64,000 bases of DNA. Source: Sphaerochaeta halotolerans (GTDB lineage Bacteria > Spirochaetota > Spirochaetia > Sphaerochaetales > Sphaerochaetaceae). Both the position numbers and the translations under genes were made by a program. Of this stretch, positions 1-64,000 are shown in pieces. The stretch spans positions 124,001 through 188,000 of the forward strand of contig NZ_QUWK01000003.1 in assembly GCF_003429665.1 (NCBI RefSeq), in the 5' to 3' direction. The number at the start of each line of letters is the position of its first letter. Position 1 is the stretch's first letter. Under the pieces are notes generated by a model. That model was not told where the DNA came from, did not search any database, and saw only the letters and a program-made list of their open reading frames with translations.

Positions 1-1
1 C

Positions 2-1099
2 GATATCAAGCTCAGTTTTGAGTATGGGTACGGAGAATCTTTTCACGACAAGTTACAGACCATGGCTATGAGTGGGCAGCTGCCGGATATAGTCTTGCTG
101 TATCCTGGGGAAAGAACCAGCCAGGTGACATCAGCTGGATTGGTGAAGGACCTTCGTCCATATCTCTCTGGTCATGAAGATGAATTTGCTGATATGGCAA
201 TGCAAGCACAGGGGGAGAACGGAGAAATCTGGGAACTGCCTGAGGATATCTCCATCACCTCGATTATGTACACAAATAACCGGTTGCTTGCAGAACTTGG
301 ATTGGAATATCCCAAGTCATATGAAGAGTTGCTCACGCAAGGACCGGTTATCCGCAAAGCCGGTTTAATACCCATCTCTATTGCCAACAAAGATGCTTGG
401 CCAATGCAGTCCTGTGTTGCCGGTATGCTGGTTGAACGAGCCTGTGGCATGGAGTGGTGGGACAAGGCTCTCAGCGGTGAAGCAAGCTATGATGATCCTG
501 AGTTCGTATATGCCATGGAAATCATCAAGGAGCTGAACGACAAGCAGATGTTCTCTCCTGGAACCAACCAACTAGCCTATGGACAGGGATTGGATGATTT
601 TGTCAATGAGCGTGCTGTGTATCTCCTTGATGGTGGATGGACAGTGAATAGTATGGTGGGTGAGCTCACTGATGAGCAAAAGACGTATATGAGTCTTGAA
701 TCATTCCCCGATATTCCCAACCAGAAGGGACAGAGCCTTTCTGTTTCTGCGACAGCAGGACAAGGCTTTGGCATGAATGCAAAGCTTAATGAGAAGGAAG
801 CTGAGGCAGCATGGAAGTGGATCTGGTTCTACTCTGGACCTGAAGGGTCTGCCATTCGCCAACAGTATGGTCGTCTTCCAGCCTACAATCTTGATGAACC
901 TGAGGATGCAGATCCCATGATCAAGAAACTGATTGCATTTGCTGGAAAGGTCCCGATGGGATATGTCATGGACTCAGTCATTGCAGCCGAACCAATTGGA
1001 ACGTTCAATATCAATCTTCAGAATATGATGTTTGATACGATGAGCCCAATGGAAGTTGCGCAGGACCTGGAGAGAATGGTCTCTTCTGTAGGTCGTTAA
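2..1099 (+). CDS. ABC sugar-binding protein, 5' end cut by window edge
   Basis: Extracellular solute-binding protein (family 1, MalE/UgpB fold) that delivers a sugar or oligosaccharide to the two permeases encoded next. The frame is open from base 2, so the start codon and signal peptide lie outside the window; 365 residues are visible. Family-typical segments include the hinge-region stretch YPKSYEELL and C-terminal helices that pack against the ligand. It is followed by a stem-loop and then two MalF/MalG-type permeases and a GH20 hexosaminidase, which suggests uptake of N-acetylglucosamine-containing oligosaccharides (inference from context). No ATP-binding subunit is encoded nearby, so a shared MsmK-type ATPase elsewhere is likely. 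Confidence 0.88.
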   Translation, partial: DIKLSFEYGYGESFHDKLQTMAMSGQLPDIVLLYPGERTSQVTSAGLVKDLRPYLSGHEDEFADMAMQAQGENGEIWELPEDISITSIMYTNNRLLAELGLEYPKSYEELLTQGPVIRKAGLIPISIANKDAWPMQSCVAGMLVERACGMEWWDKALSGEASYDDPEFVYAMEIIKELNDKQMFSPGTNQLAYGQGLDDFVNERAVYLLDGGWTVNSMVGELTDEQKTYMSLESFPDIPNQKGQSLSVSATAGQGFGMNAKLNEKEAEAAWKWIWFYSGPEGSAIRQQYGRLPAYNLDEPEDADPMIKKLIAFAGKVPMGYVMDSVIAAEPIGTFNINLQNMMFDTMSPMEVAQDLERMVSSVGR

Positions 1100-1112
1100 T
1101 AAGTGATTGCAA

Positions 1113-1134
1113 CGCTTCCCCTCAGGGGGAAGCG
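1113..1134 (+). other. Intra-operon stem-loop after the binding-protein gene
   Basis: Perfect 9-bp stem CGCTTCCCC / GGGGAAGCG with a TCAG tetraloop, located 14 nt after the binding-protein stop and followed by no long U run. Such loops commonly stabilise the upstream mRNA or partly terminate, giving more binding protein than permease (inference). Confidence 0.7.
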
Positions 1135-1160
1135 CTGTTCTGATAGGAAGGTGAAATCCC

Positions 1161-2048
1161 ATGACGTATGCACAACAAAAACATATGAGTTACTGGATTC
1201 TGGTGCTACCAGGAATTTTGGTGTTTGCTTCAATCATCATATTCCCCGTGCTCTTCAGTTTCTCTTTGAGTTTCACCACCTGGAATGGGTATGGAATGCC
1301 GACCTTTGCGGGGTTGGAGAATTATCGAACAATCATTTCTGACCCTGTGTTTCTTCATTCACTAAGAAACAATCTTCTCATTGTTGTTATTTCAGTCTTT
1401 GGACAGATACCGTTAGGGTTTCTTTTGGCATACCTGCTTCACAGAAGTATGGTTCGTCATGGTAATTTTTTCCAGACGATGATTTTCCTGCCTATCACCA
1501 TTTCCCCGGTTGTGGTTGCGCTACTCTGGAACCAAATATTTTCATCATCGGGAATGGTTGTAGCCCTGGTTCGATCGTTTACCGACAATCCTCAGTATGT
1601 GATCCGAATCTTCGAGGATCAGCAACTTGCCATCGTACCAATTCTTTTCGTGTTACTCTGGATGCATACAGGAACATATATGATCATTTATTATGCAAAC
1701 CTACAAAAAATGACACCTTCAGTGTTGGAGGCAGCCCAGATTGACGGGGCAAGTGAAAACCAAATGTTGATGCGTATTATTCTCCCCTCGATGATCGGGA
1801 CCATTGCCACCACTGCAATATTTGCTATTTCAGGTAGCTTGAAGGCCTTTGATCTAATCTATGCCATGACTGGTGGAGGTCCTGCACATTTTACAGAAGT
1901 GATAGCAATCTACATGTATGTGAATACATTCAAGTATTACAAGTACGGGTTCGGTAGCGCTGCTTCAATCATCATCGTCTTGCTTGCTGTTGGTTTGATT
2001 ATGCTGTTGCAATACTTCAGCCGAAGACTCGAACGACGATTCGAATAG
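1161..2048 (+). CDS. Sugar ABC transporter permease, MalF/UgpA type
   Basis: Inner-membrane permease (295 aa, the usual length) with about six hydrophobic segments. The cytoplasmic EAA loop that contacts the ATPase is visible as EAAQIDGA followed by the ILP element around residues 190-210. The start is preceded by GGAAGGTG at suitable spacing. It forms an importer with the preceding binding protein and the following permease. The substrate is not readable from sequence; the linked GH20 gene hints at amino-sugar oligosaccharides. Confidence 0.9.
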   Translation: MTYAQQKHMSYWILVLPGILVFASIIIFPVLFSFSLSFTTWNGYGMPTFAGLENYRTIISDPVFLHSLRNNLLIVVISVFGQIPLGFLLAYLLHRSMVRHGNFFQTMIFLPITISPVVVALLWNQIFSSSGMVVALVRSFTDNPQYVIRIFEDQQLAIVPILFVLLWMHTGTYMIIYYANLQKMTPSVLEAAQIDGASENQMLMRIILPSMIGTIATTAIFAISGSLKAFDLIYAMTGGGPAHFTEVIAIYMYVNTFKYYKYGFGSAASIIIVLLAVGLIMLLQYFSRRLERRFE

Positions 2049-2057
2049 GGGAGCAAC

Positions 2058-2888
2058 ATGAAAAGATCAGTAACCATTGGGAAAATATTGGCATATGTAC
2101 TAATGATTACATTCACACTATTGACGGTGGTACCCCTCGTGTGGATGATTCTTAGCGCTTTCAAGCCTCATGCATTGATCGTTCGCCAGCCTTTAGCCCC
2201 ACCGTTTACCTTCTACATAGAGAACTTTATTCTCTCTTGGACGCAAGGCCACTTGGGTATTTATTTCCTCAACAGTATTGTGTACTCCTTGAGTGCAACC
2301 TTTGTAACAGTGGGGCTTGCCATGAGTAGTGGCTATGCACTCTCAAAGTTCCAATATCGTTCTGGTAGAATTATCTATGGATTCTACACCCTTGGCTTAC
2401 TCATTACGGTGCATTCGGTCATTGTTCCTCTCTTCATCATGGAAACCAAGTTAGGGATTTCCAATACACGACTGGGAGTAATTCTGCCCTATATTGCCTT
2501 TGGCCTTCCTTTTCAGGTGTTTCTTGCCACCACTTACGTGAAGGGTATCCCTGACTCAATGCAGGAGTCAGCCATCATTGATGGAGCAACTTTTCTGGAA
2601 GTATTTGTAAAAATTATTATTCCAGTGGCTACTCCTATCTTATCGACCATGTTCATCTACACGTTCTTGGGAAATTGGAATGAATTTATTCTGGTCTTGA
2701 CCCTGACCAGCGATATGATGATCCGCTCACTTCCTGTTGGAATCAACAGTTTTGCAGGGGGGATGAGCAGGGACTATGGATTGCAATTTGCCGCTTTGGT
2801 AATTGGTACCGTACCTATGATCATTTTCTACATGATTTTCAAAGATAAGATTGCCCAGGGTTTTGCTGCTGGGTCTACAAAGGAATAG
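2058..2888 (+). CDS. Sugar ABC transporter permease, MalG/UgpE type
   Basis: Second permease of the importer (276 aa), starting 9 nt after the first with GGGGAG upstream. Six hydrophobic segments and the EAA-loop variant ESAIIDGATF followed by IIIP are visible near residues 170-195. Length and order (binding protein, MalF-like, MalG-like) are standard for CUT1 importers. No ATPase gene follows; a hexosaminidase gene does. Confidence 0.9.
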   Translation: MKRSVTIGKILAYVLMITFTLLTVVPLVWMILSAFKPHALIVRQPLAPPFTFYIENFILSWTQGHLGIYFLNSIVYSLSATFVTVGLAMSSGYALSKFQYRSGRIIYGFYTLGLLITVHSVIVPLFIMETKLGISNTRLGVILPYIAFGLPFQVFLATTYVKGIPDSMQESAIIDGATFLEVFVKIIIPVATPILSTMFIYTFLGNWNEFILVLTLTSDMMIRSLPVGINSFAGGMSRDYGLQFAALVIGTVPMIIFYMIFKDKIAQGFAAGSTKE

Positions 2889-2898
2889 TGTTGTCCAT

Positions 2899-4404
2899 AT
2901 GAATCATCAGAAATCTTTTCTCCCCTATCCATCAAACGGAATAAGACTCTTGAAAGGAAGCTTTATTTTCCCAGAAGTCCTGACGATTGCCTTTCAGGAC
3001 TCCTGTTTTCCCGAACGTGCACCATTTTTTCAGGAGTATATAAGGGGAGCTCTGGGTATGGAAGTGGTCCTTGGAGATGAATCGAATAATCCGGTTTTGC
3101 TTGTTAACGAGAAGAATGATGTACTTGATGAAGAGGGATATCTGTTGGAGGTAACTCCAGTGGGGTGTACATTGGCCTCTGGTTCATGGAGGGGAATCTT
3201 CACAGGTCTTCAGACATATATCCAACTGGCAAAGTCCAATAAAACGCTACAGTGCTGCAAGATTTCTGATTACCCAGCTCTCTCTTGGAGAGGTCTTATG
3301 TTGGATGTCGCCCGTTCTTTCTGCCCACTGGAGGAGTTGCTGGGAATCATTGACACCATGGCTCTGTATAAATTAAATGTTTTACACTGGCATGTCAGTG
3401 ATGACCAAGGATGGAGATTCCCTGTGGATGGATACCCTGCTTTGTTGAGCGAGAAACACGGGTACTATTCAAAAGAGGAAATCAGCTACGTGGTATCCTA
3501 TGCAGAAAACAGAAATATCATGGTGGTCCCCGAGGTAGATATGCCTGGGCACATGATTGCTGCCTTGAGTGCATATCCTAATCTGAGTTGCACAGGCGGA
3601 CCTTTTACGATACCTACAGGAGAGGGGATATTTCGGGATATTCTTTGTGTTGGAAAATCAGAAACCATTGTTTTTGCCAAAAAGGTGGTCGACACCTTAT
3701 GTTTGCTTTTCCCATCGCCCTATATCCATCTTGGAGGTGATGAGATTCCTTTAGATCGGTGGGAGACCTGCCCTGATTGCCAACATCGTATGCAAGAGTT
3801 GGGATGTAGGGATGAAAAAGCATTGCTTGGATGGTTCTGTAATGAGATTGCTTCCTATGCAAGAGAGAAAGGCAAATCCACAATACTTTGGAGCGATTAT
3901 GTTGATGCTTCATATGATTCCACAATCATTACACAAGTTTGGAATCCTCTTCTTGGAAAACACAGGAGGACCCATAGTGACCGTCAGGTCATAAAGAGTG
4001 ATTACTTCCATTCCTATCTCGATATGTCCTATGCTTTGGTCCCTCTCTCCAGGGTATATCGGTATGGTAAAACAGTTCAAAAAGATACGAAACGGAATAA
4101 AAAGGTAGTGGGTGCAGAATTGTTGCTCTGGACAGAATACCTCGACACTAGAGAAAAGCGGGAAGCTCATCTCTACCCGCGGCTCTTGGCAGGGGCAGAA
4201 TCATTCTGGACAAAAGATCCCCTGCTTAGGTATAGCCGTTTTAAACGAAGTCTGGAGCATGTTATGAAACAGGTATTAGGTAAACAGAGCGGTTTACCGG
4301 AGCCATCTTCTTGGGATCCCTTGCTTCTGGTGCAATGTAAGGAACGGAGAGCAAGAAGAAAACGGGTCAATAGAAACAGCAAGGAAGCTGGTATTACATT
4401 GTGA
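2899..4404 (+). CDS. Family GH20 beta-N-acetylhexosaminidase
   Basis: Hydrolyses terminal beta-linked GlcNAc/GalNAc by substrate-assisted catalysis. The catalytic Asp-Glu pair is D281-E282 within HLGGDEIP, and the barrel signature HWHVSDDQGWRF lies about 100 residues earlier. No signal peptide is visible, so the enzyme probably acts in the cytoplasm on imported oligosaccharides. I place the start at ATG 2899 (MNHQKSF, 501 aa), because an earlier in-frame start lies inside the preceding permease gene; the only SD-like match is AAAGGA, rather far upstream. The C-terminal ~25 residues are very basic. It ends 10 nt from the convergent pdxR. Confidence 0.9.
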   Translation: MNHQKSFLPYPSNGIRLLKGSFIFPEVLTIAFQDSCFPERAPFFQEYIRGALGMEVVLGDESNNPVLLVNEKNDVLDEEGYLLEVTPVGCTLASGSWRGIFTGLQTYIQLAKSNKTLQCCKISDYPALSWRGLMLDVARSFCPLEELLGIIDTMALYKLNVLHWHVSDDQGWRFPVDGYPALLSEKHGYYSKEEISYVVSYAENRNIMVVPEVDMPGHMIAALSAYPNLSCTGGPFTIPTGEGIFRDILCVGKSETIVFAKKVVDTLCLLFPSPYIHLGGDEIPLDRWETCPDCQHRMQELGCRDEKALLGWFCNEIASYAREKGKSTILWSDYVDASYDSTIITQVWNPLLGKHRRTHSDRQVIKSDYFHSYLDMSYALVPLSRVYRYGKTVQKDTKRNKKVVGAELLLWTEYLDTREKREAHLYPRLLAGAESFWTKDPLLRYSRFKRSLEHVMKQVLGKQSGLPEPSSWDPLLLVQCKERRARRKRVNRNSKEAGITL

Positions 4405-4414
4405 AGCTCAAAAT

Positions 4415-5815
4415 TCAGTCACTCCATGCTTTCTGCAGCAGAGATACTGCTTTGGGTATCTCATCCATTTCCACTGTAGCAAATCCAAGCAGAATTGATG
4501 CAGTGCCTTTTTTCTCGGGAAGCTGTGAATAGTACCGGGAAAGTCCGTATACCTGCACCTGAGCTTGGTTTGCACGACGTATGAGTTCCTCCTCTTTCAT
4601 GCCATTGTGAATGTGAAGTAAGAGATGCAATCCTGCTGAATCTCCGGTAATTTCGGCGAAGGGTAGCAATGATGAGATACAAGTGACAAGGATTTCCCGT
4701 TTCTGTCTGTATAGGTTACGCATTCGGTTGAGATGGCGTTCGAAGTGTCCTCTCTCAATGAATGTATGCAGTATTTTCTGTTCAATGAGGGGAACAGGAC
4801 AAAAATAGAAACTGAGGTCCGATTCATAGTGTTCCATAAGCACTTCGGGAAGAACCATGTAACTGATTCTCAATGCAGGGGAGAGTGATTTGCTGAAAGC
4901 ACCAAGATAGATGACCTTGCCCTGTCCATCGAGACCTTGCAGGGATGGGATTGGTTTTCCCCCATAGCGGAATTCACTATCATAATCATCTTCCAGGATG
5001 TATCGTCCGGACTTCTCGTTTGCCCATTGCAAGAGCTGGAGTCTTCGTGTGACCGGCATGATACGACCAGTTGGAAACTGGTGGCTTGGTGTGATGGAAA
5101 GAACGTCTGCATCACTGGCTTGTAGTGAAGCTACCTCAATCCCGTGCTCATCCAAAGGCAGTGAAACATAGTGTACCCGATTGCTCTTGAACAGTAGATT
5201 GAGTTTCTCATAGCCAGGGTTCTCGATGGCGTAGACAGTATTTTCACTCAGCAACTGGATGAGCAGTTGCATCAAAAACTCTGTACCACTACTGATGATG
5301 ATCTGTTGATCTGTGCAATGTACACCTCTGCTGGATCTGAGATATCGGGCAATGCTGGAACGTAGTTCAGGAATACCTTTTGGGTCACTGATTGAAAGCA
5401 GTTCAGTATCCTCTGATGTAATGACCTGATGGCTCAATCTTCTCCAGAGCGAGAAAGGAAATCGTTGGTGGTCGACACCCTGGGGGGAGAAGTTGTAGCG
5501 ATAAGATTCCTCTGACTGTCCCCTATCTGGTTCCTTACTCTGTTTTGGTTCCAGCTTGAGGATGCCGCCTAGGTCGGCAACATAGTACCCACTCTTTTCC
5601 CTCGTCTGGAGATAGCCTTCATCAGCCAGTTGGTTGTACGCTGCCTGTACGGTATTGATGCTGCACTGCAACCCCTGGGCAAGGTTTCGTTTGGAAGGAA
5701 GCTTCTCGTGTGTTTTGAAAGTTCCCTTGATGAGCGATTCCTTGAGATATTGGTAGAGTTGCTCTGTCAATGTCTGGGGAGCACCGCTTTGTAGCTGTAG
5801 ATTAATCTGGTACAT
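4415..5815 (-). CDS. pdxR: PdxR, MocR/GntR-family PLP-responsive regulator
   Basis: Chimeric regulator (466 aa): an N-terminal GntR winged helix (about residues 10-75, with the typical [11 protein letters not shown] helix) joined to a class-I aminotransferase-like domain. The PLP-binding lysine is probably the K in [10 protein letters not shown] and the tyrosine/aspartate pocket is in [10 protein letters not shown]. It is divergent from pdxST, the standard arrangement for PdxR, which activates PLP synthase genes when PLP is low. The start ATG at 5815 has GGAGGG just upstream. Identification rests on the family plus the pdxST neighbourhood and is secure. Confidence 0.93.
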
Positions 5816-5828
5816 ATCCCTCCATAAT

Positions 5829-5888
5829 CTGGTACCATAAAAAATTCACAAACTGGAACTTTTTGTACTATCAGATACCTCCTATACT
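5829..5888 (+). promoter_or_regulatory. pdxR-pdxS divergent control region with CTGGWAC direct repeats
   Basis: Two direct repeats, CTGGTAC (5829-5835) and CTGGAAC (5853-5859), lie 24 bp apart, the second abutting a poor -35 (TTTTTG, 5860-5865). It is followed after 17 bp by a good -10, TATACT (5883-5888), for pdxS. MocR-type PdxR proteins typically bind repeated sites upstream of a weak -35, so this is a plausible activator region; binding itself is inferred. Confidence 0.55.
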
Positions 5889-5928
5889 AGGGCGGAACAA
5901 CGAAAAGCACAATGCTGGGAGGTGCAAT

Positions 5929-6801
5929 ATGAGTGAACGAATTGAATTGAACAAGAATCTTGCGCAGATGCTCAAGGGAGGGGTCATCATGGATGTTACC
6001 TCACCGGAACAAGCAAGAATAGCAGAGGATGCAGGTGCCTGTGCTGTTATGGCACTTGAAAGAATCCCTGCCGATATCCGTGCAGCCGGGGGAGTTTCTC
6101 GTATGAGTGACCCAATCCTGATCCAACAGATCCAGGAAGCGGTTTCCATCCCGGTTATGGCAAAGGTGCGCATAGGCCATATCGTTGAGGCCCAGATTCT
6201 TGAAGCCTTGGAGATTGATTTTATTGATGAGAGTGAGGTCCTCTCCCCAGCCGATGACCTCTATCATATCGACAAACAACAATTCTCCGTGCCTTTTGTT
6301 TGTGGAGCACGTGACCTGGGTGAAGCTCTTCGTAGGATAGGCGAGGGTGCGAGTATGATCAGGACCAAGGGAGAACCCGGGACAGGGGATATCATCCAAG
6401 CTGTTCGACATATGCGTTTGATCCAGCAACAGATGAGGAAGGTTCAATCCATGCGCGAGGATGAGCTGTTTGAGGAAGCAAAGCTTCTTCAGGTTCCCTA
6501 CAATCTATTGCGTATTGTGTTTGAGAGCGGAAAGCTTCCAGTAGTCAACTTTGCTGCCGGTGGGGTAGCTACCCCTGCTGATGCCGCACTGATGATGCAG
6601 CTTGGAGCAGAAGGAGTGTTTGTGGGTTCGGGCATCTTCAAGTCTGGAGATCCAAAGAAACGGGCAAATGCCATTGTGAAGGCCGTTACGAATTATCAGG
6701 ATCCCAAGATATTGGCTGAGCTCTCAAAGAATCTGGGAGAAGCCATGATTGGTATCAATGAACAGGAAATCGCCCTTCTTATGGCTGAGCGTGGCGTATG
6801 A
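5929..6801 (+). CDS. pdxS: Pyridoxal 5'-phosphate synthase subunit PdxS
   Basis: Synthase subunit (290 aa) of DXP-independent vitamin B6 synthesis; it condenses ribose 5-phosphate, glyceraldehyde 3-phosphate and ammonia into PLP in a dodecamer with PdxT. The two catalytic lysines sit in [10 protein letters not shown] and [12 protein letters not shown], and the phosphate-binding segment is [11 protein letters not shown]. The start is ATG 5929, behind GGGAGGTG; an earlier in-frame ATG lies upstream of the promoter's -10 and is not used. It overlaps pdxT by 4 nt (ATGA). Confidence 0.97.
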
Positions 6802-7370
6802 GAGTTGGTGTATTAGCACTGCAAGGAGGGTTTGTAGAGCATGTTCATGCATTGAACAAGCTGGGGGTCTCTTCCCTTGAGATTCGTAGCACGCAAGATC
6901 TACAGACTCCGTTTGATGCCTTGATCCTCCCCGGTGGGGAGAGTACCGTCATGGGTAGGCTTCTCAGGGAGCTTGATCTCTACTACCCCCTCATGGATTT
7001 GATCGCTCAGGGAATGCCGGTATGGGGGACCTGTGCCGGCATGATACTGCTCGCGAGTGAATTGGAGGGAGAGGTCAATACCCATTTTGCGCTCATGCCT
7101 ATCACTGTCCGAAGGAATGCATTCGGACGGCAGCTTGGGAGTTTTTCCTCCATTGGCATGTTCGAGGGCATTGGCGAAATTCCCATGACGTTTATCCGTG
7201 CTCCAATCATTCATGGAGCGGACAAAAATGTACACATGTTAGCAGAGTATGATGGCTTCAGCGTTGCAGCAAGATATGATACGATGCTGGTGACTGCGTT
7301 TCATCCGGAATTGACGAATGATACTCGGGTCCTCCAGTATTTTCTGGGGATGACAGGCTGCAGACACTAA
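6798..7370 (+). CDS. pdxT: PLP synthase glutaminase subunit PdxT
   Basis: Class-I-like glutaminase (190 aa) that channels ammonia to PdxS. The catalytic triad is visible as the Cys in WGTCAGM and the His-Glu in FHPEL; the oxyanion motif [12 protein letters not shown] is also present. Translationally coupled to pdxS by the ATGA overlap. Length is normal and the gene is intact. Confidence 0.97.
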
Positions 7371-7397
7371 TGGTTGATCTTCTAGGGGGCAGGGTGC

Positions 7398-9320
7398 ATG
7401 GAACTTGTGGTGATGGAGTTGTTCTTACTGATAGTAGTCGTTTCCATCGTAGTAAATCAGAAGGGATCCTCTTCAGTGATCAATTACCATGATGTAGATG
7501 CCGCAGGGGTGGCAGGTGCCTATATTGGATACCTTGTCCTTGCCCTGCTCAGCCATGTCCATATACGTGGTCTTTTCCCATTTTCTCCAGCCATTGCTCG
7601 TTTGGTAACAATTCTCCATATTGTTTCTATTCCACTGTTGATATTCGTTTGGATGAACAGTATTGAAAAACGGATTCTTTCAAAAACGAGCTATACAGTA
7701 CTCTTCCATGTACAGAGATCCTTGCTTGAGTTGTTCTGTATCGCTTCCTTTATTGATCTATTCCTGAATCGATTGTTTGTTTTCTCCCCAGATCTGCTGA
7801 TAATCGGAGGTTCTGGGATACCACTCATGCTTGGTCTCAGTACGCTCTTTGTTCTGGTAGAGTTCTATGCCGCCTTGGTGCGATGGAAGCATATCGAATG
7901 GCATGAACGGGCCATCATGGTACTCACTGCATTGTTCTTGTTGTTCTCCTTGGTTTTATTTGAGGTGTTCCGACAACCATATATGCTCTCCCTCAGCAGT
8001 GCCTTCATGCTGCTGCTCAGCTTTCTTTCTTGGCAGAGGAAGGAGTTGTTGTTGGATTGGTTGACCAGGATCCCAAACAATCAGGCATTTATGGAAGTAC
8101 TTAAAAAAGGTATTGCCTCTCATCAACGAAGGACCATCCTGCTTCTAGATATCGAGAACTTTCGCCTGCTCAATGAACGATATGGAGAGGATGGTGGCGA
8201 TGCAATCCTGTCCTCCTTTGCTGATTTCCTGAAAACCACCTATGAGCAAGCCGGGGTGTTCCGTATTGGGGGCAACCGCTTTATTCTGATGTTTCCCTGG
8301 TTGACACACAATGAGCTGGTCAGGGAAGTGAACATAATCAAAGAAAAGACTGCAAAGGGGTGTACCATTGGGGAGACTCAGGTCTCCTTTCATGTGAATA
8401 TTGCCATCGTTGAAATTCCCTTGCAGAAAAATACGGTTGATGAGGTTGTTGAGTCTCTCTCCTTTACCATGACGGAGATCAAGGAGAAGCGAAGGCAGCC
8501 GGTCATCATCTTCAACCAGAAGCTCATCGGGGTGCGTCAGAGAAGACTTGATATCCTTTCAATCCTCCGAAAGGCGTTGTTGGAGCAAGACATGATACAG
8601 GTCTACTTCCAGCCGATCATGGATGTAGATGGCAACAAACCAGTTGCTGCTGAAGCCTTGATGCGACTACAAGATGAGCGGATGGGGATCATCTCACCTG
8701 AGGAGTTCATTCCGCTTGCAGAACAAGCAGGCCTGATCAGTATGTTCAGTGAGATTATGCTGCAAAAAGTGTGCACGTTCCTAAAGGCACACCCAACAAT
8801 ACAGGAACGTTTGAGCCATGTTTCAATTAATATCGTAGCTGAGGATCTTGCCGTTTGGGATGTCACATGCAGATTGTTGGACATTTTGAGCCAGAGGGGA
8901 GTCGATGCCAAAAAAATAGGGTTTGAAGTGACAGAATCAATGGTCCTCTCAAGCAATCCCATTGTAGCAAAGTCATGGGAAGCCTTGCGAGAGGTGGGGG
9001 TTCGCTTTTTCTTGGACGATTTTGGAACTGGCTATGCCAATTTGGAGTCACTGGTCAACCTTCCCTTCGATACGGTGAAGATTGACCGAAGTGTGGTAAC
9101 AAACACAACGAACAACCATGAGTTGCTTTCCCTTATTGCAGGGATGTTGCAACGCCTTGGGAAAGAGGTTATTGCTGAAGGAATTGAGACCAGCGAACAG
9201 TTGGAAGTTGTCAAATCCACCAAGATTTCATTCGTACAAGGGTTTTACTACTCCAAACCTCTTCCTCCAGAGGAGTTCCTCTCATGGCTGGAAGAATCAC
9301 CCGAAACGATGAAAGTCTAG
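7398..9320 (+). CDS. Membrane GGDEF-EAL protein, probable c-di-GMP phosphodiesterase
   Basis: 640 aa: about seven N-terminal membrane segments (residues 1-215), a GGDEF domain (about 225-370) whose signature is GGNRF, and a C-terminal EAL domain (about 390-635). The EAL catalytic set looks intact: EALMRL, the E of FEVTES, DDFGTGYANL, VKIDRS and AEGIET. I therefore infer that the cyclase half is inactive or regulatory and the protein degrades c-di-GMP. An SD (GGGGGCAGGG) precedes ATG 7398, 27 nt after pdxT. It overlaps the convergent arsC by 4 nt. Confidence 0.9.
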   Translation: MELVVMELFLLIVVVSIVVNQKGSSSVINYHDVDAAGVAGAYIGYLVLALLSHVHIRGLFPFSPAIARLVTILHIVSIPLLIFVWMNSIEKRILSKTSYTVLFHVQRSLLELFCIASFIDLFLNRLFVFSPDLLIIGGSGIPLMLGLSTLFVLVEFYAALVRWKHIEWHERAIMVLTALFLLFSLVLFEVFRQPYMLSLSSAFMLLLSFLSWQRKELLLDWLTRIPNNQAFMEVLKKGIASHQRRTILLLDIENFRLLNERYGEDGGDAILSSFADFLKTTYEQAGVFRIGGNRFILMFPWLTHNELVREVNIIKEKTAKGCTIGETQVSFHVNIAIVEIPLQKNTVDEVVESLSFTMTEIKEKRRQPVIIFNQKLIGVRQRRLDILSILRKALLEQDMIQVYFQPIMDVDGNKPVAAEALMRLQDERMGIISPEEFIPLAEQAGLISMFSEIMLQKVCTFLKAHPTIQERLSHVSINIVAEDLAVWDVTCRLLDILSQRGVDAKKIGFEVTESMVLSSNPIVAKSWEALREVGVRFFLDDFGTGYANLESLVNLPFDTVKIDRSVVTNTTNNHELLSLIAGMLQRLGKEVIAEGIETSEQLEVVKSTKISFVQGFYYSKPLPPEEFLSWLEESPETMKV

Positions 9321-9742
9321 TAGGAACCCAGCCAGTCAACAATTCGGGTATGGATTGCATCGCGGATGAGCCTGATCCCTTCCATTTTTTCTTCATCACT
9401 GCCAGTGATGGCGCTTGGGTCGGGGAAGCCCCAATGCATGCGTTCACTCTTTCCAGGGAACATGGGACAACGCTCTGCATTGCTCTCATCACAGACAGTC
9501 ACCACATAGTCAAAAGTTTCGTTCCTTTCAATGTATTCCTGGGCAGGTTTTGCATAGTGACCTTCCATGGAGATGCCGATCTCTTCCATGGCCTGTACGA
9601 CCAGAGGGTTCAACTTACCTGCTTCAATCCCGCTGCTGTGTGCTTCAAACCGGTCGCTTGCATAGTGTTTAACGAAAGCCTCACACATCTGGCTTCTTGC
9701 TGAGTTATGGATACAGACAAACATAATTCGTTTTTTCCCCAT
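9317..9742 (-). CDS. arsC: Arsenate reductase, low-MW phosphatase type
   Basis: Reduces arsenate to arsenite (141 aa). The phosphatase-like P-loop C-X5-R appears as CIHNSAR near the N-terminus, and the two redox cysteines are in TVCDESNAERCP, the layout of thioredoxin-coupled ArsC of the Bacillus/Staphylococcus type. It lies 6 nt downstream of arsR and is presumably co-transcribed. The neighbouring ArsP-like permease would export the product. Confidence 0.94.
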   Translation of the reverse strand: MGKKRIMFVCIHNSARSQMCEAFVKHYASDRFEAHSSGIEAGKLNPLVVQAMEEIGISMEGHYAKPAQEYIERNETFDYVVTVCDESNAERCPMFPGKSERMHWGFPDPSAITGSDEEKMEGIRLIRDAIHTRIVDWLGSY

Positions 9743-9748
9743 GTTGCA

Positions 9749-10048
9749 TTATTCCTTTACGGTATCTGGTGTCTTCATTGTGCAGTGCATCATCTCCAAT
9801 ACACAGGGCATGGTCAATATGCAATTGACCCTGGCTCCCTCTCTCTGCATGTCGATGATTCCCACTTGTTTTAGTGCCGAGAGGTGTTTTGAGGTGACTG
9901 ATTTGTGCATTCCAAGCAGTTCTGCAAGTTCACAGACACAATAGGAACGTGCGAAAAGAGCCTCGACTATGGCAAGCCTCATTGGGTGCCCGAGTGCCTT
10001 AAAACGTTTGGCAGTATCCTCAAACTGTTCAGCATCATATTGGTTCAT
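9749..10048 (-). CDS. arsR: ArsR-family metalloregulator
   Basis: Winged-helix repressor (99 aa from ATG 10048, MNQYDAEQ). The CVC pair in SYCVCELAELL matches the As(III)-sensing site of ArsR-type proteins, and the recognition helix follows (HKSVTSKHLSALK). Another Met 17 codons upstream is possible, but the promoter geometry (TTGACA, 17 bp, AACATT, 6 nt, ATG) favours 10048 as a leaderless start. It is divergent from a redox-disulfide protein and a permease; a palindrome in the shared region is the likely operator. Confidence 0.9.
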   Translation of the reverse strand: MNQYDAEQFEDTAKRFKALGHPMRLAIVEALFARSYCVCELAELLGMHKSVTSKHLSALKQVGIIDMQREGARVNCILTMPCVLEMMHCTMKTPDTVKE

Positions 10049-10083
10049 AGCTACAATGTTGCAAAAAGTGGAAACTTTGTCAA
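10049..10083 (-). promoter_or_regulatory. Probable leaderless arsR promoter
   Basis: On the minus strand a consensus -35 TTGACA (10083-10078) is followed after 17 bp by AACATT (10060-10055, weak -10) and, 6 nt later, by the arsR ATG. No SD is present. The spacer carries GTTTCCA, one arm of the adjacent operator. Confidence 0.5.
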
Positions 10084-10092
10084 TGAATCTAG

Positions 10093-10127
10093 TTGACATT
10101 GCGAAGATAGTTTCCAATAATGGAAAC
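10093..10127 (+). promoter_or_regulatory. Promoter with overlapping ArsR operator palindrome
   Basis: TTGACA (10093-10098), a 17-bp spacer and AATAAT (10116-10121) form a strong sigma-70-type promoter for the downstream redox protein and permease. The -10 lies inside the palindrome GTTTCCA-N4-TGGAAAC (10110-10127), so a bound ArsR would block it. The dyad and promoter are seen directly; ArsR binding is inferred from the location. Confidence 0.68.
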
Positions 10128-10142
10128 ATAGGAGATATACAT

Positions 10143-10382
10143 ATGGTTATTCAGATACTCGGGACAGGATGTCCCAAATGCAAGGCATTGGAAGCAAATG
10201 CGTTCAAAGCAGTTGAAGAAGGAAACATTGCAGCAACGATTGAAAAGGTGACTGACCTCGACGAAATCATGAACATGGGTGTCATGATGACCCCTGCACT
10301 CGCAATAGACGGGGACGTGAAGAGCATGGGAAAAGTGTTGAATAAGAATCAAGTACTCGCACTGATCAAGGAGAGCCTGTAA
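10143..10382 (+). CDS. Small thioredoxin-like redox-disulfide protein
   Basis: 79-aa thioredoxin-fold protein of the archaeal/bacterial redox-active disulfide (MTH895-like) family. The CPKC active site is at residues 10-13 after the short beta strand VIQILGTG, and the cis-proline lies in MMTPALAIDG. The start is ATG 10143 behind GGAG; longer in-frame reading frames run through the arsR promoter and are not credible. It is commonly found beside ArsP-like permeases and may supply reductant for arsenate reduction or metalloid handling (inference). Confidence 0.87.
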   Translation: MVIQILGTGCPKCKALEANAFKAVEEGNIAATIEKVTDLDEIMNMGVMMTPALAIDGDVKSMGKVLNKNQVLALIKESL

Positions 10383-10413
10383 TGCGGTTTCTTGCCTGCA
10401 AGGAGGTACTCCG

Positions 10414-11598
10414 ATGGCGATGAAACAACTTACTCCCAACAAGAAACTTTTGGTGATAGCCGGGATTTTCCTGGCAATCTTTTTTACTCCCTTTACGCAT
10501 CCACGCGTGGTGGGGGCAATCCAGGAAGCGTTCCTCATGCTTGCCGACTATGCACATGAGCATGTCTTGCTCTGTGTGGTTCCTGCAATGTTCATTGCTG
10601 GGGCGGTGGTGGTCTTTCTCAACCAACAGGCGGTGATGAAATACCTGGGTCCGAAAGCGAATAAGCTGGTGGCATACTCAGTTGCTTCCGTTTCAGGTGC
10701 TATCCTGGCTGTTTGTTCCTGCACTGTATTGCCTCTTTTCAAGGGCATTTACAAGAAGGGTGCCGGACTTGGTCCTGCTGTTTCCTTTCTCTACAGTGGC
10801 CCCTCGATAAACATTCTGGCAATTATCCTCTCATTCAAGGTGTTTGGGTGGAAGATGGGTTTGACCAGAATGATTGTCGCTATCGTATTTGCCTTTGTAA
10901 TCGGTTTGCTCATGCATATGATCTTCCGAAAAGAGGATGAGAAACGGCTTGCTGATGAACGCCTTTTCAAGAACATGGGGGGGCCTGATGCCCGTTCCCT
11001 TCCTCAAATGGCTTTCTATATGGTTTCGATGATTGGTATCCTGGTCTTCCTGAACTGGGCGCCAAGCCAGGGATCAAGTACCGTTTGGGATTTCATCTAT
11101 CAATCCAAGTATTGGATTACCGGGGTGTTCGCCTTGATGTTGGCATACTCCCTGATCAGATGGTTCACCAAGGATGAGCTGAAAGAGTGGGGTGGAGCAA
11201 CCAGGGACTTTGCACTCCAGATTCTTCCCTTGCTCTTCGCTGGAGTATTGGTTGCAGGATTCCTGCTGGGAAGACCTGGACAAGAAGCACTCATTCCTAC
11301 GGTATGGGTTGCCTCCTTGGTAGGAGGAAATTCTCTCTTTGCAAACTTCTTTGCATCGATCTCGGGGGCATTCATGTACTTTGCGACGCTCACTGAAATC
11401 CCCATCGTACAAGGACTGTTGGGAGCTGGAATGGGGCAAGGCCCGGCCTTGGCATTATTGCTAGCCGGTCCGAGTCTCTCTCTTCCCTCCATGCTGGTAA
11501 TAGGCGGGGAACTGGGATTCAAGAAGACTGCTGTCTATATTGCTTTGGTGGTGTTCTTTTCCACCTTGGCTGGATATGTCTTTGGAATGGTAGCGTAG
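10414..11598 (+). CDS. ArsP/YraQ-family permease
   Basis: Integral membrane permease (394 aa, about ten hydrophobic segments) of the family that includes the organoarsenical exporter ArsP. The conserved half-site AVCSCTVLPLF with paired cysteines near residue 95-105, and the repeat-like segments SFLYSGPSINIL and LLLAGPSLSLP, are visible. An AAGGAGGT-type SD precedes ATG 10414. Co-regulated with arsR/arsC through the shared operator region. Trivalent organoarsenical or arsenite efflux is the likely role; substrate specificity cannot be read here. Confidence 0.83.
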   Translation: MAMKQLTPNKKLLVIAGIFLAIFFTPFTHPRVVGAIQEAFLMLADYAHEHVLLCVVPAMFIAGAVVVFLNQQAVMKYLGPKANKLVAYSVASVSGAILAVCSCTVLPLFKGIYKKGAGLGPAVSFLYSGPSINILAIILSFKVFGWKMGLTRMIVAIVFAFVIGLLMHMIFRKEDEKRLADERLFKNMGGPDARSLPQMAFYMVSMIGILVFLNWAPSQGSSTVWDFIYQSKYWITGVFALMLAYSLIRWFTKDELKEWGGATRDFALQILPLLFAGVLVAGFLLGRPGQEALIPTVWVASLVGGNSLFANFFASISGAFMYFATLTEIPIVQGLLGAGMGQGPALALLLAGPSLSLPSMLVIGGELGFKKTAVYIALVVFFSTLAGYVFGMVA

Positions 11599-11617
11599 TA
11601 TACCCACTATTTTCTAT

Positions 11618-11651
11618 ACGGGAGTTGTTGTATATCTACGACTACTCCCGT
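11618..11651 (+). terminator. Stem-loop downstream of the ArsP-like gene
   Basis: Inverted repeat ACGGGAGT / ACTCCCGT around an 18-nt loop, 20 nt after the permease stop. The downstream T content is modest, so it is a probable rather than a strong intrinsic terminator. A second hairpin (TGCCTG / CAGGCA, 11663-11686) follows. Confidence 0.5.
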
Positions 11652-12210
11652 TGCCTTGTAAATGCCTGGATTCCATGGATCAGGCAACCTTTACTAGTAA
11701 AAAGAATCAAAATACACATCTCATCCATCTCTGCTAGTGCGCGCATCATTATAAATGCCCGGAATTTTTCTGTGTGTTCAAGGTCTCCAAGGACAACCTA
11801 GAATTTTTTTTCATGCTAATGGTACAAAAAGTATTGTAATTCCTTTTATAATCAGACATTTGTCATTTGTCGTATTTACCTGTACATGTCTCATTGTATT
11901 AAATTAAGGTAATCTATTAATACATAATAATTTGAATACAAATCGTATACATATACGTCTTGACAAGTGTCCAAACAGTGCATCATTTGGCACAATATAT
12001 GTCACTGACATATGTTATAAGTCTTTGTGTAGTAAAGAAAAATAAAAATATTTTTGTTGACAGCTAAATTTGTGTGTGATTTACTGAAGCGGAGTTTTAA
12101 AACAGATATGCATTGGATAAGGTTACAAAAAAAAACATCTGAGACGTTGAAGTTTTGAATTAGAAGCATTTCTGCTTTTGATATTTTGGTAATTCCGCTG
12201 GAGGGAAAAC
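11652..12210 (+). promoter_or_regulatory. Long AT-rich leader/promoter region of the mreB trio
   Basis: About 560 bp without a credible gene. It holds a hairpin at 11663-11686, the palindrome CGTATA-CA-TATACG (11944-11957) and at least one good promoter: TTGACA (12057-12062), 17 bp, TTTACT (12080-12085). That would leave a ~120-nt untranslated leader before the first mreB-like gene. An upstream pair (TTGGCA and TATGTT near 11984-12013) is a second candidate. GGAGGG precedes ATG 12211. Confidence 0.5.
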
Positions 12211-13236
12211 ATGAAGGAAAAAACAAATTTATCAGTGGGTGTCGATTTAGGTACCTCGAACCTTCTCATTTATGTTGAAGGGCAAGGTACACTTTTCAAT
12301 GAGCCTTCGATTATTGCAATTGACAAGGCAACTGGTAATGTAGTCTCAGTTGGGTATGAAGCAGCAAAACTGGATGGGAAGACCCATAGCAAAGTTGAGG
12401 TTGCGAGGCCTTTGCAGGGAGGAGTGATTTCTGATATTCAGTTGATACGCGAAATTCTCCTATTCACATTGGACAAGATTTTTCTTTCTAACCTGGATTC
12501 AATCAGTCGACTCCTGATCTGTATTCCTTCAGAAATAACCAATACAGAGAAAGAGGCCATTATTGAGCTCGGCCATGGACTTGGAATCCAGAATACTGAA
12601 ATTGAACAAGAGATAAAGGCAGGTGCTCTTGGATCGGGTGTAGATATCTTTGCACCAAGAGGGCACATGGTGATTGATATTGGTGGTGGTACAACCGATT
12701 TCGGAATCCTGTCACTCGGGGAAGTGGTCCTTTCCAAATCAATCAAGATTGCTGGAGATTATTTCGATAAACAGATAATCGACTATGTAAAAACAACACA
12801 TAAGCTGGAAATCGGAAATCAAACAGCGGAAAGAATCAAGATTGCACTTGCTTCTCTTACAGGCCCCTTCCCGGTAGATGAAGACGGAGCCCCTGTCGTG
12901 ACTGAGGCTATGGGCCGTGATCTAGTCACGGGTCTTCCCCGGCAGATTCTCCTGCATCCTGAGGAAATCAGAGAGGTTCTTCTTAATTGCTTTGATCCTA
13001 TTAAGTCCATCTTGTTGGCTACTCTGGAAGAAACGCCTCCAGAGCTGGCTGGGGATTTAGTTGATTCTGGGATTCTATTGACAGGTGGTTGCTCGCAGAT
13101 TCCTGGAATCAAGGAATATTTCATCGATATTGCCCAGATTCCGGTGTATCTCTCTGAGGTACCTCTCTCTGCGGTAATTGATGGATGTAAGAAGATGCTC
13201 AAAATGACAAATCGGCATTTTTATAGTGAACTATAG
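12211..13236 (+). CDS. MreB-like actin homologue, copy 1
   Basis: Bacterial actin of the MreB family (341 aa, normal length). Nucleotide-binding elements are complete: phosphate-1 GVDLGTSNLLIYVEG, phosphate-2 VIDIGGGTTDFG and the adenosine motif GILLTGGCSQIPG. It should polymerise with ATP on the inner membrane and direct wall synthesis or shape. First of three tandem paralogues 12-13 nt apart, so one operon. It differs from the other copies in the region after phosphate-2, so this is an old duplication rather than a recent one. Confidence 0.93.
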   Translation: MKEKTNLSVGVDLGTSNLLIYVEGQGTLFNEPSIIAIDKATGNVVSVGYEAAKLDGKTHSKVEVARPLQGGVISDIQLIREILLFTLDKIFLSNLDSISRLLICIPSEITNTEKEAIIELGHGLGIQNTEIEQEIKAGALGSGVDIFAPRGHMVIDIGGGTTDFGILSLGEVVLSKSIKIAGDYFDKQIIDYVKTTHKLEIGNQTAERIKIALASLTGPFPVDEDGAPVVTEAMGRDLVTGLPRQILLHPEEIREVLLNCFDPIKSILLATLEETPPELAGDLVDSGILLTGGCSQIPGIKEYFIDIAQIPVYLSEVPLSAVIDGCKKMLKMTNRHFYSEL

Positions 13237-13249
13237 GAAGGGTATAAGC

Positions 13250-14278
13250 ATGAGTGCAACAATGGTACATGACAAACTGGGGTTGGGAATAGATCTCGGA
13301 ACCGCAAATTTATTGGTGTTCCTTGAAAAGAAAGGAATTATATTCAATGAACCTGCAGTAATTGCGTTTGATAGAGAATCCGGGAAAATTGTGGCGGCTG
13401 GAGAGGATGCCCACCGAATGCTGGGAAAGGTCCACTCCAAAATTGCAGTGATAAAACCATTGAAAAATGGTGTTATCTCAGATATGCGCGCAGCAAAGGC
13501 GTTGTTGACGTATGTACTTGGGAAAATTGAGAATCTTACAGAAAAAGATCTATCCAAGACTACCTGTGTTATTTGTTGCCCGTCAGAAGTGACAAAGATT
13601 GAACGGGACATCATGACTGATCTTGCAGCAAAAATGAAGATCACGGATGTGTTCATCGAAGAAGAAATCAAATCAGGAGCACTGGGAGCTGGTGTTGACA
13701 TCTTTAAATCCAAAGGGGTGATGGTTGTTGATATCGGAGGCGGTACTACGGATGTCGGAATTATTTCATTTGGTGATATCGTACTTTCCCGTACCATACG
13801 GAAAGCAGGAAGTTTCATGGATGATGAAATCTCCAAATATGTGAAGAAAACACAGAGTGTAGAAATTGGTGAACTAACCTCCGAGAAAATGAAGATTGAA
13901 CTGGGCGACCTGCATGTTGGGGCGAAAAATGTTGTGAATCGGTATGCAGGAAGAGATATGGTGAAAGGAATTCCCAAGTGGGTCATGCTTTCCACCCAGG
14001 AAGTCCAGACGGTTTTGACACCTGTATTCGATGAAATCGTCAAACTCATCACTGGAGTGCTGAAGGATACACCGCCTGAATTATCTGCAGATATCTACAA
14101 GCATGGCATTCTTCTCACTGGTGGATGTTCCTTGATTCGAGGGATTGAAGAGTACATTCAGGAACGGATTCAAGTTCCTGTAAAAGTGGTCCAGAACCCA
14201 CTTACTTGCGTTGCAGAAGGTACTAAGTATTTACTGAAAAACCGCGGAGACTATCTCGTTAATCCGCTTCAACTGTAG
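13250..14278 (+). CDS. MreB-like actin homologue, copy 2
   Basis: Second MreB paralogue (342 aa). Phosphate-1 LGIDLGTANLLVFLEK, phosphate-2 VVDIGGGTTDVGI and adenosine motif GILLTGGCSLIRG are intact. The start is ATG 13250 (MSATMVHD), chosen because GGAAGG lies 8 nt upstream; an in-frame ATG at 13226 overlaps the end of copy 1. Co-transcribed with copies 1 and 3; all three may co-polymerise or act in distinct filaments (inference). Confidence 0.93.
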   Translation: MSATMVHDKLGLGIDLGTANLLVFLEKKGIIFNEPAVIAFDRESGKIVAAGEDAHRMLGKVHSKIAVIKPLKNGVISDMRAAKALLTYVLGKIENLTEKDLSKTTCVICCPSEVTKIERDIMTDLAAKMKITDVFIEEEIKSGALGAGVDIFKSKGVMVVDIGGGTTDVGIISFGDIVLSRTIRKAGSFMDDEISKYVKKTQSVEIGELTSEKMKIELGDLHVGAKNVVNRYAGRDMVKGIPKWVMLSTQEVQTVLTPVFDEIVKLITGVLKDTPPELSADIYKHGILLTGGCSLIRGIEEYIQERIQVPVKVVQNPLTCVAEGTKYLLKNRGDYLVNPLQL

Positions 14279-14290
14279 GAGATTTTCATC

Positions 14291-15340
14291 ATGGCAATCA
14301 CCATCCGAAAACAAGAGAAAGAGACAAAAAGCGTTGTTGGGAAAAATATTGGAATAGACTTGGGCACTGCGAACATCCTTGTCTATGTCGAGGGAGAAGG
14401 GATCATTACCAATGAGCCTTCGGTAATCGCATTTGACTATGAGACCAATGAAGTGCTTGCCACAGGCAATATGGCAGCCAATATGATCGGAAAGGGTCAT
14501 CATGGTATCAAGATTGTGAGTCCGTTGCACCAAGGTGTCATTTCTGATATTGATGCTACCAAGAAACTCATTGAGATTTCATTGCATAAGATTGAGAACA
14601 TCAATATCGACATCACGCAATCAACGCTTTTGCTCTGTTGTCCTTCTGAGGTAACTCAGTTGGAACGTGATTCATTCATGGACCTGGGCAATAAGCTCGG
14701 GGTCAAGGATGTGTTCATCGAACAGGAAGTAAAAGCCGGAGCAATCGGGTCAGGTCTTGATATCTTCAGTAGCAATGGATCGATGATCATTGATATTGGG
14801 GGAGGATCAACTGATATTGGCGTACTCTCCTTGGGTGATATTGTGGTTTCTGAATCCAATCGTATTGCTGGAAACTACTTTGATAGTGAGATTATGGACC
14901 ACATGCAGTATAAGCACGGCCTGCTTATCGGAAAGAAAACTGCTGAGCGAATCAAAATAGAAATTGGCTCTTTGCGACAAAAGATTGAAAATCCAAAGGA
15001 AACCTGGGTAAGTGGAAGGGACGTAGTAACCGGACTTCCCAAGAAGATCACGATACATGAGAACGAAATTCGTGACGTCCTGGTCAAACCCTTTGAGTCG
15101 ATTGCTACCATGGTGTTGAAAGTGTTGCAAAATACTCCTCCTGAGCTTTCATCCGATATTATTGTGAATGGTATCTATATCAGTGGAGGCGGTGCGATGA
15201 TTGATGGCGTGGATGAATTCCTCCACCGCAAGGTTGGCATGGATTTCTATATTTCCAAGCGTCCAATGACGGCAGTGGTTGATGGAACCAAGTTACTTCT
15301 GAAAAACCGTGGAAGTTATTTCGTAAAGCCAACAGATTAA
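14291..15340 (+). CDS. MreB-like actin homologue, copy 3
   Basis: Third MreB paralogue (349 aa), with a short basic N-terminal extension before phosphate-1 (IGIDLGTANILVYVEG). Phosphate-2 is IIDIGGGSTDIGV and the adenosine segment is GIYISGGGAMIDG, so the last motif departs from the GILLTGG seen in copies 1 and 2. GGAG precedes the start 12 nt after copy 2. A long hairpin separates it from the EAL gene. Confidence 0.92.
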   Translation: MAITIRKQEKETKSVVGKNIGIDLGTANILVYVEGEGIITNEPSVIAFDYETNEVLATGNMAANMIGKGHHGIKIVSPLHQGVISDIDATKKLIEISLHKIENINIDITQSTLLLCCPSEVTQLERDSFMDLGNKLGVKDVFIEQEVKAGAIGSGLDIFSSNGSMIIDIGGGSTDIGVLSLGDIVVSESNRIAGNYFDSEIMDHMQYKHGLLIGKKTAERIKIEIGSLRQKIENPKETWVSGRDVVTGLPKKITIHENEIRDVLVKPFESIATMVLKVLQNTPPELSSDIIVNGIYISGGGAMIDGVDEFLHRKVGMDFYISKRPMTAVVDGTKLLLKNRGSYFVKPTD

Positions 15341-15355
15341 GTGAGGTGATATATA

Positions 15356-15391
15356 CAGACCTTTCTTTCCTGGAGGGGAAGGAAAGGTCTG
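15356..15391 (+). other. 15-bp hairpin between mreB copy 3 and the EAL gene
   Basis: Arms CAGACCTTTCTTTCC and GGAAGGAAAGGTCTG pair over 15 bp with one G-U. There is no following T run, so it is better read as a partial terminator or mRNA-protecting structure than as a full stop. Confidence 0.65.
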
Positions 15392-15422
15392 ATTCCCAGT
15401 CACTACAGAAAAGGAACACCTT

Positions 15423-16877
15423 ATGAGAATCATGCAACGTCATTGTATTGCCTTTGGAAGTAGCTTCTTCCTCGCTTTACTGGTCAGCCTCTTCTATGCA
15501 AAGTTTGTGGTCAGCATTTTCTTCACTCTGCTTCTTCTCATTAGCATGAGTATTGGATTCTTGGTTTCAGGTAAAACTGAGCCTTGGGAATATACTGGCA
15601 GGTCGCTTACAAGATGGCTAAGAAATAACCAAGCTAATTTGGACTCTTCATTCTGCCTCTACGTGTCCATCCATGCAAGAGGAATCTTCCAATCGTGTGT
15701 CGACCGTCAGGAGCTTGAAGAGGTGTATAATCGGTGTGCCAAAGAACTTATGGGGTATTTTGGAGTAGCGAATGTCCAAAGGATGACGTATGATGAATTT
15801 GCTGTTCTACGAGATTTTCCGACTTCAACTGTTGTTGATGAAAAAGAGAAGGTCGAGTACCAAACCATCGTATGCCAGACCATCACAGACCGAATCAATG
15901 GGATGCTTGGCTCCATGGATACCAGCAGGTTGCCCCCGTTTGCCGTAACAGTTGGGTGTGCTTCGTCCGGTTTGCGTTATCGTATGAATACGCTCGAACA
16001 ACTTGTAGATTTGGCCTATGCTACAGAAGAGGCAGCGAAGAAGAGTCGCAAGAAGTTTCTCGTGGCTGATGAAATGATACGGGCGAGAAAGCTTGATATT
16101 GATGAGTGCAAGCAGGGATTCTTAACTGATGGATGGGAAGAGGAGTTTAACCCGTTTTTCCAGCCGATCATTGATTCTGTATCGTTTTCTGTAGTGGGTG
16201 TGGAAAGCTTGGCAAGATGGCAACTCGGAGGATTTCGAGTGTTGTCGGCACAGGTGTTCAAGGATGTAGCTTGTGAATTGCACCACATCACCACCATTGA
16301 TTTGACCATTATATCAAAGACGTTTTCAATCATTCGTCGCATGATGATGGCGAGGATTGTCCCTTATACCTTCAAGACGGTAATCAATGTGAGTGATGAG
16401 AGTCTGAAGAAGGGGTTTGCAAAACGTATGTTCTTTCTAGCGGAGCAGCATGGATTGCATCCCTCCCAGATAGAGTTTGATATCAAGGACTCTGCCTTGG
16501 CATTTCCTGAATCCCTGTTGGTAATCAAGGAACTAAGAGAAACTGGATTCAGGGTTTCCCTTGACGTCTTTACTGAGACGGCGTTTGATCTCCAAGCATT
16601 GGTGAGAGCAGACTTCGATATCATCAAGCTGGATTTCAGGGCATTCTCGCCTCAGCTGCAACAGGTATATGCGGCATTGAAAGAGGCAGCAGAGAAGGGT
16701 GATGTTGAAATTCTTGCAAAGGGAATTGAAAACAAGGTTGTTCTCGATGCTGCCATGGCACTTGGATGCAAGTATGTGCAGGGTAATTATTTTACGCAGC
16801 CCATTCCTGAATCAACATTTGAAGTGTTCATGAAGAAATATCAGCAGGGCCTTGATCTGGGCTCTTCGCTAGGGTAG
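15423..16877 (+). CDS. Membrane-anchored protein with a degenerate EAL domain
   Basis: 484 aa: two N-terminal membrane segments (about residues 8-50), a middle region that resembles a divergent GGDEF fold (no signature motif), and an EAL domain (about 235-475). The EAL motif reads VESLARW, the second metal-site motif normally DDFGTG reads DVFTET, while IKLD and AKGIE are kept. The loss of key acidic residues argues against phosphodiesterase activity, so it may be a c-di-GMP sensor (inference). It follows the mreB trio, suggesting a link between envelope shape and c-di-GMP. AAGGA precedes the start. Confidence 0.8.
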   Translation: MRIMQRHCIAFGSSFFLALLVSLFYAKFVVSIFFTLLLLISMSIGFLVSGKTEPWEYTGRSLTRWLRNNQANLDSSFCLYVSIHARGIFQSCVDRQELEEVYNRCAKELMGYFGVANVQRMTYDEFAVLRDFPTSTVVDEKEKVEYQTIVCQTITDRINGMLGSMDTSRLPPFAVTVGCASSGLRYRMNTLEQLVDLAYATEEAAKKSRKKFLVADEMIRARKLDIDECKQGFLTDGWEEEFNPFFQPIIDSVSFSVVGVESLARWQLGGFRVLSAQVFKDVACELHHITTIDLTIISKTFSIIRRMMMARIVPYTFKTVINVSDESLKKGFAKRMFFLAEQHGLHPSQIEFDIKDSALAFPESLLVIKELRETGFRVSLDVFTETAFDLQALVRADFDIIKLDFRAFSPQLQQVYAALKEAAEKGDVEILAKGIENKVVLDAAMALGCKYVQGNYFTQPIPESTFEVFMKKYQQGLDLGSSLG

Positions 16878-16927
16878 AAGGGATCTTCTTTCCTATTCGC
16901 GATACTGCTAAGACCCTATTGTCCATG

Positions 16928-18973
16928 CTATTCCCTGAACATCATGAAGTTGAAGTTTTGGGGAATAGGATAACGTTCCTTGACAATCTTGGCCACTTCG
17001 TCCTCGCCTACCTCAGGATGTGCTTCACTGTAGAGGATGGATTGGTAGGAGAACCATAGGCTGTTTAGGGGAGTATCCCCTTCTCGGATATGCCCTATCT
17101 CCCGGTCAAAGACCAAGCTCTTGATAAGCGGGGCATTCTTCTCCTGAACAGCCAGCTTTGCACGGGTAATTCTTAAAGCTTCACTTGAATCCATCCAAGT
17201 GGAGGGAATATCCTCGAAGAGCTTCTGGGCTTCGACGGTTTTCTGTTCAGCAACCAAGAGTGCACAATACTCTTCTGCGATAGCAGGGTCAGCCTTAAAA
17301 CCAGAGAGTCTGCTTGCGATTGAGTACCATCGAAGAGGTTCCTCCACTTCACCTCTTCTGATTTCCAATTGTGCAAGGTTTCTTGCGGTCCAGGCGTTTG
17401 GGAGATTCTCCATTGCCTTAAGCCAACACGTTTGGGCATATGATACTTCTTCTTGTTCCAAGTGGATGATTCCAAGGTAGTGATTGAGAGTGGCCGATTC
17501 ATGGATAGTCAAGCAAGGGTTTCTCAATGCAGCCATGAATATTGCTTTCCACGTATCGGAACAGGGAGGGGCACTGAGAGGTCGGCTATCGGGGTCCATG
17601 ACCGGCAGTTTCCCTTCTGTTAACAGCCCAAGATACGGAAGTTCCTGATCCTTGACGCTGTCCCTTTCAAAGCGGAACGCTACCGGTAGTGAGAGATTTT
17701 GGGCCTTTTGTTCAAGGAAAGCCCAGCCGCTTCCTTGGTGCATTATTATTTCAGGGCTGCGTTCACTTGCCTTGAGGCATGTTTGATGCATAGCTCTGAG
17801 TCTCTGTTCGTCTATGATCAAATGAATAGTATCCTCTGCTGCCTGCATGGCAACTTCGTATTGTGGTCTGTGGGCTTCTTGTGGGGATATCTCCAAAGAA
17901 CCGAAGGCCTGCGTCCAGCAGATTGAACTCTGTGCCTCCAGGTACGAGCCGTGCAATTGACTTGGAGCCAATCCACTTTGAACCTCGATGTATTCATCTT
18001 CACTGTCTGGAGAAAGGTAGCGTTGCCACCTCTTTCCCCCTGCATGGCTCCCCCAACAGAACATTTTTCTGTAGGACAAGGGTGGTGTAGAGACTTCAAA
18101 GAAGCCGCTGCCGTCCCCTTCAATGGCGCACTCCCATGGCATTGGGCTCTTCTCGCAAAGAAAGAAACACTCGTTTGATGCCTTGAATTGGTTCGGGTAC
18201 GAGGCATCAATGTCTTCGTAGATTTCCATTCGGGGCATATGCATATGTCCGAAGAGTCGGGTGTTGTTCTTTGCATAGGGATCCAGATAGAGTGCTTCAT
18301 TGCTACTTGCAAGAACGCGTGTCTTATCTGTGACTGGTACTGCAGTATTTGTCCAGTAGTACAAGGATTTTCGCTCACTAGAAAGGTTGTGGATATGGAC
18401 ATGGGCATACAATAGCCTGGATGTATCTCCCAAGTGGAAGTCGATATGCCACCAGAGACCCTTGCATCGCTCATATTCAGAGAGCCGCAAGAACTGCACA
18501 CCCTCCTCATCTTTCTGAATCGAGGCAAATACATCACTACAGGTGGTGAAGGCATGCCCATATTGGCCTATATTCCACTCAATGCCTCCAGCGAACCATG
18601 CATCAAGATTGGAAAGGTTGCAAGCTTGGAGACTTGCATTGCAATACAGCAGTTCTCTGTCATTTTCTTTGTCGATAAGACTGATGAGTCTTCCCCCAAG
18701 CGTTGGGAGAAAGGTCGCCTTGAGATAGTCGTTCTCCATGATGATTGCAGGTATATCTTGCTCTTCTCGGTTTCTATCGTATCGGTCTTGGATTTGGTAG
18801 GGTAGGGAACGCTTGCCGCAATCAAGGCCCAAAAAGGCAGTATTCTTAGAAGAAACTTGTGGTTTTACTCTTACGAGGGCATCGTGCTTGGGGTCTCTGA
18901 AGGAGGGAAGTGGATTGGCTCCAATAGGTAAGGCCGCGTTTGCCTTGAATGTGCCACTCTTAATTGAAGTCAT
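16928..18973 (-). CDS. DUF5107 / TPR protein, probable carbohydrate-active
   Basis: 681 aa. The N-terminal ~400 residues are a beta-sandwich of the galactose-mutarotase-like type (DUF5107), with a family-like stretch NDYLKATFLPTLGGRL near residue 80. The C-terminal ~250 residues look like tetratricopeptide repeats (A/L periodicity, WLKAMENLPNAWTARNLA). No signal peptide is visible. An AAGGAG lies upstream of ATG 18973. It is the last gene of the second sugar ABC locus; DUF5107 proteins commonly sit in glycan-use loci, but the reaction is unknown. Confidence 0.75.
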   Translation of the reverse strand: MTSIKSGTFKANAALPIGANPLPSFRDPKHDALVRVKPQVSSKNTAFLGLDCGKRSLPYQIQDRYDRNREEQDIPAIIMENDYLKATFLPTLGGRLISLIDKENDRELLYCNASLQACNLSNLDAWFAGGIEWNIGQYGHAFTTCSDVFASIQKDEEGVQFLRLSEYERCKGLWWHIDFHLGDTSRLLYAHVHIHNLSSERKSLYYWTNTAVPVTDKTRVLASSNEALYLDPYAKNNTRLFGHMHMPRMEIYEDIDASYPNQFKASNECFFLCEKSPMPWECAIEGDGSGFFEVSTPPLSYRKMFCWGSHAGGKRWQRYLSPDSEDEYIEVQSGLAPSQLHGSYLEAQSSICWTQAFGSLEISPQEAHRPQYEVAMQAAEDTIHLIIDEQRLRAMHQTCLKASERSPEIIMHQGSGWAFLEQKAQNLSLPVAFRFERDSVKDQELPYLGLLTEGKLPVMDPDSRPLSAPPCSDTWKAIFMAALRNPCLTIHESATLNHYLGIIHLEQEEVSYAQTCWLKAMENLPNAWTARNLAQLEIRRGEVEEPLRWYSIASRLSGFKADPAIAEEYCALLVAEQKTVEAQKLFEDIPSTWMDSSEALRITRAKLAVQEKNAPLIKSLVFDREIGHIREGDTPLNSLWFSYQSILYSEAHPEVGEDEVAKIVKERYPIPQNFNFMMFRE

Positions 18974-18976
18974 ACT

Positions 18977-20068
18977 CTACACTCCTTGTGATAGCGTCTG
19001 CCACTTGCTGTCCATGTCCTGCATGAGGGCAATCTGGTTCCTCGCTCTATCAAGGTTTTGGTTCTCCCGATCAATATGATAGTAGCGATCCCCATTGAGA
19101 AAATCCGTCAAGAATCGTACTGCCATGATCTGGGTGATGTTTCTTCCTGATTCGACCACCAGAGATCGTTCAAGCGGGGTAAGGAAGTCAGCTTTTGAGA
19201 AGTATCCTTCCAGTAAAGCATGATGGAGTGAGGTGTCACAGTGTACCTTGGAAAGATCAGTGGCATCCTCCTCTGCTGTTGTGGTTGCCGTCCTGATCAT
19301 ATCCCCGGTATCGAAAAGGATGGTTCCAGGCATCACGGTATCAAGGTCAATGATACAGAGCGCTTCTTTTCCATCGAGGCTGAACAAGACATTGTTGATC
19401 TTCGTGTCATTATGGGTCACCCGTACAGGAAGACTTCCTTCCTGCAGTTTGTCCCAGAGAATGAATCCCCGCTCCTTGGTATCCATGAGATATTCCACTT
19501 CAGGTCCTACCATCTGTATCCGATCCTGATGGTTCACCTGTATTGCTTCTTCAAGCTGTTCATAGCGTAGGCGCATATCATGGAAGTGAGGAATGGTTTC
19601 ATGTAGCTGGTTCCCATCAAAGTCCGATAGCTGCAACTGGAAGTTGCCTATGGCCTCACCCAGGAGATATGCTTGTTCTGCATCTGCTATCGTCTTGAAG
19701 GTCTTCACGTGATCGATGTACTGGTAGGTCCTCCAATACCCCCCATCCTCATCAACATACACATTGGTCCCAGAACGGGTAGGTATGACACGCAGGCACC
19801 GTTGCTCAACATTGTCATAGTGACCGATTAGTTTCGATCGTATGTGTGAAGTAACCAGACTGACATTCTCCATCAAGGCAACCGGCTGCTTGAACACCAA
19901 GGTATTTATTCGTTGATGGGTATATTTCTGGACACTTCCTTCATTCGTGAAGGTGGTGAAGAACGTGGAGTTGATATGTCCTTCCTTGTTGACCTCGATG
20001 GAAGCCAGGGAACCTTCGATAGCGAAATGATTGATAACTTGGCGGAGCTTATATTCTGAAATCTGCAT
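18977..20068 (-). CDS. Aminoglycoside-phosphotransferase-fold sugar kinase, NahK-like
   Basis: 363-aa kinase of the APH/choline-kinase fold. The catalytic loop is THNDTKINNVLF and the metal-binding Asp lies in IDLDTVMPG; FDTGDMIR follows. These segments resemble N-acetylhexosamine 1-kinases that phosphorylate GlcNAc/GalNAc at C1. Start ATG 20068 (MQISEYK) is behind AGAGG; a longer frame overlaps the upstream permease. Its place behind a sugar importer supports a role in phosphorylating the imported sugar; the exact substrate is inference. Confidence 0.78.
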   Translation of the reverse strand: MQISEYKLRQVINHFAIEGSLASIEVNKEGHINSTFFTTFTNEGSVQKYTHQRINTLVFKQPVALMENVSLVTSHIRSKLIGHYDNVEQRCLRVIPTRSGTNVYVDEDGGYWRTYQYIDHVKTFKTIADAEQAYLLGEAIGNFQLQLSDFDGNQLHETIPHFHDMRLRYEQLEEAIQVNHQDRIQMVGPEVEYLMDTKERGFILWDKLQEGSLPVRVTHNDTKINNVLFSLDGKEALCIIDLDTVMPGTILFDTGDMIRTATTTAEEDATDLSKVHCDTSLHHALLEGYFSKADFLTPLERSLVVESGRNITQIMAVRFLTDFLNGDRYYHIDRENQNLDRARNQIALMQDMDSKWQTLSQGV

Positions 20069-20118
20069 ACAGGCCTCTTGGGGTGGGATGAGTAAAATGG
20101 AATGAACAGTGTGTGATT

Positions 20119-20979
20119 CTATCCTTTGATAGCTCCTGCTGTTACTCCTTGGATGATTCGCTCTGAAAGGAATATATAGAGGAGAAATGTCGGGAGGAAA
20201 ACGATAACGACAGAGGCGAACATCCCGCCCCAATCTCCTGTGTATCGCATGGCTTGGATCATATTGAACAGTCCAACGGAGACAGGTCTCACCTTTGGTT
20301 TGTTTGCAAAAATCATTGACATGAAGTATTCGTTCCAGATGGTGATGAAGTTGAACACAGTAACCGTGATAATCCCCGGTTGCACCAAGGGGAACATAAT
20401 CCTCCAGAAGGTCCCCATAGGGGAACAGCCATCGATGTAGGCTGCTTCTTCATAGGTGGTACTCAGGCTCTTGAAGAATGCAAGCAGGAAGAAAGTAGTG
20501 AAAGGAACATTCATGGCAATATAGAGGAATATGAGCAACCAACGGTTGTTTGTCAGGCGTAATCGGCTTACGAGGCTGAACAGTGGCATGACGATCATGA
20601 TCGCCGGGATTCCTAATGCAGAGGCAAGAAGGCTCTGGATGGATAGATTTCCCCTGAACTTGAATCGGCTCAATACATAGGCTGCAGGGGAAGCAATGAG
20701 GATGATTGAGGTACAGGATACCACGGTGTACATCAACGAGTTCATGAAATACACCGATACTTTTTGTGTATTCCAGGCACGAATATAGTTCTCGAAATGG
20801 AACCCCGACTCAAACTTGAACATGGAATCACTGAATATTTCCTGACTAGTCGAAAAAGAAGCGAAAAATACCCAGCCAATGAGTACAAAGGTAAAGATTG
20901 CCCAAGTAACTACCAAGACGTAGGAAGGGATCAGTCTAACTTGTGTATGATGGTCGAGTGAACGAAGTTTTTTGGCCAT
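20119..20979 (-). CDS. Sugar ABC transporter permease, MalG type
   Basis: 286-aa inner-membrane permease with six hydrophobic segments; EAA loop YEEAAYIDGCSPMG followed by IMFP near residues 185-210. GGAGGGAGT precedes the start 9 nt after the upstream permease. Part of the second CUT1-type importer in the window, which also has no ATPase gene next to it. Confidence 0.9.
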   Translation of the reverse strand: MAKKLRSLDHHTQVRLIPSYVLVVTWAIFTFVLIGWVFFASFSTSQEIFSDSMFKFESGFHFENYIRAWNTQKVSVYFMNSLMYTVVSCTSIILIASPAAYVLSRFKFRGNLSIQSLLASALGIPAIMIVMPLFSLVSRLRLTNNRWLLIFLYIAMNVPFTTFFLLAFFKSLSTTYEEAAYIDGCSPMGTFWRIMFPLVQPGIITVTVFNFITIWNEYFMSMIFANKPKVRPVSVGLFNMIQAMRYTGDWGGMFASVVIVFLPTFLLYIFLSERIIQGVTAGAIKG

Positions 20980-20988
20980 GACTCCCTC

Positions 20989-21897
20989 CTATAATTCCAC
21001 ATCATCGTTCTTGACGATGAGGTTGGTTGCTGAAAAGGCGATGATGACAATAATCATCATGATAACTCCAACGGCTGCACCTGCTCCACTATCCCTGACG
21101 GTGGTGGTGCTGGCCGAGGACCCGAATACAATTTCGTACATATAGTTCATGGGAGCTACCGTTGCATTGGAGAGGTTGACCGGGCTGAATAACTGGCCCC
21201 AGACAAAGAAGGCAACAGTAAAAACGGTCCACATGACGATGTTTGTCCTAAAACAACCCCGTAGGAACGGCAGGGTTATATGGAAGAACCGCTGGAAGAC
21301 ATTTGCCCCTTCTATCTGTGCAGCTTCCATATAATCCTTGGGTATTTGTTCAATGCTTGCCATGAAAATCAGCATATGGTACCCAACCATGCCGAATGAG
21401 TAGGCGACCAGCATGGACCAGAAGAGTTTGTCCGGCCCTGTCCAGAGAGTCTCAGAGAGTGTCGTCATCCCCAGTGTTGCAAAGATATCGTGAAGTAATC
21501 CATAGGAAGAGTTGTAGACGTAGTTGATCCACATGGTTCCCATCGCTATTGCCGATACTACATTGGGGAGGTATATGACGCTCCTGAAGAATTTGGAAAA
21601 TTTCATTCCATTGGTAAGGGAAACAGCGAAGAACAGTGCGGTGACCATTACCCCTATACCACCAACAAGCCAGATACTTGCAATATTACGCATCGATTGT
21701 CTAAAAATAGCTGTGTTGAACAGGGTCCGGTAGTTTTCCAACCCGTTGAAACTCCAGGTTGAAATCGGATCTGATACAGACTCGACGGCAAAAAAGCTCA
21801 TGATGGTTGTCCGGATCGAGGGATACAAGAATACCAACAGGTAGCAGATCATGGCCGGGGTGAGAAAGATGATGATCATCGTGCGATTCTTTTTCAT
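20989..21897 (-). CDS. Sugar ABC transporter permease, MalF type
   Basis: 302-aa permease, about six membrane segments, EAA loop YMEAAQIEGANVFQR followed by ITLP. It lies between the binding-protein gene (with an intervening strong stem-loop) and the MalG-type partner. Length and order are standard for CUT1 systems. Confidence 0.9.
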   Translation of the reverse strand: MKKNRTMIIIFLTPAMICYLLVFLYPSIRTTIMSFFAVESVSDPISTWSFNGLENYRTLFNTAIFRQSMRNIASIWLVGGIGVMVTALFFAVSLTNGMKFSKFFRSVIYLPNVVSAIAMGTMWINYVYNSSYGLLHDIFATLGMTTLSETLWTGPDKLFWSMLVAYSFGMVGYHMLIFMASIEQIPKDYMEAAQIEGANVFQRFFHITLPFLRGCFRTNIVMWTVFTVAFFVWGQLFSPVNLSNATVAPMNYMYEIVFGSSASTTTVRDSGAGAAVGVIMMIIVIIAFSATNLIVKNDDVEL

Positions 21898-21918
21898 AGT
21901 GGTACCTTTGAGAAATGA

Positions 21919-21951
21919 ACGCCCCCTAAAACATGGTGTTTCAGAGGGCGT
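21919..21951 (-). other. Intra-operon stem-loop after the second binding-protein gene
   Basis: In the minus-strand transcript ACGCCCTCTGAAACA pairs with TGTTTTAGGGGGCGT over 15 bp (two G-U) around a CCA loop. There is no U run. It occupies the same position as the loop at 1113-1134 in the first ABC operon. Confidence 0.72.
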
Positions 21952-21963
21952 AGCGTTAAAGCC

Positions 21964-23220
21964 CTATTTATTCATTGCAGCGTAGAATTGTTCTGCATTC
22001 AAGGAACCAAGGATGAGCTTGGAGAAGTTCTCCTTGATCTTTGCATTGACGTCTGCAAGATTTTCCATTCCAGCAGCCCAGGTCATCCATGTGGTGGTAT
22101 TGTCGATGATGGTCTTGGCTTCAGCTGTTTGCTTTGGCCAGGTGCTGTTCTTGCCCATCGGTACACCAAGGCTTTCCTTTGCCAGTTTGGAGTCCCACTC
22201 ACCAGTGGTAAGGTAGACGATGAACTGGAAGGCTTCGTCTGGTACCTGAGAATTGGCATTGATGCCGAAGCACTGTGCTCCATAGTTGTTAGCTTCAGTG
22301 CCATTTCCGTTTGGTCCCATTTCAGGCCATGCGAAGGCACCCCAGTTGAAGTTAGGAGCGTTGCCCTTGATCTCATTAGGAAGCCAGGTTCCATTGAGGT
22401 ACATCGCAACCTTTCCTGCGGCAATTTCCTCAATCTGTCCTGCAGGATAGATGTTGGAGGCTGCTTTTTTGCTGATGTACCCTTTCTTTGCGAAGTCTGA
22501 CCAGATTTTGCCAAACTCAAGAACCGCTGGGTCGTTGAATTCATTGTTGTTGGCCATTTCCAGGGTTCTCTCATAACCAGCAAGACGAGCCATGTTGTAC
22601 CCGAAGAATGCTGCCATGTATGCATCATCAACCGTAATTGGGGTAATTCCTGCCTGTACCAGCTTTGCGCATACATTCTCGAACTCAGTCCATGTTTTTG
22701 GGGTCTCGGTGATACCTGCCTTATTGAAGTGATCCTTGTTGTACATGACCACAAAAGCAAATGGCTGGTAAGGAGCTGTTTTGAGTGTGCCACCACCGGC
22801 CTGACGAGCAAGGTCAATCAAGGCTGTACTTACTGCATCACTGTAGCTCTCACCACCTGTGGTGGGGTAGCTCTTGGATACATACTCTTCCAAAGGAAGG
22901 AGATATTCACCCCACGTGGAGTTAACACGAGAGATATCCTCATCAAAGATATCAATCGTCTCTCCAGCGTCCAGAGCAGGTTGCAGGGTCTTTCTGATCT
23001 CGCGACCATTGAAGACGATTTCAACCTCGATACCAGTCTCTTCTTCAAATGCTTCAGCAGCTTCAGCCATGACAAGGCCCTGTGGCTCAGCTTCATTCCA
23101 CATCGACCAGTAGGTGACAGTCTTTTTTCCAGCAGCATCTTCTGCTGATCCCCCGGCAAACAGCGGGGTGGCGATAACTGCCAATACCAGCAGTGCAACA
23201 ACCATTCCTTTTTTCTTCAT
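21964..23220 (-). CDS. ABC sugar-binding lipoprotein-like protein
   Basis: Family-1 solute-binding protein (418 aa) with an N-terminal signal peptide (basic MKKKG, hydrophobic stretch, then ATPLFAGGS). Mature segments such as TVTYWSMW and TPKTWTEFENV are typical of CUT1 binding proteins. ATG 23220 is preceded by AAAAGGAGT; longer in-frame readings upstream cross the promoter region. First gene of the minus-strand operon and divergent from an AraC regulator, which probably controls it. Confidence 0.92.
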   Translation of the reverse strand: MKKKGMVVALLVLAVIATPLFAGGSAEDAAGKKTVTYWSMWNEAEPQGLVMAEAAEAFEEETGIEVEIVFNGREIRKTLQPALDAGETIDIFDEDISRVNSTWGEYLLPLEEYVSKSYPTTGGESYSDAVSTALIDLARQAGGGTLKTAPYQPFAFVVMYNKDHFNKAGITETPKTWTEFENVCAKLVQAGITPITVDDAYMAAFFGYNMARLAGYERTLEMANNNEFNDPAVLEFGKIWSDFAKKGYISKKAASNIYPAGQIEEIAAGKVAMYLNGTWLPNEIKGNAPNFNWGAFAWPEMGPNGNGTEANNYGAQCFGINANSQVPDEAFQFIVYLTTGEWDSKLAKESLGVPMGKNSTWPKQTAEAKTIIDNTTTWMTWAAGMENLADVNAKIKENFSKLILGSLNAEQFYAAMNK

Positions 23221-23320
23221 AGTTGACTCCTTTTTGTGTGAACAATTCATATTTGAATTGCAATCTAACTCGAGTATAAGCCCGTTTCTCATACTTGATT
23301 TATCCAAAAAAACATAATGT

Positions 23321-23349
23321 TTGTCGTTTATGATTTTCTCTTGTATGCT
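23321..23349 (+). promoter_or_regulatory. araC-type gene promoter, leaderless geometry
   Basis: TTGTCG (23321-23326), 17-bp spacer, TATGCT (23344-23349), then 6 nt to ATG 23356. A start site 7 nt after the -10 coincides with the A of the ATG. No Shine-Dalgarno is present before this ATG. Confidence 0.6.
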
Positions 23350-23355
23350 AGAATC

Positions 23356-24276
23356 ATGGCAAAACACATCGATGGATTTTCCCTCTCCCCCATGAAGATT
23401 GAGCTTAATGTGAGTCATTTTGTGACCTTTCATTATTTTGAATACCCCCACAAGTTTATCTTCAAAGGTGAGCGGCATAACTTCTGGGAGTTGCTGTATG
23501 TAGATAAGGGTGTGGTATTTGCTGGGACCGACAGGGAGAGGTATCAGCTGCAGCAAGGGCAGATAATCTTCCACAAGCCAAATGAGTTTCACAGTGTGGA
23601 GTGCAATGGGATCATCTCTCCCTGTTTGGTGGTTATCTCCTTTGTCTGCAATTCCCCGAGCATGAATTATTTTGAGAACAAGGTGCTGCGTATTACCCAA
23701 CGGACCAAGAGCCTGATGTCCATCATCATCAATGAAGCGAAGAAGAACTTCCAGACAAATTTATCAGACCCTTTCTATACCAAGCTGGAATTACGTGACA
23801 ATCGGCCATTTGGGAGCGAGCAATTGATCAAGAACTATTTTGAGGCATTCCTTTTGGAGTTGATCATCCAGAACTCCCAGAATGAAAAAGATGGAACCTT
23901 GCTCAACACCACCCAAGTGGAGGACAGGCGTTTTCGTTTTGAAATGGCAAATTCTTTCATGCAACATAATCTTGCTGAGAATCTTAGTCTATCCGACATA
24001 TGCAATCACTGCTCAATGAGCAACTCCCTTGCCCAACAGATTTTCAAGCATGAAACAGGTAATAGTGTCATGCAGTGGTATGCCCGCCTAAGGATAGAAA
24101 AAGCAAAACAGCTGATCAGGGAAGGGAAGGGGAACATGACCACTATCGCATACCAGCTTGGCTATAGTTCCATCCACCACTTCTCCAAACAGTTTTCCAA
24201 GGTCGACGGAAAGAGTCCAACCGAATATGCCAAGTCTATCACCAGCCTTCTGAACAAGGACCTTGGGTTGTTGTAA
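23356..24276 (+). CDS. AraC-family transcriptional regulator
   Basis: 306 aa from ATG 23356. N-terminal cupin-like sensing domain (about residues 15-150; HNFWELLYVDKG, FHKPNEFH) and C-terminal double helix-turn-helix (about 200-300), with the second HTH signature YQLGYSSIHHFSKQFSKVDG. Divergent from the sugar ABC/kinase operon, so the likely ligand is the imported sugar or its phosphate. An ATG 13 codons upstream precedes the -10 and cannot be on the predicted transcript; ATG 23392 is a less likely alternative. Confidence 0.9.
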   Translation: MAKHIDGFSLSPMKIELNVSHFVTFHYFEYPHKFIFKGERHNFWELLYVDKGVVFAGTDRERYQLQQGQIIFHKPNEFHSVECNGIISPCLVVISFVCNSPSMNYFENKVLRITQRTKSLMSIIINEAKKNFQTNLSDPFYTKLELRDNRPFGSEQLIKNYFEAFLLELIIQNSQNEKDGTLLNTTQVEDRRFRFEMANSFMQHNLAENLSLSDICNHCSMSNSLAQQIFKHETGNSVMQWYARLRIEKAKQLIREGKGNMTTIAYQLGYSSIHHFSKQFSKVDGKSPTEYAKSITSLLNKDLGLL

Positions 24277-24290
24277 CGGGTCTGCTCTAG

Positions 24291-24319
24291 GTGACTATAG
24301 CTGGTTTGTATTGTATAAT
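24291..24319 (+). promoter_or_regulatory. Promoter of the beta-lactamase-like gene
   Basis: GTGACT (24291-24296), 17-bp spacer, perfect TATAAT (24314-24319). Predicted start near 24326, giving a leader of about 35 nt that contains the GGAGAGGG ribosome site before ATG 24360. Confidence 0.65.
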
Positions 24320-24359
24320 GGCCTCCATAAAAACCTTATGTATATGGTTGGAGAGGGAT

Positions 24360-25532
24360 ATGTGGAAAAAACGTTTAGCAATTCTTGTTGTGTTGTTGGT
24401 ACTTCTGGAGGCCGTAGTGATTGCCAGTACTATAACTGAACCCGCCGCTCTTACTCGTTTGTTTACAAATGGTCCTACCAGTATCAAATACACAAGGCAA
24501 TTCGAGGCAGCAGTACCTCCCTCCTCCATGCAACAACTCATCATCCAACTGACTGATCAACTTGGTGATTTCAAGGAAGTAGATGGAACTAAGAATCCGT
24601 ATACTGTTGTTCTGGAACATGGAACAATTACAGCATACATCAGTTTGGATGGACAGGGAAAAGTTGCCGGTCTCCAGTTTACAGAAATCATCGATACACG
24701 TGGCACCCTCGCTGATGCTGTGAAAAAGATAACCTCATTGGATGGAGAAAGCTCCGTACTGATTCGTAAGAATGGAGAGATTCTCGTGGACCACCAAGGG
24801 AATACTCCTCTTGCAGTTGGCTCTTCTTTCAAGCTTGGTATCCTGGCAGCCCTCCAGGATGCAATAGCTGCTGGGCAATTACGGTGGGACCAGAGTGTAC
24901 CAATACGTTCTTCACTGAAGAGTCTCCCTACCGGTATTCTTCAGGATTGGCCGGAGGGTACCCAGGTAACCATTGAGACGCTTGCTGCACTCATGATTTC
25001 TCAGAGTGACAACACAGCCACTGATATGTTGCTTTCTTTTGTAGGCAGGTCCAGCGTAGAGAAGTATCTCCCTCATAGTATCCCTGTTCTTTCTACCGGG
25101 GATATGTTTCGGCTTAAGAACCCAGAGAACGAGGACATCCTCAAACAGTATCGGAAAGCTTCCCTAGCACTCAAAAGAACATTGCTTACCGTTCTCCCAC
25201 ACAGAAATCTTCCTGAAGCAAGTCTCTTCTCGGGGGACCCTGTTGCCCTTGATATTGAGTGGTTCATGACAGCATCGGAGCTTGCCGATTTGGTCGAACG
25301 ACTCCAGCATCTGGATCTGATGACCATCAACGCAGGCTTGGCAACCAAGGAGAAGTGGCAGCGTGTTGCCTACAAGGGAGGCAGTGAGCCAGGAGTACTT
25401 AATCTCACCACGTTCCTTATTGATGAAGAGAGAAACCAGTATACGGTAGTGGTAACGGTAAATAACGCAAAGAAAGCTCTGGATGAGGCAAAGATTATGG
25501 AGACCTACCAGGCAATGCTGACTTATTTGTAG
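24360..25532 (+). CDS. Class-A beta-lactamase-fold serine hydrolase
   Basis: 390 aa with an N-terminal signal/membrane segment (residues 4-22), a small domain of about 100 residues, and a serine beta-lactamase-like domain (about 125-385). The active-site motifs are SSFKLG (Ser-x-x-Lys), SQSDN and YKGGSEPG. This could be a true beta-lactamase or a related peptidase/esterase; the small N-terminal domain is more typical of chromosomal serine hydrolases of unknown substrate. The start follows GGAGAGGG. A terminator-like hairpin lies 44 nt downstream. Confidence 0.82.
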   Translation: MWKKRLAILVVLLVLLEAVVIASTITEPAALTRLFTNGPTSIKYTRQFEAAVPPSSMQQLIIQLTDQLGDFKEVDGTKNPYTVVLEHGTITAYISLDGQGKVAGLQFTEIIDTRGTLADAVKKITSLDGESSVLIRKNGEILVDHQGNTPLAVGSSFKLGILAALQDAIAAGQLRWDQSVPIRSSLKSLPTGILQDWPEGTQVTIETLAALMISQSDNTATDMLLSFVGRSSVEKYLPHSIPVLSTGDMFRLKNPENEDILKQYRKASLALKRTLLTVLPHRNLPEASLFSGDPVALDIEWFMTASELADLVERLQHLDLMTINAGLATKEKWQRVAYKGGSEPGVLNLTTFLIDEERNQYTVVVTVNNAKKALDEAKIMETYQAMLTYL

Positions 25533-25552
25533 AGGGGATGAAAGGTATCAAT

Positions 25553-25703
25553 ACCCCAGGGCAAGCCCTGGATCCAGGAGGCGTTGCCTCCTTTTCCGCC
25601 CCAAGGGGCGGGGTATCTCACCTTGCTTTCCCGGCACTCGCTTGGGAGAAGAACCATCATGATGGTTCCTCTCCTCTAGCTCCGTTGGGGAATGAAGTAT
25701 TCC
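25553..25703 (+). repeat. Dense multi-hairpin element of unknown nature
   Basis: Six stems in 150 bp: outer ATACCCC (25552-25558) with GGGGTAT (25611-25617); inside it CCAGGG/CCCTGG (25557-25572), AGGAGGC/GCCTCCT (25577-25593) and CCGCCCC/GGGGCGG (25597-25612), some mutually exclusive; then a 15-bp hairpin with one mismatch (25645-25674) and GGAAT/ATTCC (25689-25703). The remaining 25704-25800 is AT-rich with no gene. Possible remnant of an IS200/IS605-type end or a structured RNA; no transposase is near. Confidence 0.45.
25577..25596 (+). terminator. Terminator-like hairpin after the serine hydrolase gene
   Basis: AGGAGGC / GCCTCCT stem with a GTT loop followed by TTT. It lies within a larger cluster of hairpins, so it may be part of that structure instead. 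Confidence 0.5.
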
Positions 25704-25800
25704 AATTCACTGTCTTGAAATGAAGTGTTGAGTCTAGTTGTTTTCTTCTTTTTTCATATATCAATGTGAAAAAGTGTACAACCATAGATTTTTATAATTG

Positions 25801-25837
25801 TTGCTTTAACACGGAAAAAATGCTAATATATCCGTGT
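25801..25837 (+). promoter_or_regulatory. abiE promoter inside an inverted repeat
   Basis: TTGCTT (25801-25806), 17 bp, TAATAT (25824-25829) with an extended TGC just before it. The -10 lies between the perfect arms ACACGGA (25809-25815) and TCCGTGT (25831-25837). AbiEi antitoxins of known systems repress their own promoter at inverted repeats, so this is a good operator candidate. Confidence 0.65.
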
Positions 25838-25861
25838 AGATGCAACATGTAGTAGGTTTAT

Positions 25862-26455
25862 ATGGATTACAGAAAAAAAATTGAACAACACCTTGAGAAG
25901 ACAGGTGGGATAATTACTGCGTCATACTGCCGAGCTAATGATATTCCCACCGTATACCTGACGAGACTCGTTCGAGAGGGTCTCCTCACAAGAGACTCTG
26001 CGGGTCTATATATTTCCAAAAATGGAATGTATGATGAGTATTATTTTCTACAACATAGATTTAGTAAAGTAGTATTCTCATATGAGACAGCCTTGCACCT
26101 GCTAGGAGTGACGGATAAAATTCCTCAGACCATCGATATTACCGTTCACTATAGTTATAAATTCAATGAAACTCCTCCAGGAGTAAACATTCACTATGTG
26201 CATAAAGGGCTTCATGATTTGGGAATGGTGGAAGTTCGAACCATGTTTAATAATAAAGTTAAGGTCTATTCGTATGAACGAACACTTTGCGATTTCATTG
26301 CACACAAAGATAAGATGGATGCTGAGGTCTATATCACTCTTATCAGATCGTATGCCAAATATGAAGAAAAGGATATTCAAGCTCTTTATAATATTGCAGT
26401 GAAGATGGGTATTGAGGAGGATGTTAAATCAATCATGGAGCTAGTCTATGAATAA
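25862..26455 (+). CDS. AbiEi-family antitoxin/transcriptional regulator
   Basis: 197 aa. N-terminal winged helix (about residues 1-60, TASYCRANDIPTVYLTRLVREG) and a C-terminal AbiEi antitoxin domain (SYERTLCDFIAHKDKMD). In type IV AbiE systems it neutralises the AbiEii nucleotidyltransferase toxin and represses the operon. Here the toxin gene that starts 8 nt before its stop is truncated, leaving an orphan antitoxin. Base composition is more AT-rich than the flanking genes, consistent with acquisition. Confidence 0.85.
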   Translation: MDYRKKIEQHLEKTGGIITASYCRANDIPTVYLTRLVREGLLTRDSAGLYISKNGMYDEYYFLQHRFSKVVFSYETALHLLGVTDKIPQTIDITVHYSYKFNETPPGVNIHYVHKGLHDLGMVEVRTMFNNKVKVYSYERTLCDFIAHKDKMDAEVYITLIRSYAKYEEKDIQALYNIAVKMGIEEDVKSIMELVYE

Positions 26456-26633
26456 AACCAAGTTGACAGCTATTTGCCATAAAATTAAATTAGAAAAGGG
26501 ATTACCTTTCAATACGATAATGGCTATCCCAATCACGCCCCAAGAAAATGATTTGAGCCCAGATTTTTCCCTTGAGCCTAAAAAAAGCCATTGCTTTCGC
26601 AACGACTTCTTAAGTGGAGGTAAGGGGAATTGA
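26448..26633 (+). pseudogene. Truncated AbiEii toxin gene remnant
   Basis: The frame opens with MNKTKLTAICHKIKLEKGLP, the usual start of AbiEii nucleotidyltransferases (about 250-300 aa), but family similarity stops near codon 24-26. The rest is unrelated sequence that runs into the tRNA-Ala gene. The GSxS-type nucleotidyltransferase core is absent, so no toxin can be made. The 8-nt overlap with abiEi shows the original operon arrangement. Confidence 0.72.
26580..26608 (-). terminator. Intrinsic terminator of tRNA-Ala
   Basis: On the minus strand AAGTCGTTGC and GCAATGGCTT pair over 10 bp (two G-U) with a GAAA loop, followed directly by TTTTT. It lies 6 nt beyond the tRNA 3' end. Confidence 0.85.
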
Positions 26634-26688
26634 ACCCCTGACCTTTTGAATGCCATTCAAACGCTCTAGCCAACTGAGCTACACCCCC
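26615..26688 (-). tRNA. tRNA-Ala(GGC)
   Basis: 74-nt cloverleaf. The acceptor starts GGGGGTG and closes with TACCTCC plus discriminator A; the anticodon loop is ATGGCAT between TTTGA and TCAAA, giving anticodon GGC; the T arm is AGGGG-TTCAATT-CCCCT. CCA is not encoded. Promoter and terminator are both visible. Confidence 0.96.
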
Positions 26689-26706
26689 AAGACAATAACA
26701 AAAAGT

Positions 26707-26735
26707 ATCATACGAATTGACCCGTAATAAGTCAA
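26707..26735 (-). promoter_or_regulatory. tRNA-Ala promoter
   Basis: Minus strand: TTGACT (26735-26730), 17-bp spacer, TATGAT (26712-26707), about 18 nt before the mature tRNA 5' end. Confidence 0.75.
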
Positions 26736-26773
26736 GTATGTCCAGCAAATTTTCTCTAAGGCTGGATTAAGCG

Positions 26774-26802
26774 TTGACCTTTTTTATGTAAAAGGGTATA
26801 AA
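26774..26802 (+). promoter_or_regulatory. Promoter of the DUF1538-PII operon
   Basis: TTGACC (26774-26779), 17-bp spacer, TATAAA (26797-26802), followed by a ~45-nt leader with AGAGGA before ATG 26854. Confidence 0.75.
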
Positions 26803-26853
26803 ATCTTATTATAAAACTAGTTAAATACATGAAGAATACAAGAGGATTTGCAT

Positions 26854-28314
26854 ATGGAGGCGCTTAAAAAGGTGAAGGAAGTGGGGCTTTCCATCCTCCC
26901 TGTCCTCTTGTTGGTAACATTGCTCCATTTCTTTGTAACTCCATTGAGCGAAGGGATGATCTCTTCATTTCTCATCGGTGGGGTGCTGATTATTCTCGGC
27001 CTTTCCCTATTCTTGCTTGGCACTGATATTGGTCTTATCCCGATCGGAGAGCGAATAGGATCTGCGGTAACGAGAAAGAAGCGGCTCTCCCTGTTGTTGA
27101 TTACCGCTTTATTGGTAGGTATGGCAATCATCTTTGCTGAGCCGAATATCAGTGTCTTACTCGAGCAAGTCTCGCTGGTAGCTCCCTCCATCTCTCCTCT
27201 CTCCATGCTTCTATCCATAGCTCTCGGTGTTGGCCTTTTCCTGATGATTGCCATGGTCCGTGTGATCCTGCATGTAGGGCTGAAGTGGGTCTATGCAATC
27301 AGCTATCTTCTACTGCTTGTACTGGGAATATTCAGCAAACCTGAATTCCTGGGTATTGCCTTTGACAGCGGTGGAGCTGCAACAGGTCCCCTTGCTGTTC
27401 CCTTTATTATGGCTCTTGGTGTTGGTATCGCTCACGTACAGAAAAGCCAAACGGATGCAGACAACTTCGGCTATGTCTCCTTGGCCCTTATTGGTCCTAC
27501 CATGGCCATGTTGGTGCTTTCCCTATTCAGTGGAGATGGCAATACAGCTGTGCAGACTACTTCATCAGTACCGCAGATACAGCCCTTTCTCTCGCTCTTT
27601 GCACCAAGCACACAGCAGGTGCTTTCCTCCTTGCTTCCACTGGTCGTGTTATGCATCCTTTACCAGATATTCCTGGTGAGAATGCCAGCCAGGCAGTTGA
27701 TTCGTATGGCATTTGGTTTGGTGTACGCCAGTCTTGGCCTTATCCTGTTTTTCGTAGGTGTGAATGGAGGGTTTATCCCAGTCGGCTACCAGATCGGTTA
27801 TCAGCTTGGACAGCTTAATGAGAGCCTCTTGTTGGTATTTGGACTGGTTATCGGTGCGGTTACGGTGCTCAGTGAGCCATCGGTAGCCGTTTTAATCGAT
27901 CAGGTACAGGAGATAACCCAAGGACATCTGAGAAAGCCAATAATGCTCGCAGCCCTCTCGATCGGAGTAGGGGGGAGCGGTCTGATGGCCATGTTCCGTA
28001 TCATACACAGCCTTCCTATCTGGTACTTCCTGGTTCCGGTCTATGGCCTTGCAGTGCTGCTCTCTTTCCGGATTCCGGATCTTTTTGTAGGGCTCTCCTT
28101 CGATAGTGGGAGTGTAAGCTCAGGCCCTCTGGCTTCTACGTTCATTCTCAGTTTTGCCATAGGAGCCTCTACCTCAGTGGGGGGAAACCCTGTCAGTGAT
28201 GCATTCGGGATTATCATTTTTGTCTCCATGACACCTGTGGTGATAGTCCAACTCTTAGGCTTGCTCTACAAACGAAAACAAGCCAAGCTGGAAAAAGGAG
28301 GAAAAGGACAATGA
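26854..28314 (+). CDS. DUF1538 membrane protein with internal duplication
   Basis: 486-aa polytopic membrane protein made of two DUF1538 halves. The repeated signatures are FAEPNISVLLEQV / LSEPSVAVLIDQV and AFDSGGAATGPLAVPF / SFDSGSVSSGPLASTF, at equivalent places in each half. This inverted- or tandem-repeat architecture suggests an ion or solute carrier. ATG 26854 is chosen over an upstream TTG because AGAGGA lies 7 nt before it. It overlaps the PII-like gene by 4 nt, so the PII protein is a likely regulator of the transporter. Confidence 0.85.
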   Translation: MEALKKVKEVGLSILPVLLLVTLLHFFVTPLSEGMISSFLIGGVLIILGLSLFLLGTDIGLIPIGERIGSAVTRKKRLSLLLITALLVGMAIIFAEPNISVLLEQVSLVAPSISPLSMLLSIALGVGLFLMIAMVRVILHVGLKWVYAISYLLLLVLGIFSKPEFLGIAFDSGGAATGPLAVPFIMALGVGIAHVQKSQTDADNFGYVSLALIGPTMAMLVLSLFSGDGNTAVQTTSSVPQIQPFLSLFAPSTQQVLSSLLPLVVLCILYQIFLVRMPARQLIRMAFGLVYASLGLILFFVGVNGGFIPVGYQIGYQLGQLNESLLLVFGLVIGAVTVLSEPSVAVLIDQVQEITQGHLRKPIMLAALSIGVGGSGLMAMFRIIHSLPIWYFLVPVYGLAVLLSFRIPDLFVGLSFDSGSVSSGPLASTFILSFAIGASTSVGGNPVSDAFGIIIFVSMTPVVIVQLLGLLYKRKQAKLEKGGKGQ

Positions 28315-28907
28315 GTAGCTTGTTGTTGGCTATTGTAGGAGCAGGAAAAGCAGATTCACTCATGCAACTTGCAAAAGAGTCAGGGAGTAGTGGGGGTACC
28401 ATTCTCAGGGGACGTGGTACCGCCTCAAGTTCATTGCTCTGTCTCCTGGGCCTAGGTGATGCAGACAAGGAAGTGTTGCTTACCTTGGTTGATGATGGGG
28501 TTGAACAAACGGTGTGGGATGCGCTTTCAAGATTTCCCCATACCAGAGGACTGCTTGCATCTGTTCCTGCAAGCAGGAATGAAGATCATCCAGTTGTGAA
28601 AGAGCATGCATTTGACTTGGTATACATGATCTGTGCTAGCGGATTTGCTGATGATATCATGGCCGCAGCCCGTAAGGCAGGGGCCGGAGGTGGGACGATT
28701 ATTGAAGGAAGGGGAACAGCAACCTCAGAGGATATCGCCTTTTTCTCAGCATCCTTGGTCCCCGAGAAAGAAATGCTCATAATTCTTCTTCCCCACACAG
28801 AACGAGATGCGGTACTGGAGGCAGTATCCAAGCTTCCTTTCTTGCAGGAAGAGGGAAGCGGTATAGCCTTTAGTGTTCCAGTACAAAAGGTTGCTACACT
28901 CAGATAG
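28311..28907 (+). CDS. Tandem PII-like (GlnB-fold) regulator
   Basis: 198 aa formed by two PII-like ferredoxin folds (about residues 1-95 and 100-198), each with a matching T-loop-region signature: GGTILRGRGTASS and GGTIIEGRGTATS. PII proteins usually trimerise; a fused dimer is less usual. It probably gates the DUF1538 carrier encoded immediately upstream, as PII proteins do for ammonium and bicarbonate carriers (inference). Confidence 0.85.
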   Translation: MSSLLLAIVGAGKADSLMQLAKESGSSGGTILRGRGTASSSLLCLLGLGDADKEVLLTLVDDGVEQTVWDALSRFPHTRGLLASVPASRNEDHPVVKEHAFDLVYMICASGFADDIMAAARKAGAGGGTIIEGRGTATSEDIAFFSASLVPEKEMLIILLPHTERDAVLEAVSKLPFLQEEGSGIAFSVPVQKVATLR

Positions 28908-29056
28908 TGTTGGTCTGAGGCTATACATAGCTAGGTTGTATCAGTACTATGCAAACACAAAAAAGGGTTCACTATCTTGAACTTTGTGTTAATATAATAA
29001 CATTCTGTTAAAAAATTCAATTATTTGTTACTAAACTATTGCGCAAACTCTGAAAA

Positions 29057-29073
29057 ATCAGTACCGTACTGAT
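29057..29073 (+). promoter_or_regulatory. Perfect 17-bp palindrome upstream of asd
   Basis: ATCAGTAC-C-GTACTGAT, 47 bp before the asd start. A second copy of the half-site ATCAGTAC occurs at 28940-28947. A TATAAT hexamer lies at 28993-28998 between them. A repressor site or a small mRNA hairpin is possible. Confidence 0.5.
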
Positions 29074-29119
29074 ACATTAGTGAAGAAAACGGATACCAAT
29101 CCGGTTAGGAGACCCCTCG

Positions 29120-30139
29120 ATGGAGAAGAAAATTAAAGTTGCAGTAATGGGTGCCACAGGAGCAGTTGGACAGGTTTTTATGTGGATGCTTGCTGACCAT
29201 CCTTGGTTTGAGCTCACGTACGCAACAGCATCAGCATCTCGTGTCGGCTTGAAATATGCTTCCACGGTGCACTGGGTCATGCCATTTGAAATGCCCAAGA
29301 AAATCAGGGATGTGGAAGTAAAAGAGTTCAACATGGAAGCAATGCAGGAGGAAGGAGTACAGATTGTTTTTTCTGCACTTCCCGCTGAGGTTGCCAGTGA
29401 AGCTGAACCACAGCTTCGGGATAATGGTTTCTATGTGTTCTCAAACGCTGCGTCAATGCGCTATGACTCGAATGTTCCTATTCTTATCCCAGAAACCAAT
29501 ATTGAACAGCTTGATCTTGTAAAAACGCAAGGATATCCTGAAAAGGGTTTTGTGGTAACCAATGCCAACTGCGTCACCACAGGGTTGGCAATGGCACTGG
29601 CTCCGCTTCGAAAATATGGTATCAAGAATATCATGTTACACAGCTACCAGAGCGTAAGTGGAGCTGGCTATCCAGGGCTCTCTTCCTTCGATATCACCGA
29701 CAACTGCATTCCCTTCATTAGGGGAGAGGAAGAAAAGATTGAGAAAGAGATCAAGAAGATTCTCACCATCGACCCTGAGGTATACTGCTTCACCGTTCGT
29801 GTACCGGTCATGTTCGGACATCTTGAAGCAGTCTGGTTGGATTTCGAGCAGGATGTTGAAGTTGAGGACATCATCAAGGACTGGGCAGATTTCAAGAATG
29901 TACCAGACCTTCCTTCCACTGCAGTACAGCCGGTTGAATATGGTGCGGATCCCACCTTCCCACAACCCAAGTATGCCTTTTGGGGGGATCCCAGTGGAAT
30001 GGTGGTGTACACTGGTCGCTTGAAGAAGAAAAATGGAAAGATTGGTTTCATTCTGATGGTCAACAACATCGTAAAAGGTGCAGCCGGAGGTTCCATCCAG
30101 AACGCCGAGGCATTTGTAAAGAAGTTCGGCCTTATTTAA
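29120..30139 (+). CDS. asd: Aspartate-semialdehyde dehydrogenase
   Basis: Reduces aspartyl phosphate to aspartate semialdehyde for lysine/DAP, threonine and methionine synthesis. 339 aa, closer to the archaeal/fungal ASADH type (GATGAVGQVFMWML nucleotide-binding start; nucleophile Cys in TNANCVTTG; SVSGAGYPG). GGAG precedes ATG 29120. Single-gene unit ended by a strong terminator. Confidence 0.93.
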   Translation: MEKKIKVAVMGATGAVGQVFMWMLADHPWFELTYATASASRVGLKYASTVHWVMPFEMPKKIRDVEVKEFNMEAMQEEGVQIVFSALPAEVASEAEPQLRDNGFYVFSNAASMRYDSNVPILIPETNIEQLDLVKTQGYPEKGFVVTNANCVTTGLAMALAPLRKYGIKNIMLHSYQSVSGAGYPGLSSFDITDNCIPFIRGEEEKIEKEIKKILTIDPEVYCFTVRVPVMFGHLEAVWLDFEQDVEVEDIIKDWADFKNVPDLPSTAVQPVEYGADPTFPQPKYAFWGDPSGMVVYTGRLKKKNGKIGFILMVNNIVKGAAGGSIQNAEAFVKKFGLI

Positions 30140-30158
30140 TAGCCCATCATACACGCTA

Positions 30159-30198
30159 AGGGCTCCCATTCTCTGAAGAGGATTGGGAGCCCTGTTTT
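30159..30198 (+). terminator. asd terminator
   Basis: AGGGCTCCCA / TGGGAGCCCT with an inner CTC/GAG pairing and TGAA loop, followed by GTTTTC. Confidence 0.9.
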
Positions 30199-30253
30199 CA
30201 TTGTACTTGCAGAAACCATGAAGAATTTCTACTATGCTGAGGAAGGAGTCATC

Positions 30254-30751
30254 ATGAGGGAATTCTGGGATCTCTATGACCATGAAAGAAAGCTTCTAGG
30301 AAAGACACACCAAAGAGGACTCCCCCTCAAAGAGGGTGAGTATCATGTTGTGGTGTCGGTATGGACTTTGAACCAGGATGGTCATTTCCTCATCACCTTG
30401 CGCTCTGAGGAAAAGGAGTTGTTCCCTGGTCATTGGGAGAATACTGCAGGATCGGTGATGAGTGGGGAAACCAGCAGGGAAGCCGCAATACGGGAACTGC
30501 GTGAAGAGACAGGCATTGAAGCTTCCCCTGATGAGATTACCTGCTTGGGGACCGTTCTCAAAGTAGCCTCATTTGTCGATATCTTTCTGGTGAGAAAGAC
30601 GCTTGATCCCGATTCCATCCGCTTGCAGGAAGGGGAAACAACCGACTATCGTTGGGTTTCTTACGAGGAACTGAAAACGTTGGACAGGCAAGGAATGCTT
30701 GCCTTCCCTCTTTTCGATCCCTTCCAGGATGCTGTAGAGAAACTATTTTAA
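30254..30751 (+). CDS. Nudix hydrolase
   Basis: 165 aa. The Nudix box is complete: GSVMSGETSREAAIRELREE then TGI, matching GX5EX7REUXEEXGU. The N-terminal FWDLYDHERKLLGKTHQRG resembles IPP-isomerase-like and YfcD-type Nudix proteins, so a nucleotide-diphosphate or isoprenoid-diphosphate substrate is possible. ATG 30254 is preceded by GGAAGGAG. It overlaps the convergent U32 gene by 4 nt. Confidence 0.88.
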   Translation: MREFWDLYDHERKLLGKTHQRGLPLKEGEYHVVVSVWTLNQDGHFLITLRSEEKELFPGHWENTAGSVMSGETSREAAIRELREETGIEASPDEITCLGTVLKVASFVDIFLVRKTLDPDSIRLQEGETTDYRWVSYEELKTLDRQGMLAFPLFDPFQDAVEKLF

Positions 30752-32967
30752 GCGTGGACAACCGTGGTAATACAATCCTCCACCATAACACGCAATCGTT
30801 GATTATCTCCTTTCACATACCACGATCCCCGATGAGGGCATCCCTCGCAGCTTAAACGCAGGGAGTCATGACGGAAACATGATCGGCTAATGAACAGTGG
30901 TGGGCTGAAGGCATCATCAACCACGGTGGGGATAAATGGCCAGCACTCTAGATTTGTCTGTTTTCGTTCCATCCAAAGATAGCCTCCCTCCATTTTTAAC
31001 CCGAACGTGAGTGCAAGGTTAGCTGCCTCGCTGTTTGCCAGATATACGTAGATGTCAAAAAAGCAAGATAGTTGGCGATTCCTGAAATATGCAAGTTGTC
31101 CCAAGTTGTTCAATCCAAAGGAAACAGAATCCAGAAGACTCTCTTTTTCCATCCGATCAATGACCTTGTCCAAATCAGAGAAGAATGCATCCTCATCAAA
31201 CATAACCGGACTCAAGGGTAGGTAATACTGCCCTTCATAGGTGAAGAGCAAGGAAGACAGTGGCTTCTCTGACTCCACTAGGCTCTTGAGGTCGATGTAA
31301 GGGAGGTTCTGTTCAGTCCGCAACAAGGAGCGAGGGGGCAATTGTCTCATTTCCAGTTTCTGGGAAATGGGTTCCTTTGGAAGATTCTTTGTCAATTCCT
31401 GTGCCAGCGTCCGGTCAAGCAACTCATACCAATCGCGTCTGATTGCCTTCAGAGCGGAGAGGGGGAGGAAAATTTGCTCAATAGGGAGTTGTGTCTTGTT
31501 CACGACGTGAATGGAACCAAGCGTGAGAAACGATGTATCACTTTGGCTGAAAATGGAAACAATATTGGCTTCTGTTTCCTGGGGTTTTCGTGCTTCGCTT
31601 GTGGGAATCTCATAAGTTGCCTCCCCATACAGACATTGAATATGCAGAGATTCATCTTGCAGGGTGAAGGTCATGTCTACCGGATGCTTGCTGAGCGGAA
31701 GTGCCTCACTGATCAAAGCAGGATTCTGGTCATGTCGACTGATCAAGTAGAGAAATTCTCCAGTATGGGGACGTGGGGAGTTCGCCGGTAACATAATGGC
31801 AACCGACTCCCCCTCATAGGCTCCAGTAATACTTCTACCGCGTTGGTCTATCAGGGAGTTAATACCAAATTTGATCGTGTCGATTGGTTGCTTCTGGCTT
31901 CTGATAAAGTACATCAATCCGTCACGGAGCGATACATCTGTGAGCAGGGTGACCATGATGGAATCACGCTTTACCAATGTAATCTTCGCTGCCTTGATAC
32001 CACGGTGGCCTGGGTAACTTGTACTGCCAAGGGTAGGCGCCCTCCTGATGGTAAAATCTTGCTTCTCTCGACCATAGGAGGCAAGCCAGCCGGAAGTTTG
32101 ACGACGTGAAAAGACAACCGAGAGTGCTTCATCCAGTTGTTCAACATTATCATCCCCATCCAGGATTGCCCGGTAATACCGAGCAGCCAAGCCGGTATAT
32201 GCAGGACTCTTCATCCTCCCTTCCACCTTGAGGCTTTCTATGCCCAGCTCTTGAAGCTCCTTTGCTACAGGGCCTGCTTTCATATCGCTCATGGAGAAAA
32301 ACCAACCATCTTTTACTCCCTGTGGGATTGGGGAGAGAGTACTTGATACGTTGGGGTCATGCTCCACAGTGAAGTAGTTCCTACAAATCTGGGCACAACT
32401 TCCCCTATTTGCACTTCTGCCACACAGCTGTTCGCTGGCAGTACAGAGCCCTGAGAAGCTATAGCACAGTGCTCCATGGATGAATACCTTAAGTTCCACA
32501 TCCCTACATGCCTCACGGATGCGCTTGACTTCCTGGAACGTCAGTTCTCTGGCAAGCACGACTCGTTCGAATCCAAGACGAACCAGCTCCTGTACCCCGG
32601 CTATCGTATGGACAGATAGCTGGGTGCTTGCATGCAGTGCGAGCTTTGGAGCATATGTCTTGATGAGATTCACCAAGCCAAGGTCCTGGACGATGATACC
32701 ATCACAGCCGATGAAATCAATATGCTTGAGGGTCTTGAATGCTTCATCCAACTCTGATTCTTCAATGAGGGTATTTACGGTAACATAGATTTTTTTTCCT
32801 TCAGTAAGCGCGACCTGGCGAAGTTTTGCCAAGTCCTCGAAGGTAAAATTGGTAGCATTTGCCCGAGCTGAAAAACTTTTCAGCCCGAGATATACAGCAT
32901 CTGCACCTTCTTTGAAGGCTGTCAACGCTGCTTGCAGGGATCCTGCAGGAAGTGCGAGTTCTGTCAT
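30748..32967 (-). CDS. U32-family peptidase-like protein (RlhA/YdcP type)
   Basis: 739 aa. The N-terminal half is a U32 barrel (LALPAGSLQAALTAFKEGAD; family signature ELKVFIHGALCYSFSGLC; cysteines CGRSANRGSCAQIC), and a long C-terminal part resembles the extended U32 members acting in 23S rRNA C2501 hydroxylation. Start ATG 32967 matches the family N-terminus; an in-frame TTG at 33003 adds 12 residues but lacks an SD. A TTGACA-17-TACCCT promoter overlaps the end of the upstream transporter gene. Confidence 0.82.
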   Translation of the reverse strand: MTELALPAGSLQAALTAFKEGADAVYLGLKSFSARANATNFTFEDLAKLRQVALTEGKKIYVTVNTLIEESELDEAFKTLKHIDFIGCDGIIVQDLGLVNLIKTYAPKLALHASTQLSVHTIAGVQELVRLGFERVVLARELTFQEVKRIREACRDVELKVFIHGALCYSFSGLCTASEQLCGRSANRGSCAQICRNYFTVEHDPNVSSTLSPIPQGVKDGWFFSMSDMKAGPVAKELQELGIESLKVEGRMKSPAYTGLAARYYRAILDGDDNVEQLDEALSVVFSRRQTSGWLASYGREKQDFTIRRAPTLGSTSYPGHRGIKAAKITLVKRDSIMVTLLTDVSLRDGLMYFIRSQKQPIDTIKFGINSLIDQRGRSITGAYEGESVAIMLPANSPRPHTGEFLYLISRHDQNPALISEALPLSKHPVDMTFTLQDESLHIQCLYGEATYEIPTSEARKPQETEANIVSIFSQSDTSFLTLGSIHVVNKTQLPIEQIFLPLSALKAIRRDWYELLDRTLAQELTKNLPKEPISQKLEMRQLPPRSLLRTEQNLPYIDLKSLVESEKPLSSLLFTYEGQYYLPLSPVMFDEDAFFSDLDKVIDRMEKESLLDSVSFGLNNLGQLAYFRNRQLSCFFDIYVYLANSEAANLALTFGLKMEGGYLWMERKQTNLECWPFIPTVVDDAFSPPLFISRSCFRHDSLRLSCEGCPHRGSWYVKGDNQRLRVMVEDCITTVVHA

Positions 32968-33003
32968 GGTCCTAAGGGTAGTGGTGTGCCTCTTCTCTGT
33001 CAA
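32968..33003 (-). promoter_or_regulatory. Probable leaderless promoter of the U32 gene
   Basis: Minus strand: TTGACA (33003-32998), 17-bp spacer, TACCCT (32980-32975, poor -10), 7 nt, ATG 32967. The consensus -35 overlaps the stop codon of the upstream symporter. Confidence 0.4.
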
Positions 33004-34352
33004 TCTGGAGCCATTCGTCGTCTGTGGAGCTCTTCCACAATCTGGTGATGTTTTTCCTCACTCAGGGGGTAGAAGAGTATCGGGATGATACCAAGAATGC
33101 TGGCAATGAATGGAAGACCGGTGGTGAGGCTGTGGATTCCCCAGAGAGTTGCACTGCTTTGTGCCACGTTGGGAATATAGCCAACCAGTGAGAGGGTGGA
33201 GGCGATAATGATCGAGGTAACAGCAGCTGTAAGCTTAGCGAGAAAAGTCTGGCTGCTGAAAATGGTACCTTCATTGCGTTTGCCGCTCTTCAGCTCCCCA
33301 TACTCGATGGTGTCTGCAATCATGGCAGTCTGAATGACCTGTGGGCTTGCCATGCCTATTGAGCTGATACAGTTGAAGAACAACAATACAAAGAAGTTGT
33401 TCCATCCGGTAAGAAAGAATCCCAGGCTACCTGCAGCAAAGATTGCATAGTAGATAATACAGGCTCGCTTTTTCCCAACCTTGTTGGTCAGATAAGGTAC
33501 AGTTGCGATACCGATGAGGATGAAGGGGATGTTGATTCCTGCGAGCAGGGTGTAAAGTAGTTCGTTTTGTAGGTTGTATTTTGCATAGTAGATCAACATG
33601 GAGAGTTTTCCAGTCTGGGCAATACCGGTGAACAGTCCGCTGAGGATGACAAGCAACAGCGGCTTGTTTGCCAAGAAAACCTTTGGAATCTCGGAGAACT
33701 TGGGCCTTTCCTGCCCGTCGGTCTGTACCCGTTCCTTCACATACAAGAAGGCAATAAGGAAGCAGATGACAGTAAGGAGTGCATAGATAAGGCTTGTCAT
33801 TTGGTATCCACGATCCGGTTTCCCTTCCACTGAGAAAAGCAGGATAAGCGGCTGGGTGGCCAGAGTTGCCAAGGCTATGGCAACGGTGGCCATGAAACGC
33901 GGATACACCACAATACTGCTTCTCTCCTTGGTGTCCTCGCTTATGGTGCTGCTCATAGCCCAGAAGGGGACATCACTGGCTGTGTAGATCATGCCGAAGC
34001 TGATATAGGTAAACGCTGCCCAGGCAATTTTTCCTCCGGGGGAGAGATCTGGTGCACTGAAGGCTGCAACGGCAAACGGAACAAAGAGAATCGGAGTGAA
34101 CAGGAGGTAGGGGCGGAATTTTCCCCAGCGAGAACGCGTGCGGTCAGCGACCATCCCCATGAGGGGGTCGTTGACTGCATCCCACATCCGGGCAAACAGC
34201 AAGATCATGCCGGCCGTTGCTGGGAGGAGCCCAAAGATATCTGTATAGAAGAACAATAGGAAGTTTGCCATGAGATTATAGAGCATGTTTTGCCCAAAGC
34301 AACCAAATCCGTAGGCAAGCTTTTCCTTTTTTGGTACCCGCCTTGCTTCCAT
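33000..34352 (-). CDS. GPH-family sugar:cation symporter
   Basis: 450-aa, twelve-segment MFS carrier of the glycoside-pentoside-hexuronide family (MelB/XynP type). Signatures: YGFGCFGQNMLYN at the start of TM1, WDAVNDPLMG before the loop DRTRSRWGKFRPYLL, and the central SDVPFWAMSSTIS. It imports a glycoside with a cation. No SD precedes ATG 34352; the promoter geometry suggests a leaderless mRNA. Divergent from the cNMP-binding protein. Confidence 0.9.
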   Translation of the reverse strand: MEARRVPKKEKLAYGFGCFGQNMLYNLMANFLLFFYTDIFGLLPATAGMILLFARMWDAVNDPLMGMVADRTRSRWGKFRPYLLFTPILFVPFAVAAFSAPDLSPGGKIAWAAFTYISFGMIYTASDVPFWAMSSTISEDTKERSSIVVYPRFMATVAIALATLATQPLILLFSVEGKPDRGYQMTSLIYALLTVICFLIAFLYVKERVQTDGQERPKFSEIPKVFLANKPLLLVILSGLFTGIAQTGKLSMLIYYAKYNLQNELLYTLLAGINIPFILIGIATVPYLTNKVGKKRACIIYYAIFAAGSLGFFLTGWNNFFVLLFFNCISSIGMASPQVIQTAMIADTIEYGELKSGKRNEGTIFSSQTFLAKLTAAVTSIIIASTLSLVGYIPNVAQSSATLWGIHSLTTGLPFIASILGIIPILFYPLSEEKHHQIVEELHRRRMAPD

Positions 34353-34359
34353 AGCAGGA

Positions 34360-34387
34360 AGTTTACCACAGAAGTTGAAGGTTGCAA
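34360..34387 (-). promoter_or_regulatory. Leaderless-type promoter of the GPH symporter
   Basis: Minus strand: TTGCAA (34387-34382), 16-bp spacer, extended TGG-TAAACT (-10 at 34365-34360), then 7 nt to ATG 34352. No SD. Confidence 0.5.
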
Positions 34388-34447
34388 GCTTCCCTTGTAC
34401 TGCTGCCAGAGGTGATAGTATACTTTGTTTAGGATAGGAGGTTGCCT

Positions 34448-34996
34448 ATGACTGATACACACGACGACAAACATCCGGAATTTGAAGTCCAAAAGGGGAC
34501 TATCATCTATGAACAGGGTTCTTCCTGTTCTTCCATGTTCCTGCTGAAAAGTGGTACCGTTGGGTTGTATCTGAACTACCATACGCCCCAGCAGTTTCAA
34601 CTCTTCGAGATATCCAAACCCAATTCCAGCCTAGGTGAGATGGGGTTGTTCGAGCAGGAGCCACGCAATGCCACAGCCGTAGCACTCAGTGATTGTCAGT
34701 TAGTCGAGATTTCTCAGGAGAATTTTCCTACCTTCATAGCCTCTCATCCAGAGGCTACGAAACAGATCATTCTTGATTTGAGCCAACGGTTCAAGATGGC
34801 AATCCAGGAGGTGAGAAACAGTCAGCAGATTATCCTGGAGAGTCTGGAAGCACTGAAGGAAGCACAGGCAAACAAAAAGGATAGCTTGAAAGAACGCATT
34901 CGAAAAATATCAGATTATTTGCTTGATATCCCTGAGGATGTTCCGCCTGAGCTCTATCTAAGCTTCAATTCACGCTTCCACGGTACAATGTTCTAA
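34448..34996 (+). CDS. Cyclic-nucleotide-binding-domain protein lacking an HTH
   Basis: 182 aa. CRP-like beta-roll (about residues 10-110) with the phosphate-binding cassette GEMGLFEQEPRNATA, including the ligand arginine, followed by a long helix (about 110-155) rich in Q/E/K. The family's C-terminal winged helix (normally ~70 more residues) is missing; the last residues LYLSFNSRFHGTMF do not resemble it. It could bind cAMP/cGMP and act by protein contact, or be a truncated regulator. AGGAGG precedes ATG 34448. Confidence 0.8.
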   Translation: MTDTHDDKHPEFEVQKGTIIYEQGSSCSSMFLLKSGTVGLYLNYHTPQQFQLFEISKPNSSLGEMGLFEQEPRNATAVALSDCQLVEISQENFPTFIASHPEATKQIILDLSQRFKMAIQEVRNSQQIILESLEALKEAQANKKDSLKERIRKISDYLLDIPEDVPPELYLSFNSRFHGTMF

Positions 34997-35123
34997 AAAA
35001 GGGAAAATTTTACAAAAAACATAGTCCATTATATTGCTAAAGATTGGGAAATCAGTAAGATATGAAAAACACATTTCCTCTGATTGTAGTGAATTGTGTA
35101 TCCCTATTATTAAGGAGTAGTCC

Positions 35124-36953
35124 ATGAACGTCGCAGATCTTACGCATTCTGGGCTCAAGCAGTGGATTCTGGATTTTGCAGAACTCACAACCCCTGAAGA
35201 AATCGTCATTGCCGATGGTAGTGCCGCCCAGTACGACGAATTGGTCGCACAGCAGATTGCTGGTGGCTATTGCGTACCCCTGAACCCTGAGAAGAGGCCT
35301 GGTAGTATTGCTTACAACTCAGACCCTTCTGATGTCGCACGCGTTGAGAACAGAACCTACATCGCAGCACAGAACAAGGAAGCAGCAGGGCCGACCAACA
35401 ACTGGATTGATCCAGTTGTCTTGAAAGAGACCATGACCGGTCTTTACCGCGGTTGCATGAAGGGACGTACCCTCTATGTTATTCCTTTCTCCATGGGTCC
35501 TGTTGGCTCCCCAATCGCTAAGATTGGAGTTGAGCTTACCGACAGTGCCTATGTTGTCATCAACATGATGATCATGACTCGTGTTGGTGCAAAGGTCCTA
35601 GAGGTGCTTGGAACCGATGGTGAATATGTCCCTTGCTACCACTCTGTAGGAAAGCCGCTTGCTGGTGGTGAGAGTGACAATGGTCAGTGGCCTTGTGCTC
35701 CCATCGAGCAGAAGTATATCTCCCACTTCCCAGAGACCCGCGAAATCTGGTCCTATGGTTCAGGTTACGGCGGGAACGCACTGCTCGGTAAAAAGTGTCT
35801 TGCACTTCGCATCGCCTCAGTATTGGCTCATGATGAAGGCTGGCTTGCAGAGCACATGCTTATCCTCAAGATAACCAGTCCTGAAGGCAAGAGCAAGTTT
35901 GTTGCAGGTGCTTTCCCCTCAGCTTGCGGAAAGACCAACTTGGCAATGCTTGTTCCGACCATCCCTGGTTGGAAGGTAGAGACCGTTGGCGATGACATCG
36001 CATGGATGAAGTATGGTTCTGACGGACAGCTTTATGCCATCAATCCAGAAGCTGGATTCTTCGGAGTTGCTCCAGGAACCTCCAATGATTCTAACTACAA
36101 TGCAATGGTAAGTGCATCCAAGAACAGCATTTTCACCAACTGTGCCCTCACCGAGGACAATGATGTTTGGTGGGAAGGTATTGGCTATGATGCTCCTGGC
36201 AAGTTGATCGACTGGCATGGTAATGAGTGGGTCCAGGACAAGGGAAACAAGGAGCAGAAGCCTGCTGCACATCCCAATGCCCGCTTCACCGCCCCTGCAG
36301 CCCAGTGCCCAAGTATTGCAAGTGAATGGGAAGACCCGAAGGGTGTGCCCATCAGTGCAATCCTCTTTGGTGGAAGAAGAGCCCATACCGTTCCTCTTGT
36401 TCACCAGAGCTACGACTGGAACCACGGCGTATTCCTCGGCTCCATCGTTGGGTCTGAGATCACTGCAGCGGCCCTCGACCTCAAGGTCGGTACCATCCGC
36501 CGTGATCCGTTTGCAATGCTTCCCTTCTGTGGATACAACATGGGAGATTACTTCCAGCACTGGATCAACGTTGGTAAGGCTGCAACGGACGAGAGCAAGC
36601 TTCCCAAGATCTTCTACGTCAACTGGTTCCGAAAGACCGAAGACGGCAAGTGGCTCTGGCCCGGTTTTGGTGAAAACAGCCGCGTCCTGAAGTGGGTCTT
36701 CGAAGCCTGTGACGGTACTGCGAAGTCAGTTGATACCCCGATCGGTATCATGCCTACAGCTGATGCAATCGACCTTCCTGAAGGCGTAAGCGAAGAAGAT
36801 ATGAGAGAGCTTCTCTCTGTCGATGTAGATGGTTGGCTCAGGGAAGTCGAAGACGTCCGTACCAATCACTACCCGAAGTTTGGTGATCATCTGCCAAAGG
36901 AACTTTCCTCTTTCCTCGACCAACTCGAGGCAAAATTGAAAGCTGCCCAGTAA
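35124..36953 (+). CDS. pckG: Phosphoenolpyruvate carboxykinase (GTP)
   Basis: 609 aa, full length. Interconverts oxaloacetate + GTP and PEP + CO2 + GDP, central to gluconeogenesis or anaplerotic fixation. The kinase P-loop [12 protein letters not shown] holds the reactive Cys; other motifs are [12 protein letters not shown] and the Mn-site region near WTDGD-equivalent [17 protein letters not shown] precedes the start. A strong terminator follows. Confidence 0.96.
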
Positions 36954-36980
36954 GCAGAAGATATAGCATTGTTTCAAATT

Positions 36981-37006
36981 GGCTCTTCCCCCGGGAAGAG
37001 CCTTTT
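36981..37006 (+). terminator. pckG terminator
   Basis: GGCTCTTCC-CCCG-GGAAGAGCC (9-bp stem) followed by TTTT, 27 nt after the pckG stop. Confidence 0.93.
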
Positions 37007-37010
37007 GATG

Positions 37011-37022
37011 TATACTGACCAC
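37011..37022 (+). promoter_or_regulatory. -10 box of the WYL regulator, leaderless geometry
   Basis: TATACT (37011-37016) then GACCAC and ATG 37023; a start 7 nt after the -10 coincides with the A of the ATG. The -35 position falls in the pckG terminator stem and is not conserved, so activation or weak expression is likely. Confidence 0.45.
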
Positions 37023-37976
37023 ATGAGCCAGCTCGAACGAATCGTATTCATCAACCGGAGTATTGAGGAGAATGGAGGCGTGAAGACCTCCCTCATTGAA
37101 CAAGAGTTCTCCATCTCACGGAGGCAAGTATTGAGGGACATCACCTACTTGCGTGAGCATCTTGGAGCTCCCATTGCATTTGACCGTTCCAGGAACTGGT
37201 ATCATTACCAGACTCCTTATACCCTTTTCTCCAACTCGAATGAGCGTATGTTGGTGCTCAACGCCATCGTGAAGAGTCTGGCCCAATCCCAAGGTATCAT
37301 GTCTGACCTGACGGAGATGATCAGTGAAGGCATTGATAGCGGAGTTGAGAAACACTACCGCTCCCTGAGCGATAAGATCATCTTCATTACCCCAGTACAG
37401 GACTGGCCTGACTATGAGGTTTTCAACAAGATCTGTTCAGCGATGAAGAGTGAAGAGCGGATGAGTATGCACTACAGGAATGCCTTGGGTGTGCATTCTC
37501 ATAGGCATATCGAACCCCTGCGGTTGGTCAACTATAGTGGAAGATGGTACTTGCTTGCCTTTGATATGCAGCACAGACAACTCAGGACTTTTCATCTCTC
37601 CAGGATCGAACAGCTTGCCCAGATAAGGGGAGACCGTATGAAGAGTAGGTTCTCTGACGAAGAGCTCGATGACTTCATTAACTCTGGGTATGGGATATTT
37701 ATGGGTAATGAGGTTACCTATGTCACCTTCCGCGTGTATGGATGGGCCATCCATACACTGAGCACCCAGAATTGGCATCCAGAGCAGAAGCAACGAATGG
37801 TACAAGAGGAGGACAAGGAAGCCCTAGAGGTCATCCTTCCTGTGTCCAACCTTCAGGAGATCCTCTCAACACTTCTCTCGTATGGACCTGATGCACGTCC
37901 TATCGCTCCCGAGGAGTTTGTTCTTCGCTACAAGCAGTCTGTTGCACAGATGTGGGAAGCCGCAAAAAAACTGTAG
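37023..37976 (+). CDS. WYL-domain (YafY-type) transcriptional regulator
   Basis: 317 aa: N-terminal HTH (SQLERIVFINRSIEENGG ... SISRRQVLRDITYLRE), a linker and a WYL domain (about 140-220; ALGVHSHRHIEPLRLVNYSG, RWYLLAFD). WYL domains sense ligands such as oligonucleotides and often control stress or defence genes; no target is evident beyond the small membrane protein downstream. ATG 37023 is chosen; a start at 37008 would lie within the terminator tail. Confidence 0.87.
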   Translation: MSQLERIVFINRSIEENGGVKTSLIEQEFSISRRQVLRDITYLREHLGAPIAFDRSRNWYHYQTPYTLFSNSNERMLVLNAIVKSLAQSQGIMSDLTEMISEGIDSGVEKHYRSLSDKIIFITPVQDWPDYEVFNKICSAMKSEERMSMHYRNALGVHSHRHIEPLRLVNYSGRWYLLAFDMQHRQLRTFHLSRIEQLAQIRGDRMKSRFSDEELDDFINSGYGIFMGNEVTYVTFRVYGWAIHTLSTQNWHPEQKQRMVQEEDKEALEVILPVSNLQEILSTLLSYGPDARPIAPEEFVLRYKQSVAQMWEAAKKL

Positions 37977-37995
37977 TGTGACATCAGATGTCACA
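37977..37995 (+). promoter_or_regulatory. 19-bp perfect palindrome with downstream -10
   Basis: TGTGACATC-A-GATGTCACA, immediately after the WYL-regulator stop. TATCCT (38006-38011) lies such that the palindrome covers the -35 region of a promoter for the small gene at 38036. The arms resemble TGTGA/TCACA of CRP-like sites, but the spacing (N9) is not that of CRP. Confidence 0.6.
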
Positions 37996-38035
37996 TAGTG
38001 TAGGGTATCCTGTTCACAGAAAGAGAGGATGACCC

Positions 38036-38191
38036 ATGAAACGAGAAAGAAATACATGTGCTGAATTGCCCGTTTGGTATGACCGGATGCTCTCCAACCC
38101 CTTGCTTTTGGTGGTAGGGATAATTGCTGTATTGCTTGCATCCCCACTGCTGTTCCTATACGGTGCATTGCTTCCTTTGTTCAGGAGATAA
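38036..38191 (+). CDS. Small membrane protein, 51 aa
   Basis: Short gene reading MKRERNTCAELPVWYDRM then a single hydrophobic helix (about residues 22-46) and a terminal FRR, with AGAGAGG upstream of ATG 38036. It sits between the WYL regulator and the NCS2 permease, behind the 19-bp palindrome. Family not recognised; topology suggests one helix, with basic residues at both ends. Confidence 0.55.
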   Translation: MKRERNTCAELPVWYDRMLSNPLLLVVGIIAVLLASPLLFLYGALLPLFRR

Positions 38192-38372
38192 GGCATAATG
38201 TTGTACTTCGGTGTTGATTTCCAAGATATTTTGCATAATCATACAGATTTACACTTCCCAAACTTTCCGTTTTCTCGATAGGATGGAGAGACTTCCTGCA
38301 AGTCATCATCCCCTCAGTCTGTAAACAACACCCATAGTGCGTTTTCTGTGTGCAGACCCAAGGAGCTTTCTG
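38192..38372 (+). promoter_or_regulatory. Leader region of the uracil permease
   Basis: 181 bp without a credible gene. It ends with AAGGAG before ATG 38373. CAGTCTG (38312-38318) and a later CAGAC could pair, but no clear riboswitch or terminator was recognised. Confidence 0.35.
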
Positions 38373-39656
38373 ATGGCAAATCAACCATCCAACGCCATGA
38401 AGTATGGTCCGGCCGACAAACCACCGATGGGACAATGGATTCCCCTGAGTGTCCAGCATGTCTTCGCAATGTTCGGTGCGGCCATTCTCGTCCCGATCCT
38501 TACCGGTCTCAGTCCGAGTACTGCCCTCTTTACCGCAGGTACCGGTACACTGATCTACATCCTGATCACCGGGGCAAAGGTCCCAGCGTTCCTTGGTTCC
38601 TCGTTTGCATTCATCCCGGCCCTGGTTGCAATCAGCAGTGCCTATGGGGTTCCCTATGCAATGGGTGGAGCAGTGGTCTCCGGCCTCTTTTATATGCTGG
38701 TGGCTTTCATCATCAAGAGAAGTGGACACAACTGGCTGAACAAGGCTCTCCCTCCTGTAGTCATCGGATCAGTCATCGTGGTCATTGGTTTGAACTTGGC
38801 ACCTACTGCCATGGGCATGGCAATGTATGACGGAAGTGGTGAATACAGTCTCTATTTCTTGTTGATCGCGACCGTTACCCTCTCCTTGACCATTGTTGCG
38901 AATATATTTGGCAAGGGGTTCTTCAGTATCATTCCTATTCTGATCGGGTTGTTTGGTGGTTACTTCTTTGCACTGGCCATCGGCCTGATTTTCCCCCAGT
39001 ATGCCTTGATCGATTTTGCAGCAATCAAGGAAGCTGCTTGGTTCGGTCTTCCCACCTTCACCTTGCCAAAGTTCAATATTGTTGCAGCCATCACCTTTAT
39101 CATGGTCTCCCTTGCAACCATCTGTGAACACCTTGGCGATACACTTACGATCAGCAAGGTGGTAGGAAAGGATTTCTACAAGGATCCAGGTTTGCACAGG
39201 ACCATCGCCGGTGATGGAATAGCAACACTTTGGGCATCCTTGTGGGGAGGGCCGCCCAACACAACCTATGGTGAGAATATCGGGGTGCTTGCGCTCACTC
39301 GTGTGTACAGTGTGTATGTAACCGGTGGTGCAGCTGTTGTGGCAATTTTCCTTTCGTTCTTCCCGAAGTTTGGCGCATTGATCCAGACGATCCCCAACCC
39401 AGTACTTGGTGGTATCTCCATGTTGCTCTTCGGTACCATCGCCTCAAGCGGTTTGCGTACCCTGGTCGATGCTGGTGTCAACTATGAAGACAAGCGCAAT
39501 CTGACGATCAGCAGTGTGATACTGGTAATCGGAATCGGTGGCGGTATGCTTTCCTTTGCCATGGGAGAGAACCTGGAGTTCACCCTGGCTGGAGTTGCAC
39601 TTGCCACCCTGATCGGCATCCTGCTCAACATCTTCCTCCCAAAGGAAATTGCATAA
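38373..39656 (+). CDS. NCS2-family uracil/xanthine permease (UraA-like)
   Basis: 427 aa, about 14 hydrophobic segments. The NCS2 substrate-site motifs TICEHLGDTLTIS and WGGPPNTTYGENIGV are typical of uracil permeases. AAGGAG lies 8 nt before ATG 38373 (MANQPSN). The 12-residue upstream extension has no SD. A bidirectional stem-loop separates it from the convergent alcohol dehydrogenase. Confidence 0.9.
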   Translation: MANQPSNAMKYGPADKPPMGQWIPLSVQHVFAMFGAAILVPILTGLSPSTALFTAGTGTLIYILITGAKVPAFLGSSFAFIPALVAISSAYGVPYAMGGAVVSGLFYMLVAFIIKRSGHNWLNKALPPVVIGSVIVVIGLNLAPTAMGMAMYDGSGEYSLYFLLIATVTLSLTIVANIFGKGFFSIIPILIGLFGGYFFALAIGLIFPQYALIDFAAIKEAAWFGLPTFTLPKFNIVAAITFIMVSLATICEHLGDTLTISKVVGKDFYKDPGLHRTIAGDGIATLWASLWGGPPNTTYGENIGVLALTRVYSVYVTGGAAVVAIFLSFFPKFGALIQTIPNPVLGGISMLLFGTIASSGLRTLVDAGVNYEDKRNLTISSVILVIGIGGGMLSFAMGENLEFTLAGVALATLIGILLNIFLPKEIA

Positions 39657-39668
39657 GCAGCATAAGGA

Positions 39669-39692
39669 GAGAGCCACCTTGCGGTGGCTCTC
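39669..39692. terminator. Shared stem-loop between convergent genes
   Basis: GAGAGCCACC-TTGC-GGTGGCTCTC, a perfect 10-bp stem in the 60-bp convergent gap. Neither side has a long T run. Confidence 0.65.
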
Positions 39693-39716
39693 AGTGTATG
39701 TCCTACAAAGAACGTC

Positions 39717-40871
39717 CTATTTGACTTCTGTTCCATAATAGGCCGCTTCATACAGCATCTGTACATCAGCTGCAGTAGGAGTCCCCGGATTGGTCAAGGT
39801 GCAGGGATCTTCAAACGCATTTTGGCTCATTCTCTGCAAGACTTCCTTGAACTTCTCCTCGTTGAAGTCAACCTCACTGCAATCCCTGAAGCAGGAAGGG
39901 ATATCCATCTTTTGGTTCATCTCCTTGATTGCCTGTGCAAGGTCGGCAACACCGAGTATCTTCTCAGCATATGCGTACTTGTCAGTGAACTTCCTGTTGT
40001 AGGCAATTACATAGGGGAGAAGAATGGCATTTGCCAATCCGTGGGTTACCCCAAATTCCCCGCCAATCTTGTGAGCCATGGAGTGAACCAAGCCAAGGGA
40101 TGCATTGGTGAAGGCCATGCCTGCCAAGGCTGATGCCTCGTGCATTGCCTCTCTGGCTTTCAGGTTCTTCGGTTCGTGGTAAGCGACTGGAAGATGTTCA
40201 AGGACCATCTTGATAGCCTGGATGGCATAAGGATCGGTAAATGCGGTTGCTGCGGTAGAGACCACTGCCTCTGTTGCATGGCACATGACATCCATGCCGG
40301 TATTGGCTGTGATGTGCTTCGGCATGGTCATGGGCAGTGATGGGTCGAGGATGGCGATATCTGGGACCATGTCGGCAGCAACGATCGGATACTTGATGTG
40401 CTTCTTTGTATCGGTGATAACCGAGAACGCAGTGATCTCACTTGCAGTTCCACTGGTTGAGGGGATTGCAATGAATTTTGCCTTGTTTCGAAGGGAGGGC
40501 ATGCTTCCCGGCTGGATGATATCCTCGAAGGCAAGCTCAGGGTGTTCATAGAAGCACCACATGACTTTTGCCGCATCAAGTGCTGATCCGCCTCCGATCG
40601 CGACAATCCAATCAGGGGAGAAGTCAAGCATTGCCTTGGCGCCCTTTTGTACTGTTTCCACGGATGGGTTCGGTTCAACACCGTCGATCAGGATGGAATC
40701 GATGCCTGCTTTCTTCAGGAGGGATTCAGCCTGGTCCAGGAAGCCGAAACGCTTCATTGAACTGCCGCCTGTCACGATAGCTGCTTTCTTGCCCTGAAGC
40801 TGGGCAAGTTTATCAAGGGAACCTTCTCCATAGTAGATGGTTCTGGGAATGGAAAAACTCATAACGCTCAT
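39717..40871 (-). CDS. Iron-containing alcohol dehydrogenase
   Basis: 384-aa group III NAD(P)-dependent alcohol dehydrogenase. The nucleotide site is IGGGSALDAAK; metal-ligand histidines are in SMAHKIGGEFGVTHG. It interconverts alcohols and aldehydes in fermentation; whether the substrate is ethanol, butanol or 1,3-propanediol cannot be told. AAGGAGT precedes ATG 40871. Confidence 0.92.
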   Translation of the reverse strand: MSVMSFSIPRTIYYGEGSLDKLAQLQGKKAAIVTGGSSMKRFGFLDQAESLLKKAGIDSILIDGVEPNPSVETVQKGAKAMLDFSPDWIVAIGGGSALDAAKVMWCFYEHPELAFEDIIQPGSMPSLRNKAKFIAIPSTSGTASEITAFSVITDTKKHIKYPIVAADMVPDIAILDPSLPMTMPKHITANTGMDVMCHATEAVVSTAATAFTDPYAIQAIKMVLEHLPVAYHEPKNLKAREAMHEASALAGMAFTNASLGLVHSMAHKIGGEFGVTHGLANAILLPYVIAYNRKFTDKYAYAEKILGVADLAQAIKEMNQKMDIPSCFRDCSEVDFNEEKFKEVLQRMSQNAFEDPCTLTNPGTPTAADVQMLYEAAYYGTEVK

Positions 40872-41168
40872 AATTGTTGACTCCTTAGGTGAATCTGTTT
40901 GTCTATAAGATATCGATATTATTTTATCTTGTTAAGGGGTTTTATAAAAATAGTGAAAGAATTTCAAAAAAATCAATTTCATAACGTTATTAGTTCAAAA
41001 TATAATTACAAAAAGAATATTAAATAGCATAAATAAGAAAATATATACAATTAATATTACTTAATAGAATATAAATATACTTTTACGAGTAACAAGGAAA
41101 GTAATTATACATCTGTCAAACATTTTCGCTGCAAGCGGTATGAATAGGTTCTCTATTCTCTCAGTATT
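40872..41168. other. AT-rich divergent intergenic region
   Basis: About 300 bp with very high A+T between the alcohol dehydrogenase and RNase D-like genes. It contains the palindrome-like GATATCGATATTA near 40907-40919 and must hold the alcohol dehydrogenase promoter, but no gene or clear RNA was recognised. Confidence 0.4.
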
Positions 41169-41177
41169 TGGTATGCT
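41169..41177 (+). promoter_or_regulatory. Extended -10 of the RNase D-like gene, leaderless geometry
   Basis: TG-G-TATGCT (41169-41177) with 8 nt to ATG 41186. The -35 position reads TTCTCT. No SD precedes the ATG; predicted leader is 0-2 nt. Confidence 0.5.
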
Positions 41178-41185
41178 TTCACCCT

Positions 41186-42073
41186 ATGCTTAATTATACC
41201 ATCGTTGATTCTGATTCTGCCTTAGCGGAGCTGCGTACCTCATGGAGAGACCGTGGCCTTGTATCGGTTGCCATGGATTTTGAAGGGGAGTTCAACCTGC
41301 ATATCTATGGAGAACATCTTTGTCTTATCCAACTTTTTGATGGAAATTCATATTACATGGTAGATCCTTTCACCATTTCCAAGGAATCCTTGAAGGAGTT
41401 TTTGGAAGATGCTTCACTCGAAAAAGTGATGTTTGACTGTGCCAGTGATTCCGCCTTGGTGAGAAAGCAATATGGGATCATCATGGAAGGTGTGTATGAC
41501 ATCAGGGTTCCAGCATTAGCGCTGGGGTATACAGGGAATCTCAGTGGGTTGGTGGAGCGCTATCTTCCTGAAATTCCAAAACAGCCGATGTCAAACAAGA
41601 AGAAGAACCAGATGACCAATTGGCTTAAGCGTCCCCTGAGGCCAGAGCAGATCCAATATGCATTGAGTGATGTGGAACATCTGTTTGCACTGAAAGAGAT
41701 TCTCATTGCAGCAATTGCTGAGAAGGGGTTGCAAGCAAAAGTAGCCGAGCAAATGCAGGTAGTGGGTAAGAGCAAAGGTCCTGATAAACCAGGCTGGGCC
41801 AAGTTTTCTTCCTGGAAATACCTGTCAAAGGACGAGAAGGTATTTCTTAAGCACTTCTTTCTTGCTCGTGATGGTCTTGCAAGAAAGTACAATGTTCCTG
41901 CAGTGCGAATTCTGGAGAAGCCCCTGTTGCTACAGATGGCGAAGAATGTACCTGCCTCAGACATCGATTTTCATATCTATTGTGGAAAGTGTGCACCCAG
42001 GAAGCTCGATGAGTTGGTGGAGACACTGAAGAAAGCTAAACAGGATGCGCTTATTGAACTTGGCCGAGCCTAA
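41186..42073 (+). CDS. RNase D-like 3'-5' exonuclease with HRDC domain
   Basis: 295 aa. DEDDy exonuclease domain (about residues 20-190) with DFEGEF, the Asp in MFDCASDSA and the Y...D pair in YALSDVEHL; C-terminal HRDC-like region (about 215-285). Likely trims tRNA or other structured RNA 3' ends. Start ATG 41186 (MLNYTIV). It overlaps the convergent PanE-like gene by 23 bp at the 3' ends. Confidence 0.88.
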   Translation: MLNYTIVDSDSALAELRTSWRDRGLVSVAMDFEGEFNLHIYGEHLCLIQLFDGNSYYMVDPFTISKESLKEFLEDASLEKVMFDCASDSALVRKQYGIIMEGVYDIRVPALALGYTGNLSGLVERYLPEIPKQPMSNKKKNQMTNWLKRPLRPEQIQYALSDVEHLFALKEILIAAIAEKGLQAKVAEQMQVVGKSKGPDKPGWAKFSSWKYLSKDEKVFLKHFFLARDGLARKYNVPAVRILEKPLLLQMAKNVPASDIDFHIYCGKCAPRKLDELVETLKKAKQDALIELGRA

Positions 42074-42974
42074 GGCTAATATTCTCTCTTGCTTCAACCA
42101 AGGCTGAGAGTACTTCACAGGTGGGGGTAGGGATTCCATGAACCTTTCCCAGTTTGATCACCGTCCCGCTGAACCACTGGTTTTCTGTTTTTCTCCCAGC
42201 ATCCATGTCTTGGCACATGGATGTTTTGCCTGCAAATCCAAGAGAGGTCACGATTCGATGATTCTCCTCGATGAGAGAAGCAGGGAGCAGAACCCCCTCC
42301 GCCTTGGCGACCGACTGCACTTCCTTGCACACCTTCTGTGCGAGATTCCATACAGGGTCTTGGTCTAGGTCACCATAGGTTGCAGAGAGCAATCCGCTCA
42401 AGGTGTTGTACGCGGTGTTGAGCATAAACTTGTTCCACAGCTCACGTTCAATATTCTCCGGTACGAGGTAGGAAATACCTGCTCTGTCAAACAGGGCTGA
42501 AATCTCCTTCACCCGTTCTGTTTTTTCATTGTTCTTTTCACCGAATACAATCCTGCCTTCCTTGGTATAGGTAATGCGATTGCCAATGTGTGTGGAATTC
42601 AGTCCTACGGCAAAACTATAGAGTACTTTCTCTTTTCCAAAAGCCTTGGAGAGTTCCCGTTCGCTTTCAATTCCATTGAGCAGGGAGAGGATGGCAGTTT
42701 CAGGGCCGACCACCGGTTGCAGCATGGAAATAGCATCCGTTAGGTGATGGTTCTTGGTGGCAAGGATAATAAGATCGGCTACTGGAGCTTCTTTGCTTGT
42801 ACAGTACTGAAAGGGAGCTATCTGGTCATTGAGGTATATACCTTCCTGTGTATACCGTTTCTTCCTTTCTTCATCAACGAGGAAACAAACATGTTCCTTT
42901 CCTAACAGATTGTGTAATCGTAAACCATAGAGAGCTCCAACAGCTCCACAGCCAAGAATTGCAATATGCTTCAT
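42051..42974 (-). CDS. Ketopantoate reductase-family protein
   Basis: 307-aa ApbA/PanE-type NADPH oxidoreductase. Rossmann start ILGCGAVGALYGLRL, catalytic Lys in ELWNKFMLNTAYNTLSG. It could make pantoate for CoA or act on another 2-oxo acid; several PanE-like proteins are misassigned. ATGA overlap with the upstream M20 gene shows an operon. Confidence 0.85.
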   Translation of the reverse strand: MKHIAILGCGAVGALYGLRLHNLLGKEHVCFLVDEERKKRYTQEGIYLNDQIAPFQYCTSKEAPVADLIILATKNHHLTDAISMLQPVVGPETAILSLLNGIESERELSKAFGKEKVLYSFAVGLNSTHIGNRITYTKEGRIVFGEKNNEKTERVKEISALFDRAGISYLVPENIERELWNKFMLNTAYNTLSGLLSATYGDLDQDPVWNLAQKVCKEVQSVAKAEGVLLPASLIEENHRIVTSLGFAGKTSMCQDMDAGRKTENQWFSGTVIKLGKVHGIPTPTCEVLSALVEARENISLRLGQVQ

Positions 42975-44041
42975 AACGTTATCAACTCCAATATCAAGGA
43001 GAACAGGTTCTCCAGTTCTTTTTTAGGGATGTATTCATTCTTCGTATGAGGTTCCTCATATCCTGAGGTGCAGGCGAGGGTTTCGATACCCATCTTGTTT
43101 AAGACATTTGCATCACTGCCCCCAAGGGTGGATTCCAATCCAAAGGGTAGTGCAACTTTCTCACAAGCCTGTTTAAAGTATTTCAATACTGCTGCATCTT
43201 CCCCATGGTGGTAGGCCTCATACTGATGTTCATGGGTAATATCGACGCTTCCGCCATAAGCCTTGGCCGCGCTCTCCATTGCATCAATCATGCTAGCGGA
43301 TTGTGCTTTCAGTTTTGAAGGATCGAGGCTTCTTGCTTCAAAGATCAGTGTGGCGGTATCACAAACAATATTCTTTGCCCCTGGGGCAATGAATGAACCG
43401 ACATTTGCTGTTGTTTCCTCATCAACACGAAGCAATTTCATTGCATTCACAGCTTGGCTTGCCATCTGAATGGCGCTGATGCCATTCTCTGGCTTGAACC
43501 CGGCGTGTGCTCCCTTTCCGTGAAATATTGCTTCAATTTTATCCTGTGATGGAGCGGCACTAACCGCCCCTCCCACCGGCCCTGATGCATCGAACGTGAA
43601 TCCATAGGAAACAGAAGCAAGCTTACCCACATCAATGCTTCTAGCTCCAACCAATCCCAATTCCTCACTTCTGGTGAAGAGCACAACGATGGACGGATGG
43701 TCGGCCTCATTCTGTTTTATGGTATCCAGAGCGACCAGAATTGCAGCAAGGGCTGCCTTGTCATCTGCACCGAGGGCGGTGGTTCCGTCACTCCTGAGTA
43801 TGGCACCATCTTCAACAACTCTTGCGCCACGGGCAAGATCGACCGTATCCATGTGTGCGTTGAGCAATATGGTTTTGTCTTTCCCTGGCAGGAATCCGTA
43901 CAGGTTTCCTCCATCATCATATTCCGTGTGGAGTCCTGCCTGAAGCAACGCAGTTTCCAAGAAGAGAGCTATCTGGTCTTCCTCATAGGAGACTGAGTCG
44001 AGTGATACGAGTTGAGAAAATGTATCAAGAAGATTTTGCAT
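42971..44041 (-). CDS. M20-family metallopeptidase
   Basis: 356 aa from ATG 44041 (MQNLLDTF). Two-zinc hydrolase: LNAHMDTVD (His-x-Asp), GADDKAALA, and the catalytic Glu pair in TRSEELGLVGARS; a dimerisation domain lies in the middle. Closest in look to PepT-like tripeptidases or deacylases. No SD before ATG 44041; an extended -10 (TGG-TATAGT) ends 6 nt upstream, so the transcript is probably leaderless. An alternative start 14 codons upstream precedes that -10. Confidence 0.88.
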   Translation of the reverse strand: MQNLLDTFSQLVSLDSVSYEEDQIALFLETALLQAGLHTEYDDGGNLYGFLPGKDKTILLNAHMDTVDLARGARVVEDGAILRSDGTTALGADDKAALAAILVALDTIKQNEADHPSIVVLFTRSEELGLVGARSIDVGKLASVSYGFTFDASGPVGGAVSAAPSQDKIEAIFHGKGAHAGFKPENGISAIQMASQAVNAMKLLRVDEETTANVGSFIAPGAKNIVCDTATLIFEARSLDPSKLKAQSASMIDAMESAAKAYGGSVDITHEHQYEAYHHGEDAAVLKYFKQACEKVALPFGLESTLGGSDANVLNKMGIETLACTSGYEEPHTKNEYIPKKELENLFSLILELITL

Positions 44042-44047
44042 GTATTG

Positions 44048-44098
44048 ACTATACCACAGGCAAAAAGGCTTTGACCACACCATCTTGTGCGTTATAGT
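44048..44098. promoter_or_regulatory. Divergent back-to-back leaderless promoters
   Basis: Minus: TGG-TATAGT (-10 at 44053-44048), 6 nt, ATG 44041. Plus: TTGACC (44071-44076), 16 bp, TATAGT (44093-44098), 6 nt, ATG 44105. The whole intergenic region is 63 bp and contains no SD for either gene. Confidence 0.65.
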
Positions 44099-44104
44099 TG
44101 AACC

Positions 44105-45106
44105 ATGATGTATACAGCGAATGAAACACGATATGATTCCATGCGGTATCGGTATGCAGGTAGAAGCGGACTACGCCTTCCTGAGCTCTCCCTTGGACTC
44201 TGGCACAATTTTGGGGCAGAGGCTGACGACGAGGTATGCAGGAGCATTCTCACCACTGCATTTGACAATGGTGTTACCCATTTTGATTTGGCGAACAATT
44301 ACGGTCCACCTGCTGGAAGTGCAGAACAGCGGTTTGGTTCCATCTTGAAACGGGACTTTGCCCCTTACCGGGATGAGCTGATCATCTCCAGCAAGGCTGG
44401 CTACTATATGTGGCCAGGTCCTTATGGAGAGTGGGGGAGTCGCAAGTACTTGATCAGCAGCTGTGACCAATCCCTGAAGAGAATGGGGCTTGAGTACGTG
44501 GATATTTTCTACCACCACCGCCCTGACCCCAATACACCCCTCGAGGAAACCATGGGAGCTCTTGCCCATTTGGTCCATCAGGGAAAAGCGTTGTATGTGG
44601 GAATCAGCAACTATCGAGCAGAGGATGCTGTGAAGGCGATCAAGCTGTTGGAAGAGATGGGTACTCCCTGTATATTGAACCAGGTACGGTACTCGATGCT
44701 GGACCGCTGGGTGGAAGAGAATGGTTTGCTGGATGCCATGGATAACCAAGCAGGAACTATCTGCTTTTCTCCCCTTGCCCAAGGGTTGTTGACCTCACGG
44801 TATCTTGATGGAAACATTCCAGAGGGCTCACGAGCAAGTGAAAATCGATTCCTGAAAGCTGATTCAATCACGAAGGAGCGAGTCGCCCTACTCAATGAAC
44901 TCAATGAGGTAGCCAAGCGCCGTGGGCAGAGCCTCTCTGAACTAGCGGTCAGTTGGTTGCTCAAGGACAAGCGGGTTACCAGTGTACTCATTGGTGCCAG
45001 CAGTAAGGCACAGTTGCTCCAGAACCTGAGGGCATTGGATAAGCCGGCAGCATTCTCCCCAGAAGAGCTCTCTGAGCTGAATGCTATTTTGCAACAGTGG
45101 GAGTAG
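44105..45106 (+). CDS. Aldo-keto reductase, YghZ / L-glyceraldehyde 3-phosphate reductase type
   Basis: 333-aa NADPH-dependent barrel enzyme. Segments typical of the AKR14 group: FDLANNYGPPAGSAEQRFG with the catalytic Tyr, SKAGYYMWPGPYG, and ILNQVRYSMLDR. Related enzymes detoxify L-glyceraldehyde 3-phosphate and methylglyoxal. First gene of a two-gene unit with the DUF1801-type protein. Confidence 0.9.
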   Translation: MMYTANETRYDSMRYRYAGRSGLRLPELSLGLWHNFGAEADDEVCRSILTTAFDNGVTHFDLANNYGPPAGSAEQRFGSILKRDFAPYRDELIISSKAGYYMWPGPYGEWGSRKYLISSCDQSLKRMGLEYVDIFYHHRPDPNTPLEETMGALAHLVHQGKALYVGISNYRAEDAVKAIKLLEEMGTPCILNQVRYSMLDRWVEENGLLDAMDNQAGTICFSPLAQGLLTSRYLDGNIPEGSRASENRFLKADSITKERVALLNELNEVAKRRGQSLSELAVSWLLKDKRVTSVLIGASSKAQLLQNLRALDKPAAFSPEELSELNAILQQWE

Positions 45107-45116
45107 AGGAAAAGGC

Positions 45117-45476
45117 ATGTATGCACAGGAAGTAGACGCCTATATTGCAGAGCTTGAGAAAGAAAAGAGAATACCCTTGGACCAGATACGTACTCTGGTC
45201 CATGCGGTAGTTCCTGAGGTCGTAGAGTCCATCAAGTGGAGGATGCCTACCTTCAGCTTGCCTGAAGTTGGGGATATCATCCATATGGCAGCTTTCAAGA
45301 GTCATATTGGGCTCTATCCGCTTCCTGAAGCTATCGATGATTTCCAGGAAGCATTGGCTCCCTATCATACAAGTAAAGGAGCAATCCAGTTCCCTTTAGG
45401 TTCTGCATTGCCCCTTGAAGTGATTGAGAGAATTGTTCAGTTCAGACTTGCTCTTATCAGCAAGAAGAAGCTTTAG
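45117..45476 (+). CDS. DUF1801/YdhG-like small protein
   Basis: 119 aa. YdhG-like fold suggested by VEVSIKW-type segment EVVESIKWRMPTFSLP and FKSHIGLYPLPEAI. Function unknown; some relatives are iron-chaperone-like or stress-related. ATG 45117 is preceded by GAGGAAAAGG, 10 nt after the aldo-keto reductase. The mini-CRISPR begins 5 nt after its stop. Confidence 0.8.
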   Translation: MYAQEVDAYIAELEKEKRIPLDQIRTLVHAVVPEVVESIKWRMPTFSLPEVGDIIHMAAFKSHIGLYPLPEAIDDFQEALAPYHTSKGAIQFPLGSALPLEVIERIVQFRLALISKKKL

Positions 45477-45480
45477 GACG

Positions 45481-45569
45481 AAAACACCCCCGCGTGAGCG
45501 GGGAAAACCGACCAAATAATGCAATATCTAGTCCATCGAGAGAAACACCCCCGCGTGAGCGGGGAAAAA
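45481..45569 (-). CRISPR. Two-repeat type I-E-like CRISPR unit with one spacer
   Basis: Two 28-nt repeats (45481-45508 and 45542-45569) that share a 26-nt core: AAACACCCCCGCGTGAGCGG then GGAAAA. The repeat-to-repeat period is exactly 61 nt, leaving a 33-nt spacer (45509-45541). On the minus strand the repeat takes the usual I-E form (TTTTCCCCGC...GCGGGGGTGTTTC), so transcription would be leftward from the AT-rich 45570-45622 side, where two TATACT boxes occur. No cas gene is in the window. Confidence 0.78.
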
Positions 45570-45622
45570 GCTTAGTATAAAAAGTATATCATAACTTCAG
45601 GAGATATTTGTAGGATTCTTGA

Positions 45623-46351
45623 CTACTTCGTCTTAGCAGTTGCACCCTTCTTGTCAAAGAACTGCACATTAAGGCTGGATGCCTTGAGGTGTTCAGCCAT
45701 TGCATGGTGCACAGCTTCTCTGTCTCTATTGCAGAAGGCTTGGTAGATTTCTCGGTGACGGGAAATGGCATCTTCGATACCTCCTTCTACAAGGATTCCC
45801 TTCCCCATGTAATCTCGGAGTAGAGACGTTAGAACACCAATAAACATGCACAGCAGCTCATTGCCTCCAGCCTGTGCAATGGTCAGATGAAACTGCTCAT
45901 CCAGCTTAACGCGTTCTTTCAAAGGGAGGGTTTTGTCCTCAAACCTGGAAAGGATTTCATCCATCTTCTGGAGATCTTCATCTGTGATTTTCTGTACTGC
46001 GAGATCGGCAGAAGAGAGCTCTAGAATTTCTCTTACCTGTGTCAAATCCTCAGATTTGATATGATCTACCTGCATGATGCGGTTGATGGCATTCATCACC
46101 GTATCGGTCTCAGGGCGGGTGATATATGCACCACTTCCATTCTTCAATGAGATAAGACCTCTTTCCTGCAATAGTTTCATCGCCTCCCTGATCACAGGGC
46201 GGCTTACGTTGTACTGTTTTGCAAGCTTCATCTCTGAAGGGAGTTTTTCAGAGACCTTACTCTTTGGCGAGGAGAGTATATATTCTTCCAGATGGTCAGC
46301 AACCTGTGAACTAAGATTTGTCCGAGTAAGCGAAATGTTTGAGATGTCCAT
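45623..46351 (-). CDS. FadR-subfamily GntR regulator (FCD domain)
   Basis: 242 aa. N-terminal winged helix (about residues 15-80; KLPSEMKLAKQYNVSRPVIR) and a C-terminal all-helical FCD ligand domain (about 95-225) with metal/ligand histidines in LDEQFHLTIAQAGGN and ISRHREIYQAF. GGAGG precedes ATG 46351. Located at the downstream end of the TRAP/DapA locus, which it probably represses; a TGTAAAGC motif occurs both in its own promoter and before dctP. Confidence 0.87.
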   Translation of the reverse strand: MDISNISLTRTNLSSQVADHLEEYILSSPKSKVSEKLPSEMKLAKQYNVSRPVIREAMKLLQERGLISLKNGSGAYITRPETDTVMNAINRIMQVDHIKSEDLTQVREILELSSADLAVQKITDEDLQKMDEILSRFEDKTLPLKERVKLDEQFHLTIAQAGGNELLCMFIGVLTSLLRDYMGKGILVEGGIEDAISRHREIYQAFCNRDREAVHHAMAEHLKASSLNVQFFDKKGATAKTK

Positions 46352-46403
46352 GCTAACCTCCGTTCCTGTAAAGCATACCTATTTTTACTATTTCTTTCTA
46401 TGG

Positions 46404-46742
46404 CTACTTGTGTAGCATTGAAATTGTACGTTCTGCACCCATTTGCAGGAATGAAATATCATCCCCACAACTAAAGAAATCGACTCCCAATGATTTGTAG
46501 GTTTCTATCATCTTTGGATCAGGGCCGATGGAAACCCCCACAGGTTTCTTGGCCTTCTTTGCTGCCTTGATGTGCATCAATAAGTTCTGTTTATCAAATG
46601 GCCCATGCTCAGCATCAATCCAGATGAAATCGTAGCCATGACGGGCAAGCGCTTCAGTAATTGCAGGATCATTGAGGAAGACATGGCCTCCAATGGCCGT
46701 GCCTTCCGCTAATCTCTTTCGAAACTCGTTTCCACGGTTCAT
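46404..46742 (-). pseudogene. Internally deleted HpcH/HpaI-family aldolase
   Basis: 112 aa against about 250 for the family. Residues 1-66 match the N-terminus (FIWIDAEHGPFDKQNLLMHI) and residues 67-112 match the C-terminus (KPVGVSIGPDPKM, LGVDFFSCGDDISFLQMGA). The central ~130 residues, which carry the metal-binding Glu and Asp and much of the barrel, are missing in frame. The junction lies in a lysine-rich AAGAAGG-type stretch that may have promoted deletion. An active aldolase is unlikely. It overlaps the DapA-like gene by 4 nt. Confidence 0.78.
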
Positions 46743-47662
46743 TGCTTCAATCCCAACTCAGTTCGCATTGCCCTCTCCATTCGGATCAAGCTGGCGATTT
46801 CGTGGCGTGAATTCTCATTGAGCAAGGAGACCGGTTTTGATCGGGTGACCAAACTCATGGGAACGTCCGTTTGCGCATAATGATATTTGGCATTAATGGG
46901 ATACGCTCTTGCTTCCACAATCGCTGCAATCGTAAGGAAATCGCTCACACGTCTAGCTAAAGCTTCATCCTCTCGGAAATGCTCATACAACCATTTATAG
47001 ATATCAATATGAAAGTTTGCCATTACTCCGTTGTACCCATCATAACCGGCAATCCAAGAATCGAGCACTGTAGCGGTATTGGCATTGAAGAGAGCAAGCT
47101 TGGTCCCTTTCACCAGGTCAACACGTCGTTTCTCGATCTCGAGTGAGCAAGAGACATCTTTGAGGAAGACCAACTTGTCTTCATGGGCAGCCCAATGAAG
47201 AAAGTCATCACTCAATAGCCTAAGATAGGGGTAGGGACATTCGTACAATCCGAAGGTGACGGAAGGAAGCTGGTCAAAGATATCTTCAGCATTTCGCCTG
47301 AATACATCTTCTCCTTCCTCTTCCTTCGCCATCCTGTTCGATACCAGTACCACAGCATCAACACCGGTCTCAGCCATTGCTCCGAGTTCCTGGATTTGTG
47401 CTTGGTGGTCATCAGCGGTATGTCCACTCGCGATTACCTTGACTCTTCCCTCAGCTGCTTCGACCACAGCCTTTGCAATATCGAGCTTCTCCTGAGGGGT
47501 GAGGTAGAACATCTCACTAGACTGGCAGACTGCAAAGATACCATCACATCCCCGGTCAATGTACCAGTTGGTAAGATTCTTGACTCCTTGGAAGTCTATC
47601 TTGTTGTCTTCAGTGAATGGGGTGATCATGGTTGGCCAGCAACCATTATATTGTTCTTGCAT
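46739..47662 (-). CDS. DapA/NanA-superfamily lyase
   Basis: 307-aa class-I aldolase/lyase. The Schiff-base Lys is in VFLKDVSCS and the Tyr in FGLYECPYPY. The GTTGE-type loop of DHDPS reads CQSSE, so it is not a standard DapA; a keto-acid-sugar or sialic-acid-like lyase is more likely given the TRAP importer, FadR-type regulator and YhcH protein nearby. AAGGAG precedes the start. Confidence 0.82.
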   Translation of the reverse strand: MQEQYNGCWPTMITPFTEDNKIDFQGVKNLTNWYIDRGCDGIFAVCQSSEMFYLTPQEKLDIAKAVVEAAEGRVKVIASGHTADDHQAQIQELGAMAETGVDAVVLVSNRMAKEEEGEDVFRRNAEDIFDQLPSVTFGLYECPYPYLRLLSDDFLHWAAHEDKLVFLKDVSCSLEIEKRRVDLVKGTKLALFNANTATVLDSWIAGYDGYNGVMANFHIDIYKWLYEHFREDEALARRVSDFLTIAAIVEARAYPINAKYHYAQTDVPMSLVTRSKPVSLLNENSRHEIASLIRMERAMRTELGLKQ

Positions 47663-47674
47663 TTAAATTACTCC

Positions 47675-48964
47675 TTACATAAGGCCGGTTGCTTTCGGCA
47701 GGAATAGGGTGACTTCTGGGAAGTAGGTGATGATCACCAAAACAATCAGCATTACGGTCAGTGGCCAGAGAATTTCTTTCATGACACCTTTAAGAGGGGT
47801 TCCTGAAATACCGCTGGTTATGAATAACAACATCCCAAAGGGCGGGGTAGAGAGACCTACCATCATATTGAACGTTACTACCAAGCCGAAGTGAACCATA
47901 TCGATTCCCAAAGCGGTAGCGACAGGAATCATGATGGGCACAAACACCAGCTGAATTGTCGATGTATCCATAAACATCCCCAATATAAGGATGACAATGT
48001 TCACCAAGAAGAGGAACGTATACTTATTGGCAGTAAATCCAAGGATCCAGTTTCCGATATTTGCAGCAAGTTGCTCACGAGCAACAATGTAACTGATGAT
48101 AGCTGCCGCCCCAATCATGATACTGGTTGCCCCAACATCCTTGATGGTGTCACGGATGACATTCATCAAATCCTTGAATCCCATGGCTCTATAGGCAAAA
48201 ATTGAGATAACCATGGCATACAGGCCAGCAATTGCTCCAGCTTCAGTGGGTGTTGTAACACCGGTGTAGATTCCAACCAAAAGGATTATTGGGGTGAGAA
48301 GTGCTGGTATTGCTCTTACAGTGAAGGCTAGGAACGTTTTCCAGACGACCTTTTCTCCCCTTGGGTAATTTCGCTTCTTTGCGACTATTGCGACATAGAT
48401 CATCAAGAAAAGCGATAGAAGGACAGCCGGAACCATTCCTCCCATAAAGAGTGCCCCCACTGAGGTGCTGGAGAGCATGGCGTAGATAACCAAGGGAATC
48501 GATGGAGGGAAGATGGGGCCAATGGTTGCAGATGCTGCAGTTATTGCGCATGAGAACTCCGGGTCATATCCATCATCCTTCATGGCCTCGATCTCGATTT
48601 TTCCAAGTCCTGCTGCATCTGCAATTGCAGAACCTGTCATTCCACTGAATATTAAAGAAGCGATAATATTCACATGTCCCAACGCACCTCTCATTCGTCC
48701 CGTGAGTCCACCAGCGAACTTGAAAATCATGTCAGTGATCTTTCCAGTGTTCATGACGTTTGCGGTGAAGATAAAGAGCGGGACGGCGATAATGACATAA
48801 TTGGTATAGTAGGTATTCATCACCTGATTAACTACCAAGCTCAGGTCAGCACCCTTTACCAATAGGTAACAAGCTGCTGAAGCGAGCATACCGAAGGCAA
48901 TCGGCATACGGAGGAAGAAGATCAGGATAAAAACCAATAAGGTTACAAGTAGTGGAAAACTCAT
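47675..48964 (-). CDS. TRAP transporter large permease (DctM type)
   Basis: 429 aa, about 12 hydrophobic segments. Family segments include FSGMTGSAIADAAGLG and FPPSIPLVIYAM. It couples sodium to import of an organic acid or acid sugar with the small subunit and binding protein encoded upstream. GGAGG precedes the start, which overlaps the stop of the small-subunit gene. Confidence 0.93.
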   Translation of the reverse strand: MSFPLLVTLLVFILIFFLRMPIAFGMLASAACYLLVKGADLSLVVNQVMNTYYTNYVIIAVPLFIFTANVMNTGKITDMIFKFAGGLTGRMRGALGHVNIIASLIFSGMTGSAIADAAGLGKIEIEAMKDDGYDPEFSCAITAASATIGPIFPPSIPLVIYAMLSSTSVGALFMGGMVPAVLLSLFLMIYVAIVAKKRNYPRGEKVVWKTFLAFTVRAIPALLTPIILLVGIYTGVTTPTEAGAIAGLYAMVISIFAYRAMGFKDLMNVIRDTIKDVGATSIMIGAAAIISYIVAREQLAANIGNWILGFTANKYTFLFLVNIVILILGMFMDTSTIQLVFVPIMIPVATALGIDMVHFGLVVTFNMMVGLSTPPFGMLLFITSGISGTPLKGVMKEILWPLTVMLIVLVIITYFPEVTLFLPKATGLM

Positions 48965-49491
48965 TAGTTTACCTCCCCAAGCAAAGGATCAAAGCGATGA
49001 TCGAGACTGTCCTCAAGCTTTCCGGTAATCACTTTCCAGTCTTCAATTACCGGCTTGATCGTGTAACCGATGATGGAGAGTAGGAAGTATGTGAAGGGGA
49101 GGAAGATCCATGTGTAGGGAACCCTGAGCACAGGAGTCTTTTGGAAACCGAGGAAAAAAGCATACTTGAATGAAGGAATTACCATGATAGCAAACGTGAA
49201 GATAATCAGTAGATTACCCAACATTCTTGCCCAAGCAGCCACTTTCGGGCTATAGGCATCATAGAGCATGGTGAACTGGACGTGTCCTTTTCGGCGCATT
49301 GTATAACATGCACCCAGGATTACTGACCAACAAAACCCAATGACGATAACATCCTGTGTCCAGGTCAAGGGGTGGTTAACCACATACCTAAAGAAGACCT
49401 GCAGGATGAAAGCCAAGAATAGGAATATAAACGAGAGGATGGGAATGTAGACTTCTATAACATCCCTGAGAAACAACGCAATTTTTTTCAC
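48964..49491 (-). CDS. TRAP transporter small permease (DctQ type)
   Basis: Four-segment membrane subunit. I choose GTG 49491 (175 aa) because GGAGG lies 8 nt before it; an ATG at 49506 would add five residues but overlaps that SD and has none of its own. Family segment PLTWTQDVIVIGFCW is visible. It forms the membrane complex with DctM. Confidence 0.88.
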   Translation of the reverse strand: MKKIALFLRDVIEVYIPILSFIFLFLAFILQVFFRYVVNHPLTWTQDVIVIGFCWSVILGACYTMRRKGHVQFTMLYDAYSPKVAAWARMLGNLLIIFTFAIMVIPSFKYAFFLGFQKTPVLRVPYTWIFLPFTYFLLSIIGYTIKPVIEDWKVITGKLEDSLDHRFDPLLGEVN

Positions 49492-49520
49492 GTAGTCGGC
49501 CTCCATTGAACAAAAGAAGA

Positions 49521-49545
49521 GACCCGGAGCACCATGCCCCGGGTC
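49521..49545 (-). other. Intra-operon stem-loop after dctP
   Basis: Minus strand: GACCCGGGGCA pairs with TGCTCCGGGTC over 11 bp (one G-U) around TGG, then TCTTCTTTTG. Same position relative to a binding-protein gene as the loops at 1113 and 21919. Confidence 0.72.
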
Positions 49546-49557
49546 ATGAGATGGTAC

Positions 49558-50556
49558 TTAGTTTCCGGCAGCCTGAATTTTCTTGAACATGTCCATATCC
49601 CAGGAATCGGAATAGGAGCTGTCAAGATATTGTGCGAGTACATGCTCTGCAAAAGCATCAATATCAGCTTGATAGATGCTGAGGCCTTCATTCTTGAAGA
49701 ACTCTACAAGTTCAGCCTCTGCCTTGAGGTTGGTGGTATCACAATACTCAATACCAGCTTTGACTCCTTCCATGACCCAACCTTTTTGTTCTTCGGTCAA
49801 GGACTGCCATTTTGCCTCGTTGATTGCAGGCCAGACAGAGTCGACCAAGTGGTTGGTGATGGTGATTGACTTGGTAACCTCGTAGAACTTTGCGTTCTTG
49901 TTGGTTGGAAGCGGGTTGTCCTGGCCATCTACGGTCTTGGTCTGAAGTGCCATGTACAATTCGCTGAAAGAAATCGGGGTCGGATTGGCACCCATTGCTT
50001 TGCCAAGGAAAATCCAAGAATCAGAGTTTGGCATTCTTAGGTTGACGCCATTGAGGTCAGAAGGGGTCTTGATTGGACGATCTTCGACCAAGTTGATCTG
50101 CCGAGTTCCCAGGTACTCTGCACCAAGGGGACGAATTCCCTGTTCTTTTGCAATGCGATTAAATACTTCCTGGCCTATCGGACCATTGAGAACACTGGTC
50201 ATATGGTCGTAGGTCTTGAAGATATATCCTGCAGTGAACATACCTACCCAAGGACTACCATCAGTAAGCCATGATGCTGCGGTTGCTGTCATATCTGCCT
50301 GTCCGCTTTTCACAGCTGAGACTTCCTGTTCCTGCTTGAATAGAGAAGCAGAATCGTAGGTTAATACCTTGATCTGACCATTTGAAACACGTTCAACGGT
50401 CTCCTTAAAGACGCGCATAGCCCCAGCATGAGCATCTGTAGGAACCGCTGTCATGGTGTAGACCAATTCAACGGGCTTTTCTTCAGATGTTCCCTGGGCA
50501 AAAGCCATGGGAAGTACCAGGGCTACCAACAACAGTGCGATAATACTTTTTTTCAT
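49558..50556 (-). CDS. TRAP substrate-binding protein (DctP type)
   Basis: 332 aa with a cleavable signal peptide (KKS, hydrophobic run, FAQG). The family Arg that binds the substrate carboxylate is expected in the segment GVNLRMPNSDSW. Carboxylate-containing ligand (sialic acid, sugar acid or similar) is inferred. GGAGG precedes ATG 50556. First gene of the dctPQM unit. Confidence 0.92.
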   Translation of the reverse strand: MKKSIIALLLVALVLPMAFAQGTSEEKPVELVYTMTAVPTDAHAGAMRVFKETVERVSNGQIKVLTYDSASLFKQEQEVSAVKSGQADMTATAASWLTDGSPWVGMFTAGYIFKTYDHMTSVLNGPIGQEVFNRIAKEQGIRPLGAEYLGTRQINLVEDRPIKTPSDLNGVNLRMPNSDSWIFLGKAMGANPTPISFSELYMALQTKTVDGQDNPLPTNKNAKFYEVTKSITITNHLVDSVWPAINEAKWQSLTEEQKGWVMEGVKAGIEYCDTTNLKAEAELVEFFKNEGLSIYQADIDAFAEHVLAQYLDSSYSDSWDMDMFKKIQAAGN

Positions 50557-50623
50557 TGTTTCCTCCTGTGGACCGCTGTGCGGTGTAACAATGTTTCTTT
50601 CTACCTTGACGAACGCCAAGTCT

Positions 50624-50691
50624 TGTAAAATCTGTAAACATGTAAAGCTGTCTTACAGGTTTATCGTTACATGACTTTTCCAATCTGTCAA
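50624..50691 (-). promoter_or_regulatory. dctP promoter region with TGTAA repeat cluster
   Basis: Three TGTAAA copies on the plus strand (50624, 50633, 50641) and two inverted TTACA (50653-50657, 50667-50671) lie around a minus-strand promoter: TTGACA (50691-50686), 17 bp, AACGAT (50668-50663). TGTAAAGC at 50641-50648 is repeated in the gntR promoter (46367-46374). Confidence 0.5.
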
Positions 50692-50717
50692 ATAGAATTT
50701 GCAAGGAATTGTGAAAA

Positions 50718-52015
50718 CGCGAGTAGTAATATGAAGTGTCCCACTAAAAAGAGAGAGAAAGGAGACAAAAAAATATCCCATGGGAATCGTGTTATCATTG
50801 GTTTACCACTAAATCAAGATAAACAGGGAGATACCATGGGACGTAGACAGCTTACACTGGAAAAGCACTGTAGGGGAAGTCATTTCACTTGGGGTGAAAG
50901 GCTGAAGCTCCAATATTACTATGCCGGCAGCAACGGATACAGGAAGGAACGCAGGCCTACAGTGCTGGGCAAGATATTCCAGAAGAGCAGAAAAACTATC
51001 AGCAGGGAGCTGAGGAGGGGGATGGTGGAGCATGTGCTCTCTGAAATCCCATTTTCTCGGATTGAGTACAATGCAGAGCATGCCCAGATCGATGCAGAGG
51101 AGAAGATGAAATACAAGGGACCGCTGCCCAAGTCAGGCAAACATTATACGCTTGTGCAGAAGATATCTGAACTGATCCTGGAGAAACAATACAGCCCCTA
51201 TGCTGTGCTGATGAAGCTGGACGAAAAAGGCCTCTGGCCAGAAGGCTTGAGGATCTGTGAGAAGACCTTGTACAACTGGATAGAAGCTGGGGATATCCCT
51301 GGGGTAACGATCGAGGACTTGCCGAGAAAAGGCAAGATGAAGCGCAGGAAAGGCCATGGGGGCAAGAAAAAACATGCCAACGTGGAATTTGCCGCTAGGT
51401 CCATAGAGGACCGCCCCAAGGAGGTTCTCAAGCGTCTGAAGGCTGGTCACTGGGAAGGGGACACGGTGTACAGCTCGAAGAATGGGCAAAGGGAATGCCT
51501 GCTGACGCTTGTGGAACGAAAGTCAAGGATGGAGCTGATAGTCAAGATACCTGACAGGACGGCAAAGTCGGTGAAGAAGGGTCTCGACTGGATAGAGAAG
51601 CAGTTCGGCAGCCGCCTCTTCCGTAAGATTTTCCTGTCGATTACGTTCGACAATGGGGTCGAGTTCTCCGATGTCCTGGGCCTTGAGAACTCCGTGCTGA
51701 CCAGGAGCAGGAGGACTGTGTTATATTTCGCTCATCCCTACTGTTCCTCGGAACGTGGAACTAACGAGAACCATAATGGAATCATAAGAAGATTCCTTCC
51801 CAAGGGTACTGATTTTGCTGATATCAAGGCTAAGAGCATAAGGAAAATACAGGACTGGATGAATACCTACCCAAGGAAGATTCTCAATGGCTCTACTCCT
51901 TTAAGAGTATTCAAAGAAGAATTCGAACTGGAAGATCTTAGCATCAAGCTATTGGAGGCATGTTAATGAAGAAGACAAAGAATCAATTAAGCGGACATTC
52001 TACTTTACAAGAAAC
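50718..52015 (+). mobile_element. IS30-family insertion sequence, apparently intact
   Basis: About 1,298 bp between copies of the 16-bp direct repeat CAAGGAATTGTGAAAA (50702-50717 and 52016-52031). Imperfect inverted ends share a TGTCC-core (AGTGTCCCACTAA from 50735; AATGTCCGCTTAA ending at 51999 on the other strand), 16-17 nt inside each end. It carries one full transposase gene. It lies between dctP and yhcH, separating them. Confidence 0.82.
50836..51966 (+). CDS. IS30-family transposase
   Basis: 376 aa, in the family range. N-terminal HTH region (FQKSRKTISRELRRG) and a DDE integrase core with Asp in GHWEGDTV, Asp in TFDNGVEF and Glu in the NENHNGIIRRFLPKGTDF segment. Start ATG 50836 (MGRRQL) is preceded by GGGAG. 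No frameshift or stop is seen, so it may be active. Confidence 0.92.
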   Translation: MGRRQLTLEKHCRGSHFTWGERLKLQYYYAGSNGYRKERRPTVLGKIFQKSRKTISRELRRGMVEHVLSEIPFSRIEYNAEHAQIDAEEKMKYKGPLPKSGKHYTLVQKISELILEKQYSPYAVLMKLDEKGLWPEGLRICEKTLYNWIEAGDIPGVTIEDLPRKGKMKRRKGHGGKKKHANVEFAARSIEDRPKEVLKRLKAGHWEGDTVYSSKNGQRECLLTLVERKSRMELIVKIPDRTAKSVKKGLDWIEKQFGSRLFRKIFLSITFDNGVEFSDVLGLENSVLTRSRRTVLYFAHPYCSSERGTNENHNGIIRRFLPKGTDFADIKAKSIRKIQDWMNTYPRKILNGSTPLRVFKEEFELEDLSIKLLEAC

Positions 52016-52076
52016 CAAGGAATTGTGAAAATGACTATTTAGGAACAAACATCCTCAGAAAGTGAACAGCATTGAA

Positions 52077-52529
52077 CTATACAAGAATCTTAAATACTAC
52101 CTTCACCACATCGGTAACATGCCCATCGGTAAGATTGCATGCATGGCCTTCCCCTGGGAAGAACAGAGCAAAGGTAGAGGGAGTTGCATGATAGGTGATA
52201 AGCTGGGTCCCTTCTACAAAAGCAGCATCCTTTCTGGCATCATACTCGTTGGTCTCTCTTAGTGATGATGCATCTGCAATTATCATCGATTCAAACCCTG
52301 AAAGCAGAATCTGTACATCCACTTCCTTTTTATGTATTTCATACGTCAAATTTGCGGGTGTAGCTGTTCTATAGGTAAATAGATTGTAGCGAACCTTGGG
52401 ATTGTCGGTTTTATAACTACCACATTCCATGGTTGGCAACTTGCCGCTTTCCAAAATATCCTGCACGGTCTGAAGGGCTGATAAACTGGGAATGTAGCGT
52501 TGTAGATTGCTGATCTGGTCAAATATCAT
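52077..52529 (-). CDS. YhcH/YjgK/YiaL-family protein
   Basis: 150-aa DUF386 cupin. YhcH (NanQ) members act as sugar-acid anomerases in sialic acid loci and others in ulosonic-acid use. Conserved stretches: YEIHKKEVDVQILLSG and FPGEGHACNL. ATG 52529 follows AAGGAG; a longer frame has no support. Its own promoter (TATGCT at 52552-52547) gives an 11-nt leader. Originally it probably led the dctPQM operon now cut off by the IS30 insertion. Confidence 0.85.
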   Translation of the reverse strand: MIFDQISNLQRYIPSLSALQTVQDILESGKLPTMECGSYKTDNPKVRYNLFTYRTATPANLTYEIHKKEVDVQILLSGFESMIIADASSLRETNEYDARKDAAFVEGTQLITYHATPSTFALFFPGEGHACNLTDGHVTDVVKVVFKILV

Positions 52530-52654
52530 AGGATTCTCCTTGTGCCAGCATACAAGATTGCTCAAAAAGTGAGAAGCAGGATATAGTGAGAACAGTTTAA
52601 AGCAATCTCTTATTAAGATTAGTTCTTTTTTAATAATCAACCCACATTTAATTC

Positions 52655-52683
52655 TTGCTTTTCTCTACCAAATCACATAGGAT
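52655..52683 (+). promoter_or_regulatory. crtI promoter, leaderless geometry
   Basis: TTGCTT (52655-52660), 17 bp, TAGGAT (52678-52683), then TTTTCC and ATG 52690. No SD. Confidence 0.5.
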
Positions 52684-52689
52684 TTTTCC

Positions 52690-54165
52690 ATGAATAAGAA
52701 AGCAGTAGTCATCGGTGGAGGCTTTGGTGGCCTCAGTACAGCAGCACTCCTGGCCCGTGATGGATGGATTGTCACCTTGGTCGAGAAGAATGCCCAGCTA
52801 GGGGGAAGAGCCCGATACTGGAAAAAAGATGGATTTACCTTTGACATGGGGCCTTCCTGGTACCTCATGCCTGAAGTCTTCGAACACTACTTCACCCACT
52901 TCGAGAAAAAGCGGGAAGACTACTACGATCTTAGTCCCATTGACCCGTATTATAAGGTCTATTTTGAGGGTGGGGAAACTGCTGAACTCACCCCACGTTT
53001 TGAGGAGAACCAGAAACTCTTTGAGTCATTCGAAAAGGGTGGAGGAAAAGCCTTGAAAGCCTACATGGAGCAGTCGTCCTACAAGTATGATGTGGCCATG
53101 GGGGACTTCCTCTATCGCGAGTACAAACACATCGGGCAGTTCTTCAATAGACGGTTGATGACAGAGGGATTGCGACTTGGAGTGCTGGGAAAGCTTGACA
53201 CCTTTGTTTCAAACTATGTCAAAGATTATCGGGCGAAACAGATTCTCGAATATGCCATGGTGTTTCTGGGTACAGACCCAGCCCAGGCCCCTGCAATTTA
53301 CTCCATCATGACCCATGTTGATCTCAATCTGGGTGTATTCTTTCCCCAGAAAGGCATGGCCGGAGTTGCAGAAGGGTTTGCCTCTCTCTGTAGGGAATTG
53401 GGTGTTGAGTTGATTACCGATGCAGAGGTGCTGAAAGTACTGACTGAAGGGAACCGAGCAGTTGGGGTTGAAACCAATAAAGGAACATTCAAGGCAGATG
53501 TGGTTGTCTCTTCTGCCGATTATCACCACAGTGATACCAATCTCCTTGAAACCAAGCATCGCACGTACTCTGACTCCTATTGGGAGAAACGGGTGGTTGC
53601 CCCATCGATGTTTATTGCCTATTTGGGAATTGGTAGGGAATTGAAAGGATTTGAACACCACAATCTCTACTTTGCAAAAGACTGGGATAAGCATTTTGAT
53701 GCTATTTTCAAGAACCCTTCCTGGCCAAAAGATCCTTGTTTCTATCTCAGTTGCATCAGCAAGACAGACCCCTCTTCAGCTCCTGCTGGTTGTGAGAATG
53801 TGTTCTTGCTGGTACCAGTGGCTCCTGGCCTAGTGGATACTGAAGAGCAGCGAAACGCCTATTTTGAGCATGTAGCCGACCATGTCCAGAAAGTAACAGG
53901 AGAGGATATCAGAAAAGACCTTCTGGTAAAACGGTTGTACTCCCATCGGGACTTCATCTCTGACTACCATGCATATAAGGGAACTGCTCTTGGCCTGAGT
54001 CATACGCTGATGCAGACTGCCGTCTTCCGTCCACGCCACCAGAACAAGACTATAAAGAATCTCTATTACACTGGGCAATATACACACCCGGGGATAGGGG
54101 TGCCCATGGTGCTCATCGCCAGTGAATTGATAGCAAAGGAAATTCAGGAAACCTATGGTAGCTGA
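52690..54165 (+). CDS. crtI: CrtI-family phytoene desaturase
   Basis: 491 aa. N-terminal FAD site VIGGGFGGLSTAALLARDG, and the C-terminal family signature YYTGQYTHPGIGVPMVL. It desaturates phytoene (or a C30 analogue) toward lycopene at the membrane. It overlaps crtB by 11 nt. Start ATG 52690 is leaderless by promoter geometry. Confidence 0.93.
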   Translation: MNKKAVVIGGGFGGLSTAALLARDGWIVTLVEKNAQLGGRARYWKKDGFTFDMGPSWYLMPEVFEHYFTHFEKKREDYYDLSPIDPYYKVYFEGGETAELTPRFEENQKLFESFEKGGGKALKAYMEQSSYKYDVAMGDFLYREYKHIGQFFNRRLMTEGLRLGVLGKLDTFVSNYVKDYRAKQILEYAMVFLGTDPAQAPAIYSIMTHVDLNLGVFFPQKGMAGVAEGFASLCRELGVELITDAEVLKVLTEGNRAVGVETNKGTFKADVVVSSADYHHSDTNLLETKHRTYSDSYWEKRVVAPSMFIAYLGIGRELKGFEHHNLYFAKDWDKHFDAIFKNPSWPKDPCFYLSCISKTDPSSAPAGCENVFLLVPVAPGLVDTEEQRNAYFEHVADHVQKVTGEDIRKDLLVKRLYSHRDFISDYHAYKGTALGLSHTLMQTAVFRPRHQNKTIKNLYYTGQYTHPGIGVPMVLIASELIAKEIQETYGS

Positions 54166-54993
54166 CCGACATGAATATATATTTCGAAATGGGAGTACTA
54201 CCTATTACTTCAGCTCCCGCTTTTTCCCTCCTCAGGTACGGAGGGACGTATATGCGCTCTACGGTTTTGTTCGTGTAGCTGATAACCTGGTGGATTACCA
54301 GCCGGTTGACCCCCATCAGTTTCATGACTTTCGCTCTCTGTATGCACATTCGTTCAGTAGTGGGAAATCCAGTGGTGATGAAGTCATTGATGCATTTATT
54401 GAGTTGCAGAAACGGAAGCACTTCGATCCGGCGTGGACTGAAGCCTTCCTTGATTCCATGGAACATGACCTAAGCAAATCAACCTTTGAGACAATTGAGG
54501 ATGTACTGACCTATATCTATGGTTCAGCAGAGGTCATTGGCCTGTTCATATGGCACGAATCATGGATTTGGATGAAGCTTCCTTTCCTTATGCAGCCATG
54601 CTTGGCCGAGCGATGCAATATATAAACTTCATTCGTGATATTGCAGAGGACAATGGACTGGGAAGACGCTACCTGCCCTTATTGGACACTCCACTGGAGG
54701 CTCTGAGCGAAAAGGAAGCTAAAAAGAATCCGGAAGCTTTCTCTGCCTTTATCAGAAGAGAAATTGAGCGTTATCAGGGGTGGCAGAAGGAAGCAGCGAA
54801 AGGATATTCCTATATTCCTCGCCGCTATAGGATTCCTATCATGACTGCGACAGATATGTACTGCTGGACAGCAAGCCAGATTGCCAAGGACCCGTTTATT
54901 GTCTTCGAGAGTCAGGTCAAGCCGCCAAAATTCAGAATTTTACGAAAGGGAGTTGCCCATTTATTAGGAGTAGCCCTGTCATGTTCAATCTAA
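54155..54993 (+). pseudogene. crtB: Phytoene/squalene synthase gene with a 2-nt frameshift
   Basis: The first frame (54155 to about 54550) encodes the N-terminal half with the first Asp-rich motif DNLVD; the second frame (from 54550) continues as MARIMDLDEA with the second motif RDIAED. The join reads TTCATATGG where an uninterrupted gene would read TTCATGG, i.e. an AT duplication at 54548-54551. Read through, the product would be about 278 aa, normal for CrtB. As written, no full enzyme is made unless by recoding; sequencing error is the alternative. Confidence 0.85.
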
Positions 54994-55625
54994 AAAAGGA
55001 AGAATATCTGATCATCTATCTCCTGGTTATCTTCTATCTTGTGGGGACAATTGCCCACATCATCGATGCCACGCTTCCCCTTATGCTGCTTTTGACCCCG
55101 TACTCAATCCTCTTAACCTCTTTCACTGGGTTTTTCTTTGATGTACGAGAGGAGAACAAGCGCCTGTTACTGTGGTCTTTAATCACCTTCCAAATTACAT
55201 TGTTCCTTGAGATTGTTGGGGTGGCCACCTCGCTTGTCTTTGGTGCTTATACCTATGGGGACACCCTTGGCGTGAAGCTGCTGGGAGTTCCTCTGCTTAT
55301 TGGGATAAACTGGACCATCATCATCCTAGGAATTGCAGATGTCGTGAGACAGAAAGTCACCAACAATGCTCTTGCTGCACTGATAACTGCCTCCCTAACC
55401 GTCTTGTTTGACTATGTCATGGAACCAGTAGCCATTGCATTCGACTACTGGAATTGGACAGCCGGCTCCATTCCCCAGCAGAACTATATTGATTGGTTCG
55501 CAATAGCATTCCTCTTCTCCTATCTGTTTTTCAGGAATAACTTGCACAGTGCGAACAAGGTACCTACAATCATAGTCATGATACAGTTTTTATTTTTTCT
55601 TTCTCTACAGGTATTTGCAATATGA
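54981..55625 (+). CDS. CruF-like carotenoid biosynthesis membrane protein
   Basis: 214 aa, about six membrane segments, DUF422 family. Typical stretch: DYVMEPVAIAFDYWNW near residue 150, seen in carotenoid 1,2-hydratases (CruF/bisanhydrobacterioruberin hydratase). It begins inside the end of crtB and is coupled by ATGA to the deacetylase gene. Implies end-group hydroxylation of the pigment. Confidence 0.85.
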   Translation: MFNLKKEEYLIIYLLVIFYLVGTIAHIIDATLPLMLLLTPYSILLTSFTGFFFDVREENKRLLLWSLITFQITLFLEIVGVATSLVFGAYTYGDTLGVKLLGVPLLIGINWTIIILGIADVVRQKVTNNALAALITASLTVLFDYVMEPVAIAFDYWNWTAGSIPQQNYIDWFAIAFLFSYLFFRNNLHSANKVPTIIVMIQFLFFLSLQVFAI

Positions 55626-56473
55626 GAATAAAACTTGTGGGCGTTATTGTCCTTGTCTTCAGTATGGCCTCCCTGGTTGCAGAGCCGCAGCAGGAGCCTT
55701 CCTATGCACCCAGTATTCGCTATTGGACTGATACTCAAGGCTCTCCTCTAGCTTCAGAACACACTATCCCGCTTCGCTCGGACCCGAAGCTTCTGGTCTT
55801 GCTCTACCATAATGTGGTCTTTGGCCGCACCGGGAATGTCTACAACCGTGATTTGTACAATTTTGAGAATGACCTATCGTTCGTGAAGCGAAACTTTATG
55901 ATAACAAACTTCAAGCAGTTGCTTACCAGCTCAGATGATTCAAGGACAGACCAAGCCATCATCACCTTTGATGACGGTGACCTCTCCTTATATGCAATCG
56001 TATTCCCTCTGTTCAAGGCCTACGAATTGGAAGCTACCATCTTCTTGGTTCCCTCGTTTATCGGGAAGGTAGGCTACATGAGCTGGGATCAGGTGAGTGA
56101 GATGAGTGACTACCGAACTGCAGATGGAAAGAAACTTTTTTATTTTGAATCACATTCACAGACCCATCGTAGGATGGGAGATCTCAGTGAAGAAGAAATC
56201 ATTTGGGAGCTGCAACAATCAAAACAGACTATCGAAGAAAAAGTAGGGGAGCCTGTTACCATCTTGGCGCTCCCCTTCGGCAGCGGTGCGGGTGACGAAC
56301 GTATCATTAGTGTAGCCTATGATCTTGGGTACCAGGCAATCAGAACATCAAAACCTGAAACCCATATCCTTACCAAGCTAAATCCTTGGATGATAGGGAC
56401 CATGAATGTTGAGAACTACAGCAGTGATGTATTGGTCCAGAAGGTGCTTGCACTGATGGGAAAACGGAAATGA
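55622..56473 (+). CDS. Secreted polysaccharide deacetylase
   Basis: 283 aa with a signal peptide. NodB-type motifs: TFDDGD (metal Asp), ESHSQTHRRMG (metal His pair), LALPFGSGAG. Removes N-acetyl groups from a surface polysaccharide such as poly-GlcNAc or peptidoglycan. ATGA overlaps on both sides join it to the carotenoid and GH16 genes. Confidence 0.88.
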   Translation: MRIKLVGVIVLVFSMASLVAEPQQEPSYAPSIRYWTDTQGSPLASEHTIPLRSDPKLLVLLYHNVVFGRTGNVYNRDLYNFENDLSFVKRNFMITNFKQLLTSSDDSRTDQAIITFDDGDLSLYAIVFPLFKAYELEATIFLVPSFIGKVGYMSWDQVSEMSDYRTADGKKLFYFESHSQTHRRMGDLSEEEIIWELQQSKQTIEEKVGEPVTILALPFGSGAGDERIISVAYDLGYQAIRTSKPETHILTKLNPWMIGTMNVENYSSDVLVQKVLALMGKRK

Positions 56474-57219
56474 AAAAACAGCTATCTGTCCTCTTGCTTA
56501 GTTTTCTCTTCGTCTCTTGTGTGCTTTTTGCTGAGGAAACTACCTTGATAAAGGTAAAACCAAGAGAGCTTGCATTCGGAGGATTGCATTGGAGAACCAA
56601 GAGTAGTATCACACCTACTAGTCCCGGGCCCAACTATTTCAATGCTGATCCCTCTGCCATATGGGTAGATGACTGGGGTCTGCATCTTACGCTTAAACAA
56701 CATGGTGAGAAATGGTGGGCTACTGAAATATATACCCGGGAGAGAGTGGGGTATGGAACCTACACCTTTACCGTGGAAACAAACGCCGCTGCCTTTGATC
56801 CTCATGTTGTTGCAGGATTCTTTACGTGGGACACAGCTCCAGATGAGTACAATAGGGAGATCGACATCGAGTTTGCTGCCTGGGGGTCGCCAGACGGGAC
56901 CAAGTTTCAGTATGTCGTCCAGCCTTATACGGATCCTGAAAGAATTGAGGTGTTTGATCCTGAACTCAACGGGAATCTCACTACTCATCGTATTATCTGG
57001 ACCCCACAGGATGTCTCTTTCGCTTCCTATCATGGGGCAGTCGATCCTGATGATCCCCAGAGTGAGAATATGTTGATCAACAGATGGAGCTATCCTCAGA
57101 GTCCCAGTGAAGGAAGGGTACGATTCAGGATTAACCTATGGCTGTATCAGGGGAAAGCTCCTGTTTCTCCAGTCCATCTGGTTGTTACTTCGTTTTTGTT
57201 TGAGAAGTGGAAGCCTTGA
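56470..57219 (+). CDS. Secreted GH16-family glycoside hydrolase
   Basis: 249 aa with a signal peptide. GH16 catalytic motif EIDIEFAAWG (Glu-x-Asp-x-Glu) near residue 138-142. Substrate could be a beta-1,3- or mixed-linked glucan or a galactan; remodelling of the cell's own exopolysaccharide is possible given the neighbouring synthase. Its last 35 bp overlap the convergent GT2 gene. Confidence 0.88.
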   Translation: MKKQLSVLLLSFLFVSCVLFAEETTLIKVKPRELAFGGLHWRTKSSITPTSPGPNYFNADPSAIWVDDWGLHLTLKQHGEKWWATEIYTRERVGYGTYTFTVETNAAAFDPHVVAGFFTWDTAPDEYNREIDIEFAAWGSPDGTKFQYVVQPYTDPERIEVFDPELNGNLTTHRIIWTPQDVSFASYHGAVDPDDPQSENMLINRWSYPQSPSEGRVRFRINLWLYQGKAPVSPVHLVVTSFLFEKWKP

Positions 57220-60034
57220 ACCCAACCCTGACCTGTGCCCCCCAACCACGGTTTTTCCGCATGGCACTGAAGTAGGCAGTAACACGCAGTAAGCTGATGG
57301 TCTGCCGTATCCCGAAGTTCTCAATAATGGCCATCGCGAACAGTCTGGAAATATCCTTCCATGAATAGAGCGGCTTATCATACTCACTGATGAACACAGC
57401 TGAAAGCGAAACGAGGATCCCAAGGCCGATAGTGGAGGTAAAGAGCATCAGGGCAATCGGAAGGTTGAGCAATCCCAGAAAAGCTCCAAGTACTACAAAC
57501 AACAACCCCTGGGCTTCAATGAAAGGCCCAAGCAATTCGAAGATAAAATAATAGAGCATCCCTACCATTCCCAATCTTCCATACCGAGGATTGGCAATCA
57601 TGGAGCTATGAAAAAGCATGATGTCGATCAAGCCGCGGTGCCAACGGTTTCTCTGGCGACGTAGCACCTTCCATTTTTCAGGGACCTCAGTCCAGCAATT
57701 TGCGTTACATGCATACTGGACACGATACGGTTTGTGCTTCTCACGCATATATCTGGAGAGGCGAACCACCAACTCCATATCCTCTCCCACGGTATCCTTA
57801 TGAAACTTGCCGCTCTTGGTAAGATATCCACCGGTAGCAATGGTTCTCTCCCGATGGAAGATACCGAAAGCACCACTAATGATGAGCAATACATTCATGC
57901 TCGCCCAACCAACTCGGCCGGTCATAAAGGAACGGATATACTCAAGGCTCTGTAGCCTGGCCAGGAAGTTGTCTGGCAGTTGTACGTTATCCAGGGAACC
58001 CAACTCAACGGTACAGCCGTTGACCGGGCAGATGTTCCCTCCTGCAGCTATGCTCTCAACTGGGGTGTCCAGCATGACTGAAACCGCCTTCAGCAGGGCA
58101 TCGGGCTCAAGAAGTGAGTCTGCATCGATGCCACAGAAGAACTCCTTGGTTGAGACATTCAAGCCAAGGTTCAGGCTATCTGCCTTACCACCGTTTACCT
58201 TATCCACCACCATGAGGTTGGGTATGCTTTTGTTCGTGTAGATTCCACGTAGAGGACGGGTGGAAAGTCTCCTAGAGACCATCTTGTCCTGTTTTTCCAG
58301 GTTGTAGTATTCGATCAAGGTTTTCAGTGTACTATCCTTCGAGCCATCGTTGACCACAATCAACTCATAATCAGGGTACTGTTGGTTCAGTAAACTGTTG
58401 GTGCTTTCAATGATGTTGCTTGCCTCATTATAAGCTGGAGCAATGATGGATATAGAAGGGAGCAACCCTTTGGTAAAGAGCATTTGACCATCTTTTGCCC
58501 TCCAGAGCCGGTTCTGGATGTTGGCTGCACGGAAAGAGACTGCCAGTACTGCGAGATAGATGATGTTGATTGTTACTGAGTAGTACACTAAGAGGTAGTT
58601 GAACCGTACCACGTACAAGTTAAGTATCTCCCGGGCAGTGAGATCAACCAGGTTTGGGAGCTCTGTAACAAGGATGAGCAATGGGAAAATCAAGAGCGTA
58701 ATTACCAAGAGGAGGATGAGCATCAGTCGCTGGGGAGTTTCTTGGTGGGGGGCAGCCACCGGTCCCTTTTCACTGATAGGTTTTAGTTGGATTTTCTCAA
58801 GGATATCCGAATCAAGATACGTGATAAGCAAACCCCTTAATTTTTTTTGCCTTTTTGCACGTTGTTTGACAAGTGCAAGGATTGCCTCCTGTTTCTCATT
58901 GTCTTTAGTGGTATTGAGGTACTGTATTAAACCACTTATATGCAGTTGGTCTACCAAGGTGGAAATCAAATCGGAAAGCTGGGGTGTCAAAGGCCCCTCC
59001 TGTGATTCCAATATGTAGGAGAGCCGGTTATCCAATACTTTTGCAAGAATCTTTCGTTGCGGTACCGACTTATGTTTTACGAATCGTGTGAGTAAGAGAG
59101 AGATGAGGGAAGGATCACGTTCGCTCATTTCTGTGAGACCTTGAACCAGGTAATCATGCAATTTAGCATGGCTTGCATATACAAGCATCTCATGGATCAG
59201 TCGCTTATCCTGGAGATTTGCGTACGCTTTGATGACAAAGGGAAGTGTGTCCTGGTAATGGGGTTTCTGGAATTCAGGGACAAGCAAGCGCTTAGGAAAA
59301 TGCCTGCTGAGCGCTTTAAGTGCAGTAATTCTAACCTGCTTGTTGGAGGTTTGTGCCTGTGTGGCCAGATACTCCTTGAGCACTTCCGTTGAATAGAGTA
59401 GTGCATATTCACAAATAAGGAGGCGCATCGAAGGACTTTTCCTGTCCAATCGTCTTAGGAGATAGGGTAGCAACTGGCTTTCGTAGCTCAAGAGAAGTGA
59501 GCGGTAGCGACCAGCCATCCAGAACGTGGCGCGATGCAGCTTTGTGAGCATGATGCTTATTGCCTTCCTTTCCCGTCTACGTGCCAGACCTTGGAACAGA
59601 TAGAGTATGACCACCTGGTTTGTCTCTATCTTGAGTGCAGCAAGCATGGTTTCACGGATAAAGGGGTCCTTTGCTAGGTATCTGAGTTTTGCGGCAGCTT
59701 CAATTCTGCCTAGTACGGAGAAACTTTGCAGGCGTTTGCAAACTTTTCGAAGATAGGAAGTGGAGGTGAGATAATCATAAAATTCCTTTTCCACTATCTC
59801 ATTAAAATGTAGTGTTGGGGAAAGTTTGTTGAAAAGCCTGAGAAGATCTTTTGGCTTGAATGTATCCAGATGGAGCGTCTCGCTCTCCAGTTGCTGAAGC
59901 AATTGCTCTTCAAGAGCGTGGTCTTTCCGTTTTCCGGATGCTCGTACCAAACGGACCACCAAGGTGGCAAGCAAGAGCACCAAATCTATGGAGAGGACTG
60001 TAACTGTCAAGATTATTGCAAGTGAGCTGGACAC
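57185..60034 (-). CDS. HEAT-repeat GT2 polysaccharide synthase
   Basis: 949 aa: N-terminal membrane anchor, a ~370-residue HEAT-like helical repeat region, two membrane segments, a processive GT2 domain (about 530-790), and C-terminal membrane segments. GT motifs: APAYNEASN, VVNDGSKDS, GIDADSLLEP (DxD) and QRNRWHRG (QxxRW). This resembles cellulose/poly-GlcNAc/hyaluronan synthases, with an unusual N-terminal repeat domain. Start GTG 60034 lies 2 nt after the MBL-GGDEF gene. Confidence 0.85.
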   Translation of the reverse strand: MSSSLAIILTVTVLSIDLVLLLATLVVRLVRASGKRKDHALEEQLLQQLESETLHLDTFKPKDLLRLFNKLSPTLHFNEIVEKEFYDYLTSTSYLRKVCKRLQSFSVLGRIEAAAKLRYLAKDPFIRETMLAALKIETNQVVILYLFQGLARRRERKAISIMLTKLHRATFWMAGRYRSLLLSYESQLLPYLLRRLDRKSPSMRLLICEYALLYSTEVLKEYLATQAQTSNKQVRITALKALSRHFPKRLLVPEFQKPHYQDTLPFVIKAYANLQDKRLIHEMLVYASHAKLHDYLVQGLTEMSERDPSLISLLLTRFVKHKSVPQRKILAKVLDNRLSYILESQEGPLTPQLSDLISTLVDQLHISGLIQYLNTTKDNEKQEAILALVKQRAKRQKKLRGLLITYLDSDILEKIQLKPISEKGPVAAPHQETPQRLMLILLLVITLLIFPLLILVTELPNLVDLTAREILNLYVVRFNYLLVYYSVTINIIYLAVLAVSFRAANIQNRLWRAKDGQMLFTKGLLPSISIIAPAYNEASNIIESTNSLLNQQYPDYELIVVNDGSKDSTLKTLIEYYNLEKQDKMVSRRLSTRPLRGIYTNKSIPNLMVVDKVNGGKADSLNLGLNVSTKEFFCGIDADSLLEPDALLKAVSVMLDTPVESIAAGGNICPVNGCTVELGSLDNVQLPDNFLARLQSLEYIRSFMTGRVGWASMNVLLIISGAFGIFHRERTIATGGYLTKSGKFHKDTVGEDMELVVRLSRYMREKHKPYRVQYACNANCWTEVPEKWKVLRRQRNRWHRGLIDIMLFHSSMIANPRYGRLGMVGMLYYFIFELLGPFIEAQGLLFVVLGAFLGLLNLPIALMLFTSTIGLGILVSLSAVFISEYDKPLYSWKDISRLFAMAIIENFGIRQTISLLRVTAYFSAMRKNRGWGAQVRVGFKASTSQTKTK

Positions 60035-60035
60035 C

Positions 60036-62039
60036 TCACGCCCCCTTCTTTGCGAGTATCTCGATTAGACCAACAAGCTCATAAAGCGCAACAGGGCGGG
60101 AGAAAAAATGCACGATACCCAAGCTATGAGCTCTCTTTACACTCTGTTCTTGCTTGTTCACTGACATTAGGATAAAAGGAATCTTTCCTGCAGATGGAGT
60201 AGCAAGTAGTTGCTTCCTCAATGTGAGAGCACTGATTTTTGGAATGAGCAACTCGCAGAGAATTAGGTCAACCGGCTCTGAGAGTAATTGTTTCTTAGCT
60301 TCTAAGCCATTTGCTACGGTGAGGACACGGAATGAGCTTCTCTCCAATGTTTGTCGGATGATGTCGCGTGAAAATCCTGGGTTGTCTACGAGGAGGATGG
60401 TGAACATTGCGCTACTGCTGGAAACACTCGTTGATGTAGAGACAATTCCGCCTCCCTGTTTCTTTGCCAAGCGGGCCCTGAACAAGGTGACCTGGTTTAC
60501 CAAAAGTGCCATCTGTTCAGGATCTTGGTACAATGTCCGGGGGATTTCAGAAGAGTGAAAAAGGCCCATGGAGATATTGATGGGGACGATGAATCGGTCA
60601 TCTTCATGAATTGCATTTCTCAGCTTTGTGACACGGTTGAGGACTTCTTCCTTCCCAAGTGAGGAATAGAGGAGCGCGAAGGCGCTCCCTCCAATACGAC
60701 AAACATGTACCTGAGGTTCAACATATCCGGTTGCTAGGTCGGCAAGCAGGCGGAGTGTTTTATCCCCTTCGGTACTCCCAAAATCGAGATTGATTCGGTC
60801 TAGATTATCGATGTTCATAACACACGAGGTAATGGCCTTTTCCTCAGTGGATATACCTGAAAGCTCTCTTTGCAACCATGCTAGATAGAACTCCTGATTG
60901 TAGAGTTTTGTAATTGGGTCACGGAGCAAGTCTTCTTCAAATTTCTTGAGTTGTGTCTGGAGGAGCTGTACTTGCCTTCTGTTCTCCTCAATTTCTGTTT
61001 GTGAGCGGAACAATACAGAATTCAGGGATTCGGGAAGTGGCAAGCCATACCTCTTGCATAGGAGTTCAACAATGCTGGAAATCGAGGTAAGATACTGTAT
61101 CCCTGATTCTTGCTCGCTCAAAAAACTGAAGAATGCTTTCCAGATTGAGTCATCAGAAATGGTGCTTTTCGTAATTTTACGGAGTTTTGTATCCACGGTG
61201 AATGGGCTTTGCTTGAACACTGCCCTGATTTCTGATGCCCCATGGATGGTTATGAGACGGGTGAGAACCTGGTCGAGTAGGCTCTTGATGTCTCCCACTT
61301 CACTCAGGTTTTTTACGGGTGTCTCCAAAAAGAGTCCACAAGGTATCGTCTTGAGAGTCTTGATTGCCTCTTCAATCAATGCTTCTCGGAGAATTGAACC
61401 GTGTTGCGGACAGATCAATTCCAATGGATAGCTATCCAGAAGATCCATTGCAGATGCAAGAATGTCGTGGCTTGGCATGTAGACTTCATGGAACGCTACC
61501 ATTCCATCCAGATAATTTTCGTCAGCAAAGAGGTGCCAATCAGCGGTAATCGAACCGAACAGGTCCCCACTGACCAAAACCTGTAGCTTGGGTAGATAGC
61601 TCATGATTGCACCGGGAAAGTGAAGGTAGGGGGTAAAAATAAAGCCAATATTTGCCCCGCTCTTCATGGTATACGAGAACTGATGGTAGTTAACCTGGTA
61701 GAAGGGGCTCTTGATCCCATAGTACTGGATCAACAGGGCTGCACGCTCATGGCAACAAATGACGCCTTTGAATCCAGCTCCTTCAAAGAGAGGAATGGCC
61801 ATGCAGAGGTCAGGGTCTTGATGACTGCAGACAATTGCCTCCAGGTGTGAGATGGGAATCAGGCTTTTTACTTTCTCTATGACAATCTCTCCATCCAAGG
61901 CAGAGCCTGGATCGAACAGGACCCCTGTCTCACCCTCGATGTAGAGGTACGGGTTACATTGCAGGTACTTGTGGGTTTTTTCTGAACCAACCCAATAAAG
62001 GTTCCCAGCTACGGTGACAGGTTTGGAGAGGTCTATCAT
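60036..62039 (-). CDS. MBL-fold / GGDEF / receiver fusion protein
   Basis: 667 aa. Residues 1-250: metallo-beta-lactamase fold of the flavodiiron/ODP type (CSHQDPD, PQHGS), which may bind a di-iron centre and sense oxygen. About 385-515: GGDEF domain with a degenerate GGSAF signature. About 545-665: receiver domain whose phosphoacceptor position reads ILCELL (Glu for Asp) and whose Lys position reads SRP. So both signalling outputs look non-catalytic. ATGA overlap with the upstream gene; it leads directly into the GT2 gene. Confidence 0.82.
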   Translation of the reverse strand: MIDLSKPVTVAGNLYWVGSEKTHKYLQCNPYLYIEGETGVLFDPGSALDGEIVIEKVKSLIPISHLEAIVCSHQDPDLCMAIPLFEGAGFKGVICCHERAALLIQYYGIKSPFYQVNYHQFSYTMKSGANIGFIFTPYLHFPGAIMSYLPKLQVLVSGDLFGSITADWHLFADENYLDGMVAFHEVYMPSHDILASAMDLLDSYPLELICPQHGSILREALIEEAIKTLKTIPCGLFLETPVKNLSEVGDIKSLLDQVLTRLITIHGASEIRAVFKQSPFTVDTKLRKITKSTISDDSIWKAFFSFLSEQESGIQYLTSISSIVELLCKRYGLPLPESLNSVLFRSQTEIEENRRQVQLLQTQLKKFEEDLLRDPITKLYNQEFYLAWLQRELSGISTEEKAITSCVMNIDNLDRINLDFGSTEGDKTLRLLADLATGYVEPQVHVCRIGGSAFALLYSSLGKEEVLNRVTKLRNAIHEDDRFIVPINISMGLFHSSEIPRTLYQDPEQMALLVNQVTLFRARLAKKQGGGIVSTSTSVSSSSAMFTILLVDNPGFSRDIIRQTLERSSFRVLTVANGLEAKKQLLSEPVDLILCELLIPKISALTLRKQLLATPSAGKIPFILMSVNKQEQSVKRAHSLGIVHFFSRPVALYELVGLIEILAKKGA

Positions 62040-64000
62040 AGGGAGCTCCTCTTTTCATGGAAATATGTCTGGAGTATTTTATAACTTTGCTTCAATCGTT
62101 GTTGGTACACCGGTTGATTCCAAGGATTCCAAGTGAATGAAATACTTGGGATGCTGTCGGTCATTATCCCACTATCTTTTTCTATGACCAAGGTGCTGAG
62201 CCTCAAACTGTCGGTTGCTGATGTGGTTATGGTATCTCGGAGTGGATCGCTGTAATACTGTCTCTCATCATCCAATACTTGATGCGAAGAGGGGTCACTG
62301 ACATTGATCCTTGTCCAAGGTATCCTCACTGTCAGTGTATTCGCTTCTTTGTACCAATGGTTCGTCGCACCAAGAAGTTCCCCATACCGCAAATGGCTTG
62401 CGTCCTCATAGTGGGGCTCGATGATTGTACCGTCTCCAAGGGCCCGCTTCCTGTTGATCAACTTGATTAGTGGAGTGAATTGCCCTTTTCTGGTGAGCCC
62501 AGGAGCGGTAGAGAAGTTGTAACGGGTATAGTTTGCTTCATCCAAGGCAAGAAGCTGAGCGTTCTGCTCTGCATTGATCAGTACTACGTATTCCATACCA
62601 AATGATGCCTCATAAGGAATATCTGGTGTGTATTTCAGCTCACCTCTATCACGGTAGATGGTGTCGATTCCAATAATCAATTGTTCTTGTTCAAGTTCAA
62701 GAGGTCTCGAGAATGTGAAGTCAAACCAGAGAAAGGAAGCGTCAGCACGCACTTCCATAGTTTCGATGAAATCTTGTGCACCATGGGCTACAGTACTCCG
62801 TCTTGGCTTTACCGCCTCATTTGCCAAGATTCCATAGTTCTGTTCCGGGTCAACTGCATTGTGCCAGAGGATCTGGCGGTCATACGGAACCATGTAGGGT
62901 TCAGTGGTCCAAGTCTTCTTAGCCCACTCATCCATCCATGCGAAGATGATACCACCGCTATACCCCTCCCTTTCCATGGTTTCAAACATGCGGATGATCA
63001 TCTTTCCCTGGTCCTGTTCGCTCAATCCCCCATGGTGGTACCCATCTGGGTTGTAGTGGGCATTCCCCATACCGGTTGCAATACCGAACTCTGCAACCAC
63101 TGCAGGATACCTCTGGTGTCCTTCCATGAATGCCCTAAGATACCCCCCATAGCGAAATCGGCCCTCGTCATCTTCATATGCATTGTATGAAGGGTCGTTG
63201 TTCATAAAATCTGGGTAGTTGGGATAGATGTGATAAGACCCAAAAAGCCCCGCCTTATTCTTTTCTCCCAACACCAGATGATTGATATCCACTGTAGTTC
63301 GATCATTGTACTCATCCTTTTTCACCCCAAACTCATCCCGCTCTGATTCATGGGTAAGATAGTCCAGGGTAGGCCAGTTGACGAGGGATACAGGATGTTG
63401 CCAGCCATAGGTTTCTTCCTCATAATCCAGTAGGTAGTCGCAACTCTGGGCAAGCCAGGACTCTGTGGGTGTTGCCTCTTCGGTAGTACTGATGTAGGAA
63501 CCGATGAATCGATACCCTTCATGTTGATGGTCAGTCTCTTCGACTTCATGAGGTTCCAACTCACGACCGACTAAATACCCGATGACATACGAGGAAATGT
63601 CGTTCTGATAGGACCCATATGCCCTCCCTTTGCGCTCACTGATGTCTGCATTTCCATGGATTGCATCAACTACATTTCGGATTTCCTCTTCGAAGGCCTG
63701 TTGATAGGCTTCCTTCAGGTAATCATGCCCGGGAGGTTCTTCTTCCGGCCACACTTCCTGCATAAGATAGATGGGCTTGTCAGGGTGAAGCCGATTGTAG
63801 AGGGAGAACGCGTCGTAGAACTCAGGGTCCAGCAAGGTATAAATCCGTAGCGTATTGATTCCCAGTTCCCCCATCTGCACAAGATACCGATAATACAGAC
63901 TCTTGTCCTTGGGGAATTCGGTAAACCATTTGCCCGGGGTAGCCGTTCCTAGGTTCATGCCATACACAAAGAAGGGCTGCCATGTTTCATTATTGTATAA
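62036..64000 (-). CDS. Glycosidase-like TIM-barrel protein, 5' end outside window
   Basis: The frame stays open to the window edge (654 residues visible); PFFVYGMNLGTATPG reads through an in-frame GTG, so the true start is further right. Barrel segments GINTLRIYTLLDPEFYDAF and VVAEFGIATGMG, plus GIIFAWMDEWAKKTW, look like a clan-A glycosidase with a possible catalytic Glu in AEFG. The C-terminal ~220 residues are beta-rich. It heads the synthase operon and may trim or bind the polymer; no family assigned. Confidence 0.72.
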   Translation of the reverse strand, partial: LYNNETWQPFFVYGMNLGTATPGKWFTEFPKDKSLYYRYLVQMGELGINTLRIYTLLDPEFYDAFSLYNRLHPDKPIYLMQEVWPEEEPPGHDYLKEAYQQAFEEEIRNVVDAIHGNADISERKGRAYGSYQNDISSYVIGYLVGRELEPHEVEETDHQHEGYRFIGSYISTTEEATPTESWLAQSCDYLLDYEEETYGWQHPVSLVNWPTLDYLTHESERDEFGVKKDEYNDRTTVDINHLVLGEKNKAGLFGSYHIYPNYPDFMNNDPSYNAYEDDEGRFRYGGYLRAFMEGHQRYPAVVAEFGIATGMGNAHYNPDGYHHGGLSEQDQGKMIIRMFETMEREGYSGGIIFAWMDEWAKKTWTTEPYMVPYDRQILWHNAVDPEQNYGILANEAVKPRRSTVAHGAQDFIETMEVRADASFLWFDFTFSRPLELEQEQLIIGIDTIYRDRGELKYTPDIPYEASFGMEYVVLINAEQNAQLLALDEANYTRYNFSTAPGLTRKGQFTPLIKLINRKRALGDGTIIEPHYEDASHLRYGELLGATNHWYKEANTLTVRIPWTRINVSDPSSHQVLDDERQYYSDPLRDTITTSATDSLRLSTLVIEKDSGIMTDSIPSISFTWNPWNQPVYQQRLKQSYKILQTYFHEKRSSL

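Follow-up and report, generated by a model that had tools for sequence, protein, structure and literature searches.

A two-repeat type I-E CRISPR remnant in a Sphaerochaeta genome without cognate cas genes carries a spacer matching cas7e

The two-repeat CRISPR unit at positions 45481 to 45569 of the window (the whole 64-kb stretch of DNA analysed here) belongs to the orphan anti-cas arrays, which are known already but occur here in subtype I-E and in a spirochaete: its cognate cas genes are absent from the genome, and its spacer matches the cognate cas gene of relatives. The unit is almost certainly the remnant of a type I-E locus, and its spacer was, with very little doubt, derived from a cas7e gene. 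Judging from sequence comparison, the unit is quite probably the last piece of a complete I-E locus that once stood at this site, with its one spacer directed against the cas7e gene of that same locus. The features of the region are as follows.

45117..45476, plus strand: DUF1801-type gene, the left neighbour; it borders the full CRISPR locus in relative G114 and the CRISPR-free site in relatives G110 and G113
45481..45508, minus strand: repeat 1, at the trailer end (oldest); it begins AAAACACC, not GAAACACC, as does the trailer-end repeat of G114
45509..45541, minus strand: spacer of 33 nt, 5'-TCTCGATGGACTAGATATTGCATTATTTGGTCG in canonical direction; it matches G114 cas7e at 28/33 positions with the peptide LDGLDIALFG, and AAA lies 5' of the target
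45542..45569, minus strand: repeat 2, now leader-side; its outermost base, at the deletion join, is off consensus (C to A on the plus strand)
45570..45622, no strand assigned: join of 53 nt separating array and gntR stop, aligned to the I-E leaders and gntR 3' flanks of relatives
45623..46351, minus strand: GntR-family regulator gene (gntR), the right neighbour after the deletion

Two direct repeats (AAACACCCCCGCGTGAGCGGGGAAAA), identical over 26 nt, start at positions 45482 and 45543 and are thus 61 nt apart; the boundaries of the unit were set by alignment to the 28-nt repeat of relatives. On the plus strand the repeat folds into a 6-bp GC stem closed by a GUGA tetraloop, the hairpin that the initial annotation had recognised by its GTGA loop. 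A repeat of 28-29 nt with a GC stem, spacers of 32-33 nt and a period of 61 nt define I-E arrays, and the I-E array of G114, which lies beside I-E cas genes, has the same repeat and the same period, so that the earlier identification as a two-repeat I-E unit of 28 + 33 geometry was borne out. That annotation was silent on direction; the canonical I-E direction (GTTTTCCCCGCTCACGCGGGGGTGTTTC) is on the minus strand. A leader adjoining the first repeat is lacking, and the unit is therefore a remnant rather than a complete array. It lies, as had been described, in a short convergent gap after the DUF1801 gene, between the stop of this gene at 45476 and the convergent gntR stop at 45623. An Rfam search returned nothing relevant. 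No further copy of AAACACCCCCGCGTGAGCGGGGAAAA was detected in the 64-kb window at up to 3 mismatches, and 0 of 100 shuffles contained one. In the whole genome (2.93 Mb in 49 contigs, 99.99% complete) the 18-nt repeat core occurs only twice at up to 2 mismatches, both times in this unit. The hairpin is thus not scattered singly across the genome, the pattern by which the initial annotation would have recognised an unrelated repeat. The probability of a chance structure or of an unrelated dispersed hairpin repeat is negligible, since the genome has just these two copies, and a relative carries a complete I-E array at their site.

Profile searches for Cas6e (PF08798) and Cse1 (PF09481) yielded no match in the 99.99%-complete genome, and neither did protein searches for Cas3 and Cas7e with G114 queries. 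A genome-wide search for I-E cas genes and for a main array with the same repeat, which had been proposed as a check, found neither, so the unit is solitary and lacks Cas6e, Cas8e, Cas3 and Cas7e as first described. The only cas genes found in the genome form a type II-A locus encoding a 1402-aa Cas9, a Cas1 that is the single Cas1 match of the genome, Cas2 and an apparent Csn2. Its array consists of about 30 or more 36-nt repeats (GTTTGAGATAGGTGTTATCTCATAGGGTAGCTGACC) with a period of 66 nt, unrelated to the I-E repeat. The II-A locus (G000, contig C38:152000-171500; L032:6024-14300) looks complete, and a run of N is located just past its array (L032:14310-14524).

The site was then compared among 139 genomes of the family Sphaerochaetaceae. 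The 18-nt repeat core was present in 6 of the 139, all of them Sphaerochaeta, and within the genus I-E cas genes have a patchy distribution (Cas6e in 6 of 26 genomes, Cse1 in 7 of 26). In G114, 61 repeats occupy the same site, joined to the same DUF1801 gene end and with the same altered trailer repeat. Beyond this array follow a leader and the genes cas2-cas1-cas5e-cas7e-cas6e-cse2-cas8e-cas3, of which cas6e and cas8e were named by Pfam matches and the others by gene order and reading of the proteins. The site is free of CRISPR in G110 and G113, where the gene order is DUF1801-MerR-GGDEF-B12-binding-gntR. The comparison with relatives reveals one deletion in the window, from the leader-side repeat end to the gntR stop. 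With gntR directly after the array, the window has lost the leader and cas operon as well as the GGDEF and B12-binding genes. A full I-E locus at the same place in a relative and a window genome without its cas genes support the view, raised in the initial annotation, that the unit is a relic. The 53-nt join was considered as a degraded leader and as a gntR 3' flank, and both candidates were rejected: its similarity to the I-E leaders and to the gntR 3' flanks of relatives was not above the shuffled level. As it resembles neither, the leader of the window unit appears to be gone. On the minus strand upstream of the unit no promoter-like site was found, and read-through from gntR is the only evident route by which the unit could be transcribed.

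A blastn comparison of the G114 cas region with the relic loci unexpectedly matched the relic spacers. With ungapped scoring, the window spacer agrees with G114 cas7e at 28 of 33 positions. The best of 500 shuffled versions of the spacer reached 23/33, and control searches peaked at 20, both in 45 kb of window sequence and in 8 kb of G114 DNA outside the cas genes. The translated spacer, LDGLDIALFG, is identical to the G114 Cas7e peptide, and all four internal mismatches lie at silent third positions. The best available cas7e belongs to another species and differs at five positions, the mismatches at spacer positions 1 and 4 lying in the seed; an exact target was not seen. The flanking AKR gene is 87.7% identical, close to the divergence between spacer and cas7e (5 in 33), which makes the lineage's own vanished cas7e the simplest source of the spacer, the alternative being an I-E element that came in from a close relative. 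Searches of the spacer against phages and plasmids, likewise suggested at the outset, offered no other origin: matches to phage, plasmid and viral-contig sequences were short and at chance level (E 0.3 or worse, none covering 80%), and the 139 family genomes contained no second copy at up to 3 mismatches. Phage targets of the G114 array gave no usable match from which a PAM could be derived. Overall, the two-repeat I-E unit and its relic nature withstood the comparison and the satellite array did not, while the cas7e match, which can only be seen with related sequences at hand, had been missed. The spacers of 'relic' mini-arrays therefore need a protein-level check against cognate cas genes, because cross-species matches fall below the usual nucleotide cut-offs.

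Three further Sphaerochaeta genomes carry short arrays of this kind. G108 underwent a separate deletion: two repeats, an intact leader and the 3' part of cas2 are followed by DNA from immediately beyond cas3, and the junction is an 11-nt near-identity (TCTTTRATTCC; array region L034:8379-8761). With its leader, two repeats and an anti-cas8e spacer it is a better-preserved sister case. G101 (L036:15927-16127) and G092 (L035:9381-9520) have cas-less arrays of four and three repeats, respectively, each with leader-like DNA and located after a transketolase gene. No cas genes were present in the stretches read beside the G101 and G108 arrays; with a completeness of 85% and 88%, these assemblies leave room for cas genes elsewhere in those genomes, whereas G092 is a single contig. 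The AKR gene tree was too weakly supported to count independent cas losses, and it is the different sites and different deletion ends that argue for at least three of them.

The G108 spacer matches cas8e at 31/33 positions, and its translation ILETVWLNLF is identical to the Cas protein. All three G101 spacers match cas genes (cas7e, cas1, cas7e), with 28/33 to cas1 and 27/33 to cas7e for the first two; the third scores 22/33 against G114 cas7e and, at the corresponding cas7e site in G098 and G106, 26/33. Their translations are identical (VYDLADLYKE) or nearly so (DSGSSHMGTLE, 10/11; ISTHTVSNEI, 8/10) to Cas proteins. In 500 shuffles each of the window spacer, the G108 spacer and the first two from G101, the maximum was 22-24, and the observed score was never attained. 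Three of 500 shuffles of the third G101 spacer reached 22 against G114, so that its case rests on the translated match and on G098 and G106. In non-cas DNA the best scores of the relic spacers were 18-21. The two spacers of G092 did not match any of eight Sphaerochaeta cas regions above chance. One of them translates to SQYLEQKHDLF, which faintly recalls TAYLNTHHDQF of Cas8e, at a score not above the shuffled level. Among 154 spacers of two cas-positive relatives, none exceeded 23/33 against cas genes. Anti-cas spacers thus make up 5 of 7 in the relics and 0 of 154 in these relatives (hypergeometric 2.5e-8, with spacers treated as independent), and in the three cas-less genomes represented by the window, G108 and G101 all five remaining spacers are anti-cas. 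For four of the five anti-cas spacers, the bases directly 5' of the target are AA in one or more of the available cas operons (probability by chance about 1e-3, taking a background of 0.12), a motif that rests on five targets in proxy genomes; the second G101 spacer lacked it. Primed I-E adaptation gives spacers from one strand, and the G101 spacers fit this pattern, their three targets being on the same strand of the cas operon. As a separate observation, G106 (L123, L124) contains two different I-E cas operons in one genome, with different repeats.

These data suggest how the unit may have originated. While the locus was active, Cas1-Cas2 would have captured a 33-nt piece of cas7e, as the spacer identity and the AA motif indicate. 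The resulting crRNA may then have guided Cascade-Cas3 to the cas operon, and the survivors would be those cells that had lost it; we lean towards self-targeting as the cause of the cas loss. In the window, the deletion seen by comparison extended to the leader and to two genes next to the operon. Any other spacers were perhaps removed by recombination between repeats, or there had been none, and the anti-cas spacer was retained. If a cell acquired a spacer from itself, attacked its cas operon and survived by deleting it, in this presumed order, a cas-less genome with anti-cas spacers would result. The unit keeps the parts for one mature crRNA, namely the upstream repeat providing the handle, an intact spacer and the hairpin of the downstream repeat. 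If cognate I-E cas genes re-entered the cell, Cas6e and Cascade could process the unit and attack the incoming cas7e. This exclusion step needs transcription, which, with no leader left, would have to come from gntR read-through.

Orphan CRISPR3 and CRISPR4 arrays with anti-cas spacers were described in E. coli for subtype I-F (Touchon and Rocha, 2010; PMC2886076), and according to reviews (PMC8616872, PMC5972030) they were shown to block plasmids that carry I-F cas genes (Almendros et al., 2016; doi 10.1038/nmicrobiol.2016.81). The Sphaerochaeta arrays resemble them in being short, in lacking cognate cas genes while relatives have the full system, and in spacers that match cognate cas genes almost exclusively. 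They differ in subtype (I-E), in host (a spirochaete), in the loss of the leader from the window copy, in being known from sequence alone and in their targets, which are cas7e and, in the sisters, cas8e and cas1, compared with cas1, cas3 and csy2 in E. coli. Self-targeting spacers drive genomic deletions in I-F Pectobacterium and other organisms (reviewed in PMC8616872). There, too, the targeted region is deleted as an escape from autoimmunity, but in the present case the deleted target would be the effector operon itself, in an event reconstructed from comparison. Virus-borne mini-CRISPR arrays (PMC6858448) likewise have one or few spacers and no cas genes; these are carried by viruses with a role in interviral conflicts, whereas the window unit is chromosomal, occupies the ancestral CRISPR site and has a cas-derived spacer. 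A literature search that reached only a minority of subscription papers retrieved no earlier report of I-E anti-cas orphan arrays. As far as we found, a cas-less genome with a spacer against its own lost system had been known only for E. coli I-F, and from this one case it has been argued since 2010 whether anti-cas orphan arrays are scars of autoimmunity or selected barriers to CRISPR-Cas uptake. The question becomes testable by comparison with a further case from a different subtype and phylum, in which three genomes lack the cas genes, one sister has the full locus and others have an empty site.

The unit is accordingly either a scar of self-attack or a guard against regaining the system. 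It may well be a pure scar, in which self-acquisition from cas7e cost the cell its cas operon and left the unit inert and drifting away, although we give this somewhat less than an even chance. A deletion of this size is in keeping with Cas3-driven self-targeting, the unit has lost its leader, the search for a promoter-like site came up empty, and the genome encodes no Cas protein that could use the unit. However, both repeats and the cas7e reading of the spacer are unmutated, and if a 60-90-spacer array had shrunk passively, five anti-cas spacers out of five in three relics would be a rare outcome, unless the arrays had been short from the start. We consider only tentatively that selection maintains the unit because it destroys incoming I-E systems, as was proposed for E. 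coli I-F CRISPR3/4. Such a role would agree with the exclusively anti-cas content of three separate cas-less genomes, the patchiness of I-E cas genes in the genus (Cas6e 6/26, Cse1 7/26), the intact parts for one crRNA and the E. coli precedent, but the leader is lost in the window copy, each species is represented by one copy and no mobile element with a close cas7e was found (none in viral contigs; plasmid cas7e at most 57.5% identical among the matches listed). Whether the unit could still act as an exclusion guide in this strain is, going by its sequence, similarly doubtful. It is rather unlikely that the orphan I-E mini-arrays of Sphaerochaeta are selected 'vaccines against CRISPR-Cas' in general, which keep only anti-cas spacers (cas7e, cas8e, cas1) after loss of the I-E operon and hijack the Cas proteins of any I-E system that enters so as to destroy it; if they are, turning its own guides against CRISPR-Cas to keep it out would be a strategy that recurs in different subtypes and phyla and not an oddity of E. 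coli I-F.

The initial annotation had also considered a CreR-type regulator or a satellite array that relies on Cas proteins from another locus of the genome, and both are highly improbable. CreRs, cas-regulating RNAs from modulatory mini-CRISPRs, have been reported for I-B, I-E and V-A systems (PMC13131331), and like them the window unit is a tiny type I array, with a single spacer, directed at its own cas locus. CreRs, however, combine partial complementarity to cas promoters with resident Cas proteins, whereas here the match is near full-length and lies in coding sequence, and Cas6e, Cas7e, Cas8e and Cas3 are absent from the 99.99% complete genome, leaving no Cascade to guide. A satellite of the resident II-A system, the only one found, was rejected since it would have to share the II-A repeat, to which the I-E repeat is unrelated. 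It is improbable, though somewhat less so, that the hairpins were kept because they now terminate transcription of gntR. On the minus strand, where they lie downstream of gntR, the two repeats do receive terminator-like scores, but the T-run (TGTTTC, TGTTTTCG) is weak and no more than part of the repeat. A terminator function would leave the match between spacer and cas7e unexplained and could be true in addition to the origin from an I-E locus. Beside gntR (window 45623-46742), an aldolase-type gene encodes 112 aa compared with 254 aa in relatives and may be truncated by an internal deletion.
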